A DNA stretch of 64,000 bases from Phreatobacter sp. (GTDB lineage: Bacteria > Pseudomonadota > Alphaproteobacteria > Rhizobiales > Phreatobacteraceae), in contig NZ_JAPZTZ010000003.1 of NCBI RefSeq assembly GCF_027532945.1, forward strand, positions 267,208 through 331,207, read 5' to 3'. A program made the translations under genes and the position numbers. Below, one piece after another: positions 1 through 64,000 of this stretch (position 1 is its first letter; every line of letters begins with the position of its first letter). The notes beneath the pieces are model-generated. The model made no database searches. It was not told where the DNA came from and saw only the letters and a program-made list of their open reading frames with translations.

Positions 1-2
1 TC

Positions 3-452
3 GTGACGCCGCTGGGCGAGGAAACCCTTACCCCGGTCTGTGCCCCTGACCTTGCCACGACCCTGCGCAACCCGAAGGACCTCCTCGGCCTGCCGCTCAT
101 CCAGAGCGACACCAAGCAGGTCCAGTGGTCGGACTGGCTCGCGGCGCAGGGGATCACCGATCCACCACGGATCGGCAGCCGCTTCGACCGCAGCTTCCTC
201 GCCATCCTGGCCGCGACGCAGGGCCTCGGCGTGGCGCTGGAATCGACGCGCCTCGTCGAGGCCGAGCTCGCCTCGGGGCGCCTCGTTGCCCCGCTCGCGG
301 AACGCAGCGTGCCGGTGCGCTATGTCGGCCACCATCTCGTCCACCCGCGCCACACCCAGCCACGCCGGACGCTTCGGCAGTTCGCGGACTGGCTGCTGCG
401 GGAGCTCGCACGCGAGATGCCGGACGCAACCGGGCATCCGACGGGCCGATGA
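3..452 (+). CDS. LysR-family transcriptional regulator, C-terminal part (5' end outside window)
   Basis: The frame is open from the window edge to a TGA at 450-452, so only about the last 149 residues are visible and the helix-turn-helix is off the window. The visible part matches the second half of a LysR substrate-binding domain of the GcvA type: a PVCAPDL segment followed by a region with DLLGLPLIQSD and QWSDWL, then GLGVALES, a common signature near the effector pocket. In this family the domain senses a small molecule and controls DNA binding by the missing N-terminus. It ends with a proline/arginine-rich tail. The effector and target cannot be inferred because the upstream neighbour is not visible. 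Confidence 0.85.
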   Translation: MTPLGEETLTPVCAPDLATTLRNPKDLLGLPLIQSDTKQVQWSDWLAAQGITDPPRIGSRFDRSFLAILAATQGLGVALESTRLVEAELASGRLVAPLAERSVPVRYVGHHLVHPRHTQPRRTLRQFADWLLRELAREMPDATGHPTGR

Positions 453-647
453 CGGTGGCCGGCGGGCTGCGAGGCTGCGCCGCGCCAAACCGCTTCTATG
501 AGCCGGTGTCGGAGCGATGACGTGAAGGTGACGGCCGAAACAGGGTCAGCGGGCTGAACCGGCGCTTGGCCCCTCCCGTAAGAACAGAGCGCGTTCGGGC
601 AATATCCGTTCCCCCCGATCCCCGTTCCCTTGGGATATCGGGCGCGC

Positions 648-674
648 CGCGGCCGCTCCACAGGGGCGGCCGCG
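648..674. other. GC-rich hairpin between convergent gene ends
   Basis: CGCGGCCGC at 648-656 is repeated in inverted form at 666-674, giving a 9-bp perfect stem with a 9-base loop. It lies between the end of the LysR gene (452) and the end of the convergent Bug gene (693). No T-run follows on either strand, so it may help termination or mRNA 3'-end protection but is not a classical intrinsic terminator. Nothing else is evident in 453-692. Confidence 0.35.
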
Positions 675-692
675 TGAGGGGTCCCGCGACCG

Positions 693-1724
693 TCACTGCA
701 ACCTGACGTTCGTCTCGTCCACGACCTTCTTCCAGAACGCCATTTCCTCGACCAGCCGCGCCGCGAAGGCGTCGGGTCCGGCATTGACCACGTCGAAGCC
801 GACCTCCCCCAGGCGCTGGCGGGAGGCGGGCATGGCGAGGTAGTTCCCGATCTCGCGATTGAGCGTGGTCACGATCTCTGCCGGCGTGCCCTTGGGCGCG
901 AGGATGCCCACCCAGGTGTCTCCCTCGATCTCCGGAAAGCCCTGTTCGATCATGGTGGGCACATCCGGCAGGAGGGCCGAGCGCGTCTTGCCGGTGACAG
1001 CCAGCGCCTTCAGCTTGCCGCCTGCGATCATCGGCCCGGCCGAGGCCATGGTGGTCCAGGCGCTGGGGATCTGGTTGGCGACGACCGCCTGGACCGCAGG
1101 CCCGGCGCCGGGGAAGGTGATCGCGACCATGTCGAGCTTCTGCGTCACCTTCAGCCGCTCGGCCAGCAGGTGGCCCTGCGTGCCGAGGCCGCCATGGGCA
1201 TAGTTCTGGTTCGGCCGCGCCCTGAGGTCGGCGACGAATTCCCGCGCATCCTTCGCCGTGACCGAGGGATGGACCGTCAGGACATGGGTCGAGGAGACCG
1301 ACAGGTTGATCGGCGCGAAGTCGCCGATGGGATCGTAGGGCAGCGTCGGGAAGACCGAGGCGTTCACCGCGTGGGTGCTCAGCGCGAAGAGCAGCGTGTA
1401 GCCGTCCGGCGTCGAGCGGGCAGCCTGCTGGGTGCCGCGGTTGCCGGTGGCGCCGGCGACATTTTCCACCACGAACTGCTGGCCGAGGGTCTCGGAGAGG
1501 TGGCGGCAGGCGAGGCGGGCATAGACATCGACCGTGCCACCCGGCGCGAAGGTGACGATGGCGCGCACAGGGCGTGCCGGATAGGCCTGTGCGCGGGCGA
1601 CCATCGGCGCGGCCAGGACGAAGGCGGCCGAGCCGGCGGCCAGGGTGATGGCCTGCCGCCGATCCAGAGCCGCAGTTGAAGCGGAAACGGGGCCCGCCGA
1701 ACGTCCTGTCGATTTGTTGCTCAT
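693..1724 (-). CDS. Bug/TctC-family periplasmic substrate-binding protein
   Basis: A 343-residue secreted binding protein of the Bug family, which in tripartite tricarboxylate transporters captures carboxylates in the periplasm. The chosen ATG (1722-1724) is preceded by GGGAGA and begins MSNKSTGRSAG, followed by a DRRQAITLAAG signal region and an ALA-type cleavage site before YPARPVRAIVTF. The family hallmarks FAPGGTVDVYAR, VVENVAGATGN and GYTLLFAL are present. A longer frame upstream overlaps the next gene and lacks a good ribosome site. No TctA/TctB membrane gene is nearby, as usual for Bug proteins. The ornithine cyclodeaminase-like gene lies 46 bp upstream on the same strand, so the ligand may be an amino or keto acid; that is inference. 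Confidence 0.88.
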   Translation of the reverse strand: MSNKSTGRSAGPVSASTAALDRRQAITLAAGSAAFVLAAPMVARAQAYPARPVRAIVTFAPGGTVDVYARLACRHLSETLGQQFVVENVAGATGNRGTQQAARSTPDGYTLLFALSTHAVNASVFPTLPYDPIGDFAPINLSVSSTHVLTVHPSVTAKDAREFVADLRARPNQNYAHGGLGTQGHLLAERLKVTQKLDMVAITFPGAGPAVQAVVANQIPSAWTTMASAGPMIAGGKLKALAVTGKTRSALLPDVPTMIEQGFPEIEGDTWVGILAPKGTPAEIVTTLNREIGNYLAMPASRQRLGEVGFDVVNAGPDAFAARLVEEMAFWKKVVDETNVRLQ

Positions 1725-1770
1725 TACCGCATCTCCCTGCCTGTCCTGGTGGCGCTCCGGCCCACGCCTG

Positions 1771-2748
1771 TCAGCGCGGAAGCCAGGTGCCGATGCCCTT
1801 CGCGCGGGCCGCCTCATAGACGATCACCGCAGCGGCAAGGTCAGCAAGTCCCGTGCCGGAGAAAATCAGCGCATTGCGCTCGGAGGTGCTTTCGCGGCCG
1901 GGCTTGGCGCCGGCGACGAGTTCTGAGAGTTCCGCGAAGAAGGGACCGTCGTAGTTGAGCGTGCCACCTGGCCCCGTGGTGCTCTGCTCGTGGTCGTCGG
2001 TGACGGTACGGTCGAAAGAAGCGAGGCTGTCGCGCCGCCAGCCGAAGCCGAGATCGACGGAGGCGACGAAGGTGCCGGGCTCGACCCATCCGACGTCGAG
2101 AAGGCCCGTGGCCTCGGCACCATGGGGAATGGATGAGATGACAATGTCCACGCCGGCGATGGCCTCGCGCGGATCGGCAACGGCGCGGGCGGCAAGTCCG
2201 GCCTCGCGCGCCCGGGCGGCGAAGGCTTCCGCCGTCCCGATGCGGCGGCTGTGGGCGACGACCTCGGTGAGCGGCAGGGCCTGCGCGAAGACCGACAGAT
2301 GGCTGCGGGCCTGGGCGCCGCAGGCGAGGAAGCCGATGCGGCGGGACTCCGAGCGGGCCATATGGCGGGCGGCGATGAGCGAGATGAGGGCCGTGCGGAT
2401 CTCGGAGATCCAGATGCCGTCGAGAATGGCGACAAGCTGCCCCGTCGTCGCCTCGCTCAGCAGGATAGTCGGCATGAAGTCCGGCAGGCCGGCGCGTTCA
2501 TTGCCGGGAAAATAGCCGAACCACTTGAAGGCGCCGAAGGCCGGCTCGTCCATGACGCCCCCCTTGCCGCGGAAGACGTTGCGGCCACCGGCGGGGATCG
2601 TGACCTTGCGATGGGACCAGGCGCGGCCAGCGGCACGGCGCAGAAAGGCCTGCCTCAGGCCGTCTTCGAGGGCCGCGGCGGTCACGCCGCAGGCGGCCAC
2701 GTCGGCGCGCGAGAGATAGAGAATGCGGTCGGGCCCAGTGGGTCTCAT
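1771..2748 (-). CDS. Ornithine cyclodeaminase / mu-crystallin family protein
   Basis: A 325-residue protein of the OCD/mu-crystallin family, NAD(P)-dependent enzymes that deaminate ornithine to proline, dehydrogenate alanine, or reduce cyclic imino acids. The N-terminal half holds the substrate region with FRGKGGVMD and AFKWFGYFPGN. The Rossmann part contains RRIGFLACGAQARSHL, where the usual GxGxQA motif appears as ACGAQA, followed by DIVISSIPHG. It ends with a GTGLADLAAAVIVYEAARAK segment typical of the family. The start ATG follows shortly after the divergent Lrp-type regulator region, and it probably forms an operon with the downstream Bug gene. Exact substrate is open because family members differ widely. 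Confidence 0.85.
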   Translation of the reverse strand: MRPTGPDRILYLSRADVAACGVTAAALEDGLRQAFLRRAAGRAWSHRKVTIPAGGRNVFRGKGGVMDEPAFGAFKWFGYFPGNERAGLPDFMPTILLSEATTGQLVAILDGIWISEIRTALISLIAARHMARSESRRIGFLACGAQARSHLSVFAQALPLTEVVAHSRRIGTAEAFAARAREAGLAARAVADPREAIAGVDIVISSIPHGAEATGLLDVGWVEPGTFVASVDLGFGWRRDSLASFDRTVTDDHEQSTTGPGGTLNYDGPFFAELSELVAGAKPGRESTSERNALIFSGTGLADLAAAVIVYEAARAKGIGTWLPR

Positions 2749-2992
2749 GTCGCCTCCTGCAGGCGAGGCCGAGACTGAAGAACTCCGACGCTGCGCGCCA
2801 GAGGCAGGGCTGCGTCAGAGCAACAAGGCAGATGCGCGCCACTCCGGGGGCGGCCTTTTCGGCGAGGGGTCGCGACGAGGAATACCATCGCCCTCCACCG
2901 CCGTATTTTGGATCATGGTTCTATTTACCCGGCACTGATCTCCGGCGAAGATAAAATTATTCTCCTGACACGCCTGCCGGACATTGCTTGCC
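2749..2992. promoter_or_regulatory. Divergent promoter region between OCD gene and Lrp-type regulator
   Basis: This 244-bp gap separates two divergently transcribed genes. The part at roughly 2890-2985 is clearly richer in A and T than its surroundings (stretches such as CCGTATTTTGGATC and GATAAAATTATTC), as expected for promoters and Lrp/AsnC binding sites, which are degenerate and AT-rich. No single operator can be defined by eye. The arrangement suggests that the regulator controls the OCD-Bug operon and itself. Confidence 0.5.
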
Positions 2993-3466
2993 ATGGACGC
3001 CATCGACCGCAAGATCCTGACGATCCTCCAGGAGGACGTCAGCATTTCCATCGCGGAACTCGCCTCGCGGGTCCACCTGTCGCAGACGCCGTGCTGGAAG
3101 CGGATCCAGAAACTCGAGGCCAACGGTGTCATCCAGAAGCGGGTGGCGCTGGTCTCGCCGGAGAAACTCGGCCTAGGACTGACGGTTTTCGTGTCGATCG
3201 AGACGGCCGACCATTCCAAGGAGTGGCTCGCGCAGTTCGCCGAGACGGTGGCGGCGATGCCCGAGGTCATGGAATTCTACCGGATGGCCGGCGACGTCGA
3301 CTACATGCTGCGCGTGGTGGTCACCGACATGGCCGCCTATGACACGTTCTACAAGCGCCTCATCGACAAGGTGCCGCTGAAGAACGTCACCTCGCGCTTC
3401 GCCATGGAGCGGATCAAGCAGACGACGGCCTATGCGATTCCGCCGGCGCCGCGCCCCGAGGCCTGA
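2993..3466 (+). CDS. Lrp/AsnC-family transcriptional regulator
   Basis: A 157-residue Lrp/AsnC regulator. It opens with MDAIDRKILTILQ, then an HTH around residues 15-45 (ISIAELASRVHLSQTPCWKRIQKLE), and a C-terminal RAM effector-binding domain containing VMEFYRMAGDVDYMLRVVV, the usual pocket signature. The ATG at 2993 is preferred over an in-frame TTG at 2984 because family members begin directly with the LDxxDRKIL helix. It lies divergent to the ornithine cyclodeaminase-like gene, a classical layout for Lrp-type regulators of amino-acid catabolism that respond to the catabolised amino acid. The effector is not known. Confidence 0.92.
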   Translation: MDAIDRKILTILQEDVSISIAELASRVHLSQTPCWKRIQKLEANGVIQKRVALVSPEKLGLGLTVFVSIETADHSKEWLAQFAETVAAMPEVMEFYRMAGDVDYMLRVVVTDMAAYDTFYKRLIDKVPLKNVTSRFAMERIKQTTAYAIPPAPRPEA

Positions 3467-3606
3467 GCGCGATCGCGCCTGTCGTACTCCCCGCACTGTA
3501 GCGCTTGGCTCATCGCCGCCGGGCTCGCGCCAGGAACCGATCGTTCTTTATGGCGAACGCCTTGTGGCGCATCCATCCACGATATTCTTGTTTTGACTTC
3601 ATTTTT

Positions 3607-3629
3607 CGCCCGGATGGGCGTTTCTTTCT
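3607..3629 (+). terminator. Intrinsic terminator downstream of Lrp-type gene
   Basis: CGCCC (3607-3611) and GGGCG (3616-3620) form a 5-bp GC stem with a GGAT loop, followed by the T-rich run TTTCTTTCT. It lies 140 bp after the regulator stop codon and just before the putative met operon promoter, so it would separate the two transcripts. The gap 3467-3606 shows no gene. Confidence 0.65.
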
Positions 3630-3661
3630 CCACCTGCCGTTCTTTTTAGAGGATGATTTCG

Positions 3662-3690
3662 TTGACGCCGCGCCGAACGCCGGGCATGAT
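3662..3690 (+). promoter_or_regulatory. Putative sigma-70 type promoter of the methionine-uptake operon
   Basis: TTGACG at 3662-3667 and CATGAT at 3685-3690 are separated by 17 bp. A start point near 3697 would place the SAM-II element about 27 nt into the transcript. Assignment rests on hexamer match and position only. Confidence 0.5.
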
Positions 3691-3723
3691 GAGGGTACGG
3701 TTGGTTGATCGCTCGACCCGTCG

Positions 3724-3771
3724 TCGCGGCTTTTGATGGAGCAGCTTGCACCGCGTCACCAAGGGCTAAAG
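3724..3771 (+). promoter_or_regulatory. SAM-II riboswitch (SAM_alpha) upstream of metNIQ
   Basis: The arrangement of conserved SAM-II elements is present: a P1 stem CGCGG (3725-3729) with CCGCG (3751-3755), an L1 segment ending in GCTTGCA (3744-3750), and a 3' GCTAAAG (3765-3771) that can pair back into the loop (AGCTT with GGGCT) to form the H-type pseudoknot. SAM-II elements bind S-adenosylmethionine and repress methionine genes in alphaproteobacteria, mostly metA, metX and metC. Here the element precedes the methionine ABC importer operon, which fits. A hairpin CCACGAA/TTCGTGG follows at 3774-3792. The ~230 nt to the first small ORF and ~600 nt to metN are longer than usual. The region 3793-4001 shows no convincing gene. 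Confidence 0.75.
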
Positions 3772-4001
3772 CGCCACGAAGGACATTCGTGGGCTCCCCT
3801 CTTTGGAGTTGGTCCGATGAATTCCGTCGTCTGCGGGGTGCACGCCCCGGTCTCTTCCTCCCAAACTCAATCCTGCCGCCGGACGGGTGGCGCGACGGAT
3901 CGTTGTCGTCTCGCCTGACGACCACCCCGCGCCTTCGACTTTCCCTCGTCCAGGTTTCCTTCTGTTCAGGAGACGCCGGCCCGTCCGGCGGCAGCTTTTC
4001 C

Positions 4002-4259
4002 ATGTCCCATTCCACGCCCCTCCCCGCCCATCCGCCGCTCAGGTCCGATGTCACGCTGATCGAAGTCGGCGACGACGCCGTCGGCCTCGCCGTGCGCGAG
4101 GGCACCGGCTACCGCTTCTTCTCGGCGGTTGCGTCCCTCAACGCCCTCGACAGCCAGCTCTTCGCCTCGCTGAAGGAGCTGCGGCGCGCCGCGGCCAAGA
4201 CCCATCGCGCTGGCCGGGCCCGCGTCGGCGTCATGCCGCGCCAGTCTCTCGCCGCCTGA
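4002..4259 (+). CDS. Small conserved-looking hypothetical protein in the met operon leader
   Basis: An 85-residue ORF starting at an ATG 231 nt after the SAM-II element and ending 118 bp before metN. After a proline-rich N-terminus it has a compact alpha/beta-like sequence (VTLIEVGDDAVGLAVRE, then YRFFSAVASLNALDSQLF) and a basic C-terminal helix. The alternation of hydrophobic and charged residues and codon bias agree with a real soluble protein. I do not recognise a family with certainty. Its place between the riboswitch and metN implies co-regulation with methionine uptake. A longer frame starting upstream would run through the riboswitch and is unlikely. Confidence 0.6.
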   Translation: MSHSTPLPAHPPLRSDVTLIEVGDDAVGLAVREGTGYRFFSAVASLNALDSQLFASLKELRRAAAKTHRAGRARVGVMPRQSLAA

Positions 4260-4318
4260 GCTTCCCCGGCCGGGCGGCGCCCCCGCCACCGGCCGCTGCG
4301 CTTTCCCAAGGATTCCCC

Positions 4319-4381
4319 ATGTCCCGTTCTGATGAGCCGTCGGCGGCGTACCGCCCGGCATTGGTGAGGCCGTCCCGATGA
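4319..4381 (+). CDS. 20-residue ORF translationally coupled to metN
   Basis: ATG at 4319 follows an AAGGA ribosome-binding-like sequence and encodes about 20 residues (begins MSRSDEPSAAYRP), ending at TGA 4379-4381, which overlaps the metN ATG (4378) as ATGA. The peptide has no recognisable domain. Such an overlap usually couples translation of the downstream gene to the short ORF. It may be a leader ORF rather than a functional product, since metN has only a weak ribosome site of its own. Confidence 0.4.
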   Translation: MSRSDEPSAAYRPALVRPSR

Positions 4382-5514
4382 ACGCCCTCACGCCTTTTCC
4401 TGATGCAGTGCCGCTGGCGGCCGCTTCATCCCAGCCTGATCCGCGCGAGGATGCCTCTCGCCCGCACGGCGCGGCGATCGCGTTCTCCGGCGTGACCAAG
4501 CGTTTCGCCGCCAAAGGCGCTGCCGCCGAGGTCGTCGCGCTGGACGATGTCACGCTCGACGTCGCGCCGGGATCGATCACCGGCATCATCGGCCGCTCCG
4601 GCGCCGGCAAGTCGACGCTGCTGCGCACGATCAACGGGCTCGACCGCCCGACCGCCGGCACGGTGCGGATCGACGGCCTCGATGTCGGAGCGCTCGATGG
4701 CGCCGACTTGCGCGCGCTCCGGCGGGAGATCGGCATGATCTTCCAGCACTTCGCCCTTCTGTCCTCACGCACGGTGTTCGACAATATCGCGCTGCCCCTG
4801 GAGCTCGCCGGCACGCCGCGCGGCGAGATCGCCCGGCGCGTCGATGAGCTCATCGAGCTCGTCGGGCTGACGGACAAGCGCGGCCGCTATCCCGCCGAAC
4901 TCTCCGGCGGGCAGAAGCAGCGCGTCGGCATTGCCCGCGCGCTGGCAACGCGGCCGCGGGTGCTGCTGTCGGACGAGGCAACCTCCGCCCTCGACCCGGA
5001 GACCACGCGGTCCATTCTCGCGCTGCTGAAGCGCATCAACACGCTGACCGGCGTGACGATCGTGCTGATCACTCACGAGATGCAGGTCATCAAGGAGATC
5101 TGCGACCGGGTGGCCGTGATCGAGGCGGGCCGCATCATCGAGGCGGGCGATGTCTACGAGGTCTTCGCCCGACCCCAGGCCGACACCACCCGCAGCTTCG
5201 TCGCCTCGGTGACGGGCGCTGCCCTGCCCGAGGCCATCGCCGCCCGGCTCCAGCCTGATCCGGACGGCGCCAGCCAGACCGGGCTGCGCATCGTCTTCAC
5301 CGGCGAGAACGCCACGACGCCGGTCATCTCGCGGCTGTCGCGCTCGCTCGATGTCGACGTGACGGTCCTCGCCGGCCAGGTCGACGCCATCGCCGGCAAG
5401 CCCTTCGGCAATCTCATCGTCGCGATCCCGGCGCGGCCGGATGTCGTCGATGCCGTGGTGGCGCTGGCCGGCGCCCACGGCCTGCAAGCGGAGGTGCTCG
5501 GCCATGTCGCCTGA
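4378..5514 (+). CDS. metN: Methionine ABC transporter ATP-binding protein MetN
   Basis: A 378-residue ATPase of the methionine importer MetNIQ. The ABC domain has Walker A GRSGAGKST (residues 72-80), a Q-loop at IFQHFALLSS, the signature LSGGQKQRVGIARAL and Walker B VLLSDEATSALD; the SDEATSALD wording is typical of MetN. The C-terminal ~95 residues form the NIL domain, which in this family binds methionine and shuts down transport (trans-inhibition). About 30 extra, poorly conserved residues precede the ABC domain. The stop overlaps the metI start by 11 bp, so the genes are translationally coupled. Confidence 0.95.
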   Translation: MNALTPFPDAVPLAAASSQPDPREDASRPHGAAIAFSGVTKRFAAKGAAAEVVALDDVTLDVAPGSITGIIGRSGAGKSTLLRTINGLDRPTAGTVRIDGLDVGALDGADLRALRREIGMIFQHFALLSSRTVFDNIALPLELAGTPRGEIARRVDELIELVGLTDKRGRYPAELSGGQKQRVGIARALATRPRVLLSDEATSALDPETTRSILALLKRINTLTGVTIVLITHEMQVIKEICDRVAVIEAGRIIEAGDVYEVFARPQADTTRSFVASVTGAALPEAIAARLQPDPDGASQTGLRIVFTGENATTPVISRLSRSLDVDVTVLAGQVDAIAGKPFGNLIVAIPARPDVVDAVVALAGAHGLQAEVLGHVA

Positions 5515-6169
5515 GATCGCAAGACTGCTCGTCGAGGCCCTCGGCCAGACGCTCTACATGGTGGCGGCCGCCGGCCTCATCGGCACGGCGCTCGGCCTGC
5601 CGCTCGGCGTGTTCCTCGCGACCTCCGGGCGCGGGGAGCTGTTCGAGGCGGTCGCGCTCAACCGGGTGCTTGGCCTTGTCGTCAATGCCACGCGCTCGAC
5701 GCCCTTCATCATCCTGGTGGTGGCGATCATCCCGTTCACGCGGCTCGTCGCCGGCACCTCCATCGGCACCACGGCGGCGATCGTGCCCCTGACGGTGGCG
5801 GCGACGCCCTTCATCGCCCGGATCATCGAGGCGGCGATCCGCGAGGTCGATGCCGGCCTGATCGAAGCCTCTCGCGCCATGGGCGCAACGCCGCTGCAGA
5901 TCGTCGGCAAGGTGCTGCTGCCCGAGGCGCTGCCGGCCATCGTGCTCGGCCTGACGCTCACCGCCGTCAGCCTCATCGGCTACTCGGCCATGGTGGGCGC
6001 GGTGGGCGGCGGCGGCCTCGGCGATCTCGGCATCCGCTTCGGCTACCAGCGCTTCATGCCCGAGGTCATGGCGGCCGTTGTCATCGTCCTCATCGCCCTC
6101 GTCCAGGCCGTGCAGAGCCTCGGCGACTGGATCGCCCGGCGCGTCAACAGGCGCCTGCGCTCAGCCTGA
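5504..6169 (+). CDS. metI: Methionine ABC transporter permease MetI
   Basis: A 221-residue inner-membrane permease. The chosen ATG (5504) gives MSPEIARLLVEALGQTLYMV, the usual MetI N-terminus; an upstream in-frame ATG lies inside metN and is rejected. About five hydrophobic segments are visible. The EAA loop that contacts the ATPase is EASRAMGATPLQIVGKVLLP, followed by ALPAIVLG. A GYSAMVGAVGGGGLGDL segment near the C-terminus is highly characteristic of MetI. It lies between metN and metQ, completing the importer. Confidence 0.95.
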   Translation: MSPEIARLLVEALGQTLYMVAAAGLIGTALGLPLGVFLATSGRGELFEAVALNRVLGLVVNATRSTPFIILVVAIIPFTRLVAGTSIGTTAAIVPLTVAATPFIARIIEAAIREVDAGLIEASRAMGATPLQIVGKVLLPEALPAIVLGLTLTAVSLIGYSAMVGAVGGGGLGDLGIRFGYQRFMPEVMAAVVIVLIALVQAVQSLGDWIARRVNRRLRSA

Positions 6170-6209
6170 CCTCTCCCCTCTCCATCCCAACCTCCTTGAA
6201 AGGACTGCC

Positions 6210-7016
6210 ATGACCACGTTCATCGACCGCCGCGCGCTCCTCGCCGGTACCGCCGCCGGCCTCATCGCGGCCCCTGCCCTCGTCCGGGCCCAGGCCCGCA
6301 CGCCGCTGCGCGTCGGCGTCACCGCCGGCCCGCATGCCCAGATCCTCGAGGCGGTGAAGCCGGTCGCGGCGGCCCGAGGCCTCGACCTCCGGATCGTCGA
6401 GTTCTCGGATTTCATTCTGCCGAATGCCGCCCTTGCGGCGGGTGACCTCGACCTCAACTCCTACCAGCACAAGCCCTTCCTCGATCAGCAGAACGCCGAC
6501 CGCAAATACGGTCTGGTCGGCGTCGGCTTCACGGTCAATTTCCCGATCGGCGTCTATTCGAAGCGGCACAAGAGCTTTGCGGAGGTCCCGGCGGGCGCTC
6601 AGGTGTCGATCCCCAACGATCCGACCAACGGCGCACGGGCGCTACTGCTGTTCCGCGACAAGGGCCTGATCACGCTCAAGGACGGCGTGGGCCTCCGGCC
6701 GACCGTGGCCGACATCGTCCACAACGAGAAGCGACTGCGATTCATCGAACTGGAAGCGGCACAGACCGCCCGGTCGCTCGACGACGTGGCCGCCGCCGTC
6801 ATCAACACCAACTTCGCCCTCTCGGTCGGCCTCAATCCCGGCCGCGACGCCATCCTGCGCGAGGATCCGAAGGGGCCTTACGTCAACCTCATCGCCGTGC
6901 GCGACGCGGACAAGGACAAGCCCTGGGTGAAGCCCTTCGTCGAGAGCTACCAGTCGGCCGAGGTGAAGGCCTTCATCGAGCGGACCTTCCAGGGTTCGGT
7001 CCTGCCGTCCTGGTGA
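6210..7016 (+). CDS. metQ: D/L-methionine-binding protein MetQ
   Basis: A 268-residue periplasmic binding protein of the NlpA/MetQ family. The ATG at 6210 lies 40 bp after metI, with GAAAGGA upstream, and begins with a signal peptide (IDRRALLAGTAAGLIAAPAL then VRAQA) that has a double arginine but no lipobox, so it looks freely periplasmic rather than a lipoprotein. Family motifs include DLDLNSYQHKPFLDQ, IPNDPTNGARALLL and IKTNFALSVGL-like INTNFALSVGL. It hands methionine to MetNI. The operon is expected to be repressed by SAM through the upstream SAM-II element. Confidence 0.95.
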   Translation: MTTFIDRRALLAGTAAGLIAAPALVRAQARTPLRVGVTAGPHAQILEAVKPVAAARGLDLRIVEFSDFILPNAALAAGDLDLNSYQHKPFLDQQNADRKYGLVGVGFTVNFPIGVYSKRHKSFAEVPAGAQVSIPNDPTNGARALLLFRDKGLITLKDGVGLRPTVADIVHNEKRLRFIELEAAQTARSLDDVAAAVINTNFALSVGLNPGRDAILREDPKGPYVNLIAVRDADKDKPWVKPFVESYQSAEVKAFIERTFQGSVLPSW

Positions 7017-7024
7017 CATGACCT

Positions 7025-7050
7025 GCCTCCGCGCCTTCGGGCGCGGGGGC
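7025..7050. terminator. UUCG-loop hairpin between convergent metQ and GntR gene
   Basis: GCCTCCGCGCC (7025-7035), a TTCG loop and GGCGCGGGGGC (7040-7050) form an 11-bp stem with one wobble pair. It sits in the 41-bp gap between two convergent stop codons, the expected place for a shared terminator. There is no T-run, so efficiency as an intrinsic terminator is uncertain. Confidence 0.5.
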
Positions 7051-7057
7051 CTCGTCC

Positions 7058-7765
7058 TCAGCAGCCCGGCGAGCCCGCCACGCCCGCCACATAGTCGCTG
7101 AGGCGCTGGAGCCCACGGCTCATGTGATGGTCGATCTCGGCGAGCATGAGGTCGAGCCGGTCACCGCTGGCCAGGTCGACATAGGCCTGGTGGGCATCGT
7201 CGAGCGGACCGGATCGGCCATGGGCCTTCTGGTGGACGGCGAGATAGAGGTGGAGGCGCGGAGCGATGCGGTTCCAGGTCTCAAGCAGCAGCCTGTGGCC
7301 GCACTGCTCATAGACCGTGCCGTGGAGACGGACCTCCGCGAGGGCTGCCTCATAGCCGTCGCCGCTGCCGAGGGCTGCGAGGAGCGCCTCGTGGCGCGCC
7401 TTCAGCGTCGCGGCGAAGGCCGCCGTGCGGCGCGGCCAGATGTGCTCGAAGGCGAGGCGCTCCAAGGCTATGCGCAGGGAATAGATCTCGCACACATCGC
7501 CCGGCGAGAGGCTCACCACCCGCGTTGCGGTATAGGGCACCGAAACGAGCAGCCCCTCCTCGACGAGCAGGCCCATGGCTTCGCGCAAGGGACCCCGGCT
7601 CACCCCGAACTCGGCGGCGAGCTGCTGTTCGGTGACGGTGCTGCCGGGCGCAACCTGCCCGTCGATGATGGCGTGGCGCAGGCGCTCGGCGACGCGGTCG
7701 CGGAAGGTCTCGCGCTTCAGCGGCGCGACGGCTCCCTCGGCTGCGAGGCGCGCCACCGGGCTCAT
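7058..7765 (-). CDS. GntR-family transcriptional regulator (FadR/FCD subfamily)
   Basis: A 235-residue regulator. Residues ~15-80 form the winged helix: ETFRDRVAERLRHAIIDGQ, TEQQLAAEFGVSRGPLREAM and LVSVPYTATRVV. The C-terminal all-helical FCD ligand domain has the metal/ligand pattern with EIYSLRIALERLA, HGTVYEQCGH and a late DHHMSRGL; FCD proteins bind carboxylates or amino acids through such histidines. The gene is the last of an amino-acid importer operon and overlaps the aminotransferase stop by 4 bp (ATGA), so it most likely regulates this operon. A candidate operator lies in front of the first gene at 11705-11725. Confidence 0.9.
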   Translation of the reverse strand: MSPVARLAAEGAVAPLKRETFRDRVAERLRHAIIDGQVAPGSTVTEQQLAAEFGVSRGPLREAMGLLVEEGLLVSVPYTATRVVSLSPGDVCEIYSLRIALERLAFEHIWPRRTAAFAATLKARHEALLAALGSGDGYEAALAEVRLHGTVYEQCGHRLLLETWNRIAPRLHLYLAVHQKAHGRSGPLDDAHQAYVDLASGDRLDLMLAEIDHHMSRGLQRLSDYVAGVAGSPGC

Positions 7766-8685
7766 CGCGTCACCCAGGCCTGGTAGCGCTCGGAGGCGAG
7801 CTGGGTCAGAGGGCCGGGCTGACCGGTGCCAATGACCCGGCCGTCGATCCGCGTCACCGGCGTGACGCCGCCCAGCGTGCCGGTGATGAAGGCTTCATCC
7901 GCGGCATAGGTCTCGGCGAGGGTGAAGGGCCGCTCGTCCGCGAGGCCACCCGCGTCGCGCCAGGCGTCGAGCACGGCCTGGCGGGTGAGGCCCTTGAAGC
8001 AGAAGGCGCCGGTGGAGGTCCACAAGGACCCGCGGCGCACGATGAAGAAATTCGTGGAGTTGCAGCTCGCCACGAGGCCCTGCGGATCGAGCATCAGCGC
8101 CTCGTCAGCCCCGGCGTTGATCGCCTGGATCAGCGCCTGGATGAGGTTCAGGCGGCTGTGCGAGTTGAGGCGCAGGTCGAAGACGTCGGGCGTGCTGGTG
8201 CGGAAGGTCGAGGTGAAGAGCGCAAGGCCCCGCGCCTTGGTCTCCGGGCGCGGCGTCTTGTACTCGGCGACGATGACGATGGTGGCCTTGCCGATGATGA
8301 AGCGCGGGTCCTGGTTGACCGTCTTCTTCACGCCGCGCGTGACCATGAGGCGGACATGGGCGCCGTCGGTCATGCCGTTGCGGGCGAGTGTCTCTTGGAC
8401 GGCACCCGCGACCTGCTCGCGGCTGAGGCCGATATCGAGGGCGATGGAATTCGCCCCCTCGAACAGCCGGTCGAGATGGGCGTCGAGCTGGATCAGCCGG
8501 CCGTTCTTGAGGCGCAGACCCTCCCAGACGCCATCTCCCAACACGAAGCCGCTATCGAAGACCGAAACGCGCGCCTCGTGGCGGGGCACGAAGGCGCCGT
8601 CGACATAGACGAGGACGTGGTCGTTGCGCGGATCGTCCTGGTAGCCCTGGGCACTGCCCGCGGTGGAGGTCGAGGCGCTGGTCAT
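7762..8685 (-). CDS. Class IV (fold type IV) aminotransferase-like protein with altered PLP-lysine site
   Basis: A 307-residue protein of the branched-chain/D-amino-acid aminotransferase class. Recognisable parts are VYVDGAFVPRHEARVSVFD, GDGVWEGLRLKNGRLIQLD and the C-terminal NSTNFFIVRRGSLWTS with GLTRQAVLD, which cup the PLP phosphate. In well-studied members the catalytic lysine sits three residues before a conserved Asn (KxLN). Here the stretch is HSRLN, with Ser177 at that position and Arg178 next to it; the DNA (CGC for Arg178) is unambiguous. Either the lysine position is shifted in this subgroup or the enzyme is not a classical PLP aminotransferase. It lies in an amino-acid importer operon, 11 bp after the ATPase gene. 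Confidence 0.8.
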   Translation of the reverse strand: MTSASTSTAGSAQGYQDDPRNDHVLVYVDGAFVPRHEARVSVFDSGFVLGDGVWEGLRLKNGRLIQLDAHLDRLFEGANSIALDIGLSREQVAGAVQETLARNGMTDGAHVRLMVTRGVKKTVNQDPRFIIGKATIVIVAEYKTPRPETKARGLALFTSTFRTSTPDVFDLRLNSHSRLNLIQALIQAINAGADEALMLDPQGLVASCNSTNFFIVRRGSLWTSTGAFCFKGLTRQAVLDAWRDAGGLADERPFTLAETYAADEAFITGTLGGVTPVTRIDGRVIGTGQPGPLTQLASERYQAWVTR

Positions 8686-8696
8686 GGCATGTCCGT

Positions 8697-9479
8697 TCAG
8701 AAGCTGAACCGGCGGTGGCCGGCGATGAAGGCCTGAGTGAGCGGCCGGCGCGGGTTCTTCAAAACCTCGTCGGGCGTGCCCTGTTCGTAGATGCCGCCCT
8801 CCGCGAGGAAGAGCACGCGGGTCGCCATGTGGTAGGCGAAGCCGATCTCGTGGGTGACGAGCAGCATGGTGCGCCCTTCCGCCGCGAGCGCCTGGATCGC
8901 GTCCAGCACCTCGCCGACGAGGGCTGGGTCAAGGGCGGATGTCGGCTCGTCGAAGAGCAGGATCTCCGGCTCCATGGCGAGCGCGCGGGCGATGGCGACG
9001 CGTTGCTTCTGGCCGCCGGAGAGGTGGGCCGGATAGGCTTCGGCCTTGTCGGCGAGGCCGACGCGGGCGAGTTCGGCCAGCGCCTGGCGGGCGGCGGCAT
9101 CACGCCCCATCCCCTTCACCGTCACGAGGCCCTCCATGACATTGCCGAGCACGGTCATGTGGGGAAAGAGGTTGAACTGCTGGAACACCATGCCGACGCG
9201 CTGGCGCAGGCGCACCAGCGCCGCCTCGCTGTAGCGCGTCTCGGTGCGCTCGCCGCGGCGGACCTCCTCGCCCACGGGCTCGCCGCCGAGGATGACGCGG
9301 CCTTGATCGGCGTGCTCCAGCACATTGATGCAGCGGAGCAGCGTCGACTTCCCCGAGCCCGAGGCGCCGATGATGGCGATGCGGTCGCCGCGGGCGACCT
9401 CGAGATCGACGCCTGCAAACACGCTGCGGTCGCCGAAACGCTTGCCGAGGCCTTCGATGCGGAGGAGCGGGCCGGTCAT
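8697..9479 (-). CDS. Polar amino-acid ABC transporter ATP-binding protein
   Basis: A 260-residue ATPase of the PAAT family (GlnQ/HisP type). It has Walker A GASGSGKST, the Q-loop VGMVFQQFNLFPHMTVLGNV that is characteristic for this family, signature LSGGQKQRVAIARAL, Walker B ILLFDEPTSALDP and the switch histidine in LLVTHEIGFAYHMA. The ATG at 9477-9479 lies 2 bp after the upstream permease stop; a longer frame upstream runs inside the permease gene and is rejected. It energises uptake through the two adjacent permeases. Confidence 0.95.
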   Translation of the reverse strand: MTGPLLRIEGLGKRFGDRSVFAGVDLEVARGDRIAIIGASGSGKSTLLRCINVLEHADQGRVILGGEPVGEEVRRGERTETRYSEAALVRLRQRVGMVFQQFNLFPHMTVLGNVMEGLVTVKGMGRDAAARQALAELARVGLADKAEAYPAHLSGGQKQRVAIARALAMEPEILLFDEPTSALDPALVGEVLDAIQALAAEGRTMLLVTHEIGFAYHMATRVLFLAEGGIYEQGTPDEVLKNPRRPLTQAFIAGHRRFSF

Positions 9480-9481
9480 CG

Positions 9482-10147
9482 TCAATCGCTCCGGGCGAGG
9501 CGCCGCTCGAGCGCGTAGGTGGCGCGCACCAGCGGGTAGAGCAGGAGGAAGAACAGCGCGCCGATGACGGTGTAGACCTCGAGCGGGTTGAAGTTCAGCG
9601 AGGCGACGAGCTTGCCCTGCTGGAGGAGCTCGACATAGGCGACGACGGAGGCCAGCGTCGTCATCTTGAAGATCTCGATGCCGCGGTTGGTGAGGGCCGG
9701 CAGCACGCGGCGCAGCGCCTGCGGGAGGACGATGCGGCGGAGCACCTGAAGGCCGGTCATGCCGATGGCGCGCGCCGCCTCCCACTGGCCGGGTTCGATG
9801 GACTGAATGCCGGCGCGGTAGATCTCCGCCGAATAGGCCGCCGAATTGAGCGAAATACCGAGGATCGCCGCGCCGAAGGGGCTGATCTCCACCGGTACCA
9901 GCATGGGCAGGGCGAAGTAGAACCAGAGGATCTGGACGAGGACCGGCGTGTTGCGGAACAGCTCGATGAAGCCGATGGCGAGCCAGCGCAGCACGCCGTG
10001 GCGCGAGCGGCGCATCAGCGCGACGACGAGCCCCAGGGACAGTCCGAGGACGAGGCAAACGAGGAACAGCCGGACCGTGCCGATGGCGCCGAAGGCGAGC
10101 GCCTGCCAATTGTCGAGGACGGGCGCGAAATCCCAGCGATAGCTCAT
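9482..10147 (-). CDS. Amino-acid ABC transporter permease (HisM-like)
   Basis: A 221-residue membrane protein with about five hydrophobic segments, of the His/Glu/Gln/Arg/opine permease family. It starts MSYRWDFAPVLDNW, has FIELFRNTPVLVQILWFYF, and the EAA loop EAARAIGMTGLQVLRRIVLPQALR that couples to the ATPase. It overlaps the first permease by 4 bp (ATGA). Its pair with the other permease makes a heterodimeric channel. Confidence 0.95.
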   Translation of the reverse strand: MSYRWDFAPVLDNWQALAFGAIGTVRLFLVCLVLGLSLGLVVALMRRSRHGVLRWLAIGFIELFRNTPVLVQILWFYFALPMLVPVEISPFGAAILGISLNSAAYSAEIYRAGIQSIEPGQWEAARAIGMTGLQVLRRIVLPQALRRVLPALTNRGIEIFKMTTLASVVAYVELLQQGKLVASLNFNPLEVYTVIGALFFLLLYPLVRATYALERRLARSD

Positions 10148-10818
10148 CGCGCCATCTCCCCGCTCACCGCCATGCGCCGCTCGACGAGGGCGGCGATCGC
10201 GCTCACCAGTGAGATGGTGACGAGGTACATGAGGGCCGCGGCGGTGAAGACCTCCAGCGGCCGGAAGGTCTTCTGGGCGAGTTCGTTCGCCTGGTAGAGC
10301 AGGTCGGCATAGGAGACGGTCGCGACCAGCGTCGTCGTCTTCATCAACTCGATGGAGCGCTCCATCATGGCGGGGAACATGCGCTTCACCGCCTGGGGCA
10401 GAACGATGCGACGCATGGCCTGCGCTTCCGTCATGCCGATGGCGCGGGCCGCCTCGCGCTGGCCCCGGTCGACCGAGACGATGCCCGCACGGAAAATCTC
10501 GGCGAAGAAGGCACCGGACTGGATGGTGAAGGTCAGCGCCGCCGCCAGATAGGGCGTCATCTCCACCTTCAGCACGATGGGCAGGCCGAAATAGAACCAG
10601 AAGAGCTGGACCAGCGGCGGCGTCGTACGGAACACCTCGATCACCACGCCGGCGGGAGCCGAGAGGAACCGGCTGCCGGAGAGCCTCGCCAGCGCCAGCG
10701 CCAGACCGACAGGAATGCCGCCGGCCAGCGCGACGCCGGTCAGCGCCAGCGTGTTGGCGAGGCCGGCCAGCAGCAGGTCGCCATTGGCGATGACGGGCGA
10801 GAAGTCCCAGCGATACAC
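10144..10818 (-). CDS. Amino-acid ABC transporter permease (HisQ-like)
   Basis: A 224-residue permease paralogous to its downstream neighbour. The GTG at 10816-10818 is chosen because it gives (M)YRWDFSPVIANGD, aligned with the MSYRWDFAP start of the partner, and lies 7 bp after the binding-protein stop; a longer frame would lie within the binding-protein gene. Family features are VFRTTPPLVQLFWFYFG and the EAA loop EAARAIGMTEAQAMRRIVLP. Confidence 0.92.
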   Translation of the reverse strand: MYRWDFSPVIANGDLLLAGLANTLALTGVALAGGIPVGLALALARLSGSRFLSAPAGVVIEVFRTTPPLVQLFWFYFGLPIVLKVEMTPYLAAALTFTIQSGAFFAEIFRAGIVSVDRGQREAARAIGMTEAQAMRRIVLPQAVKRMFPAMMERSIELMKTTTLVATVSYADLLYQANELAQKTFRPLEVFTAAALMYLVTISLVSAIAALVERRMAVSGEMAR

Positions 10819-10825
10819 GGCCGCG

Positions 10826-11665
10826 TCAGCCGAGCATTTCCTTGATGATCGGCGGCGCAGCCTTGGGGTCGAGGCCGAAGCCGGTGAGGAACTCCTCGTA
10901 CCAGCCCTGGATCCTGCGGCTGCGATAGTACTCCCCGACCTGCTGCTCGACGAAGGCCAGGAACGGCGCATCGCCCTTGCGTACGGCAGCGCTGGAGGGG
11001 TTCGACTGCGTCGGCTGAGGCACGACGATCTTGCCGGAGCCAAGGCGCTGGCGGGCGGCGATCAGCGGCGGATGGAACAGGCAGACCGCGTCGACGCGAC
11101 CGGCCTGGAAGGCGGCGATCGCCTCGGTATTGCCAGGGAAGCGCTGGATCGCCGCCTTGGCGACATTGGTGGTGAGGAACCGGTCCATGCTGGTCGCCTG
11201 GGGCACGGCGATGCGCACCTCCGGCTTGTTGAGGTCCTCCCAGGAGCGCACCGCGAGATCGTCCTTCGCCAGCACGGCGAGGGAATAGTAGAGCAGCGGC
11301 GAGGCGGGGAAATCGACGGCCTCGGCGCGCTCGGGCGTCGCGTCAAGCACGTACATGATGTCGATGCGGTTGGCCTGCAGCGCCGCGATGGCGGTGCCCC
11401 AGGTCACCTCGACCGGCTCGAAGCGGACGCCGAGGGCTGCCGCCATAGCCTTGCCGACCGAGACCCCGACGCCCGAGGACCATTCACCGGTGCGGGCATC
11501 CTTGGAGTACCAGGGCGGCGCCTGGGTCACGCCGACGCGCAGCGAGCCGCGGCGCTTCACCTCGTCGAGGGTGCCGGTGCCCTGCGCGAAGGCCGGCGCG
11601 GCCAATATGCCGCCTGCGGCCGCGGCGAAAGTGGTGGTGAAGGTCCGCCGGTCGATCCTGCTCAT
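10826..11665 (-). CDS. Amino-acid ABC transporter substrate-binding protein
   Basis: A 279-residue periplasmic binding protein of family 3 (SBP_bac_3). The signal peptide has a twin-arginine-like RRTFTTTFAAAAGG and ends near AFAQ. The mature part starts with LDEVKRRGSLRVGVTQAPPWY, then SGVGVSVGKAMAAALG and an LQANRIDIMYVLDATPERAEAVDF stretch; the last is the usual R-x-x-x-V-D-F cluster, with the DIMYVL wording departing from common lysine/arginine/ornithine binders. It is the first gene of the operon binding protein - permease - permease - ATPase - aminotransferase - GntR. The presence of an aminotransferase-like gene suggests an amino-acid ligand, exact type unknown. Confidence 0.92.
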   Translation of the reverse strand: MSRIDRRTFTTTFAAAAGGILAAPAFAQGTGTLDEVKRRGSLRVGVTQAPPWYSKDARTGEWSSGVGVSVGKAMAAALGVRFEPVEVTWGTAIAALQANRIDIMYVLDATPERAEAVDFPASPLLYYSLAVLAKDDLAVRSWEDLNKPEVRIAVPQATSMDRFLTTNVAKAAIQRFPGNTEAIAAFQAGRVDAVCLFHPPLIAARQRLGSGKIVVPQPTQSNPSSAAVRKGDAPFLAFVEQQVGEYYRSRRIQGWYEEFLTGFGLDPKAAPPIIKEMLG

Positions 11666-11704
11666 GCCCGCCCCCTTGGCTGAAGAATTGCAGTCAAGAA
11701 TGCC

Positions 11705-11725
11705 GATTGTCGATTGTCAACAATC
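11705..11725. promoter_or_regulatory. Candidate GntR/FCD operator before the amino-acid importer operon
   Basis: The sequence contains GATTGTC twice in tandem (11705-11711 and 11712-11718), and the second copy forms a 6-bp-arm palindrome GATTGT-CA-ACAATC (11712-11725). FCD-type GntR regulators typically bind short TnGT...ACnA palindromes, which this fits. On the minus strand a TTGACA hexamer lies inside it, so a bound repressor would cover the promoter. It is 40-60 bp upstream of the binding-protein start. Confidence 0.6.
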
Positions 11726-11841
11726 TTCGGATCAACGCGATTGACACGCCGAAGGTCGAGCTGGGCAGTTGCATAAGCGCAGCGGCCCTGGGATGCATTC
11801 CAACCGCGCATATTGATGCCGTCGCTTGATTTCTGGTCGCC

Positions 11842-13098
11842 GTGATCCACCTCCCCGCCTCCACGGATGAGGCAGGCATGGCGGATCGTTGGATCGGAAC
11901 ACGCGCGGCGGGGCTCGCGGCCATGGAGGCCTTCGTGCCGGCCATGGGCCGGCGCTATGCCAATGGCCGCAACTACGACGACGGCCCGGGCCATCATCGC
12001 GCGGTGTCGCGGCTCTCGCCCTATATCCGCCGCCGCCTCCTTACCGAGCAGGAGGTCGTGGCTGCGGCGGTCGCCGCCCATGGCGCCGAGGGAGCGGAGA
12101 AGTTCGTCCAGGAGGTGATCTGGCGGACCTATTTCCAGGGCTGGCTGGAGCGCCGCCCGCAGGTCTGGGACGCCTATGTCACGGGGCTTGCCGGCGACCT
12201 TGCCGCCCTTGATGCCGACCGGCGGCTGCGGCGTGACGTGGAGCGGGCCGAGGCCGGCGCCACCGGCATCGCCTGCTTTGATGCCTGGGCGAACGAGCTC
12301 GTTGAGACCGGCTATCTCCACAACCACGCCCGCATGTGGTTCGCCTCGATCTGGATCTTCACCCTCGGCCTGCCCTGGCGCATCGGCGCGGACTTCTTCC
12401 TGCGCCATCTCATCGACGGCGATGCCGCCTCCAACACACTGGGCTGGCGCTGGGTCGCAGGGCTCCACACCCGCGGCAAGGCCTATCACGCCGAGGCCTG
12501 GAACATCGCGACCTATACCCGCCAGCGATTCACGCCGCGTGACAGCGACCTGTCGCGTGCGGCGGAGACGCTGGAGCATCTGGAGCCGGAGGGGCTGCCG
12601 CCGCTCCAGCCCCTGCGGCCCATTCGTGCGCCGGAGCCGGGACGCCCGACGGCCCTGCTCATCACCGACGAGGACGGGCGGGTCGAGGAGTTCGATCGCG
12701 ATGGCCTCACCATCGTCGCTGCCGCAACGCTCGCTGCCTCGGCGCTGCGCTCACCGCGCGCCGTCGCCGAGCATGTGACCCGCTTCGAGCAGGAGGCGCT
12801 CGCCGACACCGCCGCGCGGGCGGACGTCACGGCGATCTCCCTCGAGGCGCTTCATCCGGGCGACCTCGCGCGCTGGGCCGCTGCGGCGGGCGCCACCCAG
12901 ATCATCACGCCCTGGGTGACCCGCGGCCCCCTGCATGACTGGCTGCGCGCCGCCACGCCGGCGCTGGAGCGCGGCGGCATCGCCCTGTGCGAGTGGCGGC
13001 GCGACTGGGATGCTGCGATCTGGCCCCATGCCACCGCAGGCTTCTTCAAGGTGAAGCAGCAGATCCCGGCGGTGCTGGAGCGCTTCGGCATCGGCTGA
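11842..13098 (+). CDS. Photolyase/cryptochrome-like protein with inverted domain order
   Basis: A 418-residue protein. Residues ~10-235 match the FAD-binding all-helical domain of DNA photolyases: SRLSPYI, QEVIWRTYFQGWLE, then YLHNHARMWFASIWIFTLGLPW and GDAASNTLGWRWVAG. The usual N-terminal antenna domain is absent from the front. Instead residues ~265-418 look like an alpha/beta domain whose last part (ATQIITPWV, ERGGIALCEWRRDWDAAIWP, AGFFKVKQQIP) resembles the end of the photolyase antenna domain. The order is therefore FAD domain first, alpha/beta domain second. GTG 11842 is used; ATG 11878 is an alternative. Function could be light-dependent DNA repair or a photoreceptor role; not determined. 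Confidence 0.8.
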   Translation: MIHLPASTDEAGMADRWIGTRAAGLAAMEAFVPAMGRRYANGRNYDDGPGHHRAVSRLSPYIRRRLLTEQEVVAAAVAAHGAEGAEKFVQEVIWRTYFQGWLERRPQVWDAYVTGLAGDLAALDADRRLRRDVERAEAGATGIACFDAWANELVETGYLHNHARMWFASIWIFTLGLPWRIGADFFLRHLIDGDAASNTLGWRWVAGLHTRGKAYHAEAWNIATYTRQRFTPRDSDLSRAAETLEHLEPEGLPPLQPLRPIRAPEPGRPTALLITDEDGRVEEFDRDGLTIVAAATLAASALRSPRAVAEHVTRFEQEALADTAARADVTAISLEALHPGDLARWAAAAGATQIITPWVTRGPLHDWLRAATPALERGGIALCEWRRDWDAAIWPHATAGFFKVKQQIPAVLERFGIG

Positions 13099-13242
13099 GG
13101 CGGTTCGGAACCGCCTCGTCCACGCCGGCCTCAAGGCACGCGCTAAGCGCTGTCGGTACCGACGGCCAGTTGAGACAGCGCAAAGGCGTTCGGCGCGCCG
13201 GCATCTAGAAGAGGCGCATCGCTCTTCCAGGTCTGCGGTCCC

Positions 13243-13800
13243 ATGTCTCTCCTGGCCTTTACCGGCGCCTCGCTGCTGATCCTCCTCACCCCCGGTCCGA
13301 CCAACACTTTGCTGGCGGCGGCGGGAGCAGCCGGAGGTTTTCGGCGCAACGCCACCCTGCCGCTCGCCGAATCCCTCGGCTATGGCCTCGCCATCGGCGC
13401 CTATGGCGCGCTGGCGACCGCGCTCGCCGACAACCCGGCAGCGCTCGCCGTGCTCAAGCTCGCCAATATCGGCTGGCTTTGCCTCACGGCCGCGCGGCTC
13501 TGGACGCGTCCGCCTGCGGGTGCGGAGCCGGCGCGCGGGTCCTACGGGACCGTGCTGCTCGCGACGCTTCTCAACCCGAAGGCCATGCTCGTCGGCGTGA
13601 TCCTCATCCCGGCCATGATGGCGCAGGCCCCGGTGGCCGCGATGCTCGCCTTCGCGGCCCTCTCCTTCCTCGCAGGCCTCACCTGGGTGGCGGTGGGCGC
13701 CAGCCTGCCGCCGGTGTTGAAGCGTCACGCAAACCGGGCGGCGGCAGCCATCGTCGCAGCCTTCGCCGTCATCGGCGCGATCAGTCTCGGCCAGGCCTGA
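13243..13800 (+). CDS. LysE/RhtB-family amino-acid exporter
   Basis: A 185-residue, strongly hydrophobic protein with about five to six membrane segments. The N-terminal FTGASLLILLTPGPTNTLLAAAGAAGG carries the TPGP(A/T)N signature of the LysE superfamily, and TVLLATLLNPKAMLV is the second family motif. It is slightly shorter than most members (about 205 residues). These proteins export amino acids or derivatives. It lies 144 bp after the photolyase-like gene and convergent to a Bug gene, so no clear partner. Confidence 0.88.
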   Translation: MSLLAFTGASLLILLTPGPTNTLLAAAGAAGGFRRNATLPLAESLGYGLAIGAYGALATALADNPAALAVLKLANIGWLCLTAARLWTRPPAGAEPARGSYGTVLLATLLNPKAMLVGVILIPAMMAQAPVAAMLAFAALSFLAGLTWVAVGASLPPVLKRHANRAAAAIVAAFAVIGAISLGQA

Positions 13801-13804
13801 CCGT

Positions 13805-14794
13805 TCAGCGCGACAGGCGATCCCCGAGTTCGCCCTGATAGGCGCGATACCGCTCCACCTCGGCCTTGAGATAGTCGCCGGTCTCGGCGAGGGTCGCGGG
13901 GCTGTAGGTCTCGATACCGGCCCGCTGCAGCCGTTCACGCACCGCCGGATCGCGCAGGGCCTCGTTGATCGCCCCGTTGAGTTTTGTCACCGCCTCCGCC
14001 GGCATGCCCTTGGGCCCGATCATGATGACCCAGGAGGTCATGGTCGTGCCGGGAAAGCCGAGGGTTTCCAGCTGCGGCACGGCACCGACCGCGGGCGTAT
14101 TGCTGGAGGCTGCGAGGGCAAGTGCCCGCACGCTCCCCGCCTCAATGAAGGAAACGGCCGATGCCAGCACCGCCACGCCGAAATCCGCCTCGCCCTTGTA
14201 GAGCGCCTCCATCATCGGCGCGCCGCCGCGATAAGGGACATGGAGCGCGGTCAGATCGCCGGCACGCTTGAGGTAAAGCTCGGCGCCGAACTGGGTAATG
14301 CCGCCATTGCCCGACGAGGCGTAGGAGACGCGGGCGGCATTGCCGCGCAGATGCGTGTTCAGCTCGGACAGGGTGCGGAAGGGTCGGTTCGCCGGCACGA
14401 CGAGCACCAGCGGCGACTGGCCGACGAGCGCAATCGGCGCGAAATCGGCAAGCGGGTCATAGCGGGCGGTCTGGGGGAAGACGATCGGGTTGATGGCGAA
14501 GGCACCGGGATCCGACAGCATGATCGCGTAGCCATCGGGGGTGGCGCGGGCCGTCGCGGCGGCGGCGACGGAGCCACCCGCGCCGGCGCGGTTCTCGACG
14601 ACCACGGGCGTCTCCAGCGAGCGGCTCATGCGCTCGGCGAGGATGCGGGCGGCGACGTCGCTGGTGCCGCCGGCCGCGAAGCCGACGGTGATGGTGATCG
14701 GCCGGTTCGGATATTGCGCGGCCGCCGGGGCGATGCCCCATGCTGCAACAAGGGCCAGTGCTGCGAGAGCGCGTCTCAGGGCGATCAACGTCAT
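13805..14794 (-). CDS. Bug/TctC-family periplasmic substrate-binding protein
   Basis: A 329-residue secreted Bug protein. ATG 14794 is chosen over an in-frame ATG at 14821 because GAAAGG lies just upstream and it gives a clean signal peptide (MTLIALRRALAALALVAAWG, cut near APAAAQ). Motifs: VGFAAGGTSDVAARI, VVENRAGAGG and GYAIMLSDPG. It follows the pxpA gene by 28 bp on the same strand and probably shares its promoter, which hints at a pyroglutamate-like or other carboxylate ligand; this is inference. No membrane components are nearby. Confidence 0.88.
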   Translation of the reverse strand: MTLIALRRALAALALVAAWGIAPAAAQYPNRPITITVGFAAGGTSDVAARILAERMSRSLETPVVVENRAGAGGSVAAAATARATPDGYAIMLSDPGAFAINPIVFPQTARYDPLADFAPIALVGQSPLVLVVPANRPFRTLSELNTHLRGNAARVSYASSGNGGITQFGAELYLKRAGDLTALHVPYRGGAPMMEALYKGEADFGVAVLASAVSFIEAGSVRALALAASSNTPAVGAVPQLETLGFPGTTMTSWVIMIGPKGMPAEAVTKLNGAINEALRDPAVRERLQRAGIETYSPATLAETGDYLKAEVERYRAYQGELGDRLSR

Positions 14795-14822
14795 CGGCGG
14801 GCCTTTCGCGATGAGGGTCATG

Positions 14823-15596
14823 TCAGGTCATCATCTCCGGCAGGGTGACGACAGCGATGCCGGCGGCCTCCAGCCCCTTGCGCACATGGCCGGCAACCGC
14901 GACCGCCGTCGGCTCGTCGCCATGGACGCAGATGGTCTCCACCGCGACCTTCACCGTCGTGCCCTGTCGCGAGACGACCGTGCCGTCGCGGACCATGGAG
15001 AGGCACTGGGCGAGCGCGGTGTCGCCGTCCTTGTAGACAGAGCCCTTGATCTTGCGCGAGGTCAGGTTGCCGTCCTCCTCGTACTGGCGGTCCGCGAAGC
15101 CTTCCCTCGCAAGCTTCAGGCCAAGCTTCACCGCCGCCGCCTCCATCTGCGAGCCGGCAAGGGCGACATAGACGAGGTCCGGCGCGACGACCTGGATGGC
15201 GCGGCCGATAGCCAGCGCATAGTCCTCCCGCACCGCTGCCATGTTGTTGAGGGCGCCGTGGGGCTTCAGATGGGTCACGGGGAGGCCGGCATAGCGCGCC
15301 ATCGCCTGGAGGGCGCCGATCTGGTAGGCGACCATGTGCTCGAGGTCGCGCGGGTCCATGTCAATGTTGCGGCGGCCGAAGCCCCAGAGGTCGTTGAAGC
15401 CGGGATGGACGCCGATGCTCACGCCCTCCTGCTTCGCCAGCATGACGAGGCGCTGCATGGTATTGGCATCGCCCGCATGGAAGCCGCAGGCGACATTGGC
15501 CGACCGGATAATGGTCATGAGCGCGGCATCGTTGCCGATATCGTAGGCGCCGAAGCCCTCGGCGATATCGGCATTCAGGTTGATCTTGAGCGTCAT
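14823..15596 (-). CDS. pxpA: 5-oxoprolinase subunit A (LamB/YcsF family)
   Basis: A 257-residue member of the LamB/YcsF family, which with PxpB and PxpC forms ATP-dependent 5-oxoprolinase converting pyroglutamate to glutamate. Signature parts: MTLKINLNADIAEGFGAYD, ANVACGFHAGDANTM, GVHPGFNDLWGFGRR, and THLKPHGALNNM. The start is fixed by an AGGAGG site 8 nt before ATG 15596. Compared with the common DLGEGFG motif this copy reads DIAEGFG. pxpB and pxpC are not adjacent; instead a Bug binding protein follows. Such stand-alone copies paired with transporters occur and may have a related lactam substrate. Confidence 0.85.
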   Translation of the reverse strand: MTLKINLNADIAEGFGAYDIGNDAALMTIIRSANVACGFHAGDANTMQRLVMLAKQEGVSIGVHPGFNDLWGFGRRNIDMDPRDLEHMVAYQIGALQAMARYAGLPVTHLKPHGALNNMAAVREDYALAIGRAIQVVAPDLVYVALAGSQMEAAAVKLGLKLAREGFADRQYEEDGNLTSRKIKGSVYKDGDTALAQCLSMVRDGTVVSRQGTTVKVAVETICVHGDEPTAVAVAGHVRKGLEAAGIAVVTLPEMMT

Positions 15597-15690
15597 GGCA
15601 GCCCTCCTCGTCACGCGAGTGTAGAGGGCCGCGGGCGCAAGGCCTGCGCGTTTTTCGCAGAGCGGCATCGCCCGCTGACGCGCCTCTCCG

Positions 15691-17313
15691 TCAGCTCCTC
15701 AGGCCGGGGGCTTCCTGGCCGGTGCGGGCGACATACTCAAGATAGCCGCCGCCATAGACATGCGGCCCCTCGGGGGTGAGTTCCAGCACGCGGTTCGACA
15801 GGGCGGCGAGGAAGTGCCGGTCATGCGAGACGAAGAGCATGGTGCCCTCGTAGTCGCTGAGCGCCTGGATCAGCATTTCCTTGGTGGCCATGTCGAGGTG
15901 GTTGGTCGGCTCGTCGAGGACGAGGAAATTCGGCGGATCGTAGAGCATCCGCGCCATGACGAGGCGCGCCTTCTCGCCGCCGGAGAGCACGCGGCAGCGC
16001 TTCTCGACATCGTCTCCGGAGAAGCCGAAGCAGCCGGCAAGAGCGCGCAGCGAGCCCTGGCCCGCCTGGGGGAAGGCGTCCTCCAGCCATTCGAAGACGG
16101 TGGCCTCGCCATCGAGGAGGTCCATGGCATGCTGGGCGAAATAGCCGAGCTTGACGCTGGCGCCGACCTGCACCGTGCCGCGATCGGGATCGGTCGAACC
16201 GGTCACGAGCTTCAGCAGCGTCGACTTGCCGGCGCCGTTGACGCCCATCACGCACCAGCGTTCCTTGCGGCGGATGCTGAAATCCAGCCCCTCGTAGATG
16301 GTGCGGCTGCCGTAGCGCTTGTCCACCTGCTTGATGTTGACGACGTCCTCGCCGGAGCGGGGCGCCGGCAGGAACTCGAACATCACGGTCTGGCGGCGGC
16401 GCGGCGGCTCGACCCGATCGATCTTGTCGAGCTTCTTCACCCGGCTCTGCACCTGCGCGGCATGGGAGGCGCGGGCCTTGAAGCGCTCGATGAAGGCGAT
16501 CTCCTTGGCGAGCATGGCCTGCTGGCGCTCGAACTGCGCCTGCTGCTGCTTTTCGGCCAGCGCCCGCTGCTGCTCGTAGAAGGCGTAATCGCCGGAATAG
16601 GAGGTGAGCGCGCCGCCGTCGATCTCGATGATCTTGCCGACGATGCGGTTCATGAACTCGCGATCGTGCGAGGTCATGATGAGCGCGCCCTCGAAGCCCT
16701 TGAGGAAGGATTCGAGCCAGATGAGGCTCTCGATGTCGAGGTGGTTGGAGGGCTCGTCGAGCAGCATGGCGTCGGGCCGCATCAAGAGGATACGGGCGAG
16801 CGCGACGCGCATCTTCCAGCCGCCGGAGAGCTTGCCGACATCGCCCTCCATCATCTCCTCGGAGAAACCGAGGCCAGCGAGGACCTCGCGCGCGCGACCG
16901 TCGAGCGCGTAGCCGTCGAGCTCCTCGAAGCGCCCCTGGACCTCGCCATAGCGGCTGATGATCTCGTCCATGCGGTCGGCCTGGTCGGGATCGGCCATCG
17001 CGGCCTCGAGCGCCTTGAGCTCGGCCGCAACCTCGCTCACGGGGCCTGCGCCCTCCATGACCTCGGCAACGGCACTGCGGCCGCCCATCTCGCCGACATC
17101 CTGGCTGAAATAGCCGATGGTGACGCCGCGATCGACGGAGACCTGGCCCTCGTCGGGCTGCTCCTGGCCGGTGATCATGCGGAACAGAGTCGTCTTGCCC
17201 GCGCCGTTGGGGCCGACGAGACCGATCTTCTCGCCGCGCTGCAACGCGGCCGAGGCCTCGATGAAGATGATCTGCTTGCCGTTCTGCTTGCCGATGTTCT
17301 CGAGGCGGATCAT
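15691..17313 (-). CDS. ABC-F family ATPase (duplicated ATP-binding cassettes)
   Basis: A 540-residue cytoplasmic ABC-F protein with two ABC domains and no membrane segment. First cassette: Walker A GPNGAGKTT (around residue 35), signature LSGGWKMRVALARILL, Walker B MLLDEPSNHLD. Between them is a charged, glutamine-rich linker (EQQRALAEKQQQAQFERQQ) with a basic KARASHAAQVQSRVKKLDKI stretch, the P-site tRNA interaction motif. Second cassette: GVNGAGKST, LSGGEKARLVMARML, LVLDEPTNHLD. ABC-F proteins act on the ribosome, rescuing or tuning elongation. It is of the Uup/YbiT/YheS sort; exact subfamily uncertain. Confidence 0.92.
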   Translation of the reverse strand: MIRLENIGKQNGKQIIFIEASAALQRGEKIGLVGPNGAGKTTLFRMITGQEQPDEGQVSVDRGVTIGYFSQDVGEMGGRSAVAEVMEGAGPVSEVAAELKALEAAMADPDQADRMDEIISRYGEVQGRFEELDGYALDGRAREVLAGLGFSEEMMEGDVGKLSGGWKMRVALARILLMRPDAMLLDEPSNHLDIESLIWLESFLKGFEGALIMTSHDREFMNRIVGKIIEIDGGALTSYSGDYAFYEQQRALAEKQQQAQFERQQAMLAKEIAFIERFKARASHAAQVQSRVKKLDKIDRVEPPRRRQTVMFEFLPAPRSGEDVVNIKQVDKRYGSRTIYEGLDFSIRRKERWCVMGVNGAGKSTLLKLVTGSTDPDRGTVQVGASVKLGYFAQHAMDLLDGEATVFEWLEDAFPQAGQGSLRALAGCFGFSGDDVEKRCRVLSGGEKARLVMARMLYDPPNFLVLDEPTNHLDMATKEMLIQALSDYEGTMLFVSHDRHFLAALSNRVLELTPEGPHVYGGGYLEYVARTGQEAPGLRS

Positions 17314-17401
17314 GCGCGGGAGGCTGCCGGGTCAGTTGCTGGTGCCCGGGGCCATACGCCATGCGGCGGCGCAGCGAAAGCCCGCAGCCGCGCGCGGCGC
17401 G

Positions 17402-17776
17402 CTACAGCGCCTCGTTGGTGGCGCGCAGGCGATGCACCAGCACGTCCATCACGAACCAGCAGAAGCCAGGGATCTCCTCGACCATGAAGCGGAACTTCTT
17501 CTGGTCGATCAGCGCGATCTCGGCGGTCTCCACCACCTTGGCGGTCGCGGAGCGCGGATTCTTGTCCACCATCGACACGGTGCCGAGGGCGCGTCCCGCC
17601 TCCACCGTCTCGATGAACTTGCCATGGCTGGTCATCTCCACCCGGCCACCGAGGACGAAGTAGAGGTAGACGGGCTCGTCGCCCTCGCGGAACAGGATGT
17701 CGCCCTCGCCGTAGCGCATGACCGTGCCGAGGCCGCGCGCGATCTCGCGGAAGTCGCTGGAGCCGTTGGATGTCAT
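17402..17776 (-). CDS. Stand-alone cyclic nucleotide-binding (CNB) domain protein
   Basis: A 124-residue protein made only of a CNB/cupin-like fold: FREGDEPVYLYFVLGGRVEMTS is the beta-roll entrance, and ALGTVSMVDKNPRSATAKVVE corresponds to the phosphate-binding cassette, where the usual GE...R-(S/T)A pattern appears as GTVSMVDKNPRSAT; the Glu is replaced, so cyclic-nucleotide binding may be lost or altered. There is no DNA-binding domain. ATG 17776 has GGAGG 8 nt upstream. Such single-domain proteins are common in alphaproteobacteria and their partners are mostly unknown. Confidence 0.82.
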   Translation of the reverse strand: MTSNGSSDFREIARGLGTVMRYGEGDILFREGDEPVYLYFVLGGRVEMTSHGKFIETVEAGRALGTVSMVDKNPRSATAKVVETAEIALIDQKKFRFMVEEIPGFCWFVMDVLVHRLRATNEAL

Positions 17777-17849
17777 GGAGCGGCCTCCCTGCCGTGTCGC
17801 AATACCGTCACATGACGATAGGCGAACGGTCAATTGGCGGGACCGTGGA

Positions 17850-18494
17850 TCAGCGCGGACCGAGCGTCGTCACCCAGATGACGCGGGCCACCTGCTGGGT
17901 CGGATTGTCGAACATATGCGGGACGGTCGAGGGGAAGCGGAAGCTGTCGCCGGGTTCCAGCACATGGGCCTCGTGGTCAAGCCAGAGCCTGAGGCGGCCG
18001 GCAAGGACATAGCCGGCCTTCTCGCCGGTATGGCGAACGAAATCGGTGCCCGAGGAGCCGCCCGGGTTGAGGGTCAGCTCATAGAACTCGATCTCGCCTT
18101 TCTCAGCCGGCGTCAGCGCCTCCTTGACCACGCCGCTGGCGGTGAGGCGGAGCAGGCGGCGGTCGTTCTTGCGGACGATGTAGCGAGCAGGCGAAGCCGG
18201 CGCGTGCTCCTCGAAGAAGTAGGAGATCGGCACGTCGAGCGCGATGGACAGGAGCCGGAGCGTGCGCACCGACGGCGTCGCCAGCGCCCGCTCCACCTGG
18301 CTGATCATGCCGGAGGACAGGCCCGTGCGCTTCGCCACCTCCTGGATGGAGAGACCGGCACGCTGGCGCATGACGCGGATGGTCTCGCCGAGGCGCTGGT
18401 CGCCGTCATCGGCAAGCGCCGTGGCGGCCGGCTCGGCGAGAGCCTCGGCCTGCGGCACGACCCCTGCCCGCCCTGCGCTGCTGCGACCGCTCAT
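17850..18494 (-). CDS. XRE-family HTH regulator with C-terminal cupin domain
   Basis: A 214-residue regulator. After a ~30-residue alanine-rich N-terminus, residues ~33-90 form an XRE helix-turn-helix (LGETIRVMRQRAGLSIQEVAKRT, GLSSGMISQVERALATPSVRTL). The C-terminal ~75 residues form a cupin_2 ligand domain (GYVLAGRLRLWLDHE, LEPGDSFRFPSTVPHMFDN). This architecture is shared by PuuR-like regulators of polyamine, amino-acid and amine catabolism. It is divergent from a dipeptide-type ABC importer with an amino-acid-oxidase-like enzyme, its likely target. ATG 18494 is chosen because upstream sequence in frame is not protein-like. Confidence 0.9.
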   Translation of the reverse strand: MSGRSSAGRAGVVPQAEALAEPAATALADDGDQRLGETIRVMRQRAGLSIQEVAKRTGLSSGMISQVERALATPSVRTLRLLSIALDVPISYFFEEHAPASPARYIVRKNDRRLLRLTASGVVKEALTPAEKGEIEFYELTLNPGGSSGTDFVRHTGEKAGYVLAGRLRLWLDHEAHVLEPGDSFRFPSTVPHMFDNPTQQVARVIWVTTLGPR

Positions 18495-18621
18495 GCGACG
18501 TCCTTCTCCATTTCGCGAGGCGACGAGAACACCATCCTGCCACGCGCAAATGCAGGGGTGATCTTCTGCCAGGGCAGGCGTGGGGCGCGGCCGGCGCCAT
18601 TGACAGCCCTGTTTAGCAGTG

Positions 18622-18656
18622 TTGAAGTTTGCTGACGATAATTCAAGCGCATTGAA
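18622..18656. promoter_or_regulatory. Candidate operator in the XRE-cupin / ABC importer divergent region
   Basis: A palindrome TTCAA-GCGCA-TTGAA lies at 18642-18656, and a third TTGAA at 18622-18626 forms a wider inverted pair with the TTCAA. A TTGACA hexamer is found just upstream (around 18600). The position between the regulator start (18494) and the binding-protein start (18738), nearer the latter, fits an operator for the XRE-cupin protein. Binding itself is inferred. Confidence 0.5.
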
Positions 18657-18737
18657 CGCCGCGGACGGTGATCCGCCGGGCGCCGGAGCCCTTCCGGCGG
18701 ACGGGAGAGCCATGCCGCGTGTCAGTCACGGGGGTCG

Positions 18738-20429
18738 ATGATGAGCGACGAGACGAACAGCGTCAAAGCAGTGCCGACCCTCGCCACCGGACCGAGCCGC
18801 CGCGTCCTGATGGTGCTCGGCGCCGGCGCCGCCGCCGGCCTCGCCGCCCCCTCCGCCCTCCTCGCCCAGGGCGCACGGCCCGCAGGACCTCCCGACCGGC
18901 CGCGCGGCCAGATCGTCGCCGCCCTGTCGCAGGAACCGACCTCCTTCAACCCGCTCATGCCGGGCATCGAGGTCGACCAGGCGGTGTGGTGGCAGGTCTT
19001 CTCGACGCTCTGGGTCATCGATCCCGAGGGCAATTTCGTCCCCGACCTCGCCCGCGAGGTGCCGACGGTGGCCAATGGCGGTCTGTCGGCCGATGGCCTC
19101 ACCTGGAAGATCAAGCTGCGCAGCGACGTGAAGTGGCATGACGGCACGCCCTTCACCGCCGAGGACGTGAAATACTCGCTGGAGCTGATCAACAACCCGA
19201 ACTTCCGGGTGCGCAACCGCGTCGGCCACAGCCTCGTCAAGGATATCAAGGTGGTGGCGCCGGACGAGATCCACTGGCGGATGGAGAGCCCCTATTCGCC
19301 CTACCTGTCGATCCTGGCGCTGACCTATCTCGTGCCGAAGCACATCCTGGAGAAGGCGCAGGACGTCAACGCCTCGGTGATGAACACCGCGCCCATCGGC
19401 ACTGGCCCCTTCCGCTGGGTGTCGCGCCAGCCCGGGGACAATATCCAGCTTGCCGCCAACACCGCCTATCACGGCAAGGGTCCCTATGTTGAGCGGCTGA
19501 TCTTCAAATACATCCCCGACCTGACGGTGCTCTACACCCAGTTCCGCACCGGCCAGGTCGACTACACGGGCATCCAGGGCATCCTGCCGAACTTCGTGCG
19601 CGAGGCGAAGACGCTGCGCGACCGCACCGTCGTCGTTTCCTCCACCTCCTCGGTCGAGCATATCGCGCCGAACCTCGACTTCGGCCCGCTCACCGACAAG
19701 GCGGTGCGCGAGGCGCTGTACATGGCGGTCAACAAGAAGGCGATCATCGACGCGCTGAACTACGGCCTGCCGACACCGACCGAGACCTTCGTGCCGCAGG
19801 ACGGCTGGGCCTTCCAGAAGGGCCTGCCCGCCCACAGCTTCGACCCGGCCAAGGCCAATGCGCTGCTGGATGCGGCCGGCTGGGCGCGCGGCTCCGACGG
19901 GGTGCGCGCCAAGGGCGGCGTCAGGCTCGAATTCACCAATTCGACCACATCGGGCAATGCCGTGCGCGAGCAGACGCAGCAGCTGCTGATGCAGGACTGG
20001 AAAGCCATCGGCGCATCCATGCGCATCCAGAACATGCCGCCCGCCGTCATGTGGGGCGAGTTCTGGCAGCAGTCGAAGTTCAACTCAGCCCTCGTCTCGG
20101 TGAACTTCATGCTCGGCGCCGATCCAGACGTGACGCCGCGCTTCGGCTCCGGTGCCATCCCGGCCAAGGGCGGCCGCGGCTTCAACACCTACCAGTACCA
20201 GAGCGCCGAGGCCGACCGGCTGCTGACCCTCGGCGCCACGCAGTTCGACCTTGCTGAGCGCAAGCAGACCTATGGCGCGCTGCAGACGCTGATCCGCAAC
20301 GACCTCGCCATCCTGCCGCTCTACCAGGGCGTCATCGCCGAGGGCCTGAAGGCGAACTTGCGCGGCTTCCGCCCCAACGGCAACGCCTCCACCAACACCT
20401 GGAACATCCGCGAATGGTACTGGGCGTGA
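18738..20429 (+). CDS. Peptide/nickel-type ABC transporter substrate-binding protein
   Basis: A 563-residue SBP_bac_5 family binding protein (DppA/OppA type). The N-terminus carries a twin-arginine-like GPSRRVLMVLGAGAAAG signal and an ALLAQ cleavage region. Typical parts: ALSQEPTSFNPL, WKIKLRSDVKWHDGTPFTAEDVKYSLE, TGPFRWVSRQPGDNIQLAAN, LTDKAVREALYMAVNKKAIID. The C-terminus ends in the usual extended segment before a WNIREWYWA tail. It is the first gene of a five-gene operon (SBP, two permeases, FAD oxidoreductase, 2-hydroxyacid dehydrogenase). No ATPase gene of this transporter is within the operon, so it probably shares one encoded elsewhere. Confidence 0.93.
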   Translation: MMSDETNSVKAVPTLATGPSRRVLMVLGAGAAAGLAAPSALLAQGARPAGPPDRPRGQIVAALSQEPTSFNPLMPGIEVDQAVWWQVFSTLWVIDPEGNFVPDLAREVPTVANGGLSADGLTWKIKLRSDVKWHDGTPFTAEDVKYSLELINNPNFRVRNRVGHSLVKDIKVVAPDEIHWRMESPYSPYLSILALTYLVPKHILEKAQDVNASVMNTAPIGTGPFRWVSRQPGDNIQLAANTAYHGKGPYVERLIFKYIPDLTVLYTQFRTGQVDYTGIQGILPNFVREAKTLRDRTVVVSSTSSVEHIAPNLDFGPLTDKAVREALYMAVNKKAIIDALNYGLPTPTETFVPQDGWAFQKGLPAHSFDPAKANALLDAAGWARGSDGVRAKGGVRLEFTNSTTSGNAVREQTQQLLMQDWKAIGASMRIQNMPPAVMWGEFWQQSKFNSALVSVNFMLGADPDVTPRFGSGAIPAKGGRGFNTYQYQSAEADRLLTLGATQFDLAERKQTYGALQTLIRNDLAILPLYQGVIAEGLKANLRGFRPNGNASTNTWNIREWYWA

Positions 20430-20456
20430 CGGCCGACGCAGGCGGGCCGGTCTGAC

Positions 20457-21410
20457 ATGGCGCGTTTCCTCGTCAACCGGCTGGGACAGGCGGTGTTGCT
20501 GCTCGCCATCGTCTCCATGCTCGGCTTCGCCATCCTGCATCTGGCGCCCGGTGGGCCGCTGTCGCAGTTCGCCCTGTCGTCGCAGATGACGCAGGAGGAT
20601 CTCGACCGCATCACCCGCCAGCTCGGCCTCGACCGGCCCCTGCCCATCCAGTACGCCGACTGGCTGTGGCGCATGCTGCGCGGCGACTGGGGCAATTCCT
20701 ATCGCGACGGCGAGCCGGTGCTGAAGATCATCGGCGCCCATCTCGGCGCGACCCTTGAGCTGATGGCGACGGCCACCGTCATCGCCATCCTGCTGGGCTG
20801 CTGGGTCGGCATTCTCGGCGCCATCCGGCGCTACTCGATCTTCGACCAGCTCGCGACCGTCGGCGCCATGGTGGCGCTGTCGATCCCGACCTTCTGGTTC
20901 GGGCTCATCGCCATCTACCTGTTCTCGGTGACGCTGGGCTGGCTGCCCTCGGGCAATCGCCACACGGTCGGCGAGGAGGGCTCGCTCCTCGACATGATCC
21001 ATCACCTCATCGCGCCCGCCCTGGTGCTGGCGCTGGTGGAAACGGCCATGTGGGGGCGCTTCATGCGCTCCTCCATGCTCGACGTCATCAACCAGGACTA
21101 TATCCGCACGGCCCGCGCCAAGGGCCTGCCGGAATGGCGGATCCTGTCGCAGCACGCGCTGCGCAACGCGCTCCTGCCGATGATCACCGTGGCAGGCCTG
21201 CAATTCCCGACATTGCTCGGCGGTGCGCTGGTCACTGAGACGGTCTTCACCTGGCCGGGCATGGGCCGGCTCTTCCTCGATTCCATCGGCTACCGCGACT
21301 ATCCCGTCGTGATGGGCATCCTGATGTTCTCCGCCACCATGGTGCTCATCGGCTCGCTCATCGCCGACATCCTCTATGCGGTCGTCGACCCGCGCATTCG
21401 GGTGGGCTGA
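20457..21410 (+). CDS. Dipeptide-type ABC transporter permease (DppB-like)
   Basis: A 317-residue permease with about six membrane spans. It begins MARFLVNRLGQAVLLLAIVS, the typical DppB/GsiC amphipathic start, and has LAPGGPLSQFA and the QLGLDRPLPIQYADWL periplasmic motif. The EAA loop is RTARAKGLPEWRILSQHALRN, followed by LPMITVAGLQFPTLLGG. It lies 27 bp after the binding-protein gene. Confidence 0.95.
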   Translation: MARFLVNRLGQAVLLLAIVSMLGFAILHLAPGGPLSQFALSSQMTQEDLDRITRQLGLDRPLPIQYADWLWRMLRGDWGNSYRDGEPVLKIIGAHLGATLELMATATVIAILLGCWVGILGAIRRYSIFDQLATVGAMVALSIPTFWFGLIAIYLFSVTLGWLPSGNRHTVGEEGSLLDMIHHLIAPALVLALVETAMWGRFMRSSMLDVINQDYIRTARAKGLPEWRILSQHALRNALLPMITVAGLQFPTLLGGALVTETVFTWPGMGRLFLDSIGYRDYPVVMGILMFSATMVLIGSLIADILYAVVDPRIRVG

Positions 21411-21413
21411 ACC

Positions 21414-22289
21414 ATGACCGTCGCCGCGCTGCCCATCGAGCACGTCACGCCGGCCCAGGCCGCCTGGCGCCGCTTCCGCCGCCATCGCCTCGCCATGGCC
21501 GGGGCGGTGGTGATCCTCGTGCTGATCCTCGGCTCGACGATCGGGCCGTTTCTCCTGCCCTTCGACGACAAGTTCATCGACATCATGCACCGCTTCGCCC
21601 CGCCGCTGACGGGCGCCCATGTGCTCGGCACCGACGAGCTCGGCCGCGACGTGCTGGCGCGGCTGATGATGGGCGGGCGGGTGTCGCTCGCCATCGGCAT
21701 CGTCGCCATGCTCATCGCCATGGGGGTGGGCATCGTCATCGGCACCTTCGCCGGCTTCTATGGCGGCGTGCTCGGTGCGGCGCTGATGCGCTTCGTCGAC
21801 GCGGTGCTGTGCTTCCCGGCGATCTTCCTGCTGCTGGCGCTGGCGGCCCTCATCGAGCCCGGCATCCTCGCCACGACGATCCTTATCTCGGCCACTGCCT
21901 GGATGAGCGTCGCCCGCATCGTCGAGGCGCAGATGCGCGCCCTGCGGGAGCGCGACTTCGCCGCGGCCGCCGTCGCCTTCGGTGCCTCGGACCTCCGGAT
22001 CATGTTCAAGGAACTGCTGCCCAACGCCATGGCGGCCATCGTCGTGGCCGCGACGCTCAACGTCGCCAAGGCGATCCTGCTCGAATCCTATGTGAGCTAT
22101 CTCGGCTATGGCATCCAGCCGCCGGCGGCGAGCTGGGGAAACATGCTCAACAACGCGCAGATCTACATGACGAGCGCGCCCTGGCTCGCCATCGTGCCGG
22201 GCATCGCCATCACGCTGGCCGTGACCAGCTTCAACTTCCTCGGCGACGGGTTGCGCGACGCGCTCGACCCGCGCCTCGACATCCACTGA
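21414..22289 (+). CDS. Dipeptide-type ABC transporter permease (DppC-like)
   Basis: A 291-residue permease pairing with the DppB-like protein, 3 bp downstream of it. Features: RRFRRHRLAMAGAVVIL N-terminal region, FAPPLTGAHVLGTDELGRDVLARLMMG (the HPLGTDxLGRDvlSR signature of DppC), and an EAA loop RDFAAAAVAFGASDLRIMFKELLPN. About five to six membrane segments are visible. Confidence 0.95.
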   Translation: MTVAALPIEHVTPAQAAWRRFRRHRLAMAGAVVILVLILGSTIGPFLLPFDDKFIDIMHRFAPPLTGAHVLGTDELGRDVLARLMMGGRVSLAIGIVAMLIAMGVGIVIGTFAGFYGGVLGAALMRFVDAVLCFPAIFLLLALAALIEPGILATTILISATAWMSVARIVEAQMRALRERDFAAAAVAFGASDLRIMFKELLPNAMAAIVVAATLNVAKAILLESYVSYLGYGIQPPAASWGNMLNNAQIYMTSAPWLAIVPGIAITLAVTSFNFLGDGLRDALDPRLDIH

Positions 22290-22307
22290 ACGTATCCGGA
22301 GCCGCCC

Positions 22308-23636
22308 ATGTCCCCGCCCCTCACCCGCATCGAGAGCGATGCCCGCCTGCCGGAGAGCGTCGATGTGGTCGTCATCGGCGGCGGCGTCATCGGCGTCTCC
22401 TCGGCCTACCAGCTCGCCCGCAAGGGCCTGTCGGTGGCGCTGGTCGAGAAGGGCCATGTCGGCTGCGAGCAATCGAGCCGCAACTGGGGCTGGTGCCGGC
22501 AGCAGGGCCGCGCCCGCGCCGAGATCCCGCTGGCGCGCGAGAGCCTGCGCCTGTGGGAGGAGATGCAGGCGGACGCGGGCGAGGATGCCGGCTTCCGCCG
22601 CACCGGCGTGCTTTTCCTCACCAAGAACCCGGCCGAGCTCGCCGCCTGGGAGAAGTGGGCGGAGATCGCCCGCGAGATGCAGGTCCATTCGACTGTCCTC
22701 TCCCCCGCCGAGGTGCAGGAGCGGCTGCCGCATAATGCCGATACCTGGGTGGGTGGCCTCGTCACCCCGAGCGATGGCCGCGCCGAGCCCTCCATGGCCG
22801 TTCCGGTTCTCGCCAAGGCGGCGCGCAAGCACGGCGTCACCATCCACGAGGACTGCGCGGCCCGCGGGCTCGAGACCTCGGCCGGCCGGGTCTCGGGCGT
22901 GGTGACGGAGAAGGGCACGATCCGCGCCTCCTCGGTGCTGCTGGCCGGCGGCGCCTGGTCCTCGCTGTTCTGCCGCCGCCACGGCATCGACCTGCCGATC
23001 GGCCTCGTCAACGCCACGGCCTGCCGCACGACGCCCGCCGGCGAGATCACCGACGGCGCTCTCGGCACCGATTTCTTCTGCGTACGCCGCCGGCTCGACG
23101 GCGGCCTGACGCTGGCGCTGCGCGGCCGCGGTACGGTGGATCTGACGCCCGACCTCATCCGCTATGCCCGCACCTTCCTGCCGACCTACCGGCAGCGGCG
23201 GAAGGGCCTGAAGATCTCTTTCGGCAAGCCCTTCCTCGACCAGCTGCTGCGCGGCACCAGCTGGCGGCTCGACCAGCCCTCGCCCTTCGAGGCGGAGCGG
23301 GTGCGCGACCCCGCCCCGGACATGAGCCTCGTCGAGGAGGCGCTGGCCGCCCTCGTCAAGGCCAATCCGAACCTTGAGGGAATCGGCATCGCCGAGGCCT
23401 GGGGCGGGACAATCGACACGACGCCGGACACGATCCCGGTCATCTCGGGGGTCGACACGCTGCCCGGCTTCTTCCTCGCAACCGGCTTCTCCGGCCACGG
23501 CTTCGGCATCGGACCGGGCGCCGGTCGCCTTGCGGCCGACATCGTCACCGGGGACACGCCACTCATCGACCCCGCCGCCTATTCCCACCAGCGCCTCGTC
23601 GACGGCCGCCCCCTCGCCCCCGTCGGCCTGTTCTGA
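22308..23636 (+). CDS. FAD-dependent oxidoreductase (DAO/DadA-like)
   Basis: A 442-residue D-amino-acid-oxidase-superfamily protein. The FAD-binding Rossmann motif is VDVVVIGGGVIGVSSAYQLARKG (GxGxxG near residue 25), followed by ALVEKGHVGCEQSSRNWGWCRQQ; SRNWGWCRQQGR is typical of a dimethylglycine/opine-oxidase-like subgroup. The C-terminal GGTIDTTPDTIPVI and FLATGFSGHGFGIGPGAGRLAADI complete the flavin site. It likely oxidises an imported amine or D-amino acid to a keto acid. The downstream hydroxyacid dehydrogenase would reduce a keto acid product or glyoxylate. Confidence 0.9.
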   Translation: MSPPLTRIESDARLPESVDVVVIGGGVIGVSSAYQLARKGLSVALVEKGHVGCEQSSRNWGWCRQQGRARAEIPLARESLRLWEEMQADAGEDAGFRRTGVLFLTKNPAELAAWEKWAEIAREMQVHSTVLSPAEVQERLPHNADTWVGGLVTPSDGRAEPSMAVPVLAKAARKHGVTIHEDCAARGLETSAGRVSGVVTEKGTIRASSVLLAGGAWSSLFCRRHGIDLPIGLVNATACRTTPAGEITDGALGTDFFCVRRRLDGGLTLALRGRGTVDLTPDLIRYARTFLPTYRQRRKGLKISFGKPFLDQLLRGTSWRLDQPSPFEAERVRDPAPDMSLVEEALAALVKANPNLEGIGIAEAWGGTIDTTPDTIPVISGVDTLPGFFLATGFSGHGFGIGPGAGRLAADIVTGDTPLIDPAAYSHQRLVDGRPLAPVGLF

Positions 23637-23647
23637 CGGGCGGCACG

Positions 23648-24574
23648 ATGAGCTTCCTCTACAAGGCCAACCCCGTTCGCGGCGCCGAATGGGGCCGGCA
23701 CTTCGCGGCGCTGGCACCCGACATTCCGTTTTCGCTGTGGCCGGGGACGGGTGACCCGCGGGACGTCCGCTGGCTCGCCACCTGGGTGCCACCGGACGAC
23801 ATCGCCGCAACCTTCCCGAACCTCGAACTGGTCTTCTCGGTCGGTGCCGGCGTCGACCAGTTCGACTTCACCAAGATCCCGCCGCAGGTGCCGCTGGTGC
23901 GGATGCTCGAGCCGAACATCGCCGAGAGCATGGTGGAATATGTCTGCCTCGCCGTGCTGGCACTGCACCGCGACCTGCCACTCTTCCTCGCCCAGCAGCG
24001 GCGGGAGGTGTGGAAGGAGTTCCAGATCACCACGGCGGCACGGCGGCGCGTGGGGGTCATGGGCCTCGGCCAGCTTGGCCAGGCGGCGCTTCAGCGCCTC
24101 AAGGCCTTCGGCTTCCCGCTGGCGGGGTGGAACCGCTCGCCACGCGCCATCGACGGCGTCGAGGTCTTCACGGGCACAGAAGGACTGCCGGCCTTCCTCG
24201 CCCGCACCGATATCCTCGTCTGCCTGCTGCCGCTGACCGACGAGACGCGCGGCATTCTGACCGCCGACCTGTTCGCGCAGCTGCCGGACGGCGCCATGCT
24301 GGTGAATGTCGGCCGCGGCGGGCACCTCGTTCAGGAGGACCTCTTGGCGGCGCTCGATACGGCCAAGCTCGCCGCCGCCATGCTCGACGTCGCCGATCCC
24401 GAGCCGCTGCCGGCGGGCCATCCGCTCTGGCGGCACGAGAAGGTGATCATCACCCCCCACATCGCCAGCATGACCCATCCGGAAACGGCCGTGCGCTTCG
24501 TCCTCGACACGATCGCCCGCCACCGGCGCGGCGAGCCCCTGCCCGGCCTCGTCGACCGCAGCCGCGGCTATTGA
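23648..24574 (+). CDS. 2-hydroxyacid dehydrogenase, glyoxylate/hydroxypyruvate reductase A type
   Basis: A 308-residue NAD(P)H-dependent D-2-hydroxyacid dehydrogenase similar to GhrA. The nucleotide motif is VGVMGLGQLGQAALQRLKAFG with following NRSPRAIDGVE, where an Arg after the beta strand suggests NADPH. Catalytic residues are seen in NVGRGGHLVQEDLL (Arg), DVADPEPLPAGHPLW (Glu) and ITPHIASMTHPE (His). It lies 11 bp after the FAD oxidoreductase and ends the operon. It would convert glyoxylate, hydroxypyruvate or a related 2-keto acid formed by the oxidase into the hydroxy acid. Confidence 0.92.
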   Translation: MSFLYKANPVRGAEWGRHFAALAPDIPFSLWPGTGDPRDVRWLATWVPPDDIAATFPNLELVFSVGAGVDQFDFTKIPPQVPLVRMLEPNIAESMVEYVCLAVLALHRDLPLFLAQQRREVWKEFQITTAARRRVGVMGLGQLGQAALQRLKAFGFPLAGWNRSPRAIDGVEVFTGTEGLPAFLARTDILVCLLPLTDETRGILTADLFAQLPDGAMLVNVGRGGHLVQEDLLAALDTAKLAAAMLDVADPEPLPAGHPLWRHEKVIITPHIASMTHPETAVRFVLDTIARHRRGEPLPGLVDRSRGY

Positions 24575-24592
24575 GCGCCGCAGACGCAAGCC

Positions 24593-25516
24593 TCAGAGCA
24601 TGCCGCCGATGCGCAGACGGAACTGCTGTCGTTCGGCATTGACGAGGTCGTAGTTGCCCGTGGCGCCTGCCGCGGCGCGACCCCAGATCTGGGGCGTCCA
24701 GGCGACCGAAAGGAACACGTATTGCAAGGGCCCGACCGTACCGAACTCATGGTAAAGCGTCGGCCCGGCGAGGATGGCGTGGCCTGACCAGCGGCCATAG
24801 AAGGCATTGCCGAAGGAAGCTGCGTAGCGGGCATTGACGCCGACGAAAGTGTTGCCGCCCGGCGTCAGGCGATAGGTCGCGGCGAGGCCAAGTTCGAGGG
24901 CTGAATCGGCGACATGGCCGGGCGCCAGGCGCACGCGCTCCGTGCCCGGCCCGAGGCTGAAGTTGAAGGCCCCGTAAAGCCGATCCCCTGACAGGGCCAT
25001 GTCGATGGCGCCTTTGATCGCGACGGAATAGCGGTCGGCGGAGAAGGCCGTGCCCTCGGAGATTTTCGCATAGCGCGTCTCGATACCGACCGAGAAGCCG
25101 GGGTCGAAGGCGTGTTCGCCGCGCTCGCGGAACTGGTAGGCGACCTGGACCGACGCTCCGTCAAAGGCGGAACGATTGTGGTTGGGATAGCCCGGCACCG
25201 TGTTGTCGCGGATGGCATGGAAGGCGTGCCAGAAGGCCACCGAGATCATCCAGCGCGGCGCGGCGAGCCAGGTGGCCTCCACCTTGGAGTTGAGGGAGGT
25301 GAAGCGTCCGTTCTGCTTGCCGTGATGTCCGATGATCTCGGTCTGGATATCGACGGTGCAAGGCTCGCTGAGCGCCGTTCCGTCAAGGAAGCCGAAGGCG
25401 TCGTCCGGCTCGGCGGGGCTGGGTGGATGCTGAACCGGGGTGCACGTGGCAGCGAGCGCCGGCGAGGCGGCGAGCAGCGCCAAGCAACACAGCGTAGCCG
25501 GTAGCCCCCGGATCAT
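24593..25516 (-). CDS. Secreted outer-membrane beta-barrel-like protein, hypothetical
   Basis: A 307-residue protein with a clear signal peptide (MIRGLPATLCCLALLAASPALA). The mature part alternates hydrophobic and polar residues in short strands (RWMISVAFWHAFH, SVQVAYQFRERGEHAF, GVNARYAASFGNAFYGRWSG, LQYVFLSVAWTPQIWGR) and ends in RQQFRLRIGGML, a pattern for an outer-membrane barrel. The last ~60 residues resemble those of the next gene (25888-26763): both have GPTLY, an FLSVAW/ISLSW strand and ER-x-QF near the end, so they look like diverged paralogues. The family is not recognised. Convergent with the hydroxyacid dehydrogenase gene. Confidence 0.75.
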   Translation of the reverse strand: MIRGLPATLCCLALLAASPALAATCTPVQHPPSPAEPDDAFGFLDGTALSEPCTVDIQTEIIGHHGKQNGRFTSLNSKVEATWLAAPRWMISVAFWHAFHAIRDNTVPGYPNHNRSAFDGASVQVAYQFRERGEHAFDPGFSVGIETRYAKISEGTAFSADRYSVAIKGAIDMALSGDRLYGAFNFSLGPGTERVRLAPGHVADSALELGLAATYRLTPGGNTFVGVNARYAASFGNAFYGRWSGHAILAGPTLYHEFGTVGPLQYVFLSVAWTPQIWGRAAAGATGNYDLVNAERQQFRLRIGGML

Positions 25517-25887
25517 GGCGACGCCCCCCGTGCCGCGATTCCCTGGCCGACGGTATCTCAGTGGTGCATCGACTCACAAGCGAGAGACCGGCGGGTCGGG
25601 GACGATGAAAAGCGGCAATGCAACACGGACGGCGACATCGCCGTCATCATGACGAACACCGTGACCCTTCGGGCCGGCATCGTCGGCTGGCGCGAGCGCG
25701 TGGCCACCAATGCCGCCTGGCTCGCCTAGGCTCATGCAACGCCGGTCCTGAGCGGCGCGGCTCCGGTCTGCCTTGCCGATGCGATCATTCCGCCCCACGC
25801 GCCGGACGACGACGGCGCGCCCTTCGCCTCACCGGGGGCCGTGAGGCTTCGACGCCGATGCTCCCTGACGGGCTTCCCACGGGGGCG
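25517..25887. other. Intergenic stretch with possible coding remnant
   Basis: This 371-bp gap lies between the two barrel genes. No intact gene is supported. On the plus strand an ATG at 25649 opens a 26-codon frame (MTNTVTLRAGIVGWRERVAT...) ending in TAG at 25727-25729, and after a frame change a protein-like stretch GAAPVCLADAIIPPHAPDDD follows near 25755-25815. The codon usage and composition look like a decayed gene rather than random spacer, but I cannot name the parent. Confidence 0.3.
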
Positions 25888-26763
25888 TCAGAACCGTCGC
25901 CCCACCACCGCCAGGAACTGGTGGCGCTCGAAGTCGCGCATTTTGAGCGTACCAACGCCGCCCACCTCGCGGCCGGCGACCTGGACAGTCCAGGACAGGC
26001 TGATCCAGCCCTTCTCAATGGGCGCATAGAGGGTCGGACCGACGTGGATCGCGTCGCCCTGGAAGCGGCCGAAGGTCGAGCCGGCATAGGCCCGCTGGTA
26101 GATCAGCTCGGCACCGAGCCAGAGATTGTCGGCGACCCGTGCCGACCCCGCGATGGCCAGGCCGGCATTCGACGTCATGTCGAAACCGGCATTGCCCGAT
26201 ACGTAGCTGCGGCCGCTCGCCATGATGATGTTGGCCCCGAAAAGCAGGCGGTCCCAGATCGGCTCGATATCGAAGGCGAGTCGTGCCTCCACCTGATCAG
26301 ACCGCCCGCGTTCACCGGTGGCCATGTTGCGCTGGTCAGTGGTGGCCGCAAGCTGCAGCGTCATTCCGAATGGGGCACGCTCGCGGTCGAGAAAGCGATA
26401 ACGGCCCTGGATGCCGAAGCCTGTGACGAATGCGCCGCGTACATCGGTGGTCCCCGGGACGTTGTGATTGTTGGCGGTCAGCCCGCGCAGCGACAGAGAC
26501 GCCGAGAAATTCTCCACCACGCCGTATTTGAGCTCCAAAGTCGGGCTGGTGGTCGCATAGGCCCCCGCGCGGCGACCGATGCGGCCCGGCAGCACCAGAT
26601 GCGGGACGAATGCTCCCGGCTCCTCCGTGTCGGCGCCGGAGGTCTGGCCGAAGAGATGTTCGGTGTCGACCTCACTCGCGCGCTGCCGTCCCGGCGGATC
26701 GGCGAAGGCCGAGGCGCATCCGGACCAGAGGACAAGAGCGAGAAGCGGCGTGCGACGCGACAC
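25888..26763 (-). CDS. Secreted outer-membrane beta-barrel-like protein, hypothetical (paralogue)
   Basis: A 291-residue protein. The GTG at 26761-26763 is chosen because AGGAGG stands 6 nt before it; the resulting start (M)SRRTPLLALVLWSGCASAFA is a good signal peptide, while a TTG further upstream lies beyond the ribosome site. The mature protein shows amphipathic strands such as PTLELKYGVVENFSASLSL, FGIQGRYRFLD and GAELIYQRAYAGSTFGRF and ends in a phenylalanine (HQFLAVVGRRF), a usual C-terminal barrel signal. It is related to the protein encoded at 24593-25516 in its C-terminal third. A 17-bp motif shared with the oprB-like gene lies 41 bp upstream. Confidence 0.75.
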   Translation of the reverse strand: MSRRTPLLALVLWSGCASAFADPPGRQRASEVDTEHLFGQTSGADTEEPGAFVPHLVLPGRIGRRAGAYATTSPTLELKYGVVENFSASLSLRGLTANNHNVPGTTDVRGAFVTGFGIQGRYRFLDRERAPFGMTLQLAATTDQRNMATGERGRSDQVEARLAFDIEPIWDRLLFGANIIMASGRSYVSGNAGFDMTSNAGLAIAGSARVADNLWLGAELIYQRAYAGSTFGRFQGDAIHVGPTLYAPIEKGWISLSWTVQVAGREVGGVGTLKMRDFERHQFLAVVGRRF

Positions 26764-26803
26764 GGAGTACCTCCTGAGGCCCGAAATCGCGGCCTCTTGC
26801 AAA

Positions 26804-26820
26804 TGCGAACTGTTTGCAAC
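26804..26820 (-). promoter_or_regulatory. Shared 17-bp operator-like motif, copy 1
   Basis: On the minus strand this reads GTTGCAAACAGTTCGCA. The same pattern GTTGC(A/G)AA(N4)TCGCA occurs at 28396-28412, again a few tens of bp upstream of an outer-membrane-protein start. It lies 41 bp before the GTG of the barrel gene. Overlapping palindromic TTGCAA hexamers flank it. It suggests co-regulation by one unknown regulator. Confidence 0.5.
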
Positions 26821-26951
26821 AATATCGATGGATCCGGCTTTGTCCAGTCGGATGAGCCATGCCGACCTGCCCGGTCAGGGGGACTGTTGCGGAAAACTCC
26901 CGGCGGCGCTTCCGGCCGCGTCGGCAGGCGAGTCGTGAAGTCGGCAGGAGT

Positions 26952-28331
26952 TCAGAACCGGACCATGGTCCGGATGCCGCCGACGAGTGCGTTGCGGCCG
27001 GGATCGCCATTGGGGTGGATCACATAGGTGAGCACCGGCTGCACCGTGAGACCGGGCCTAACCAGGGCCTGATAGGTGAATTCCAGGTTGAGCTCGTAGT
27101 CGCGGATCACCGTCGGCAGCCCGGTGAAGATGGCAACATCGCGGTCGAAGGCGCGCGCACGATCGGAGAAGCGCGAATAGTCGATGCCGAACCCGAATTT
27201 GTCGTCCGGGCGATGCGGGATCATGCCGGAGAAGATGATGCCGCCGTCAGCGAAAAAGCCGATGAGGTTGCGGTCGCCAGGGCTGAAGGAGACACGGCCG
27301 TAGAGGCTGACGCCGCTGTCCGCATCGCCGCCCTGCGGGCGATAGATCTGTTGGTCCACCACGGCATAGAGACCCCAGTTGCCGCGCCGGGACAACGGCA
27401 CTCCGGACCCGGTAGGGTTCGCGATCAGCGTTCCGTCATTGGCAAAGCGCTGATCGTTGAAACGGCCGAGATGCGCCCAGGTGCCGAGCTTGATCGTGGT
27501 CGCGAGGCCGGTGTCGGTGGGTGCCCGGTTCTGCCGCCACTGCGCCTCGGCCATGAGCAGAGCCGGATCGGTGACACGGAAGTTCAGGCCGTAGCGGTTG
27601 CGCAACTGCTCGTCGCCGGCACCGGGACCGGCCGGATTGCCGTTGAAGATGGCGAAGAGCAGCGACCAGTTCGGGGTCGGATCGATCTTGAGGCGCACAC
27701 CGGGCGTGGAGAGCGGATAGGCCGGGCCGCCGCTCTGCAGGTTGGCTGCGGCGATGGTCGCCCAGTCGCTCTGCAGCATGAGCGCGCTCATGGCGGAGAA
27801 GAAGAACTCCGTGTCGGCGGCCAGCTGACCGACCCTGACGCTGGCGGCGCCACCGGCGAATTTCTGCTCCAGCCACAGTTCCGACAGACGGATCGTCGGC
27901 ACGGCCTCGATGGCGGCGATGGTGTTGAGGCCGCCGACATAGTCGCGGCGGATCCGGCCGGTGTTGTGGATGAAAAAGACATTCGAATAGAAGGTGAGGC
28001 CCTGGAGGCCCATCAGCTTCTCGAGGTCGGCCTGCATCGCCGCCTCGAGCTTGCCCTGGTTGATGACGCCGCGCCTGAGGCCGCCGACGGCATTGCCGAG
28101 GACGTCGTTGGTGTAGAGCAGGTTCCAGTTGATGCCGCGTTCGGCGAGCCAGCGCCGCGTGCCGGACGGATCGCCGTCCGAAGGCAGGGACGTCGCGATC
28201 GAGGGCACCGGCACGCCGGCCCCATTGTATTCGGGCTGGTCGGCCATGGCGGGCCGCAGCGTTGCCGCGGCGCCGAGAAGCAGGCCAGACGTCAGCGCGA
28301 GGGCTCCCGCCCCCCTGAAAATGTCGCGCAT
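26952..28331 (-). CDS. OprB-family carbohydrate-selective porin
   Basis: A 459-residue outer-membrane porin of the OprB family. It starts with a signal peptide (MRDIFRGAGALALTSGLLLG, cut near AMADQ). Family parts: RRWLAERGINWNLLYTNDVLGN, QADLEKLMGLQGLTFYSNVFFIHN, SELWLEQKFAGGAASVRVGQLAADTEFF, and SGVSLYGRVSFSPGDRNLIGFFADGG. It ends VGGIRTMVRF with the terminal Phe expected for barrel insertion. These porins pass sugars across the outer membrane. It has its own promoter region with a motif shared with the neighbouring barrel gene. No sugar transporter is directly adjacent. Confidence 0.88.
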   Translation of the reverse strand: MRDIFRGAGALALTSGLLLGAAATLRPAMADQPEYNGAGVPVPSIATSLPSDGDPSGTRRWLAERGINWNLLYTNDVLGNAVGGLRRGVINQGKLEAAMQADLEKLMGLQGLTFYSNVFFIHNTGRIRRDYVGGLNTIAAIEAVPTIRLSELWLEQKFAGGAASVRVGQLAADTEFFFSAMSALMLQSDWATIAAANLQSGGPAYPLSTPGVRLKIDPTPNWSLLFAIFNGNPAGPGAGDEQLRNRYGLNFRVTDPALLMAEAQWRQNRAPTDTGLATTIKLGTWAHLGRFNDQRFANDGTLIANPTGSGVPLSRRGNWGLYAVVDQQIYRPQGGDADSGVSLYGRVSFSPGDRNLIGFFADGGIIFSGMIPHRPDDKFGFGIDYSRFSDRARAFDRDVAIFTGLPTVIRDYELNLEFTYQALVRPGLTVQPVLTYVIHPNGDPGRNALVGGIRTMVRF

Positions 28332-28395
28332 CAGCCACCCCTACCCGCAACGATAAAAGCCCTGCCATAGGGCGGCTATCGGAGCAAACGTTTCC

Positions 28396-28412
28396 TGCGA
28401 GTCATTCGCAAC
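28396..28412 (-). promoter_or_regulatory. Shared 17-bp operator-like motif, copy 2
   Basis: On the minus strand this reads GTTGCGAATGACTCGCA, matching copy 1 at 26804-26820 in 11 fixed positions with equal spacing; TGCGA-N5-TCGCA within it is a palindrome. It lies 65 bp upstream of the OprB-like start. A third partial copy (GTTGCAAACAGTT on the minus strand, identical to copy 1 over 13 bases) is at 28447-28459, so the divergent glycosyltransferase gene may also be controlled. Confidence 0.5.
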
Positions 28413-28497
28413 AGGACGATGACACCCGGGCCCGCTTTGGCTGTGTAACTGTTTGCAACGCAGCATAGAAAGGCGTAAGGCGACATTCGATTTCATT

Positions 28498-30096
28498 GTG
28501 CGAAGTCGGTCCGATCAGTTGCCCGTTTCCCCCGTTTTTTGGCGCTCGGAGCGCCAGCTGGCCGCGACGGCTCCTCAGGCCTCGCTGGCTGCGCTGGTGG
28601 CGCGGCATGGCGGTCGCATCTTCTGGACCCTGGCGCTGACCCACGCAGTTCTGTCGGTGGTTGCGCCGGCGATTGGTTTCCACACCCTGCCGCGCGACAC
28701 GATCGAGGGCTTCCTCTGGGGCCGCAGCTTCCAGTGGGGCTATTTCAAGCATCCGCCCCTGCAGGCCTGGATCCTCGGCTGGAGCGAGACCGTGGCTCCG
28801 CGCGCCGCATGGCTCGCCTATCTCTATGCCCAGATCTGCGCGCTGGTGACGCTCTTTGCCATATGGCGCCTGGCGCGGACTATCCTCGGGCCCGCAGCCG
28901 GCGTCATCGCCAGCATGCTGACGCTGGTCGGCATCCACTATTACGGCCCGCCCATGGCGACCTTCACGCCGGACACGCTGTCGGCGCCGCTCTGGGCCCT
29001 CACCGGCCTGTTCTGGTGGCGTGCGGTGGTGCAGCGCCGGCCGCTGTTCTGGTTTGCCCTGGCGCTCACCGTCGCCGTCTCGGTCTATGCGAAATATGTC
29101 GTGCTGCTGCTGGTCGGCGTGCTCGGCGTCCTCACCCTGGGCACGCCCGAGGGCCGTAAGGAGCTGATGCGCCGCGAACCCTGGCTGGCGCTGGTCTTCG
29201 GCCTGTTGCTGGCGGCACCCCACATCGCCTGGATCATCGATGCCGGCGGCTCCTCGCTCGCCCATGCGGTCTCGACCGACGCCAAGGCCGGCACGTTCGG
29301 GATGCGGCTGTGGTTCTGCTTCAGTTTCCTGATGGCGCAGGTTGTCGAGCACAGCGGCCTCATCGCGCTGGTGGTGCTCTGCATCGGGATCGGGCGGGCA
29401 CGCCCCGCAACCGAGCTCATCATCGAGGAACGGCCTGTGGCCGAGCGAGAGCGGGCCATACTGCTCGCCATGGCCTTCGCGCCAATCCTGATCGCCCTGC
29501 TCACCAATCTCATCGTCGGGGGCGAGTTCCGCCAGGGTCGCGGCACCGCGCTCTTCGCCTTTTCCGGCATCGCCGCTGTCCTGATTGCAGGCCCTGTCCT
29601 GCGTATCGGCCGGCTGAGGGTTGCCGCCGTCATCGCCCTCACCATGGTCGTGGCGCTGCCGATCATCAATGCCGGCCATCACCACCTGCGCCTCGCCTGG
29701 GGGGCGGCCGTCGTGCCGACGCTCTATCCGGCCCGGGCCCTTGCCACGGAACTCGAGGCGCGCTGGAAGGAGCGCACCGCGCTGCCGCTGCGCATCGTCG
29801 TCGGCGAGCGTTGGCACGCCGGCAACATCGCCTTCTATGCCAATTCCAGGCCGCAGATCCTGCTCGACGGCGATTTCCGCATCTCGCCGTGGATCAGCCG
29901 CGAGCGCCTCGCGCGCGAGGGCGCGCTTCTCGTCTGGCACCCGTCCGACCGCGCGATGCTCGCGCGCCTTCGCGACCTCGTTCCGGATCTCGAAGCGGAG
30001 GGCTATGCCTTTGCGCCGCCCGCGGTTCGCGGCGGCGTGCCATCGCGGCTCGCCTATGCGGTGATCGAACCGGAACCGGTCGACGACGAAGACTGA
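28498..30096 (+). CDS. GT39-like membrane glycosyltransferase (ArnT/PMT type)
   Basis: A polytopic protein of about 532 residues with around ten membrane segments. The first periplasmic loop contains LPRDTIEGFLWGRSFQWGYFKHPPLQAW, where the acidic residue and the YxKHPPL motif match GT39 glycosyltransferases of the ArnT/YchU type, which transfer sugars or aminoarabinose from undecaprenyl phosphate to lipid A or other acceptors. A soluble C-terminal part follows (RIVVGERWHAGNIAFYA). The start is uncertain: no ATG is near; a GTG at 28498 is used, while a TTG at 28453 lies within an operator-like motif and is less likely. Its acceptor is unknown. Confidence 0.82.
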   Translation: MRSRSDQLPVSPVFWRSERQLAATAPQASLAALVARHGGRIFWTLALTHAVLSVVAPAIGFHTLPRDTIEGFLWGRSFQWGYFKHPPLQAWILGWSETVAPRAAWLAYLYAQICALVTLFAIWRLARTILGPAAGVIASMLTLVGIHYYGPPMATFTPDTLSAPLWALTGLFWWRAVVQRRPLFWFALALTVAVSVYAKYVVLLLVGVLGVLTLGTPEGRKELMRREPWLALVFGLLLAAPHIAWIIDAGGSSLAHAVSTDAKAGTFGMRLWFCFSFLMAQVVEHSGLIALVVLCIGIGRARPATELIIEERPVAERERAILLAMAFAPILIALLTNLIVGGEFRQGRGTALFAFSGIAAVLIAGPVLRIGRLRVAAVIALTMVVALPIINAGHHHLRLAWGAAVVPTLYPARALATELEARWKERTALPLRIVVGERWHAGNIAFYANSRPQILLDGDFRISPWISRERLAREGALLVWHPSDRAMLARLRDLVPDLEAEGYAFAPPAVRGGVPSRLAYAVIEPEPVDDED

Positions 30097-30108
30097 CGCG
30101 TCCGGCCG

Positions 30109-31620
30109 TCAGCGCCGCGGCGTCTCGGCCGGCGGCACGACACGCAGGTCACGCCAGGCATCGCCGCGCACCTCCCAGTCCGACCGCGCCGGTGCCACCG
30201 GCTGCCCCGCCGGCACAAGGCTGGCGATGCCGAGCCGCGCCGGTTCAAGGCGTCCCGTGGCGGCCAGGATGCTGAAGGTCGCGACAATCCGGTCGCCCTG
30301 CGCCTGGATCAGGCGGCCGCGGGCGATGGTGAGGTCCTGCTGAGCGTTCAGGAGCTCGACGAGGGTGCGCACGCCCGCCTCGACCTGCTTCTGCATGCCG
30401 TCGACACTGACCTCTGCCGCCTTCGACTCCGTCGTCGCCGCACGGATCGTTGCGCCCGCGCTCAGATAGGCAGTGTAGCCGGCATAGGCGGCCGAGCGCG
30501 CCTGAAGACGCGCAGAGTCCAGCTGAAGGCGGGCTGCTCCAAGGAGCTCCTGAGCCTGGCGAACCTGCGCCTCCGGCCCTCCGCCGGCATAGAGCGGCAC
30601 TGTCAGACGACCGGTCAACTGGGCGCTGTCGGTGCGCCGCGTGCTGGCGTCCGTGTCGAGATCACGAGCCACTGCGCCTTGCATCGAAAGTTGCGGCAGC
30701 ATTTGGCCCTGTGCGATCCGCACGGCGGCGTCGGCCGCACGCACCTGCTCCGTGGCTGCCAAAACCGCGGGATTGCCGGTTCCCGCAAGATCGCGGGATG
30801 AATCGCGACTGGACGGCAGCAAGGCGTCGAGCGAACGGACCGGGCGGAGCTGGTTCGCCGCCGGAGCGCCCACCAGACGGGCGAAACGGTCGCGGGCGAT
30901 CTGCAGGTCGGCCTCAGCGGCGGCCAAGTCCGCCTGCCCGCGGCTGAGGCGTGCTTCAGCCTGGGCCACGTCGGTCGGGGTCGCGACACCGGAAGACAGG
31001 CGCGTTCTTGCGCTGCTCAGCGTGGTGTTGAGAAAGCCGATGTTGCGCCGTTGCACGTCGACGAGCGCATGTCCCGTGAGCACGGCGACATAGCTGGCCG
31101 CGACATCCAGAAGAATCGACTGCTCAACGGCGCGCAACTGCTGCCTTTGCCCTTCGGTAAGCCGCTGAGCCTGGATCACGGAGTTCTGTGTGCGGCCGCC
31201 GTCGAAAAGACTTTGGGTGGCGACGAGACCGACGCCGCGCATGCCGACGGTGGCGCTGTTGATCGTGTTGGTGGGCGTCCCACGCAAGGTTTCACGGGTG
31301 GCCAGAACGCCGGCATAGGCCGTGGCGCTGACCTGCGGCAGGCCGGCCGCACGCGCCTGGGCGATGCTCTCGGCGGTGGCGCGCACCTGGCCGCGCTGGG
31401 CCTGGATGTCGGGATTGGTCGCGAAGGCGCGGGCGAGCGCCGCCTCCAGCGTGGTGATGCCGACGGGGGCGGCCGGCGGCCGGCTGCCCTGGGCGGAGCG
31501 TGGCTGCGTGCCCTCGGCGATGGCGGGCGCGACGAAGCCCGCGGCCAGGGCCGCCACCGCCAGCGCAATCAGCGATGCGCCGGCCCAGCGGGAACGACGG
31601 GGAGGCAGCTGGCGGTTCAT
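30109..31620 (-). CDS. TolC-family outer-membrane efflux protein
   Basis: A 503-residue TolC-like protein. A cationic N-terminus and signal segment (SLIALAVAALAAGFVAPAIA) are followed by two similar helical repeats: first TTLEALARAFATNPDIQAQRGQ-like text (ITTLEAALARAFATNPDIQA) through QSLFDGGRTQNSV, second with LTVPLYAGGGPEAQVRQAQE. These (LFDGG, LYAGG) turns mark the two beta-strand hairpins, and GVATPTDVAQAEARL and EAGVRTLVELLNAQQDL are conserved helix ends. It forms the outer-membrane channel for the RND pump encoded 88 bp upstream in the same operon. Confidence 0.93.
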   Translation of the reverse strand: MNRQLPPRRSRWAGASLIALAVAALAAGFVAPAIAEGTQPRSAQGSRPPAAPVGITTLEAALARAFATNPDIQAQRGQVRATAESIAQARAAGLPQVSATAYAGVLATRETLRGTPTNTINSATVGMRGVGLVATQSLFDGGRTQNSVIQAQRLTEGQRQQLRAVEQSILLDVAASYVAVLTGHALVDVQRRNIGFLNTTLSSARTRLSSGVATPTDVAQAEARLSRGQADLAAAEADLQIARDRFARLVGAPAANQLRPVRSLDALLPSSRDSSRDLAGTGNPAVLAATEQVRAADAAVRIAQGQMLPQLSMQGAVARDLDTDASTRRTDSAQLTGRLTVPLYAGGGPEAQVRQAQELLGAARLQLDSARLQARSAAYAGYTAYLSAGATIRAATTESKAAEVSVDGMQKQVEAGVRTLVELLNAQQDLTIARGRLIQAQGDRIVATFSILAATGRLEPARLGIASLVPAGQPVAPARSDWEVRGDAWRDLRVVPPAETPRR

Positions 31621-31708
31621 GAACAGGCTCGCGACATGACCGCCACCAACGCCTGTCGGCCGGCGAAGTCAAACGGCAGAATGCCGCGCGACAAGGCGAT
31701 CCCCAGGC

Positions 31709-34700
31709 TCATGTCACCACCTCGCTCTCGTCTCGCTGACGGCGCGACACGAGCGCGATCAGCGCCGGGAGGATGATGAGGATGAGGAAGGGAGCGACCA
31801 GGATACCGCCCACCACGACGAAGGCGAGCGGGCGCTGCACCTGGCTGCCGATGCCGGTGTTGAGCGCCGCCGGCAGCAGGCCGACGCAAGCTGCGACGCA
31901 GGTGATGAGCACCGGCCGCATGCGGACCCTGCCGCATTCGATCGCCGCCTCGATGCGATCGCGACCCGCCCCGACAAGGCTGTTGAAATAGGAGATGACG
32001 ATGATGCCCTCCATCACCGACACGCCGACCAGCGCGATGAAGCCGATGGCGGCGGAGACGCCGAAGGGCGTGCCGGTCAGCACCAGCGAGAAGATGCCGC
32101 CGACCATGGCAAGCGGCACGACCGAAAGCGCGAGCAGCGTGTCGACAATGGAGTTGAAGTTGGCGAAGAGCAGGAAGGCGATGAGCAGCAGGGTGATCGG
32201 CACGACCACCTGGAGGCGGGCGATGGCGTTCTGCAGGTTCTCGAACTCCCCGGCCCATTCCATACGCATGCCGGCGGGCAGTTGGACCTGCTCGGCCATC
32301 TTGGTCTGCGCCTCCTGAATCGCCGATCCAAGGTCGCGGTCGCGCACGGAGAAGCGGATCGGGATGTAGCGCTGCTGCTGCTCGCGATAAATGGCGGCGG
32401 CACCGGAGACGAGGTTGACGGACGCCACTTCGCTGAGCGGGATCTGCGTGACCGTCCCGGACGCATCCACTGCGCCGATGCGCAGGTTGAGGATGGCCTC
32501 GGGGCTCTGGCGGAACTCTGGCGCGAGGCGGACGATGATGGGGAAGCGCCGGTCGCTACCGGGCTCGAAGAAGTCACCGGGCGTGTCGCCGCCGATGGCG
32601 GTCCGGATCGCGGTGTTGATGTCACCGGGGCTGAGGCCGTAGCGCCCGGCGGCGAGCCGGTCGATGCGGATGGTCAGCGTCGGCTGGCCGAGCACGGTGA
32701 AGACGGCGAGGTCGTCGATGCCGCGCACGCTGGCGAGGACGCGGCGCACCCTCTCGGCCTGTTCGGTGGCGACCTCGAGATTGTTGCCGAAGAGCTTGAT
32801 GGCGTTCTCGCCCTTCACGCCCGAGGCGGCCTCGGAGACGTTGTCCTCGAGATATTGCGAGAAGTTGAAGTCGACGCCGGGGAATTCCCGCGAGAGCCGC
32901 GCGAGCATCTGCTCGACGAGCTTGTTCTTGTCGACGCCCTGGCGCCATTGCTCAGGCGGCTTGAGGGGCGTGAAGAACTCGACATTGTTGAAGCCGGCGA
33001 CTTCGGTGCCGTCGTCGGTGCGGCCCTGCTGGGAGACGACGCTCTGCACTTCCGGATAGCTTGCGATCACCCGCCGGATGCGATTGGCGTAGAGGTTGCC
33101 CTCCTCCAGCGAGATGGTCGGATTGAGGGTGGCGCGGATCCAGAGGTTGCCCTCTTCCAGCTTCGGCAGGAATTCGAGTCCCAGGGTGCGGCCGGCGAGC
33201 AGCGACACGGCGAGCAGAACGACTGCGCAGACCATGGTGATGCCGCGATGCGCCACGGCCCGGGCGAGCATCGGCTCGTAGACGGCGCGGATGCCGCGAA
33301 CGATGAAGGTTTCCTTCTCGGACAGGTGCCCCCGCAGCAGGAAGACGGCGAGGGCCGGCGTGACGAAGAAGGCGCAGATCAGGCCGCCCGAGAGCGCATA
33401 GGCATAGGTCTTCGCCATGGGCGAGAAGATGTGCCCTTCGACGCCCTGCATGGTGAAGAGCGGCAGGAAGCTCGTCACAATGATGAGGCAGGAGAAGATG
33501 ATCGCCGTGCCCACCTGATTGGAGGCGGTCAGGATCGTGTGGATGCGGCCGCGCAGGTCGGTGGCGGCATCCTCCTTGATCCCGTGCTTCTCCTTCTCGT
33601 GACTTCGTTCGGAGAGCATGCGGAAGATGTTCTCGGTCATGATGACCGCGGCATCGACGATGAGGCCGAAATCGACCGCGCCGACCGAGAGAAGGTTGGC
33701 GGATTCCCCCCTCACGACCATGAACGTCACGGCGAAGGCGAGCGCGAAGGGAATGGTCAGCGCAACAATGACCGCCGAGCGGAAATTGCCGAGGAACAGC
33801 CACTGCACGATGAAGATCAGCGCGATGCCGAAGGACGCGCTGTGCAGCACCGTATGGGTGGTGATGTCGATGAGTTCCTTGCGGTCGTAGATGCGCTCGA
33901 TCCTGACACCGGGCGGCAGCACGCCGCCGTTGTTGATCCGGGCCACCTCGGCGAGGACGCGCTCGATGGTCGGGCGGCTCTGCTCGCCGCGGCGCATGAG
34001 GACGATGCCCTGGACAATGTCGTCGTCGTTGTTCTGGCCGGCAATGCCGAGGCGCGTCTTGTGGCCGATGGAGACCGTGGCGATGTCGCGCACGCGGACG
34101 GGGGTCGTGCCGGCATTGGCGACGAAGGTGTCCGCAATGTCCTCGATCGAAGAGATGAGGCCGACGCCGCGGATGACGCCGGATTGCGCCCCGAGCGACA
34201 CGGTGTTGCCGCCGACATTCTGGTTGGAGTTCTGCAGCGCCGTCATCAGCTGCGGCATGGTCAGGCCATAGGCGAGCAGCTTGTTGAAATCGACGGTGAC
34301 CTCATAGGCCTTGCTCTTGCCGCCCCAGCCGATGGCGTCGACGACGCCGGGGATGGAGCGGAAGCGGCGCTGAAGCACCCAGTTCTGCAGGGTGTTGAGA
34401 TCGGTGACGGAATAGTCGGGCGGCCCGACGAGCCGGTATCGGAAGATTTCGCCGATGGGGCTGAGCGGGGAGATCTGCGGCTGGGCGCCGTTCGGCAGGC
34501 CGGAGAGCAGCGACAGCTGGTTCAGGACGCGCTGGAGCGCCACCTCGTAGGTGACGTCATAGGTGAACTGCAGCTTCACGTCCGACAGGCCGAAGACGGA
34601 GGTCGTGCGGATCAGCCTGAGGTTCTGCAGGCCCGCGGTGACCGATTCGATCGGCACGGTGATGTAGCGCTCGATCTCCTCGGAGGAGAGCCCTGGCGCC

Positions 34701-34852
34701 TGGGTGATGACGTTCACCATCGGCGGCACCGGGTCAGGATAGGCCTCGATGTTGAGCCGCATGAAGGCAATCGAGCCGGCGAGGCACAGGACGCCGGCGA
34801 GCAGGACCATCAGGATCCGCTGCGTCAGGGCGAACTCGAAGATCTTGTTCAT
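31709..34852 (-). CDS. HME-type RND efflux pump (CusA/CzcA family)
   Basis: A 1047-residue inner-membrane RND pump, the usual length for the family, with 12 membrane spans (one N-terminal, eleven split around two large periplasmic loops). The TM4 stretch SVGAVDFGLIVDAAVIMTENIFR carries the DFG...D...EN motif that marks heavy-metal-efflux RND proteins, with Ala in the usual DGAV position (VDAAV). N-terminal text LNIEAYPDPVPPMVNVITQAPGLS fits the family. It uses the proton gradient to export a cation or other compound through the TolC-like channel. The substrate (for example Co/Zn/Ni or Cu/Ag) cannot be told, and no metal-binding methionine cluster is obvious. Confidence 0.92.
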   Translation of the reverse strand: MNKIFEFALTQRILMVLLAGVLCLAGSIAFMRLNIEAYPDPVPPMVNVITQAPGLSSEEIERYITVPIESVTAGLQNLRLIRTTSVFGLSDVKLQFTYDVTYEVALQRVLNQLSLLSGLPNGAQPQISPLSPIGEIFRYRLVGPPDYSVTDLNTLQNWVLQRRFRSIPGVVDAIGWGGKSKAYEVTVDFNKLLAYGLTMPQLMTALQNSNQNVGGNTVSLGAQSGVIRGVGLISSIEDIADTFVANAGTTPVRVRDIATVSIGHKTRLGIAGQNNDDDIVQGIVLMRRGEQSRPTIERVLAEVARINNGGVLPPGVRIERIYDRKELIDITTHTVLHSASFGIALIFIVQWLFLGNFRSAVIVALTIPFALAFAVTFMVVRGESANLLSVGAVDFGLIVDAAVIMTENIFRMLSERSHEKEKHGIKEDAATDLRGRIHTILTASNQVGTAIIFSCLIIVTSFLPLFTMQGVEGHIFSPMAKTYAYALSGGLICAFFVTPALAVFLLRGHLSEKETFIVRGIRAVYEPMLARAVAHRGITMVCAVVLLAVSLLAGRTLGLEFLPKLEEGNLWIRATLNPTISLEEGNLYANRIRRVIASYPEVQSVVSQQGRTDDGTEVAGFNNVEFFTPLKPPEQWRQGVDKNKLVEQMLARLSREFPGVDFNFSQYLEDNVSEAASGVKGENAIKLFGNNLEVATEQAERVRRVLASVRGIDDLAVFTVLGQPTLTIRIDRLAAGRYGLSPGDINTAIRTAIGGDTPGDFFEPGSDRRFPIIVRLAPEFRQSPEAILNLRIGAVDASGTVTQIPLSEVASVNLVSGAAAIYREQQQRYIPIRFSVRDRDLGSAIQEAQTKMAEQVQLPAGMRMEWAGEFENLQNAIARLQVVVPITLLLIAFLLFANFNSIVDTLLALSVVPLAMVGGIFSLVLTGTPFGVSAAIGFIALVGVSVMEGIIVISYFNSLVGAGRDRIEAAIECGRVRMRPVLITCVAACVGLLPAALNTGIGSQVQRPLAFVVVGGILVAPFLILIILPALIALVSRRQRDESEVVT

Positions 34853-34865
34853 GATCCCGGCCCGG

Positions 34866-36119
34866 TCAGCGGCGGAAGGCGGCGGTCATCTGGTCGATGA
34901 AGAGCGCCCCCCGGACGACGACCTCCTCGCCAACCCTAACGCCCTCGACGATCTGCACCTGATCACCGTCGGTGATGCCCGGCGTGACGCGGCGAAGCTC
35001 CGCCGTTTTGTCGGGATGGGCGACCCAGAGGCGGGCGATGGGGCCTTCGTAGATGAGGGCGTTGCGGGGCACGGCGGGCGCCGTCACCGCCTGGCCCACC
35101 TGGATCGTCACGCTGGCGAACATCTGCTGCTTCAGCACGCCCTGCGGATTGTCGACCGTTGCTCGGACGAGAAGCCGCTTCGAGGTCGCGTCAATGCTGG
35201 CGCTGATGAAGTCGAGGCGGGCGGCGAAGGCCTGATTGCGCAGGGCGATGATGCGGAACTCGACCGGCGCACCGCGGCGCACGCGCGGCACATCCTCCTC
35301 GCGGACGAAGATGTTGAGCCAGAGCGTGTCGAGATCGTCGATGACGAAAACCGGTTCGCCGCCGCCGGAGAGGAACTGGCCTGGGCTGACGCGCCGCGTG
35401 ACGACGGTGCCGTCGGCGGGCGCAGGGATCGCGATCTCCGGGTTGATGCGGCGATCGGCGCGGAAGCTGGCGATCTCGGCATCGGTCTTGCCGAAAAGGC
35501 GCAGGCGGTTCTCGAGGGCCTCCAGCCCCGTCACGGCCGCGCGATGGTCGGCGCGGGCATTGTCGAGGTCGGCACGGGCCTGGTCGACGTCGCGCTGCGG
35601 CGCCGCCCGGCCCGCCAGAAGATCGTTCTGGCGCTTCTCGTTGATCTCGGCGAGGCGGAGTTGCGCGACCGCCTTGTCGAGATTGGAGATGGCGGCGACG
35701 AACTCGTTCTGGGTCTGCACCATTTCGTTGGCGAGCATGAACAGCAGCGGCTGGCCGCGGCGCACCACGTCGCCGGCGATGACCGGCACGCGGGTGGTGC
35801 GGCCGGCATAGGGCGAGATGACCGGGACGGCGCTGTTCTCGTCGATCGCGAGACGGCCTTCGGTGAGGATCTGTTCGCGGAAGCTGCGGGGCTCGACCTT
35901 GGTGAGCACGAAGGTCGACCAGTCAGCCTCGGAGATGCGGAACCGGCCGTCGACGCGGGTGACGCGATCAGGCGCCTCCGCCGGCGATTCGGCCGGCTTC
36001 GACGAGCCGAAAAGGCGGCCGAAGAAGGACAGATCGACGGCCTGGGCGCCGGAGGCGGCCGCGGACATGCCGAGGACGACCAGCGCCGGGAGCCAGAGGG
36101 AGCGGAATTTCGGCAGCAA
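34866..36119 (-). CDS. RND efflux periplasmic adaptor (membrane fusion protein, CusB/CzcB type)
   Basis: A 417-residue membrane fusion protein, first gene of the efflux operon, 13 bp before the pump. The TTG start (36117-36119) gives a signal peptide (MLPKFRSLWLPALVVLGMSA, cut after GAQA). The lipoyl-like halves are seen at VISPYAGRTTRVPVIAGDVVRRGQPLL and AIPAPADGTVVTRRVSPGQFL, separated by a coiled-coil hairpin (residues ~130-200, rich in Ala, Arg and Glu). The C-terminal barrel includes FISASIDATSKRLLVRATVDNPQG, a stretch typical of CzcB-like adaptors. It links pump and TolC channel. Histidine-rich metal-binding extensions are absent. Confidence 0.9.
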   Translation of the reverse strand: MLPKFRSLWLPALVVLGMSAAASGAQAVDLSFFGRLFGSSKPAESPAEAPDRVTRVDGRFRISEADWSTFVLTKVEPRSFREQILTEGRLAIDENSAVPVISPYAGRTTRVPVIAGDVVRRGQPLLFMLANEMVQTQNEFVAAISNLDKAVAQLRLAEINEKRQNDLLAGRAAPQRDVDQARADLDNARADHRAAVTGLEALENRLRLFGKTDAEIASFRADRRINPEIAIPAPADGTVVTRRVSPGQFLSGGGEPVFVIDDLDTLWLNIFVREEDVPRVRRGAPVEFRIIALRNQAFAARLDFISASIDATSKRLLVRATVDNPQGVLKQQMFASVTIQVGQAVTAPAVPRNALIYEGPIARLWVAHPDKTAELRRVTPGITDGDQVQIVEGVRVGEEVVVRGALFIDQMTAAFRR

Positions 36120-36266
36120 GGTCGGGCACTTTCGCGTCGAGAAGGACCGCCTCGGCGATTGGCCGGCAGCGGCTTTCCACTAGCCGGTATCGGCCAAACG
36201 GTCAAAACGATCAATCAGCACATTCACGCACAGCAACACGCTACCGCGAGGCGGTTTTGTCGGCCC

Positions 36267-37367
36267 TCAGGCCGCCACGCCCGCGACCCGGTGGGCGAGG
36301 TTGTTGCAGTAGCCGCGCGGGTTCCAGGGCGCGGTATCGAGCGGTTGCTCGCGACCAGCGAGGTCCCGGGCCACGGCGACGAGCGTCACGGGCCCTCTGG
36401 TAACGGTCAGCGCGGCCGAGAAGCGGCGCCAGGCGAAGGGTTCGCCGGTCGGTGCCAGATTCGCCTCGGTCCAGCTGGCGCCGCCATCGGCGGAGACGCG
36501 CACGCCCGCGACGGGCGTCGCGCCCGACCAGGCCCAGCCCGCGACGGCGAGCGGGGCTTTGGACCCATGGGTGAAGCCCGCCGCTGGCGTGGTGATCAGC
36601 GACTTCACGGGCATGTCGGTGATCACGGCGAAACCGGCCGGATCGACGGCCTCGCCCGGCCCGAGAGGCGTCACGGGAAGCCGGTAATCCGTGCCGCGCA
36701 TCTTCTCGCCGTCATGCTCGCGGTCGCGGATCTCGAGGCGGTCCAGCCATTTCTGCCAGGCCGATCCGGGATAGCCGGGCACGACCACCCGCAGCGGTCC
36801 ACCATGAAGAGCTGGCAGCGGTGCGCCATTCATGGCGAAGGCGAGAAGCGTTTCGGGGGCGAGCGCCTTGGCGATGGGAATGCCGCGCGACAGGGCGGGC
36901 TTGCCAGGCGCCGTGAGGCTGCGATCGGGGCTGTGATGGGCGGTGTAGACGGCCGCTTCGGTAAGTCCCGCCCGCTGCAGGACGTCGCGCATCCGCACAC
37001 CCGTCCAGCGGGCGCAGCCGACGGCGCCATCACGCCATTGCGCGCCGGAGACGGGCGGCGAGAGGAAGGCGCGGCCGTTGCCGGCGCATTCGAGGACAGC
37101 GCTCAGGTCTACGACGGGAAAGTCGCGGGCGAGGTCGGTAAGGCTGAGGGACAACGGCTGGCGTACCTCGCCGGTCACCTCCAGACGCCAGGCCTCGGGG
37201 GCGCCGATGGCGGGCATATCGCCGTTGTTGCGGACGAAAAAGGCCTCGTCCGGGGTCAGTTCGGGGTCAAGCGCCGCGGCATCCGGCTCGCCGTTCAGCG
37301 CGTCGTCCTCGAGCCAGCGCAGGCGCGGCTTGCTGGCGAAGACGGCATCGGGCGCCGGATGCGGCAT
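36267..37367 (-). CDS. Sulfite oxidase-like molybdopterin-dependent oxidoreductase
   Basis: A 366-residue member of the sulfite-oxidase family. The Mo-cofactor domain has AFFVRNNGDMPAI, SAVLECAGNGRAFL (molybdenum-ligating Cys94) and GVRMRDVLQRAGL, then LPALHGGPLRVVVPGYPGSAWQKWLDRLEI. The C-terminal dimerisation domain contains GWAWSGATPVAGVRVSADGGASWTEA and ends WNPRGYCNNLAHRV. No twin-arginine signal or heme domain is seen from the chosen ATG (37367), so it looks cytoplasmic unless the start is further upstream. It would oxidise sulfite or a related compound. A perfect hairpin and the DUF1636 gene lie just upstream on the same strand. Confidence 0.88.
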   Translation of the reverse strand: MPHPAPDAVFASKPRLRWLEDDALNGEPDAAALDPELTPDEAFFVRNNGDMPAIGAPEAWRLEVTGEVRQPLSLSLTDLARDFPVVDLSAVLECAGNGRAFLSPPVSGAQWRDGAVGCARWTGVRMRDVLQRAGLTEAAVYTAHHSPDRSLTAPGKPALSRGIPIAKALAPETLLAFAMNGAPLPALHGGPLRVVVPGYPGSAWQKWLDRLEIRDREHDGEKMRGTDYRLPVTPLGPGEAVDPAGFAVITDMPVKSLITTPAAGFTHGSKAPLAVAGWAWSGATPVAGVRVSADGGASWTEANLAPTGEPFAWRRFSAALTVTRGPVTLVAVARDLAGREQPLDTAPWNPRGYCNNLAHRVAGVAA

Positions 37368-37463
37368 GCGGGGGTGACCTCGTGCGGAAGCTGCCGGCGA
37401 GCCTAGCCGGGCACCCGCCGGGGTGCCAGCCCCGGGCCCGCCGGAGGAGAACGGCGTTTCGTC

Positions 37464-37506
37464 ACGCCCCGCGTCCGGAGATGCTTGATCTCCGGACGCG
37501 GGGCGT
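37464..37506. repeat. Perfect 19-bp hairpin between DUF1636 and sulfite-oxidase-like genes
   Basis: The 19-base arms (37464-37482 and 37488-37506, beginning ACGCCCCGCGTCCGG) are exact inverted copies around a GCTTG loop. It begins 12 bp past the DUF1636 stop on the minus strand. No T-run follows, so it may be a strong transcript-end or processing hairpin, or a protein-binding palindrome, separating DUF1636 expression from the downstream molybdoenzyme gene. Confidence 0.7.
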
Positions 37507-37518
37507 CGGGGGATCGGC

Positions 37519-37932
37519 TCAAGCCGGGGCGCCGCCATCGTCCGGCGACCAGTCCGGCGGCGGCACGCGGGCGATGATGCCGCGGCGCATCGCCTCCGGC
37601 CGGTCGCGCCAGGGAACGAAGCCGTGGGGGGCCTCGGCGCAGGCCCTGGCCATGGCGACGACGTCACCGGCGTCGCGTTCGGGATCGAGGTCGCCGAAGA
37701 CGAAGGTGTAGCCACCGGCGGCCGACAGCGACACCGTGCAGATGCGCTTGCAGACGCTGAGGCATTGGGTCGGCCGAACGCGGCAGTCCGTTCCCTCGGC
37801 GGCGCTCGCCACGGCCTCGTAGAGCCGGCGGCCGGGCGCATCGGCGAGGTCGCTGCCGGCGCTGCGGCAGGATGTGCAGACGGTGACGATGACCGGCCCG
37901 GCGGGACGGTCAGGGGATGGGGTGGTGGTCAC
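37519..37932 (-). CDS. DUF1636 family protein under cobalamin riboswitch
   Basis: A 137-residue soluble protein of the DUF1636 family. Cysteines are arranged like a thioredoxin-fold [2Fe-2S] ferredoxin: VTVCTSCRS near the N-terminus, then TQCLSVCKRIC in the middle; the core YTFVFGDLDPE follows. The GTG start (37930-37932) is only moderately supported by GGGAC upstream. DUF1636 genes recur in cobalamin-synthesis or B12-regulated loci in alphaproteobacteria, and this copy lies directly downstream of a cobalamin riboswitch, so it is probably expressed when B12 is scarce. Its biochemical role, possibly electron transfer or metal handling for corrin or cobalt metabolism, is not established. Confidence 0.85.
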   Translation of the reverse strand: MTTTPSPDRPAGPVIVTVCTSCRSAGSDLADAPGRRLYEAVASAAEGTDCRVRPTQCLSVCKRICTVSLSAAGGYTFVFGDLDPERDAGDVVAMARACAEAPHGFVPWRDRPEAMRRGIIARVPPPDWSPDDGGAPA

Positions 37933-38054
37933 GATGCAATGTCCCGGCGCCGCGGCGCCAGATGCCAGCCCTGACGGTCGAGGCCCGGCATTCGGCCTCG
38001 CCAGCGCGCAACCCGTGCTCCCCGCCGGCTTGCGTCCATCAGCAGCGATATGAG

Positions 38055-38240
38055 CAGCCGGTCTCCTGGCTCGCGACTAGGGGCGCCCCGCCATCCTTCC
38101 CGGCCTTTCGGCCAGTGGCTCACGGCAAGGGCTCGTCGCCTACAGTTGCGGGGGCAGCCGCGGCTTCGGGAAACCCCTCACCGCATTCCCGTTTCACCCG
38201 CCGGGGCGGGCACTGCTCGGGCCGGACAGTGCCACGACCC
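38055..38240 (-). promoter_or_regulatory. Cobalamin (B12) riboswitch
   Basis: On the minus strand the conserved core is clear: GGGAATGCGGTGAG (38177-38190), the B12-box GCTGCCCCCGCAACTGTAG (38140-38158) and the 3' GCCAGGAGACCGGCTG element (38055-38070), in the correct order and spacing. The RNA binds adenosylcobalamin-type ligands and lowers expression of the gene downstream, here DUF1636 (start 37932). The 5' boundary is approximate. The rest of the gap (37933-38054) contains a GGCGCC-GC-GGCGCC palindrome near the GTG start that could act as expression platform. The upstream carboxylase gene ends at 38265. Confidence 0.93.
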
Positions 38241-38264
38241 TGCCGCCGGCTCAAGCCGCCGGTG

Positions 38265-41200
38265 TCAGCGGGCCGGCACGAAGGGGCGGCGCTTGCCCTC
38301 CGGCCGGGCCGCGGGCGCTGCCGAGGCAAGGGCCCTGAGGATCCAGTGGCGCGTGTCGGCGGGATCGATGACCGCGTCGATCTCGAGGAAGGCGGCCATG
38401 CTGGTGGCCTTGCCCTTCTCATAGAGCGCGTCGACGTGCCGGCGATAGGTGGCCTCGCGCTCCGCCGGGTCTTCGATCGCCGCGAGTTCGTTGCGATAGG
38501 CAAGGCGCACGGCGCCTTCCAGCCCCATGCCGCCGAATTCGCCGGTCGGCCAGGAGACGATGAAGACCGGCGCCTGGAACGAACCGGCAGCCATGGCCTG
38601 CGCGCCGAGGCCATAGCCCTTGCGCAGCACCACGGTCATCAGCGGCACGGTGAGCGCTGCGCCCGACAGGAACATGCGGGAGACGCGGCGCACCAGCGCC
38701 GTCTCCTCGGCCGGCGGGCCGACCATGAAGCCCGGCGTGTCGCAGAGGGAGAGGATCGGCAGGCCATGGGTCTCGCAGAGATCCATGAACCGCGCGCCCT
38801 TTTCGGCAGCCTCAGCATCGATGGCGCCACCGAGATGGCGGGGATTGTTGGCGATGAGGCCTATGGGCTTGCCGGCGATCCGCACCAGCGCGGTGATCAT
38901 GCCGATGCCGTGGCGGGGCCGGAGTTCCAGCACCGAGCCCTCGTCGCAAAGAAGATCGATGACGGCGCGCACGTCATAGGCGCGCAGCCGGTTTGCGGGG
39001 ATGGCGCGGCGCAACCGGTCCTGATCGGCCGCGGTCCAGCCGGCAACCGGACCCTGGAAATAGGCGAGGTAGCGCTTGGCGGCGGCCACCGCCTCCGCCT
39101 CGTCGGCGACAAGGATGTCGATGACGCCGTTCGGCTCCTGCACGCCGACCGGGCCGACCTCTTCCGGCGAGAAGACGCCGAGACCGCCGCCCTCGATCAT
39201 GGCCGGGCCGCCCATGCCGAGATTGGCGTTTTCGGTGGCGATGATGACGTCGCAGCAGCCGGCGACAGCGGCATTGCCGGCGAAGCAACGGCCCGAGACG
39301 ATGGCGATGGTCGGCGCCCGGCCGCTATGGCCGGCGAGCATCCGGAAGGTCGGCACGTCCAGGCCCGCGACGCCCATATAGTCGGTCTCGCCGGGACGGC
39401 CGCCGCCACCCTCGGCAAAGACGACGATGGGCAGGCGCTGCTCCTCGGCGAGGCGGAACATCCGGTCCATCTTCTTGTGGTTCATGAAGCCCTGGGTGCC
39501 GGCGAAGACCGTGTAGTCATAGGTCATCGCCATGCAGCGGCCGCCCTCCTCGCCGAAAAGGCCGGCATTGACCGTACCGAGGCCGCAGATGAGGCCGTCC
39601 GCCGGGCTCATCTCGCGCAGCTCCTCAAGGCTGCGACGGCGGCGCTGGGCGGCGAGAGCGAGCGCGCCGTATTCGATGAAGCTGCCGGGATCGCAGAGGT
39701 CGGCGATGTTCTCGCGCGCCGTGCACTGGCCGGTCTTGCGGCGGCGGGCGACGGCCTTGGGGCGACGGTGATCCTGGAGCGCGTCGTGGAGGTCGAGGAC
39801 CTCCGCAAGGTCGGCGCGGATGGAGCCGGCGGCCTCCTCGCCGGTGTCGCCGGGACCATCGGCGGCGACATCGGCGGGTTCGATGAAGACCAGCGGATCG
39901 CCGGCATCGGCCTGATCGCCCGCGGCGAAGGCGAGGCCACGGACGAAGCCCGCCCGGTCGGCAACGACGACGTGCTCCATCTTCATCGCCTCGATGACGG
40001 CGACCTCACGGCCGGCGGCGACCGCATCGCCCTCGGCAACGGCGATGGAGACGATCCGGCCGCTCATCGGGGCGATGACCGGTTCGGTCCCGGCGGGACC
40101 GGTGGCGACGGTCTTGGCGGCCGTGGCGCTGGCGGAAGCGGCGGCGAAGCGGGTCACGCGCGGCGCGGCGACGAGGGCCGCCGCATGGCGCTCGACAAAG
40201 GTGGTGTCGGCCCGGCCGGCGAGCACGTCCGGATCGGCAAGGAGCGCCTGGAGCACGGCGGTGTTGGTCTCGACCCCCTCGATGCGGAACTCGCTCAAGG
40301 CCCGGGCGCAGCGCGCCGCGGCCTCGGGCCAGCCGCCATCGGGCGCATGGGCGATGACCTTGGCGAGGAGGGAATCGTAGCCGGTGGAGGTGCGATAGCC
40401 GCTGCGCCCATAGGTCTCGACGCGGATGCCCGGCCCTCCCGGTGGATCGAAGGCGGCAAGCGTGCCGCCGGTCGGCGTGGCGCTGCCATCCGCCGCCATC
40501 CGCTCCATGTTGACGCGCACCTGCACGGCCGTGCCGCGCGGGGCGGGCGGCGCGCCGGCCAGGCCCAGATCGGCGAGCGACTGCCCCGCGGCGAGGCGGA
40601 TCTGCGTCTTCACGAGATCGATGCCGGTCACCTCCTCGGTGACGGTGTGCTCGACCTGCAGGCGCGGATTGGCCTCCATGAAGACGAAGCGGCCCGCTGC
40701 CGGGTCGACGAGGAATTCCATCGTGGTCAGCGTCGTGACGCCGCCGGCGCGGGCGAGGGTCACCGCGGCATCGAGGATGCGGTCGCGCAGGGCCGGATCG
40801 AGCCCTGGGGCGGGGGCGATCTCGACGAGCTTCTGGTGGCGGCGCTGCAGGCTGCATTCGCGTTCGTGGAGGTGGCGGATGGCACCGGTATGGTCGCCGA
40901 GGATCTGCACCTCGACATGGCGGGCCGGCCGGATCAGTTCCTCGACATAGAGGCCATCGGCGCCGAAGCTTGCCTGCGCCTCCGAGGCCGCGCGGGCGAA
41001 GGCCTCGGCAAGGCCGGCAGGGCTCTCGACGACGCGCATGCCGCGTCCGCCCCCGCCGGCGAGCGCCTTGACCATGACCGGGCGGCCCCCCTGCCCCGCC
41101 ATGAAGGCCTCGGCCTCCGCGAGCGAGGTGATGCCGGTGGTACCGGCGGCAAGCGGCACGCCGGCCTCGGCGGCGAGGCGACGGGCCGCGGCCTTGTTGC

Positions 41201-41537
41201 CGAAGAGCGCGAGGGTTTCCGGCTTCGGGCCGATGAAGGTGAGCCCAGCGGCCGCGCAGGCGCGGGCGAACCCGGCATTCTCCGACAGGAAGCCGTAGCC
41301 GGGATGGACCGCGTCGCAGCCACCCGCCTTGGCCGCAGCGACGATGGCATCGCCGTCGAGATAGGCCGCGGCGCCGCGACCGGGCAAAGCCACCGCGGCA
41401 TCGGCGCGCGTCACATGCAGGCAGTCGGCGTCATCCGCGCCGTAGACGGCGAGCGAGCCGATGCCGAGCTCGGCAAGCGCATGGGCGATGCGGATCGCGA
41501 CTTCGCCGCGGTTGGCGATCAGGACTTTGCGGAACAT
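38265..41537 (-). CDS. Single-chain acyl-CoA carboxylase (biotin carboxylase - BCCP - carboxyltransferase)
   Basis: A 1090-residue protein holding all three parts of a biotin-dependent carboxylase. Residues 1-~450 are biotin carboxylase (MFRKVLIANRGEVAIRI, KALAGGGGRGMR, FMEANPRLQVEHTVTE). The biotinyl domain has EAMKMEHVV with Lys519 as the biotin site. Residues ~590-1090 are a complete carboxyltransferase with N-half (TYDYTVFAGTQG, GGGRPGETDYMGVAG) and C-half (IANNPRHLGGAIDAEAAEKGARF, LCDTPGFMVG). This architecture matches single-chain long-chain acyl-CoA carboxylases (LCC) known from actinobacteria and some alphaproteobacteria. It would carboxylate acyl-CoA in the cytoplasm; chain length is unknown. 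An ATG at 41537 precedes the canonical N-terminus. Confidence 0.92.
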   Translation of the reverse strand: MFRKVLIANRGEVAIRIAHALAELGIGSLAVYGADDADCLHVTRADAAVALPGRGAAAYLDGDAIVAAAKAGGCDAVHPGYGFLSENAGFARACAAAGLTFIGPKPETLALFGNKAAARRLAAEAGVPLAAGTTGITSLAEAEAFMAGQGGRPVMVKALAGGGGRGMRVVESPAGLAEAFARAASEAQASFGADGLYVEELIRPARHVEVQILGDHTGAIRHLHERECSLQRRHQKLVEIAPAPGLDPALRDRILDAAVTLARAGGVTTLTTMEFLVDPAAGRFVFMEANPRLQVEHTVTEEVTGIDLVKTQIRLAAGQSLADLGLAGAPPAPRGTAVQVRVNMERMAADGSATPTGGTLAAFDPPGGPGIRVETYGRSGYRTSTGYDSLLAKVIAHAPDGGWPEAAARCARALSEFRIEGVETNTAVLQALLADPDVLAGRADTTFVERHAAALVAAPRVTRFAAASASATAAKTVATGPAGTEPVIAPMSGRIVSIAVAEGDAVAAGREVAVIEAMKMEHVVVADRAGFVRGLAFAAGDQADAGDPLVFIEPADVAADGPGDTGEEAAGSIRADLAEVLDLHDALQDHRRPKAVARRRKTGQCTARENIADLCDPGSFIEYGALALAAQRRRRSLEELREMSPADGLICGLGTVNAGLFGEEGGRCMAMTYDYTVFAGTQGFMNHKKMDRMFRLAEEQRLPIVVFAEGGGGRPGETDYMGVAGLDVPTFRMLAGHSGRAPTIAIVSGRCFAGNAAVAGCCDVIIATENANLGMGGPAMIEGGGLGVFSPEEVGPVGVQEPNGVIDILVADEAEAVAAAKRYLAYFQGPVAGWTAADQDRLRRAIPANRLRAYDVRAVIDLLCDEGSVLELRPRHGIGMITALVRIAGKPIGLIANNPRHLGGAIDAEAAEKGARFMDLCETHGLPILSLCDTPGFMVGPPAEETALVRRVSRMFLSGAALTVPLMTVVLRKGYGLGAQAMAAGSFQAPVFIVSWPTGEFGGMGLEGAVRLAYRNELAAIEDPAEREATYRRHVDALYEKGKATSMAAFLEIDAVIDPADTRHWILRALASAAPAARPEGKRRPFVPAR

Positions 41538-41725
41538 CGGCGGCTTTCGCAGACGGGAGGGGCGGCGAGCCTCGCAGCTTTCGCGGCTCCCTGGCCATTC
41601 GGCCGTTCTTCCGGGGGCGGTGGCCGGCTTCCCCCTCGTCACGCACCCGTGAACGGGGCCCCGTAACATCCAGCCTCTTGCCGGCGAAACCGGAACATCG
41701 CGTCCAACCAGGGGGAACCGACGCC

Positions 41726-42226
41726 ATGCAGACCGCCACCGCCGCCAAGCCCAGTGCCTTGATCGCCTTTCCCGCCGTGCCTTCAGCCCGCACGCTGTGG
41801 AACCTGTTCCTCGGCGGCGCCGCCGGCCTCGGCTTCTGGGAATTCTTCTCCGCCACCGCAACGCATTGGGCCGCGGGCTTTCCGCTGCAGCCGCCAGAGC
41901 TGGTCAAGTCGCTGTTCCAGCACCAGCTCGGGCTGACCATCAGCAACCCGATGGCCGAGTTCCTGCACGGGCTCACCGGCCTCATCTTCTATCCGATCGG
42001 CTACTACATCCTGTCGCGCGCCCTGCCCTGGCTGGGTGTCACGGCGGCGGGATGGATCTGGGGCGTTGCGACCTATTTCATCGCGCTCGGCTTCTTTGCC
42101 CCTCTCGCAGGCCAGTCCTTCTTGCTCCACGACGTGCCGGTGCTCTCCTTCATGAGCCTCGTCGGCCACGCCATCTACGGCTATCTCGCGGCGATCGTCT
42201 TCGAGCGCTTCGAGGAGAGCCGATGA
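41726..42226 (+). CDS. Small polytopic membrane protein, hypothetical
   Basis: A 166-residue protein with about four hydrophobic segments (around NLFLGGAAGLGFWEFFSA, GLTGLIFYPIGYYILSRAL, WIWGVATYFIALGFFAPLAG, VLSFMSLVGHAIYGYLAAIV). The ATG 41726 follows AGGGGGAA. The TGA overlaps the ATG of the next gene, an OpgC-like protein, so both are made together and may act as partners. I do not recognise the family. It is divergent from the carboxylase gene. Confidence 0.75.
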   Translation: MQTATAAKPSALIAFPAVPSARTLWNLFLGGAAGLGFWEFFSATATHWAAGFPLQPPELVKSLFQHQLGLTISNPMAEFLHGLTGLIFYPIGYYILSRALPWLGVTAAGWIWGVATYFIALGFFAPLAGQSFLLHDVPVLSFMSLVGHAIYGYLAAIVFERFEESR

Positions 42227-43386
42227 GCCCGGCTCCCGGCACAGCCGAACCCAAGGCGCGGGGTCGCGACGCGAGGATCGACCTCGCCCGCGGCCTCACC
42301 ATGCTCATCATTTTCGTCGCCCATGTTCCGGGCAACCTCTGGGCCGAATTCATCCCGGCCCGGATGGGCTTTTCCTCAGGGGCCGAAGCCTTCGTCCTCT
42401 GCTCGGGGCTTGCCTGCGGCATCGCCTTCGGCGGCACCTTCCAGCGTGACGGCTGGCTCGCCGGCACGCGGCGGATCGGCAAGCGGGTCTGGCAGCTCTG
42501 GCTCGCCCAAGTGCTGACGTTCGGTGGGTTTGCCGCATTGATGCTCTCGATCGACGCCTGGCTCGGCGGGGACGCCTATGCCGCCCGCTACAGCCTCGCC
42601 TATCCCGTTGGCGCTCCGCTGGAGGCGGCCCTCGCGCTGATGACGCTGCGCTACGTGCCGGACTTCTTCGACATCCTGCCGCTCTACATCGTGCTGCTCG
42701 CCGCCGTGCCGCTGATGAGTCTCGTCGCCGGCGCCTCGCGCTGGCTGGTCCTCGGCCTGTCGGCGGGCCTCTGGCTCGTCGTGCAGGTCGTGCCGCTGAA
42801 CCTTCCGGCGAACCCGGCGGGCACCAAGCTCTGGTATTTCGACCCGCTCGCCTGGCAGTTCCTGTTCTTCCTCGGCTATGCCACGACGGCCGGGTGGCTC
42901 ACCCCGCCGCGGGCAACGCCGGCCCGCATCGCCGTTGCGGGGGCGATCATCCTCGCCTGCATCCCGCTGACCTTCTGGGGGGCTCACGCCGCCTTCCCGG
43001 TGCTCGGCGAGCTCTACCGGGCGATCTATCCGGCGGAGGCGATCTCGACCCTCCACCCGCTGCGGCTCGCCCATGTGCTGCTGCTCGCCTGGCTCTTCGC
43101 CGCCCTGCTCGCGAGCCGGCGGTCCTCGCTCTACGACGGCCCGCTGAAGCCCGTCCTCGTGGTCGGCCAGCAATCGCTGACGACCTTCCTCACCGGCATC
43201 GTGCTTGCGGCGCTGGCGGGCGTCGCGCTGGACCTCATCGGCCGTGGCATCGCCGCGACCGCCCTCATCAACCTCACCGGCTGCGCGCTGCTGGTCGCCA
43301 CCGCCTATGCCGCGCGCACCGTCAAGGCATCGCTCAAGACCCGCACACCCACAGGTAAGGACAGGCCATGGCTCGCCACGCAGTGA
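42223..43386 (+). CDS. OpgC-like membrane acyltransferase-type protein
   Basis: A 387-residue membrane protein with about ten hydrophobic segments, resembling OpgC, which adds succinyl groups to osmoregulated periplasmic glucans. Typical parts are RDARIDLARGLTMLIIFVAHVPGN near the N-terminus, FSSGAEAFVLCSGLACGIAFG, a PDFFDILPLYIVLL stretch and WYFDPLAWQFLFFLGY. The GAEAFVxCSG and FDILPLY signatures are family-defining. It starts by ATGA overlap with the preceding membrane protein gene and its end overlaps the Bug gene by 19 bp. A glucan synthase (opgG/H) is not nearby, so the acceptor is unknown. Confidence 0.82.
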   Translation: MSPAPGTAEPKARGRDARIDLARGLTMLIIFVAHVPGNLWAEFIPARMGFSSGAEAFVLCSGLACGIAFGGTFQRDGWLAGTRRIGKRVWQLWLAQVLTFGGFAALMLSIDAWLGGDAYAARYSLAYPVGAPLEAALALMTLRYVPDFFDILPLYIVLLAAVPLMSLVAGASRWLVLGLSAGLWLVVQVVPLNLPANPAGTKLWYFDPLAWQFLFFLGYATTAGWLTPPRATPARIAVAGAIILACIPLTFWGAHAAFPVLGELYRAIYPAEAISTLHPLRLAHVLLLAWLFAALLASRRSSLYDGPLKPVLVVGQQSLTTFLTGIVLAALAGVALDLIGRGIAATALINLTGCALLVATAYAARTVKASLKTRTPTGKDRPWLATQ

Positions 43387-44351
43387 CGTTCTCCCGCCGC
43401 GCCCTCCTCGCCGGCGCTGCCCTCGCCCTTCCCGCCACCGCGAGCGCGACACGGGCGGAGACCGGCCGCATCACGCTCATCGTGCCCTTTGCCGCCGGCG
43501 GGCCGACCGACATCGTCGCGCGGCTGGCCGCCGACGGCATGGCCCGCCATCTCGGCCGCGCCGTGATCGTCGAGAATTTCGCGGGAGCCGGCGGCGCGAC
43601 CGGCACGCTGCGGGCGGCGCGGGCGCGCCCGGACGGCACGACCATGGTGCTCGGGCAGATGGCGACCCATGCGCTCACCCCGATCCTCAATCCGCAGGCA
43701 GGCTATGACCCGCTCGCCGATTTCGTGCCGATCGGGCTCATCGCCAATGCGCCCATGGTCATCGCGGCGCGCAAGGGCCTGCCGGCGTCATCGCTGCGCG
43801 AGTTCCGCGATTTCGTGGCGGGAAGCGGCAATCGCCTGTCCTTCGGCCATGCCGGGCTCGGGGCGACGTCGCAGGTCGCCTGCGAGCTGTTCAACCGGGG
43901 GACCGGCGCAGCACCCGTCTCCATCGCCTATCGCGGCACGGCCCCGGCGCTGAACGACCTCGCCGCGGGCCAGATCGACTTTGCCTGCGACCAGCTCACC
44001 AGCATCGCGCCGCTGATCCGCTCCGGCCATATCCAGGGCGTGGCGCTGATGGCGGCGACGCGCTCGCCCGTCCTGCCGGACCTGCCCTCCGCCGCCGAAC
44101 AGGGCTTTCCCGACCTGTCGGTCGAGGTCTGGAACGGACTGCTCTTCCCGCGCGGCACACCGCAGACCGTCGTGGCGGAGGTCCATGCCGCGCTCACCAC
44201 GGCGCTCGACGATCCAGGCCTGATCCGCCGCTTCGAGGAGCTCGGCGCCTCGGTGCCGGCGGGCGCGGCCAACACGCCCGCGGCCTTCGGCGCGCTGATC
44301 CGCTCCGAGAATGCCCGCTGGCGGCCGGTGCTGGAGCGCCTCACGCGCTGA
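43368..44351 (+). CDS. Bug/TctC-family periplasmic substrate-binding protein
   Basis: A 327-residue secreted Bug protein beginning inside the end of the OpgC-like gene. The signal peptide holds SRRALLAGAALALPATASA and the mature part ITLIVPFAAGGPTDIVARLA, VIVENFAGAGGATG and GYDPLADFVPIGLI, all family signatures. The C-terminal WNGLLFPRGTPQTVVAEVHAAL is normal. It is translationally linked to an OpgC-like gene, an unusual pairing for a Bug protein, and no permease is close. The gene is convergent with the LysR gene that faces dabB. Confidence 0.88.
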   Translation: MARHAVTFSRRALLAGAALALPATASATRAETGRITLIVPFAAGGPTDIVARLAADGMARHLGRAVIVENFAGAGGATGTLRAARARPDGTTMVLGQMATHALTPILNPQAGYDPLADFVPIGLIANAPMVIAARKGLPASSLREFRDFVAGSGNRLSFGHAGLGATSQVACELFNRGTGAAPVSIAYRGTAPALNDLAAGQIDFACDQLTSIAPLIRSGHIQGVALMAATRSPVLPDLPSAAEQGFPDLSVEVWNGLLFPRGTPQTVVAEVHAALTTALDDPGLIRRFEELGASVPAGAANTPAAFGALIRSENARWRPVLERLTR

Positions 44352-44357
44352 CCGGTT

Positions 44358-45239
44358 TTACTCGCTCACATCCCGCAGGATCCGCGCCAGGACCGGATGT
44401 GGAAAGCGGCGGGCGACCGTCACGGCGAAGAAGGTCTCGGTGATCCGGTCGAGCTTGGCGGCTTCGGCGAGGAAGCCGGCGGCAAGCTCATCGCGCACGA
44501 CGATGCGCGGGATGACGGCGAGCCCCAGATCCTCGCGCGCGAGGAGACGCAGCATCGCCATGTCGTCGGCTTCGGCCGCGACCGTCGGCGTGACCCCGAG
44601 CTGGGCGGCGAAGGCGTCGAAGGAAGCGCGCAGCGCGGTATCGAGGGCGGGCAGCACCAGCGGCTGCTCGGCGAGGAGCGCGGCGAGGTCGCCTCCGGCC
44701 GATCCCACGCGGCGCGGCGTGCCGATGAGGCTCACGGGCTGGTCGGCGAGGCGGTTGACGAGCCAGGGGATGGCGTCATCGCGGGGCGGGGCGTGGGTGG
44801 TGAGCACCACGTCGAGCTCAAGACTCTCCAGCCCCCGCAGCAGCTCGGCCTGCGAACCGGACCGCAGGTGCACCTCCACGTCGCCCTTGCCAATGACCGG
44901 GCGGATGAACTGCATCTGGAAATTGCGCGACAGCGTGGCCAGCGCGCCGACCCTCAGGGCGCGTCGCGAGCCGCCGGTCTCGCGCAGCGTCGCGGTCAGG
45001 TCCTCGGCGGTGCGGAAGATCGTCTCGGCATGGTCGAAGGCGATTCGCCCCGCCTCGGTGAGGACGAGACCGCGGCCGCGCCGTTCAAAGAGATCATGGC
45101 CGAGCGTCGCCTCCAGCGTCTTCAGCTGGGTCGACAGCGCGGATTGGGCGAGGTTCAGCCGCCGCGCCGCGCCGGTGAGCGTTCCCTCGGCCGCAACGGC
45201 GTGAAAGAGGCGGAGGTGGTGGAGGTTCAGCGCGGGCAT
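44358..45239 (-). CDS. LysR-family regulator divergent from dabBA
   Basis: A 293-residue LysR regulator. The N-terminal winged helix reads LHHLRLFHAVAAEGTLTGAARRLNLAQSALSTQLKTLE, and the effector domain starts around residue 90 (LRVGALATLSRNFQMQFIRPVI), resembling NhaR-type members. The ATG at 45237-45239 is chosen; an in-frame TTG slightly upstream lies in the intergenic palindrome. The gene faces dabB across a 98-bp gap, so it is the likely activator of bicarbonate uptake, comparable to CbbR-like LysR control of carbon-concentrating genes. Confidence 0.9.
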   Translation of the reverse strand: MPALNLHHLRLFHAVAAEGTLTGAARRLNLAQSALSTQLKTLEATLGHDLFERRGRGLVLTEAGRIAFDHAETIFRTAEDLTATLRETGGSRRALRVGALATLSRNFQMQFIRPVIGKGDVEVHLRSGSQAELLRGLESLELDVVLTTHAPPRDDAIPWLVNRLADQPVSLIGTPRRVGSAGGDLAALLAEQPLVLPALDTALRASFDAFAAQLGVTPTVAAEADDMAMLRLLAREDLGLAVIPRIVVRDELAAGFLAEAAKLDRITETFFAVTVARRFPHPVLARILRDVSE

Positions 45240-45244
45240 CGTTC

Positions 45245-45256
45245 TTCTCAATAGAA
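45245..45256. promoter_or_regulatory. Palindrome in the LysR-dabB intergenic region
   Basis: TTCT-CAAT-AGAA (45245-45256) is a perfect inverted repeat embedded in GTTCT...AGAAC and is compatible with a LysR T-N11-A box. A very AT-rich stretch follows (ATTATGTATTTTTATTG, about 45271-45287), likely holding one or both promoters of the divergent pair. Confidence 0.45.
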
Positions 45257-45337
45257 CGTAACGACCGAAATTATGTATTTTTATTGAAGTCAGGCAAGCC
45301 TTATCTCCGGCGGCACTCGTTGATCCCCGGAGTCGCC

Positions 45338-46900
45338 ATGTCGACCTTCATCCCCTTCGTGCAATTCGCACCGCTGGTGCTTCTCGGCGCCGCCGCCTTC
45401 GCCCTGGTGCGGCCCGGCCGCCGCCCCGGCGCCTATCCGGCCTTCGCGGAAGCCGCCGCCCTCGCCGCGCTCGGCCTCGCCCTCGCCTCCCTGATCCAGC
45501 TTCTCGTTCTCGGCCAGCGGGTGACGGCGGTCGGCGCCGGCCCCGCCCTGCTCGCGCTGCGGCTCGACGCGGTGAGCGCGACCATGACGGTGCTGGTCGG
45601 CTTCGTCGGCTGGATCGTGGTGCGCTACGCCCGCTCCTATCTCGACGGTGAGGAGCAGGAGGGCCGGTTCCACGGCCTGATGCTGGCGACGCTCGCGGCT
45701 GTGCTCCTGCTCGTCCAGTCCGGCAGCCTGGTCGTCCTCGCCGCGAGCTTCGTCGCGGTCGGCGCCGGCCTGAGGCGGCTCCTGATGTTCTACGGCGAGC
45801 GGGCTGAGGCGCGGCGCGCCGCCACCAAGTTCGCCCTCGTCTGGTTCGGCGGCGACGTGCTGCTGGTCCTCGCCGCCGCCCTGCTGTGGGTCGGCTTCGG
45901 GACCGCCGACCTCGGCGCCATCGGCGCGGCGGCGAAGGGCGGCCTGCCCCTCTCGGCCCACATCGCGGTCGCCTTGCTGGTCGTGGTGGCGGCGCTGAAG
46001 ACCGCCTCCTTCCCGCTGCACGGCTGGATCACCGAGGTGATGGAGGCCCCGACCCCGGTCTCCGCCCTCCTCCATGCCGGCATCATCAATGCCGGCGGCT
46101 TCCTGATGATCCGCCTCGCGGAGCTGGTGCAGGCGAGCTCCGGCGGCATGGCGGCCCTCGTCATGCTCGGCGGCCTCACCGCCCTGTTCGGCGCGGTGGT
46201 GATGCTCACCCAGAGCGCCGCCAAGACGGCGCTGGCCTGGTCGACCGTCTCGCAGATGGGCTTCATGCTGCTCCAGTGCGGCCTCGGCCTCTGGCCCCTC
46301 GCCCTCCTGCACATCGTCGCCCACTCGCTCTACAAGGCGCATGCCTTCCTCGCCGCCGGCGGCGCGGTAGAGGCGGTGGCCTCGATCCGGCGGCCCGGCC
46401 CGGTGGCGGTGCCCGGTGGCCTTGCGGTGGCGCGGTCCTTCGCGCTGGCCATCGTGCTCTACCTTGCGGTTGCCAGCCTCTTCGGCCTGGTCAGCGGCCA
46501 CAAGTCGGCCCAGGCCCTGGCGCTTGGCGCGATCCTGGTCTTCGGTGTCGCCTACCTTGTCGCCCAGGGCCTTGCCGACGCAGCCCCCCGCGAGCTCACC
46601 CGCCGCACGGCCCTCGCCTCCCTCGGCGCGGCGGTGGCCTATTTCGGCTTCCACCTGATCTCCGGGGCGATCTGGGGCCCGTATCTGCCGGCCGTGCCGA
46701 CCGCCGGCCCGCTGGAATGGGCGCTGATCATCCTCGCCCTCCTCTCCTTCGGCCTCGTGGCGGTCGCCCAGGCGCTCTTCCCCCTCTGGGCCCACCACCC
46801 GGCGGCGGCGGGCCTGCGCGTCCACCTCGCCAACGGCCTCTACCTCAACGCCGTCCTCGACCGGCTGATCGGCGGCTTCCGGGCCGCAAAAGCCCACTGA
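45338..46900 (+). CDS. dabB: DabB, membrane subunit of the DAB inorganic-carbon transporter
   Basis: A 520-residue protein of the NADH-quinone oxidoreductase NuoL/Mrp antiporter family with about 13 membrane spans. Ion-path residues are conserved: PLHGWITEVMEAPTPVSALLHAG (the PLHxWLPxAMxAPTPVSALLHA signature), KTALAWSTVSQMGFML and a Lys in VALLVVVAALKTASFPLHGW. The chosen ATG (45338) follows GGAG. It is followed 16 bp later by the DUF2309 gene dabA. DabA and DabB together accumulate dissolved inorganic carbon using a cation gradient; DabB moves the cation. NuoL proteins are about 600 residues, so this shorter form agrees with DabB. Confidence 0.9.
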   Translation: MSTFIPFVQFAPLVLLGAAAFALVRPGRRPGAYPAFAEAAALAALGLALASLIQLLVLGQRVTAVGAGPALLALRLDAVSATMTVLVGFVGWIVVRYARSYLDGEEQEGRFHGLMLATLAAVLLLVQSGSLVVLAASFVAVGAGLRRLLMFYGERAEARRAATKFALVWFGGDVLLVLAAALLWVGFGTADLGAIGAAAKGGLPLSAHIAVALLVVVAALKTASFPLHGWITEVMEAPTPVSALLHAGIINAGGFLMIRLAELVQASSGGMAALVMLGGLTALFGAVVMLTQSAAKTALAWSTVSQMGFMLLQCGLGLWPLALLHIVAHSLYKAHAFLAAGGAVEAVASIRRPGPVAVPGGLAVARSFALAIVLYLAVASLFGLVSGHKSAQALALGAILVFGVAYLVAQGLADAAPRELTRRTALASLGAAVAYFGFHLISGAIWGPYLPAVPTAGPLEWALIILALLSFGLVAVAQALFPLWAHHPAAAGLRVHLANGLYLNAVLDRLIGGFRAAKAH

Positions 46901-46916
46901 CCTCACGGAGAGCATC

Positions 46917-49292
46917 ATGTTGCTGAACCAGCCCCAGGTCGCCCCCGCCCGGTACGCCGCCCTCATCAAGGCCGCTGAAGCCGCCGCCCGCGCGATCCCC
47001 CCGGCCTTCCCGCTCTCGGCGACGGTCGCGGTCAATCCCTTCCTCGGCCAGACCGGCGAGGATTTCGCCACCGCCGCGGCGCGGCTCGCCCGGGTCGCCG
47101 GCGTGCCGCTGACCCGCAGCCGGCAGGACTACGCGGCGAAGATCGCCTCCGGCGAGATCACCGTCGAGGACCTGTCGGCGGCGCTCGCCGCCTCGGCCTC
47201 GGCGCTGAAGCCGAAGGACCTCGCCGCCCTCAAGGCGCGGCTGGCGACGCCGGAAGCCGCACCCGTCGCGCTGCCGACGGTGGCAGCGCTGGCCGCCGAC
47301 GCCACGGGAACGGACTGGCCGGCCCTCGTCGAGCGGTGCTTCGGCCTCTGGGCCGCCGGCCATTTCGACCGGGGCCAGGCGCTCTGGTCGCCGGCCCCCG
47401 GCCGCAGCGCCTTCTCGGCCTGGCGGGACTGGGCCGTCCACGACCTCACTCCGGAGATCGCTGGCCTCAAGGGCTTCTGCGCCCATGTGGCCGATGCCCC
47501 GGACACGCCGGAGCGGGCGATCCTTCGGGCTGCCGACAGCCTCGGCATCGGCGAGGCGGCGGCGGAGACGCTGTTCCACCGGCTCCTCAGCGATCTCGGC
47601 GGCTGGGCGCAGCACGCCCGCTGGCTGCTCTGGGAGGCCGAGCTCGGTGAGGCGACCGACACGACCATCACCGACCTGCTCGCCATCCGGCTGATCTTCG
47701 AGGAGGCGCTCCTTGCCCATGTCCCGGCCATCGCCGAGCGCTGGCAGCAGATCGTCGCCGCCCATGCCGCGCCGGTCGCAGCGACGCCTGACCAGGTGGC
47801 CGATGCGATCCTGCAGGACGCCGCCGACCGGGCGCATCAGCGGCGGCTTGCCGCGCAGCTCACGGGCATGGCCGGCGCGACAGCCCGGCCCGCCGTGCAG
47901 GCCGCCTTCTGCATCGACGTGCGGTCGGAAGTGTACCGGCGGGCGCTCGAGAGCCTCAGCCCGGAGATCGCCACCATCGGTTTCGCCGGCTTCTTCGGCC
48001 TGCCGCTGGCCCACCGGCCGCACGGCACGGACGAGGTCGCCAAGCACCTCCCCGTTCTGCTGAAGCCCGCCATGTTCACCTGCAGCCACGTCTCGCCTGA
48101 GGACGAGGCGACGAGCCGGATCGGCGCGCGGGCAACCCGCGCCTGGGGCCGGTTCCGGCAGGCGGCCGTCTCGTCCTTCGCCTTCGTCGAGGCCTCCGGG
48201 CCCCTCTACGGCGCCAAGCTCGTCAAGGACGCGCTCGGCTTCGGCGAGGCGCCGAAGCAAAACCCGCGGCCGCGGATCGATGGCGGCCTCACCGCCGAGG
48301 CCAAGGCGGCGACGGGCGCTGCGGTGCTGAAGGCGATGAGCATGACCGAGGGCCATGCCCGGCTGGTGCTGCTCTTCGGCCACGGCGCCAAGGTGACCAA
48401 CAACCCGCACGAGAGCGCCTATCATTGCGGCGCCTGCGGCGGCCAGACGGGCGAGGTCTCGGCGCGGATCCTCGCCGACCTCCTCAACGATCCGGAAACG
48501 CGGGCGGGCCTGCCGGCCCATGGCATCATCCTGCCCGAGGACACGGTCTTCGTCGCCGGCCTGCACGAGACCACGACCGACACGATCACCCTCTACCGCG
48601 ACATGGAGCTCGGTGGCCACGTGGCGGATCTCGTCCGCGCCGAGGCCTGGCTGTCCGAGGCAACCCGGATCACCCGGGCCGAGCGGGCGAAGCGGCTGCC
48701 GCGGGCCCATGCCGAGACCATCGCGCAGCGGGCGCTGGACTGGGCCGAGCTCCGGCCGGAATGGGGCCTTGCGGGCTGCGCCGCCTTCATCGCCGCGCCG
48801 CGGGCCGTCACCGCAACGACGGATCTCGGCGGCCGCGCCTTCCTGCACAGCTACGACTGGGAGGCGGATGAAGGCTTTGCCACGCTGGAGCTGATCCTGA
48901 CCGCCCCGGTGGTGGTCGCGAGCTGGATCAGCCTCCAGTACTACGGCTCCTCCGTCGCGCCCGACATGTTCGGTGGCGGCAACAAGCTGATCCACAACGT
49001 GGTGGGCGGGTTCGGCGTGGTGCAGGGCAATGGCGGCGTCCTCCGCACCGGCCTGCCCTGGCAGGCGGTCCACGACGGCGAGAGCCTCGCGCACGAGCCG
49101 CTGCGCCTCACCGTGATGATCGACGCGCCGCAGGAGGCGATTACGGCCATCCTCGACAAGCATGCGGGCGTCCGGCAGCTGTTCGACAATGGCTGGCTGC
49201 ACCTGCTGCGGCTGGAGAACGGCAAGGTTGCCGGCCGCTACCGGCCGGGCCTCGCCTGGGAAGGCGCCACGCCGCTGCGCTCGGCCGCCTGA
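46917..49292 (+). CDS. dabA: DabA (DUF2309), carbonic-anhydrase-like subunit of the DAB transporter
   Basis: A 791-residue DUF2309 protein, the cytoplasmic partner of DabB. In the studied Halothiobacillus protein zinc is held by two Cys, an Asp and a His in a beta-carbonic-anhydrase-like site. Here the matching residues appear as FCIDVRSE (Cys332, Asp334), GHG (His489) and YHCGACGGQ (Cys504), with the same 15-residue His-Cys spacing. The N-terminus has AVNPFLGQT, normal for the family. DabAB is thought to drive vectorial CO2 hydration, supplying bicarbonate. The start follows CGGAG. No Rubisco or carboxysome gene is in the window, so it may serve anaplerotic carboxylation. Confidence 0.93.
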   Translation: MLLNQPQVAPARYAALIKAAEAAARAIPPAFPLSATVAVNPFLGQTGEDFATAAARLARVAGVPLTRSRQDYAAKIASGEITVEDLSAALAASASALKPKDLAALKARLATPEAAPVALPTVAALAADATGTDWPALVERCFGLWAAGHFDRGQALWSPAPGRSAFSAWRDWAVHDLTPEIAGLKGFCAHVADAPDTPERAILRAADSLGIGEAAAETLFHRLLSDLGGWAQHARWLLWEAELGEATDTTITDLLAIRLIFEEALLAHVPAIAERWQQIVAAHAAPVAATPDQVADAILQDAADRAHQRRLAAQLTGMAGATARPAVQAAFCIDVRSEVYRRALESLSPEIATIGFAGFFGLPLAHRPHGTDEVAKHLPVLLKPAMFTCSHVSPEDEATSRIGARATRAWGRFRQAAVSSFAFVEASGPLYGAKLVKDALGFGEAPKQNPRPRIDGGLTAEAKAATGAAVLKAMSMTEGHARLVLLFGHGAKVTNNPHESAYHCGACGGQTGEVSARILADLLNDPETRAGLPAHGIILPEDTVFVAGLHETTTDTITLYRDMELGGHVADLVRAEAWLSEATRITRAERAKRLPRAHAETIAQRALDWAELRPEWGLAGCAAFIAAPRAVTATTDLGGRAFLHSYDWEADEGFATLELILTAPVVVASWISLQYYGSSVAPDMFGGGNKLIHNVVGGFGVVQGNGGVLRTGLPWQAVHDGESLAHEPLRLTVMIDAPQEAITAILDKHAGVRQLFDNGWLHLLRLENGKVAGRYRPGLAWEGATPLRSAA

Positions 49293-49329
49293 CCCATCGC
49301 CGCAGCGGCGGCGATCGCAGACGAAACGG

Positions 49330-49362
49330 GGCCGTCGCACCATCCGGTGCGGCGGCCTTTTT
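49330..49362 (+). terminator. Intrinsic terminator of the dabBA operon
   Basis: GGCCGTCGCACC (49330-49341), ATCC loop, and GGTGCGGCGGCC (49346-49357) pair over 12 bases with one wobble, followed by TTTTT (49358-49362). It lies 37 bp after the dabA stop. Confidence 0.9.
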
Positions 49363-49443
49363 GCGCCGGCATGCGGGCATCCGGAACTCGACGTCCACCC
49401 TTCGGGCGAGGCACCCGCCTGCCCCCCCCTGCGCGCCCTCGCC

Positions 49444-49490
49444 TTGACTTCGGCCGCCATCGTCTTGTAAGTAACTGGTGAGTTATATAC
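49444..49490 (+). promoter_or_regulatory. Promoter with TetR-type operator, catabolic operon
   Basis: A TTGACT hexamer (49444-49449) precedes a TAAGTA -10-like sequence (49468-49473, 18-bp spacing). Overlapping it is an imperfect 24-bp palindrome at 49467-49490 whose centre is TAACT-GGTG-AGTTA. The core GTAACYGGTGAGT also occurs upstream of the second operon (57156-57168). Overlap with the -10 region suits a repressor. The TetR protein encoded at 54493-55212 is the natural candidate. Confidence 0.6.
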
Positions 49491-49531
49491 GTCGCCACCT
49501 GAGAGCGACGGGCATGGGCAGGAGACCGAGG

Positions 49532-49702
49532 ATGGCGGCATCGCGCGCCGGGAGCACTGGGCTTGGCCGCTGGCTGAATGCCGCCTGGCTCAGCCCCTTC
49601 GGCATGCTCGCCCTGCTCAACCTCGCCTGGGACCTCGTGGCCTTTCCGGATCTCGCCAAGAAGGTCCGGGCGCATTTCTACGCTCAAGGGGGGATCGACT
49701 GA
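49532..49702 (+). CDS. Small single-span membrane protein coupled to the enolase-like gene
   Basis: A 56-residue ORF. The ATG at 49532 is preceded by AGGAG with 7-nt spacing, and the TGA overlaps the next ATG by one base (TGATG), so it is translated with the next gene. The sequence has one hydrophobic segment (LSPFGMLALLNLAWDLVAF) followed by a short basic, aromatic tail (LAKKVRAHFYAQ). It is the first gene of a TetR-type-controlled catabolic operon. Its role is unknown; a short membrane-anchoring or transporter-accessory role is only a guess. Confidence 0.6.
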   Translation: MAASRAGSTGLGRWLNAAWLSPFGMLALLNLAWDLVAFPDLAKKVRAHFYAQGGID

Positions 49703-51102
49703 TGGCCGCCCCGCGCACTCGCATTGCCGAGGCCGAAGCCTTCGAGCGCTGGACGCCCTTCGTGCGGCCGTTCCGTTTCGGAGCAGTCACGGTGGAAGGT
49801 GCCTTCCAGGCCTTCGTGCGCGTCGTCGTGGAGGTCGAGGGCCATGGCCGCGCCACCGGCATGACCGCCGAACTCATGCCGCCCAAATGGTTCGACAAAC
49901 GGGCGGAGCGCAGCACCGACGATACGGTGCGAGACCTGAAAAGCAGCCTCGCGGCGGCGGTGGCATCGACGCGCCACCTCGGCTGCGACACGGCCTTCGG
50001 GCACCATGTGCGGCTGCAGGAGGCGCAGGCGGACTGGGCGAAGGCCGCCGATGCCACCGCCCTCTCCGCCTCCTTCGGCGTCGCGCAGGTGGACAAGGCC
50101 GTGCTCGACGGATTGGCACGGGCGATGGGCCAAGGCTTCGTCGCAGTGCTCAAGGCCAATGCCGCTGGCATCGACGCGCGGTTGACGCCGGACCTGACGG
50201 AGGCTGCCATTGCGGCACGTCTCGCCGCCCTTTCCCCCGGCCGGTCCATCGCCATCCGTCACACGGTCGGCCTCACCGACCGCATCATCGGCGCCGACAG
50301 CCTCGCCTCCGAGATCGACGCCGCCGACCTCCGCTTCTTCAAGATCAAGCTCGGCGGGGATCCTGCCGCCGACATCGACCGGCTCCTCGCCATCGCAGCG
50401 CTCCTGGAGGCGCGTGGCATCGACTATCGCGCCACCGTCGATGCCAACGAGCAATATGCCCCCGATGCCCTCGTCGAGCTTCTTGCCCGTGCCGAGGCCG
50501 AGCCGCGGCTCGGCGGGCTCATGGCGCGCCTCCTCTTCATCGAACAGCCCTTCGACCGGCGCGTCACCTTCGAGCGGCCGCTGCCGCCAGCGGTGGCGGC
50601 GCGCGGCGTCATCATCGACGAGGCGGATGATGCCGACGACGCCTTCCCGCGCGCCAGGGCGCTTGGCTATCGCGGCGTCTCGTCCAAGTGCTGCAAGGGC
50701 CTCTACAAGGCGCTCATGAACACGGTGCGTGCCGCCGCCTGGAATGCCGGCAGCACCGGTGGCCCGGCCTTCCTCGTCTCGGCGGAGGACCTCACCTGCC
50801 AGGCGGGCCTTGCGGTCCAGCAAGACAGCGCCTTCGTCGCGGCGCTTGGCCTCACCCATGTGGAGCGCAACGGCCATCACTATGTCGACGGCTTCGCCGA
50901 GGCGCCCGCCGCCGAGGCCGAGGCGTTTCTTGCCGCCCATCCCGGGCTCTACGCCCGGACCGATCGCATCCGCCTCACTGTCGCGAGCGGACGGCTCGAC
51001 CTCTCCTCGCTGGACGGTCCCGGCTTCGCCAGCGCGGCGATGCCGGATGTCGCCCGCCTCTCCCCTCTCACAACCCTCCCCGCACAAGGACTACCCGCAT
51101 GA
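49702..51102 (+). CDS. Enolase-superfamily (mandelate racemase-like) protein
   Basis: A 466-residue protein. The C-terminal half has the enolase-superfamily barrel pattern: FFKIKLGGDP (KxK, Lys214 and Lys216), DANEQY (Asp247), FIEQPF (Glu281) and IIDEADD (Asp306/Glu307), the expected order of base and metal ligands. The N-terminal ~190 residues differ from typical members and form an unusually long capping region. Enzymes of this group abstract a proton alpha to a carboxylate and often dehydrate acid sugars. It begins at TGATG with a GGGGGG-type ribosome site and overlaps the dehydrogenase gene by 4 bp. Substrate is unknown, likely a sugar acid. Confidence 0.8.
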   Translation: MAAPRTRIAEAEAFERWTPFVRPFRFGAVTVEGAFQAFVRVVVEVEGHGRATGMTAELMPPKWFDKRAERSTDDTVRDLKSSLAAAVASTRHLGCDTAFGHHVRLQEAQADWAKAADATALSASFGVAQVDKAVLDGLARAMGQGFVAVLKANAAGIDARLTPDLTEAAIAARLAALSPGRSIAIRHTVGLTDRIIGADSLASEIDAADLRFFKIKLGGDPAADIDRLLAIAALLEARGIDYRATVDANEQYAPDALVELLARAEAEPRLGGLMARLLFIEQPFDRRVTFERPLPPAVAARGVIIDEADDADDAFPRARALGYRGVSSKCCKGLYKALMNTVRAAAWNAGSTGGPAFLVSAEDLTCQAGLAVQQDSAFVAALGLTHVERNGHHYVDGFAEAPAAEAEAFLAAHPGLYARTDRIRLTVASGRLDLSSLDGPGFASAAMPDVARLSPLTTLPAQGLPA

Positions 51103-52247
51103 CCAGGACCCTCGGCGTCGTGATGAACGGCGTGACCGGCCGCATGGGCACCAACCAGCATCTGGTGCGCTCCGTCGCCGCCATTCGCGCCCAGGGCGGC
51201 GTGCTGATGTCGGATGGCAGCCGCGTGCAGCTCGACCCGATCCTCATCGGCCGCAATGCCGACAAGGTTGCCGCGCTCGCCAAGGCCAATGGCGTCGAGC
51301 GCTGGTCGACCGACCTCGACGCGGCCATCGTCGATCCAAAGAACCACATCTTCTTCGACGCGGCGACGACGCAGATGCGCCCGACTCTGCTCGAAAAGGC
51401 CATCCATGCCGGCAAGCACATCTATTGCGAGAAGCCGATCGCCACGAACCTCCCCGAGGCGCTGAAGATCGTGAAGCTCGCCAAGGACAAGGGCATCAAG
51501 AACGGCACGGTGCAGGACAAGCTGTTCCTGCCCGGCCTGATGAAGCTGAAGGCGCTGCGCGATAGCGGCTTCTTCGGCAAGATGCTCTCGGTCCGCGGCG
51601 AGTTCGGCTACTGGGTCTTCGAGGGCGACTGGCAGACGGCGCAGCGGCCCTCCTGGAACTACCGCTCCGAGGATGGCGGCGGCATGATCCTCGATATGGT
51701 CTGCCACTGGCGCTACGTGCTCGACAATCTCTTCGGGCAGGTGAAGTCGGTCTCCTGCCTTGGCGCGACGCATATTCCGGAGCGCTGGGACGAGAACGGC
51801 AAGGCCTACAAGGCCACCGCCGACGACGCGGCCTATGCGACCTTCGAGCTCGAGGGCGGCGTCATCGCCCATATGAACATGAGCTGGGTGACGCGCGTCT
51901 ATCGCGACGATCTCGTCACCTTCAACGTCGACGGCACGCTGGGCTCGGCGGTGGCAGGCCTCCACGACTGCATGATCCAGCCGCGCAACGCCACGCCGCG
52001 TCCGGTGTGGAACCCCGACCAGAAGCAGACCATCGATTTCCGCTCGACCTGGCAGAAAATGCCGGACAACCAGAGCTACGATAACGGCTTCAAGGTGCAG
52101 TGGGAGATGTTCGTCCGCCACGTGGTGGAGGACGCGCCCTATTCCTACACGCTGATGGAAGGCGCCAAGGGTGTGCAGCTCGTGGAATGCGCGCTGCAGA
52201 GCTGGAAGGAGCGCCGCTGGATCGACGTTCCGAAGCTGACGGTGTGA
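51099..52247 (+). CDS. Gfo/Idh/MocA-family oxidoreductase
   Basis: A 382-residue NAD(P)-dependent sugar dehydrogenase-like protein. The start LGVVMNGVTGRMGTNQHLVRS corresponds to the Rossmann glycine motif (MNGVTGRMG), ALEKAIHAGKHIYCEKPIA carries the family EKP with catalytic Lys, and EDGGGMILDMVCHWRYVLDNLFG holds the usual GGG...D..H motif of the second domain. These enzymes oxidise a sugar, polyol or inositol hydroxyl to a keto group. It is coupled to the enolase-like gene (ATGA) and followed 26 bp later by DUF993, implying one catabolic route. Confidence 0.9.
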   Translation: MTRTLGVVMNGVTGRMGTNQHLVRSVAAIRAQGGVLMSDGSRVQLDPILIGRNADKVAALAKANGVERWSTDLDAAIVDPKNHIFFDAATTQMRPTLLEKAIHAGKHIYCEKPIATNLPEALKIVKLAKDKGIKNGTVQDKLFLPGLMKLKALRDSGFFGKMLSVRGEFGYWVFEGDWQTAQRPSWNYRSEDGGGMILDMVCHWRYVLDNLFGQVKSVSCLGATHIPERWDENGKAYKATADDAAYATFELEGGVIAHMNMSWVTRVYRDDLVTFNVDGTLGSAVAGLHDCMIQPRNATPRPVWNPDQKQTIDFRSTWQKMPDNQSYDNGFKVQWEMFVRHVVEDAPYSYTLMEGAKGVQLVECALQSWKERRWIDVPKLTV

Positions 52248-52273
52248 TGCGGGATCGAGAGGAGAGCCGACCG

Positions 52274-53458
52274 ATGCTCGACAAGACCAAGCTTGCCGCC
52301 AGCGTGCGGCTGCCGACCGCGGCGGGGACCATCGAGACCTACCGGCTCTCGGTGCCGCGCCAGTTCCCGGAGAAGGTGACAGGCCCGCTCAACCGCGTGG
52401 CGCTGGCCGCCACCCACATGGTCGCGAACCCGCTCGCCGACAACGATCCCTGGCTCACCAATGCCATCGACTGGGATCGGACCATGGCCTATCGCGATTA
52501 TCTCTGGGGCCTCGGCCTCGGGGTGGCGGAGGCCATGGACACGGCGCAGCGCGGCATGGGCCTCGACTGGGCCGGCGCGCTCGACCTGATCGGCCGGTCG
52601 GTGCGGCAGGCCAAGGCGACGCCCGGCGCGGTGGTGTTCTCGGGCGCTGGCACCGACCATCTCGACCCCGCCGCCGTGCGCAGCCTCGAGGAGGTGATCG
52701 CGGCTTACGAGATGCAGTTCGAGGCGATCGAAGCGCTTGGCGGGCGCATCATCCTCATGGCCTCGCGGGCGCTCGCCCGCGTCGCCAAGGGGCCGGAGGA
52801 CTATGGCCGCGTCTATGACCGCATCCTGTCGCAGGCCGCGCAGCCGGTGATCATCCACTGGCTCGGCGACATGTTCGATCCGGCACTCGCCGGCTACTGG
52901 GGCACGGCCGACCTCGACGCCGCCATGGACACGGCAGTGGACGTCATCAACCGCAACGCCGCCAAGGTCGACGGCGTGAAGATCTCCCTCCTCGACAAGG
53001 ACAAGGAGATCGCCATGCGGCGCCGGCTCGCGCCCTCGGTGAAGATGTATACCGGCGACGACTTCAACTACGCCGAGCTCATCGCCGGCGACGACAAGGG
53101 CTATTCCCACGCCCTGCTCGGCATCTTCGACGCCATCGCGCCGGCGGCAGCGGGCGCTCTCTCGGCGCTGGCCAACGGCGATCTCGCGACGTTCCATGAC
53201 ATCTTCGCGCCGACCGTGCCGCTGTCGCGGCACATCTTCAAGGCGCCGACCCGCTTCTACAAGACGGGTGTCGTGTTCGTGGCCTATCTCAATGGCCACC
53301 AGGACCATTTCACCATGGTCGGCGGCCAGGAAAGCACGCGCTCGACCCAGCATCTCGCCGAGCTCTTCCGTCTTGCCGATGCGGCCGGGATCCTGCGCGA
53401 CCCCGAGCGTGCCGCGGCGCGGATGGCGGCGGTCATGGCGACGCGCGGCGTGGCGTGA
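52274..53458 (+). CDS. DUF993 family TIM-barrel protein
   Basis: A 394-residue DUF993 protein, related in fold to dihydrodipicolinate synthase/aldolase barrels. Visible features: a long helix-rich N-terminus (AATHMVANPL, TNAIDWDRTMAYRDYLWGLGLGVAEAMDTAQRGMGLDW), VVFSGAGTDHL, GGRIILMASRALARVAKGPEDYGRVYDRIL, QPVIIHWLGDMFDPALAGYWG and VDGVKISLLDKDKE, where the Lys in VKISLLD is at the place of the Schiff-base lysine in class I aldolases of this type. The last step of a keto-sugar breakdown would fit such an aldolase. No function is established. Confidence 0.85.
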   Translation: MLDKTKLAASVRLPTAAGTIETYRLSVPRQFPEKVTGPLNRVALAATHMVANPLADNDPWLTNAIDWDRTMAYRDYLWGLGLGVAEAMDTAQRGMGLDWAGALDLIGRSVRQAKATPGAVVFSGAGTDHLDPAAVRSLEEVIAAYEMQFEAIEALGGRIILMASRALARVAKGPEDYGRVYDRILSQAAQPVIIHWLGDMFDPALAGYWGTADLDAAMDTAVDVINRNAAKVDGVKISLLDKDKEIAMRRRLAPSVKMYTGDDFNYAELIAGDDKGYSHALLGIFDAIAPAAAGALSALANGDLATFHDIFAPTVPLSRHIFKAPTRFYKTGVVFVAYLNGHQDHFTMVGGQESTRSTQHLAELFRLADAAGILRDPERAAARMAAVMATRGVA

Positions 53459-53491
53459 GGCGCTCAAGGCGAGGCGTCAACCTCTCCCTGG

Positions 53492-53582
53492 TGCCCGGGC
53501 TTGTCCCGGGCATCCATGACTTCCTGCGATCATTCCTGCGATGCCGTGTTCACGTCGTGGATGCCCGGGACAAGCCCGGGCA
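53492..53582. repeat. Long palindromic element (CCCGGGCA-type repeat)
   Basis: Two 29-base arms (53492-53520 and 53554-53582; starting TGCCCGGGCTTGTCCCGG) are inverted copies with one mismatch. Each arm is itself nearly palindromic (TGCCCGGG...CCCGGGCA). The 33-base loop has two direct TTCCTGCGAT copies (53521-53530, 53534-53543). Repeats built of CCCGGGCATnnnCG are widespread in intergenic regions of Hyphomicrobiales. It lies between the DUF993 and isomerase genes of one operon, so it may act in mRNA processing or attenuation there. Confidence 0.85.
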
Positions 53583-53621
53583 TGACGCGGCAAGGAATGC
53601 GGCCTGACCTCCGGTGCGTCC

Positions 53622-54488
53622 ATGCGCGATTTCTCCGCCGACCATTCCCTCCTCTCCATCAACACCGCGACGGTGCGCCAGCAGGGCGACCTCCTCGCCA
53701 TCATCGAAGGCTGCGTGCGCCATGGCATCCAGGCCATCTCGCCCTGGCGCGACCAGGTGGCGACGGTGGGGCTCGATGCCGCCGCCAAGGCGGTGCGCAC
53801 CCATGGGCTGAAGCTCTCCGGCTATTGCCGCGGCGGCATGTTCCCAGCTGATGCCTCCAAGAAGCAGGAGGCGCGCGACGACAACCGCCGCGCCGTCGAC
53901 GAGGCGGCAACGCTGGGCGCGGCCTGCCTCGTCCTCGTGGTCGGCGGCCTGCCGCAGTACTCGCGGCCCGGCTCGGCGGTCTCGCATGACCTCGGCGCGG
54001 CCCGCGCGCAGGTGGAGGACGGCATCGGCGAGCTCCTCGACCATGCGCGGGGCGCCCGGATGCCGCTCGCCATCGAGCCGCTGCACCCGATGTATGCGGC
54101 GGACCGGGCCTGCGTGAACACACTCGACCAGGCCCTCGACATCTGCGACCGGCTCGATCCCACACGCTCCGGCGCACTCGGCGTCGCGGCCGACGTCTAT
54201 CACATCTGGTGGGACCCGAACCTTTCCACCGCCATCCGCCGGGCAGGGCGCGAGCGGCTCCTCGCCTATCATGTCTGCGACTGGCTGGTGCCGACGCGCG
54301 ATCTGCTCACCGATCGCGGCATGATGGGCGACGGGGTGATCGAGCTGAAAAAGATCCGACAGGCGGTGGAGGCCGAGGGCTTCACCGGGTTCTCGGAGGT
54401 CGAGATCTTCTCGGCGCTGGACTGGTGGAAGCGGCCGATGGACGAGGTGCTTCAGACCTGCATCGAGAGGCACAGAAGCGTGGTGTGA
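53622..54488 (+). CDS. Sugar phosphate isomerase/epimerase family protein (xylose-isomerase-like barrel)
   Basis: A 288-residue TIM-barrel protein of the AP_endonuc_2/IolE-like group. Metal and active-site positions: LAIEPLHPMYAADRACVNT (Glu on strand 5), GVAADVYHIWWDPN (Asp..His, strand 6), LLAYHVCDWLVPT (His) and GFSEVEIFSALDWW (Glu). These enzymes isomerise or epimerise keto sugars. It ends the forward operon and is convergent with the TetR gene, with 4 bp between stops. A second, different member of the family is encoded at 55209-56048. Confidence 0.9.
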   Translation: MRDFSADHSLLSINTATVRQQGDLLAIIEGCVRHGIQAISPWRDQVATVGLDAAAKAVRTHGLKLSGYCRGGMFPADASKKQEARDDNRRAVDEAATLGAACLVLVVGGLPQYSRPGSAVSHDLGAARAQVEDGIGELLDHARGARMPLAIEPLHPMYAADRACVNTLDQALDICDRLDPTRSGALGVAADVYHIWWDPNLSTAIRRAGRERLLAYHVCDWLVPTRDLLTDRGMMGDGVIELKKIRQAVEAEGFTGFSEVEIFSALDWWKRPMDEVLQTCIERHRSVV

Positions 54489-54492
54489 GGCC

Positions 54493-55212
54493 TCAGGCCT
54501 TCACGCCGCGCAGCACGAACTCCACCACATGGGCGCGGCGCTCCGCGATGGAATCCGGGCTCTCCATGTCGGCGTCGAAGATCACCGACAGCGTGTAGAC
54601 GTTGGAGAAGAAGAAGTAGCAGATGCCGATGATGGTCACCCAGAGCTGGCGGGCGTCGAGCCCCGCGCGGATGGTGCCCTCGGCATGGCCGCGGGTGATG
54701 ATGCGCGCGATGGCGTCGATCACCGGCGAGTTCATCATGTTCACCCGCGCCGACTTCTTCAGCACCTTGGCGCGCTGGCGGTTCTCGGTGGCGAGCAGGT
54801 TGATGAAGGTGCGGTCGCGCACGAAGCTGTCGAAGGTGAATTCGGTGAAGCGGGTCAGTGCCTCAACGGGCTCCAGCCGGTCGAGATCCAGCTTCTGCTC
54901 GGCGGAGCGGGCGCGCTCATAGGCCGCCTCAAGAACTGCCAGATAGAGCAGCTCCTTCGAGGAAAAGTAGTGGTAGATCATGCGCTTGTTGATGCGCGCG
55001 CGGTCGGCGATGTCGTCGGTCCTCGCCCCCTCGTAGCCGCGATTGGCGAATTCGCGGGTGGCGACATTGAGGATGCGCGCGCGCGTGCCGGCGCTGTCGC
55101 GCTTGCGCACCGTCTTCTGCACCGCCTCCGTCACGCCCGTGTCGCCCCCTGCGGCCGAGGGACCGCGATTCGCCTCATTGCCGACACTGGCATGACCAGC
55201 CGGGTCCGTCAT
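54493..55212 (-). CDS. TetR-family transcriptional repressor
   Basis: A 239-residue regulator. A ~35-residue N-terminal extension precedes the TetR helix-turn-helix (TRARILNVATREFANRGYEGARTDDIADRARINKRMIYHYFSSKELLYLAVLEAAY). The C-terminal part fits the TetR_C ligand domain with LEPVEALTRFTEFTFDSFVRDRTFINLL. The start overlaps the upstream isomerase stop by 4 bp. It is the last gene of the reverse operon (Bug, isomerase, TetR). Similar operator-like sequences before this operon and the convergent operon suggest that it controls both and itself. Confidence 0.92.
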   Translation of the reverse strand: MTDPAGHASVGNEANRGPSAAGGDTGVTEAVQKTVRKRDSAGTRARILNVATREFANRGYEGARTDDIADRARINKRMIYHYFSSKELLYLAVLEAAYERARSAEQKLDLDRLEPVEALTRFTEFTFDSFVRDRTFINLLATENRQRAKVLKKSARVNMMNSPVIDAIARIITRGHAEGTIRAGLDARQLWVTIIGICYFFFSNVYTLSVIFDADMESPDSIAERRAHVVEFVLRGVKA

Positions 55213-56048
55213 GTCGCGGTATCCAGCGCCTCGAGGAGACCACGCACATAGCCGGCCGCCCGCGCCGCGCAGGCCGGTCCGTCCGGCTCGTAGATGAAGG
55301 GTTCGATGGCAATGTCGCCGCCATAGCCGGTCTCGCCGAGCGCACGGAGCACGGGCGCGAAGCGGTCGCGGCCCTCGCCGGGGCCGCGGCGGTTGGCATC
55401 GTTCAGCTGGACATGGGCGATGTGACCGGTCGGCATCCAGCGGCGGATGAGGTCCGCCACAGGTTCGGCCTCGCGGGCGGAGGCGGCGGAGGTATCGATC
55501 ATGGTGCGGAAGGCGGGATGGCCCACCGCATCGACCAGCCGGACGGCCTCAGCGACCGTCTCAATGAAGACGTTGTCGGGCGGTGCCAGCGGCTCGATGC
55601 AATAGGTGAAACCGCGCGCCGCGATCTCCTCCGTGAGCCCGGCGAAGAGGTCGCGGGCGCGGCCGAAGGCGACATCGGTCCCCTCCCCATCGGCCGGGCG
55701 GCGCTGGGCGGGCGAGCCATGGACGAGGACGCGGGCGCCGAGGCCCGCGGCAAGATCGAGAAGGCCGAGGATGACGTCGCGGGTGCGGCCGCGCAGCTCC
55801 GCGTCGGGCGAGACGATGGAGAGGCCCGGCGGCGTCACCAGCAGCCAATGCAGACCGGTGACGGCGAGTCCGTGATCCTCGACGGTGCGGCGCGCCGCGG
55901 CGATGGCCGCAGCGGAGAGCCGGTGAGGCTCCTCTGACAGCGTGAACGGCGCGATCTCAAGGCCGTCATAGCCGACGGCCCGGGCGAAGGCGCATTGCCG
56001 GGCGAGGTCCCAGGGCGCGAGCACCTCGTTGCAGAGGGAAAGGCGCAT
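55209..56048 (-). CDS. Sugar phosphate isomerase/epimerase family protein
   Basis: A 279-residue xylose-isomerase-like TIM barrel. Features: MRLSLCNEVLAPWDLARQCAFARAVGYDGLEIAPF, ARVLVHGSPAQRRPADG, FTYCIEPLAPPDNVFIETVAEAVRL (Glu), MIDTSAASARE and GHIAHVQLNDANRRGPGEGRDRF (His, Asp), ending in YGGDIAIEPFIYEPDG (Glu). The GHIHxNDxNxRGPGxG pattern is frequent among 3-keto-sugar and hexulose epimerases. It lies 36 bp after the Bug gene and overlaps the TetR start, so it belongs to the same regulated unit. Confidence 0.9.
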   Translation of the reverse strand: MRLSLCNEVLAPWDLARQCAFARAVGYDGLEIAPFTLSEEPHRLSAAAIAAARRTVEDHGLAVTGLHWLLVTPPGLSIVSPDAELRGRTRDVILGLLDLAAGLGARVLVHGSPAQRRPADGEGTDVAFGRARDLFAGLTEEIAARGFTYCIEPLAPPDNVFIETVAEAVRLVDAVGHPAFRTMIDTSAASAREAEPVADLIRRWMPTGHIAHVQLNDANRRGPGEGRDRFAPVLRALGETGYGGDIAIEPFIYEPDGPACAARAAGYVRGLLEALDTAT

Positions 56049-56084
56049 CGCGCGTGTCCTGGGATCGGGCGAGGTCCGCGGCCC

Positions 56085-57071
56085 TCAGGGGACGCGGATC
56101 TCGGCGGCGCGGATGACCTCGCCCCACTTGGCGACGTCGGCGGCATGGACGCGGCGCAGCGCCTCGGGCGTGCGGTCGGCCTCGGCCGGGGCCTCGGCGC
56201 CGAGCTGGAGGAAGCGCGCGGTTGCGGCAGGATCATCGATGGCCCGGCGCAGGGCGGCGTTGAGCGCGGCAATGATCGGGGCTGGCGTCGCCTTGGGCGC
56301 GAAGACCGCGTTCCAGACCACCATTTCGACGCCCTCCATGCCGGCTTCCCGCGCGGTGGGGACATTGGGCAGGACCGGCGAGCGGGTCGGCGCCAGCACG
56401 GCAACAGCCTGCACGGCGCCCGCCTGGACCTGCCCCATGAGGCTGGTCACCTGGTCGCAGATATAGCCGACATTGCCGGCGACGAGATCCTGGATGGCCG
56501 GCCCTGTGCCGCGATAGGGCACCGAGGTCGAATTGGCGCCGATGCGGCGGTTCAGCAGGGTGCAGGCGAGGTGGGAGGTCGATCCGACGCCGGCATTGCC
56601 GTTGTTGATGGTGGCGGCATTGGCCTTCAGATGGGCCGAGAACTCCGCGAGCGTCTTGGCCGGGAGAGCCTTGTTGGCGACCAGGAGGATCGGCGCCGAG
56701 GCGGCGATCCCGATCGGCTCGAAGTCGGTCAGGACATTGAAGGCAAGGTTGGGATAGAGCGCTGGCGAGAAACTCATGGTGCTCATCGGGCCCATGAGGA
56801 TCGTGTGGCCATCGGGATCGGCGCGGGCGACGCGGTTGGCGCCTGTCGTCCCGGCGGCGCCGGCGACGTTCTCGACCACGACCTGCTGGCCCAGCGTCTG
56901 GCTCATGCGCTCGGCAACGATGCGGGCGACGATGTCAGTCGGACCGCCCGGTGCGAAGGGCACGACCATGGTGATCGGCCGCGACGGGAAGGCCTGGCCA
57001 AAGGCGGGGGCGACGGCGAACGGCGAGACGGCGACGAGCAGCGCCGCGACGGCGCATCTCCTTGAAATCAC
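56085..57071 (-). CDS. Bug/TctC-family periplasmic substrate-binding protein
   Basis: A 328-residue secreted Bug protein, first gene of the reverse operon. It begins MISRRCAVAALLVAVSPFAV with cleavage near AFGQAF, then ITMVVPFAPGGPTDIVARIV, VVVENVAGAAGTTG and GHTILMGPMSTM. As in other Bug loci, no membrane subunits accompany it. Its place next to sugar isomerases and under the putative TetR operator makes a sugar acid or related carboxylate a reasonable ligand, by inference. Confidence 0.88.
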   Translation of the reverse strand: MISRRCAVAALLVAVSPFAVAPAFGQAFPSRPITMVVPFAPGGPTDIVARIVAERMSQTLGQQVVVENVAGAAGTTGANRVARADPDGHTILMGPMSTMSFSPALYPNLAFNVLTDFEPIGIAASAPILLVANKALPAKTLAEFSAHLKANAATINNGNAGVGSTSHLACTLLNRRIGANSTSVPYRGTGPAIQDLVAGNVGYICDQVTSLMGQVQAGAVQAVAVLAPTRSPVLPNVPTAREAGMEGVEMVVWNAVFAPKATPAPIIAALNAALRRAIDDPAATARFLQLGAEAPAEADRTPEALRRVHAADVAKWGEVIRAAEIRVP

Positions 57072-57151
57072 AGCTTCCTCCAGGACATTTGGCGCGGTGC
57101 CCGCGCTTCTTGTCCCGGACGATAAACAGCCCCTCGGGCAGCGTCAATGAA

Positions 57152-57175
57152 GTATGTAACCGGTGAGTGCATTGG
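57152..57175 (-). promoter_or_regulatory. Second TetR-type operator copy, Bug-isomerase-TetR operon
   Basis: The plus-strand core GTAACCGGTGAGT (57156-57168) differs from GTAACTGGTGAGT at 49471-49483 by one base, and flanking GTA and AT bases also agree. On the minus strand a TTGACG hexamer follows about 4 bp downstream of this element, with a plausible -10 (TATCGT) 17 bp further on. It is about 85 bp before the Bug start. Confidence 0.55.
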
Positions 57176-57214
57176 TCGCGCGAGCGAGGCGCGGAGCACG
57201 CCACGGCGCCGTCC

Positions 57215-57769
57215 TTACGGCAGGCGGCCGGCGCAGATCGCGGTCATGTCGAAGGCAGCGGCGGCGAAGCCCTGCAGGCGGGCGCGCAACTCGCCCTGAT
57301 CGGCGCCGGCGACGGCGACGAAGAGTTCCTCGGAGCGGGAGGCCCGGAAGAAGAGGCCGTCATTGGCAGAGATGTAGTAGCCGCCATTGGGGTGGCCGAG
57401 GATGGATCCTGTGCTCGGTTCGAATTCGTGAACTTCGGCGACGCCGGAATCAAGACGCAGCGAGAAGCGCTGGCGGCTCTGGTGCTGTTCCTCAAGCCGC
57501 TGCGGCCAGCGGATGCCGAGCCGCGGACGGCCCGCGACACACAGGATCAGCACTTCGCCGTTGCGCCCGCCCTTGGCCTCGGCGAGGGCAGGCGCCGCAG
57601 CAACGCCCTCGTAACGGCGGGTCCAGACATTCTCGAAGGCGCGAATGGTCCAGTCATGGTGACGATAGCGCCGCTCGGCCGGGGCCGCGGCGGCAGGGCC
57701 AGGCGCCAGAAGAACGAGCACGAGCCCGGCAACGGCCATAACGGCAGTGCGGAATGCGTCACGCGACAC
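57215..57769 (-). CDS. Secreted hypothetical protein
   Basis: A 184-residue protein starting at GTG 57769 with GAGGGG upstream; the next residues form a signal peptide (FRTAVMAVAGLVLVLLAPGPAAA). The mature part contains HHDWTIRAFENVWTRRYEGVA and VLILCVAGRPRLGIRWPQRLEE, then a strand-rich middle (GGYYISANDGLFFRASRSEELFVAVAG) and one cysteine near the C-terminus. It looks like a small periplasmic beta-rich protein of unknown function. Longer frames upstream are not protein-like. It is separate from the TetR-type regulon by its own start, though close to the operator region. Confidence 0.6.
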   Translation of the reverse strand: MSRDAFRTAVMAVAGLVLVLLAPGPAAAAPAERRYRHHDWTIRAFENVWTRRYEGVAAAPALAEAKGGRNGEVLILCVAGRPRLGIRWPQRLEEQHQSRQRFSLRLDSGVAEVHEFEPSTGSILGHPNGGYYISANDGLFFRASRSEELFVAVAGADQGELRARLQGFAAAAFDMTAICAGRLP

Positions 57770-57999
57770 GATCGGTCCCCTCGTCAGAAGCGAACCGGCG
57801 CTCCTGCGGCCGGTTCTCGTCACCCGCGGAGGACCATAACCGTGGCCCCATGACGGGCCGTGAAAACATTCATTCAAATGCGATGAAAAACGGAGGGAAC
57901 CTGCGCGCCCGTGCCGCATTGGTATCGATGGGCCAGAGCCTTGCACTCTGCTTGGGCTTTCCCATCTGAGCCCCCGTTCCGACGCCAAAGGAGGTCGCC

Positions 58000-58125
58000 A
58001 TGGTTCAGCGCATGACCCGTATCCGACGCCTTCGCCGCCTGCCCGGCCAAGTCTCCCGCCTCGCCATGGTGGGCGTTGCCGGCATCATCACGATTGCCGC
58101 GACGATCAGCGTCCTGACAGCCTGA
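58000..58125 (+). CDS. 41-residue single-span membrane peptide
   Basis: ATG 58000 is preceded by an almost perfect ribosome site (AAAGGAGGT, 5 nt spacing). The peptide has a very basic N-terminal half (MVQRMTRIRRLRRLPGQ) and a hydrophobic C-terminal half (VGVAGIITIAATISVLTA), ending at TGA 58123-58125. Strong ribosome site plus cationic head and one membrane segment suggest a real small membrane protein. No family is recognised. Neighbours are a secreted hypothetical protein and a TRAP binding protein; no operon partner is evident. Confidence 0.6.
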   Translation: MVQRMTRIRRLRRLPGQVSRLAMVGVAGIITIAATISVLTA

Positions 58126-58278
58126 CGCCCCAAAGCCGGGCGGGCCCACCGCCCGGTGCATGTCCTCCATTCGGGAATGGCGGGGCGCTGGCGCCTCGAA
58201 CCGCCCTAGCCTGCCCTCTTGGGGAAACCCACGATCCGCGCGGTTCTAGAGACGCGGACGGGCCAGGAGGAGATCAGG

Positions 58279-59367
58279 ATGAAGCGCAGAACATTCATGG
58301 CTGCCGGCGCGACAGGCGCGGTCGCCGCAACCGTTGCCGCCCCCGCCATCGCCCAGACCCTGCCGGAGGTCAGCTGGCGCTGCGCCTCGTCCTTCCCGAA
58401 ATCGCTCGACGCGCTCTATGGCCCGCTCGACACGATGACGAAGCAGATCGCCGAGGCGACCGATGGGCGTTTCAAGATCCAGTGCTTCGCTGCGGGCGAG
58501 ATCGTCGGCGCCTTCCAGACGCTGGACGCGGTCTCGGCCGGCACGATCGAGATGTGCCAGTCGCCCGGCTACTATTTCGTCGGCAAGGACCCGGTCCTGG
58601 CGCTGATGGCCGACGTGCCCTTCATCATGAACGTGCGCCAGCGCAACGCCTGGCTCTATCAGGGCGGCGGCCAGCAGCTCATCAACGACTACGTCAAGAA
58701 GTACAACGTCCATACCGTGCCTGGCGGTAATACGGGCACGCAGATGGGCGGCTGGTTCCGCAAGGAGGTCCGCACGCTCGACGACCTCAAAGGGCTGAAG
58801 TTCCGCATCGCCGGCCTTGCCGGCCAGGTCATGGCCAAGCTCGGCGTGGTGCCGCAGCAGATCCCCGGCGGCGATACCTATTCCTCGCTGGAGCGCGGTG
58901 TCATCGACGCGGCCGAGTGGGTCGGGCCCTATGACGACGAGAAGCTCGCCTTCGTCCGGGTCGCTCCCTACTACTATTATCCCGGCTTCTGGGAGGGCGC
59001 GCCGACGGTCCATTACTGGATCGGCCAGGACAAGTGGAACGCCCTGCCGAAGTCCTATCAGCAGATCTTCAACAATGCTGCGGCGGCCAACAACATGGAC
59101 ATGACCGCCATCTATGATGCCCGCAATCCGGCGGCGCTCCGGCGCCTCGTGGCGGCCGGCGCGCAGCTCCGGCCCTTCAGCACCGAGATCCTCGATGCGG
59201 CCTTCAAGGCGGCGAATGAGATCTATGCCGAACTCTCGGCCGGCAATGCCGATTTCAAGCGGATCTACGAGCACATGCGGGCGTTCCGGAACGAGGAATA
59301 CCTGTGGTGGCAGGTCGCCGAGTACTCGTTCGACACGATGATGCTGCGGCTGCGCCAGCGCGGCTGA
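58279..59367 (+). CDS. TRAP transporter substrate-binding protein (DctP family, TakP-like)
   Basis: A 362-residue secreted TRAP binding protein. ATG 58279 follows GGAGGAG and starts MKRRTFMAAGATGAVAATVA with a twin-arginine-type signal, cut near AIAQ. Recognisable parts: VSWRCASSFPKSLDALYGPLDTMTKQIAEATDGRFKI, TVPGGNTGTQMGGWFRKEV, DLKGLKFRIAGLAGQVMAKLGVVPQQIPGGD, LERGVIDAAEWVGPYDDEKLAF and YYYYPGFWEG. This wording matches alpha-keto-acid-binding TakP-like members. The small and large membrane subunits (dctQ, dctM) are not in the window. Confidence 0.92.
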   Translation: MKRRTFMAAGATGAVAATVAAPAIAQTLPEVSWRCASSFPKSLDALYGPLDTMTKQIAEATDGRFKIQCFAAGEIVGAFQTLDAVSAGTIEMCQSPGYYFVGKDPVLALMADVPFIMNVRQRNAWLYQGGGQQLINDYVKKYNVHTVPGGNTGTQMGGWFRKEVRTLDDLKGLKFRIAGLAGQVMAKLGVVPQQIPGGDTYSSLERGVIDAAEWVGPYDDEKLAFVRVAPYYYYPGFWEGAPTVHYWIGQDKWNALPKSYQQIFNNAAAANNMDMTAIYDARNPAALRRLVAAGAQLRPFSTEILDAAFKAANEIYAELSAGNADFKRIYEHMRAFRNEEYLWWQVAEYSFDTMMLRLRQRG

Positions 59368-59392
59368 GCCCCTCCCCTTTCAGCCCAAACAA

Positions 59393-59422
59393 AAGCGCCG
59401 GTCCCTCGCGGGGCCGGCGCTT
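59393..59422. terminator. Bidirectional terminator between TRAP gene and katG
   Basis: AAGCGCCGG (59393-59401) pairs with CCGGCGCTT (59414-59422), with further CCC/GGG pairing in the loop. Read on the minus strand it is followed by TTTTGTTTG, a good terminator for katG (stop at 59471). On the plus strand the T-tail is weak but the position after the TRAP gene is suitable. Confidence 0.8.
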
Positions 59423-59470
59423 CGCATGTCAAGACGCGGCGGGGGGCGCGCCCCCGCCCGCGCTGCGGCC

Positions 59471-61660
<2,190 letters not shown>

Positions 61661-61724
61661 TTACCCCCGGAAGGGGCGCGAGAGCGCTTCTTCTAGAGGA
61701 GAGTTGCGATTAGAATAAGTCGAA

Positions 61725-61744
61725 TTATCTGATCGTGACGATAA
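61725..61744. promoter_or_regulatory. Candidate OxyR-binding region between katG and oxyR
   Basis: An inverted repeat TTATC-N10-GATAA (61725-61744) and a further ATAA-N6-TTAT pair just upstream lie in the 114-bp gap between katG and oxyR. OxyR binds extended AT-rich dyads spread over four turns, so an element here is expected; the exact contact bases are not certain. Confidence 0.5.
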
Positions 61745-61753
61745 GATGACCTG

Positions 61754-62671
61754 ATGACGAATCTGACACTGAAACAGCTGCGTTATTTCGAGGCGCTCGC
61801 CCGCGAGGGGCATTTCGGCCGTGCGGCGGAGGCCTGCGCCATTTCCCAGCCGGCGCTGTCGATGCAGGTGCGCGAGCTCGAGGAGACGCTCGGGGTGCCG
61901 CTGGTGGAGCGCTCGGCGCGGCAGGTGCGGCTGACGGCGCTGGGGGAGGACCTGGCGCAGCGCGCGCGTCTCATCCTGCGTTCGGTGGACGAACTCGCCG
62001 ATCTCGCCCGCGCCTCGCGGGGCGGTCTCGTCGGGCGCTTCCGGCTCGGCGTGATCCCCACCGTCGCGCCCTATCTCCTGCCCGCCATCGTCGGCGAACT
62101 CGATCGCCGCCATACGGGCCTCGACCTGAGGGTGCGGGAGACCCAGACGCCGCGGCTCATCGCCGACCTGGCGGAGGGACGGCTCGATGCCGCCATCGTC
62201 GCCCTCACCGTCTCCGAGCCGGCGCTCACCGAGGTGGCGCTGTTCAGGGAGGACTTCGTGCTGGTGCGGCCGGCAGCGGAAGTGGACCTGCCCGTCCCAA
62301 ACGGCGAGGCGCTCGGCACGATGCGGCTGCTGCTGCTGGAGGAAGGCCATTGCTTCCGCGACCAGGCCCTCGCCTTCTGCGCCATGACGGCCAGGCCAAG
62401 GGAGATCCTCGACGGCTCGTCGCTCTCCACCCTCGTCCATATGGTGAGCGCCGGCTTCGGCGTGACGCTGATCCCGGACATGGCCGTGCCGGTGGAAACC
62501 CGCTCGGCGGCGGTGGCCGTGGCCCGGTTCGAGGAGCCGAGGCCCTCCCGCACGATTGGCATGGTCTGGCGGTCGAGCAGCCCGCTGGACCGACAGCTCC
62601 AGGGCATCGCCGAGACGGTGAGGTCCGCGGCGCTGCGCCTCACCGAGACGCGACCGCCAGGCCCGCGCTGA
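61754..62671 (+). CDS. oxyR: Hydrogen-peroxide-sensing LysR regulator OxyR
   Basis: A 305-residue LysR protein. The HTH reads LKQLRYFEALAREGHFGRAAEACAISQPALSMQVRELE. The redox pair is in LLLEEGHCFRDQALAFC: Cys200 and Cys209, matching Cys199 and Cys208 of E. coli OxyR, whose disulfide turns on transcription. LIPDMAV and SGSSLSTLVHMVSAGFG-like wording in the ligand domain also fits. It is divergent from katG, the classical target. Confidence 0.94.
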   Translation: MTNLTLKQLRYFEALAREGHFGRAAEACAISQPALSMQVRELEETLGVPLVERSARQVRLTALGEDLAQRARLILRSVDELADLARASRGGLVGRFRLGVIPTVAPYLLPAIVGELDRRHTGLDLRVRETQTPRLIADLAEGRLDAAIVALTVSEPALTEVALFREDFVLVRPAAEVDLPVPNGEALGTMRLLLLEEGHCFRDQALAFCAMTARPREILDGSSLSTLVHMVSAGFGVTLIPDMAVPVETRSAAVAVARFEEPRPSRTIGMVWRSSSPLDRQLQGIAETVRSAALRLTETRPPGPR

Positions 62672-62674
62672 GGC

Positions 62675-63472
62675 TCAGCCGTTCCGCTGGTCGCGGCGCA
62701 GCGTCGGCAGGCCAATGCCCGTGGCGTCGAAGCCGCCATCGACGGCGAGCGTCTGGCCGGTGATGTAGCTCGCGCCGGGCGAGCACAGATAGACAATGGC
62801 GTCGGCGAGCTCTTCCGGCAGCCCGTAGCGGTTGAGCGGGATGGCGTCGTGGTAATCGGCACGGATCTCCGGCGAATGCACCTTCTTGGCCATGGCGGTA
62901 TCGACCGGGCCTGGCGCGACGGCATTGACGCGGATGCCATAGCTCGCAAGCTCCACCGCCATCTGCTTGGTGAGATGGCCGAGCGCCGCCTTCGACGTGC
63001 CATAGGCGACACGCAGCGTGGAGGCGCGCAGCGACGAGATCGAGGTGATGTTGACGATGGCCCCGCCGGTCTCGCGCATCAGCGGCACGGCTGCCTTGGT
63101 CATCATGAAGGGGCCGGTGACATTGACGGCCATGACCTCGTTCCAGGCCTCGAGCGGCGTCTCCATCAGCGGGCCAAAATGGGCAATCCCGGCATTGTTG
63201 ACGAGCGCGTCGAGCCGACCGAAGCGGGTCCTGACCTCATCCAGGGCTGCCGCGACATCGGAGGGCTGCGAGACATCCTTGTGAAGCGCGAGCACGCGGT
63301 CGGGTGCCCGGAACGCCTCGGCCGCGGCAACCAGCACGTCCTTCTTCCAGTCCAGCATGACGACGGACCAGCCCTCGGCGAGGAAGCGGGCGGCGGCGGC
63401 GTGACCGATCCCCTGGGCGGCACCGGTGACGAGCGCGACACGGGAGGATGCGGGGGACGTGGGGGAGGTCAT
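62675..63472 (-). CDS. SDR-family oxidoreductase
   Basis: A 265-residue classical short-chain dehydrogenase. ATG 63472 gives MTSPTSPASSRVALVTGAAQGIGHAAAA with the TGxxxGIG cofactor motif. LDALVNNAGIAHFG, IVNITSISS and the catalytic YGTSKAALGH (YxxxK) are present, followed by IRVNAVAPGPVDTAM. The C-terminus ITGQTLAVDGGF is typical. It is convergent with oxyR with 3 bp between stops. The Asp after beta-2 (VVMLDWKKD) suggests NAD preference. The substrate is unknown. Region 63473-63715 shows no gene. Confidence 0.92.
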   Translation of the reverse strand: MTSPTSPASSRVALVTGAAQGIGHAAAARFLAEGWSVVMLDWKKDVLVAAAEAFRAPDRVLALHKDVSQPSDVAAALDEVRTRFGRLDALVNNAGIAHFGPLMETPLEAWNEVMAVNVTGPFMMTKAAVPLMRETGGAIVNITSISSLRASTLRVAYGTSKAALGHLTKQMAVELASYGIRVNAVAPGPVDTAMAKKVHSPEIRADYHDAIPLNRYGLPEELADAIVYLCSPGASYITGQTLAVDGGFDATGIGLPTLRRDQRNG

Positions 63473-63715
63473 GGGCAAAGTCCGGGATGGCGGGACGGAT
63501 GGCCCGATGTGACCACGCTGCGAGGTCATCGGCCATGCGGCCATCCGGATGAGCGTGAGCGAGGCCCCCTACCCGGTCCGCACCGGCCGGACGCTGTGGA
63601 CAAGTCACCGCCATGGATGCGACAAGAGCACGTGGCTCCTGGATTCGTGGAGCCCCCGCAGGGCATGACCGTGGAGGCGTGAGGAACGCCGCCGCGAAAT
63701 TTTTGCGGCACCCTG

Positions 63716-63745
63716 TTGACACCCGAAAGCGGGTTCTCCTATAAG
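63716..63745 (+). promoter_or_regulatory. Strong rRNA-operon promoter
   Basis: TTGACA (63716-63721) and TATAAG (63740-63745) are separated by 18 bp; a GC-rich discriminator follows. This is a near-consensus sigma-70 promoter, by far the best in the window, and it leads straight into rRNA leader sequence. Confidence 0.88.
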
Positions 63746-64000
63746 CCGCCTCCTCGACGCGGCGCCGCCGACCACCGGCCGGCCCCAAGTCACCTGAAAT
63801 CCTCGGTCAGCACCTCGTGCATGACGCTTTCGACCCCGGTCGAAAGAGGACCTTCAGTTGCCCTTTTGGGTGGGAGCCCTGTGTGGTTCCGGTTCTTTGA
63901 CAATTGAATATGGGAAAGAGAAACGTAGGCGGCGGAGTTCTTGCGGACCGGTCTTCGGACTGGTCGATGACGAGACTTCGGCAGTGCTACGTTTCAGATG
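63746..64000 (+). other. rRNA operon leader (upstream of 16S rRNA, gene beyond window)
   Basis: The leader contains a stable hairpin CTTTCGAC-CCCG-GTCGAAAG (63827-63846) and a boxA-like antitermination sequence GGTTCTTTGACA (63891-63902), followed by AATTGAATATGGGAAAGAGA and ACGTAGGCGGCGG, a leader sequence typical of rhizobial-order rrn operons. The mature 16S start (usually near AGAGTTTGATC) is not reached before position 64000. No protein gene is supported here. Confidence 0.85.

What the first reader, a model, noticed from the sequence alone, without database searches (positions are those of the whole stretch)
49444..57175. Uncharacterised sugar(-acid) catabolic regulon under a shared TetR-type operator
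Two convergent operons encode a small membrane protein, an enolase-superfamily enzyme with a long cap, a Gfo/Idh/MocA dehydrogenase, a DUF993 aldolase-like barrel, two isomerase/epimerase barrels, a Bug protein and a TetR repressor. GTAACYGGTGAGT stands before both operons. The gene set makes a full hypothetical route: uptake, oxidation to a keto sugar, epimerisation, dehydration and aldol cleavage. No known pathway with exactly this set is recognised.
Basis: partly seen in the sequence, partly recalled or inferred. Interest (0 to 1): 0.7.

Follow-up and report, generated by a model that had tools for sequence, protein, structure and literature searches.

The report
Sugar-acid regulon with deleted transporter
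A Phreatobacter-like bacterium carries two facing gene sets, each preceded by the same short DNA box that occurs nowhere else in its genome; a repressor encoded there is predicted to act on both boxes, the enzymes, kept together in many related bacteria, likely break down an unidentified sugar-like acid by a route we found no description of, and the apparent first gene is the scar of a deleted transporter.

Summary
Two convergent operons carry GTAACYGGTGAGT at 49471 and 57156, the only exact copies in the 4.13 Mb genome, with none at one mismatch. Of 12 Phreatobacter genomes, 11 have exactly two copies of the extended box; the reversed control gives 0 in all 12. Enolase, Gfo/Idh/MocA dehydrogenase, DUF993 and isomerase A keep their order in 74 of 80 loci; enolase and DUF993 co-occur in 24 of 385 genomes, 2.6 expected. 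The enolase matches no NCBIfam model but has the fold and active-site residues of muconate-lactonizing-type enzymes. Substrate, reaction order and TetR binding are inferred. No held paper contains 'DUF993' or 'PF06187'. Verdict: a real, conserved, narrowly controlled catabolic regulon, undescribed in the searches made, built from known superfamilies.

The parts
49444..49449 (+). TTGACT, putative -35 of the enzyme operon
   Evidence: TTGAC is invariant in 11 of 11 anchored sequences; read by eye, the consensus scan did not report this promoter
49471..49483 (+). left operator GTAACTGGTGAGT, overlapping the putative -10; centre of a wider imperfect palindrome from 49465 to 49488
49532..49702 (+). 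56-codon in-frame scar: first 35 residues of an ABC permease, 5 residues of unclear origin, last 16 residues of the ABC ATPase
   Evidence: only the window's own protein found in the protein collection
49638..49651 (+). deletion junction: 14 bases in place of 2,558 bases of relative L157
49702..51102 (+). enolase-superfamily enzyme, muconate-lactonizing-like fold
51099..52247 (+). Gfo/Idh/MocA dehydrogenase, E=1e-204 to solved but unassigned 3oqb
   Evidence: EKP at residue 111 and LDMVCH at 198
52274..53458 (+). DUF993, DHDPS-like barrel, candidate Schiff-base lyase with K236
53622..54488 (+). isomerase A, xylose-isomerase-like barrel, near SMc04130 (3ju2)
54493..55212 (-). TetR-family regulator
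55209..56048 (-). isomerase B, ketose 3-epimerase-like barrel
56085..57071 (-). Bug/TctC solute-binding protein
57119..57147 (-). promoter-like TTGACG-17-TATCGT of the Bug operon
   Evidence: 1 found in the stretch, 0.5 expected; conserved in relatives
57156..57168 (+). right operator GTAACCGGTGAGT, 8 bases upstream of that -35

Best explanation
The locus is a two-operon cluster whose two operator boxes are the only exact copies in the genome; a TetR protein encoded inside it is predicted to bind both, and the enzymes likely degrade a carboxylated sugar or polyol to three-carbon compounds. Predicted control: without inducer TetR would sit on the left box, which overlaps the putative -10 of the enzyme operon, and on the right box just upstream of the -35 of the Bug-isomeraseB-TetR operon, shutting the first and adjusting its own. 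Inferred route: the Bug protein would hand the acid to a TctAB permease encoded elsewhere; the Gfo/Idh/MocA enzyme would oxidise a hydroxyl; the two isomerases would move or invert keto and hydroxyl groups; the enolase would take the proton beside the carboxylate with its lysines and eliminate to a 2-keto-3-deoxy-type acid; DUF993 would hold this as a Schiff base on K236 and split it. Shown directly: gene content, box positions and exclusivity, conservation of boxes and gene order, and loss of the ABC transporter that most relatives carry here.
Against: No substrate, activity, binding or expression data. 5 of 29 enolase genomes lack DUF993 and 11 of 35 DUF993 genomes lack the enolase. G385 keeps the Gfo-DUF993-isomeraseA-TetR-Bug block with one box and no adjacent enolase; Xanthobacter L044 shows no dehydrogenase hit. 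Glycerate kinase is in 0 of 4 annotated loci that have both enolase and DUF993. The profile comparison of DUF993 with DHDPS is not significant (Prob 0.5, E 0.11) and its model is poor (pLDDT 58). The left promoter was not reported by the scan. The two-operon layout with Bug was seen only in Phreatobacter-like loci.
Confidence: 0.6

Rival explanations
1. A cyclitol route like inositol breakdown: the dehydrogenase makes an inosose, isomerase A works like IolI/IolE, and enolase plus DUF993 handle a ring-opened acid.
For: Best NCBIfam match of the dehydrogenase is IolG (71 bits) and of isomerase B IolO (63 bits); isomerase A matches IolI weakly; an IolB-like gene stands near an enolase relative in Rhizobium.
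Against: All these matches are far below the curated cut-offs (355, 300); the dehydrogenase matches levoglucosan dehydrogenase almost as well (61 bits); no iolD/iolC-like gene is in the block.
Confidence: 0.15
2. A cycloisomerase route for a cyclic or aromatic-derived acid, with the enolase acting like muconate lactonizing enzymes.
For: Closest folds are muconate and chloromuconate lactonizing enzymes and dipeptide epimerases; NMT1-type ABC systems of relatives can carry aromatic or sulfonated acids (recalled).
Against: Identity to these is only 14-22%; the partners are sugar-type barrels and a Gfo/Idh/MocA enzyme; some relatives use sugar-type ABC transporters.
Confidence: 0.1
3. The box is the site of another regulator and the TetR protein controls something else.
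For: No binding test. In Bradyrhizobium-type loci TetR lies before the same operon but the box differs.
Against: The box occurs only at this locus in 11 of 12 congeners and one copy stands before the operon that holds tetR; where the enolase end is lost in G385 the copy next to the Bug-TetR genes stays.
Confidence: 0.1
4. The 56-codon ORF is a working small membrane protein that regulates or assists uptake.
For: Open frame, start-site region and the TGATG overlap with the enolase are intact; the fusion is in frame.
Against: Both ends are those of two ABC genes of relatives; no other protein in the collection matches it.
Confidence: 0.05

Closest known systems
Oxidative hexuronate pathway of Agrobacterium (Udh, Gli, Gci, KdgD); PMC6353982, passages read
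   Same: Oxidation first, then a cycloisomerase giving a 2-keto-3-deoxy acid, then a dehydratase step; that Gci is of the enolase superfamily and KdgD of the DHDPS superfamily is recalled.
   Different: Here the dehydrogenase is Gfo/Idh/MocA, the enolase matches no NCBIfam model, the lyase is DUF993, and two xylose-isomerase-like enzymes are added.
Inositol catabolism (iol)
   Same: Gfo/Idh/MocA dehydrogenase plus xylose-isomerase-like barrels and an aldolase-type last step.
   Different: Curated cut-offs for IolG and IolO are missed by far; an enolase-superfamily enzyme is central.
S. meliloti SMc04130-SMc04133 region (solved proteins 3ju2 = SMc04130, 4dnh = SMc04132)
   Same: TetR, Gfo/Idh/MocA, DUF993, enolase relative and isomerase in one stretch (L122).
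   Different: Sugar-type ABC and further Gfo/Idh/MocA genes, enolase after DUF993; unassigned too, met only in a proteome table (PMC12542648, passage read) and, for SMc04134, in network lists (PMC11387232, passages read). Gene numbers other than 04130 and 04132 are assigned from gene order and recall.
Tripartite tricarboxylate uptake of alginate oligosaccharides in Vibrio sp. C42 (PMC13390454, passages read)
   Same: A tripartite-type binding protein serving sugar-acid uptake.
   Different: There a transporter and known alginate enzymes; here an orphan Bug and an unknown pathway.

Membership tests
Enolase superfamily, muconate-lactonizing-like | capping domain plus barrel fold | tested here: met
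Enolase superfamily, muconate-lactonizing-like | three acidic metal ligands and K-x-K / K catalytic lysines | tested here: met
   D247, E281, D306, K214, K216, K329 invariant in 33 sequences; the first five aligned to solved dipeptide epimerases; K329 follows model strand 325-327; the role of each residue is recalled
Pfam PF13378 (MR_MLE_C) | curated gathering score | tested here: not met
   22.4 of 29.4 bits; many listed relatives carry PF13378. Not filed under this model
DHDPS/NAL superfamily (for DUF993) | barrel fold | tested here: inconclusive
   Foldseek rank 1 is 4dnh, then DHDPS-type entries at E 8e-7 and weaker, from a pLDDT 58 model
DHDPS/NAL superfamily (for DUF993) | Schiff-base lysine | tested here: inconclusive
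   K236 invariant and aligned with the invariant lysine of 5 DHDPS-family proteins, but the comparison is not significant
Inositol 2-dehydrogenase IolG | NCBIfam TIGR04380 cut-off | tested here: not met
   71 of 355 bits
Gfo/Idh/MocA oxidoreductases | N- and C-terminal domains over cut-off | tested here: met
   PF01408 39.1 of 24; PF22725 85.3 of 27; PF02894 52.7 of 22.9 bits
TetR regulators | TetR_N domain and TetR C-terminal domain | tested here: met
   PF00440 55.8 of 24; PF17938 127.9 of 26.2 bits
TetR regulators | binding of the two boxes and release by a ligand | not testable with these tools
   needs a gel shift
Tripartite tricarboxylate transporter | TctC/Bug binding protein | tested here: met
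   PF03401 203.4 of 27 bits
Tripartite tricarboxylate transporter | TctA/TctB beside it | tested here: not met
   the three TctA matches of the genome lie on other contigs
SsuABC/TauABC-type ABC transporter (first genes in most relatives) | permease, NMT1-type binding protein and ATPase before the enolase | tested here: not met
   present in 74 of 80 loci and in L157, only the scar in the window; closest binding-protein matches elsewhere in the genome 24-30% identity

The most novel reading that the evidence does not exclude
An undescribed carbon pathway, widespread in Alphaproteobacteria, whose core is a new enolase-superfamily family acting just before the uncharacterised DUF993 lyase; the enzymes stay together while the uptake system is a swappable cassette (NMT1-type ABC, tripartite tricarboxylate, sugar ABC), and in Phreatobacter the ABC cassette has been cut out at least twice under an unchanged operator, once leaving an in-frame 56-codon scar that keeps enolase translation coupled, with an orphan Bug taking over.
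Probability: 0.6. Interest if true: 0.65.

Novelty: new variant of a known kind. Interest (0 to 1): 0.5.

Why it matters
It ties two protein families for which no reaction was found here (this enolase branch and DUF993) to one conserved, narrowly controlled pathway, which makes both testable: the inducer of the TetR and the ligand of the Bug or ABC binding protein should name the substrate. Solved but unassigned structures (3oqb, 4dnh, 3ju2) would gain functions. The transporter deletion shows how a catabolic regulon can change its uptake route while promoter, operator and enzymes stay in place.

Tried and rejected
Considered and rejected: the small membrane protein as a gene (scar); a wider regulon (no further site at 0 or 1 mismatch; the palindromic form finds only the left site, with 1 control hit); the inositol pathway proper (cut-offs missed).

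Led nowhere: papers for DUF993 (0), PF06187 (0), 4dnh/3oqb (0), the gene set in words (0). SMc04131, the presumed S. meliloti enolase, had no occurrence in the two papers listed. Searches gave general papers; none of the 10 rows shown held the word Phreatobacter. My lead that the pAO1 plasmid cluster was studied as a xylose pathway is recalled and was not confirmed (the 15 rows shown did not show it). A palindrome count over 145 upstream regions gave no word common to all genera. The two box patterns counted (60 and 9 of 74; random windows of the same loci 23 and 5 of 1480) were drawn up after seeing sequences, so those counts are descriptive. The 385-genome sample is fairer, but its Fisher value does not correct for kinship. 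In 8 of its 24 co-occurring genomes the two genes are not within 10 kb. The plasmid neighbourhoods were picked by me, not drawn at random, and one more bears no annotation.

Full report
1. The observation. The region holds the genes and boxes described. Pfam names the dehydrogenase, DUF993, both xylose-isomerase-like barrels, TetR and Bug/TctC above their cut-offs; the enolase-like protein reaches PF13378 only below its cut-off (22.4 of 29.4 bits) and no NCBIfam model. The genus is inferred from names of the closest proteins: Phreatobacter, with DUF993 97% identical to a P. oligotrophus entry.

2. The boxes. GTAACYGGTGAGT is exact at 49471 and 57156. In the whole genome these are the only exact sites; none has one mismatch, and the 34 with two mismatches are at the level of the reversed control (43 in all). 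The extended box GTAWGTAACYRGTGAGT, up to one mismatch, occurs exactly twice in 11 of 12 genus genomes and once in the twelfth, with 0 control hits in all 12. On the loci, the left box was seen in 10 of 10 relatives with this arrangement and the right box in 9 of 9 whose stretch reaches it, at up to one mismatch (one of them, L166, shows no isomerase B hit); the truncated one (G388) has its second copy on another contig. In anchored alignments of 11 sequences each, mean conservation is 0.92 in the 13 box columns against 0.67 (left) and 0.69 (right) in the flanks. The geometry differs between the ends and is kept: left, TTGAC, then the box over the putative -10; right, the box lies 8 bases upstream of TTGACG-17-TATCGT. 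Only the right promoter was reported by the consensus scan, with 0.5 expected by chance. Full repression of the enzyme operon and a milder effect on the Bug operon is inference.

3. Beyond the genus. At the same place before the first operon gene other genera carry related palindromes: Rhodomicrobium L058 a perfect 22-base one (TGTAATTCACCGGTGAATTACA), Xanthobacter, Ancylobacter and Microvirga imperfect ones (TAATT type, 9 of 74 loci), Bradyrhizobium and kin mostly TATCCAACGGGTTA or close to it (60 of 74); 5 of 74 have neither. Most share an AC-N2-GT centre. The exact core TNACYRGTNA was found in only 2 of 74 regions before the permease and 0 of 71 before tetR. This suggests an old regulator-operator pair that drifted, but the patterns were drawn up after looking.

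4. The scar. Relatives L039, L041 and, closest, L157 have a permease, an NMT1-type binding protein and an ATPase between the left box and the enolase. Against L157 (neighbouring genes 89-99% identical, enolase 92%) the window matches up to 49637 and again from 49652; 14 bases stand in place of 2,558. The 56-codon ORF reads 31 of 35 residues of the permease start, 5 residues of unclear origin and then, in frame, the identical last 16 residues of the ATPase, keeping the TGATG overlap with the enolase. No close copy of the binding protein is elsewhere in the genome (nine matches of 24-30% identity). A separate subgroup (L158-L162, 5 genomes) also shows no ABC hit, with the box 84-85 bases before the enolase match. 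As L157, the nearest relative by identity, keeps the transporter, at least two losses are implied; no tree was built. The ORF has one match in about 5.8 billion proteins, itself, listed on 3 contigs.

5. The gene set elsewhere. Enolase, dehydrogenase, DUF993 and isomerase A stand in order in 74 of 80 named loci, a TetR relative in 75 of 80, and the three ABC genes before the enolase in 74 of 80. In a sample of 385 genomes of the window's class the enolase is in 29 and DUF993 in 35, both in 24 against 2.6 expected; 16 of the 24 have them within 10 kb. Isomerase B lies beside the enolase in 24 of 29 loci fetched from that sample with short flanks. Transport varies: three-gene ABC (Chelatococcus), tripartite system, sugar-type ABC (S. 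meliloti). The enolase is in 12 of 12 genus genomes, but G385 holds only a distant copy at another place, while its Gfo-DUF993-isomeraseA-TetR-Bug block with the right box stands alone.

7. Known or new. The nearest described scheme is the oxidative hexuronate pathway (passages of PMC6353982). The parts are of known superfamilies; the combination, this enolase family and DUF993 are not assigned in anything found. New variant of a known kind.

Noticed in passing
window 45284-49292 +: The genes just upstream are a DabA (PF10070, 823 bits) and a proton-antiporter-type partner, so a likely DabAB inorganic-carbon uptake pair.
   Followed up: partly
window 58219-59367 + and 59471-61639 -: A TRAP-type DctP binding protein and a peroxidase-family gene, 722 aa, KatG-like by length and sequence, flank the regulon; no box before them.
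   Followed up: no
L176 (G385, 4491000-4510900): In one congener the enolase and the left box are gone and the rest of the regulon stays with the right box; a distant enolase-isomeraseB pair lies elsewhere (L167).
   Followed up: partly
L121 and L169 (Rhizobium plasmids): Relatives of the enolase (about 40-44% identity) stand with an oligopeptide-type ABC system, an IolB-like isomerase, a glycosyl hydrolase (GH39 in L121), a TIM barrel protein and a hydroxyacid dehydrogenase.
   Followed up: partly
L131, L132, L134, L136: DUF993 plus isomerase stand beside an acyl-CoA dehydrogenase and a ketoacyl reductase, in three of the four (not L132) also beside electron-transfer flavoprotein genes: another unexplained setting of DUF993.
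   Followed up: no
L133 (Streptomyces plasmid): A DUF993 gene sits directly before a type I polyketide synthase gene.
   Followed up: no
L044 (Xanthobacter sp. YC-JY1): DUF993 follows the enolase directly and no Gfo/Idh/MocA or isomerase A hit was seen in the stretch, an exception to the conserved block.
   Followed up: no
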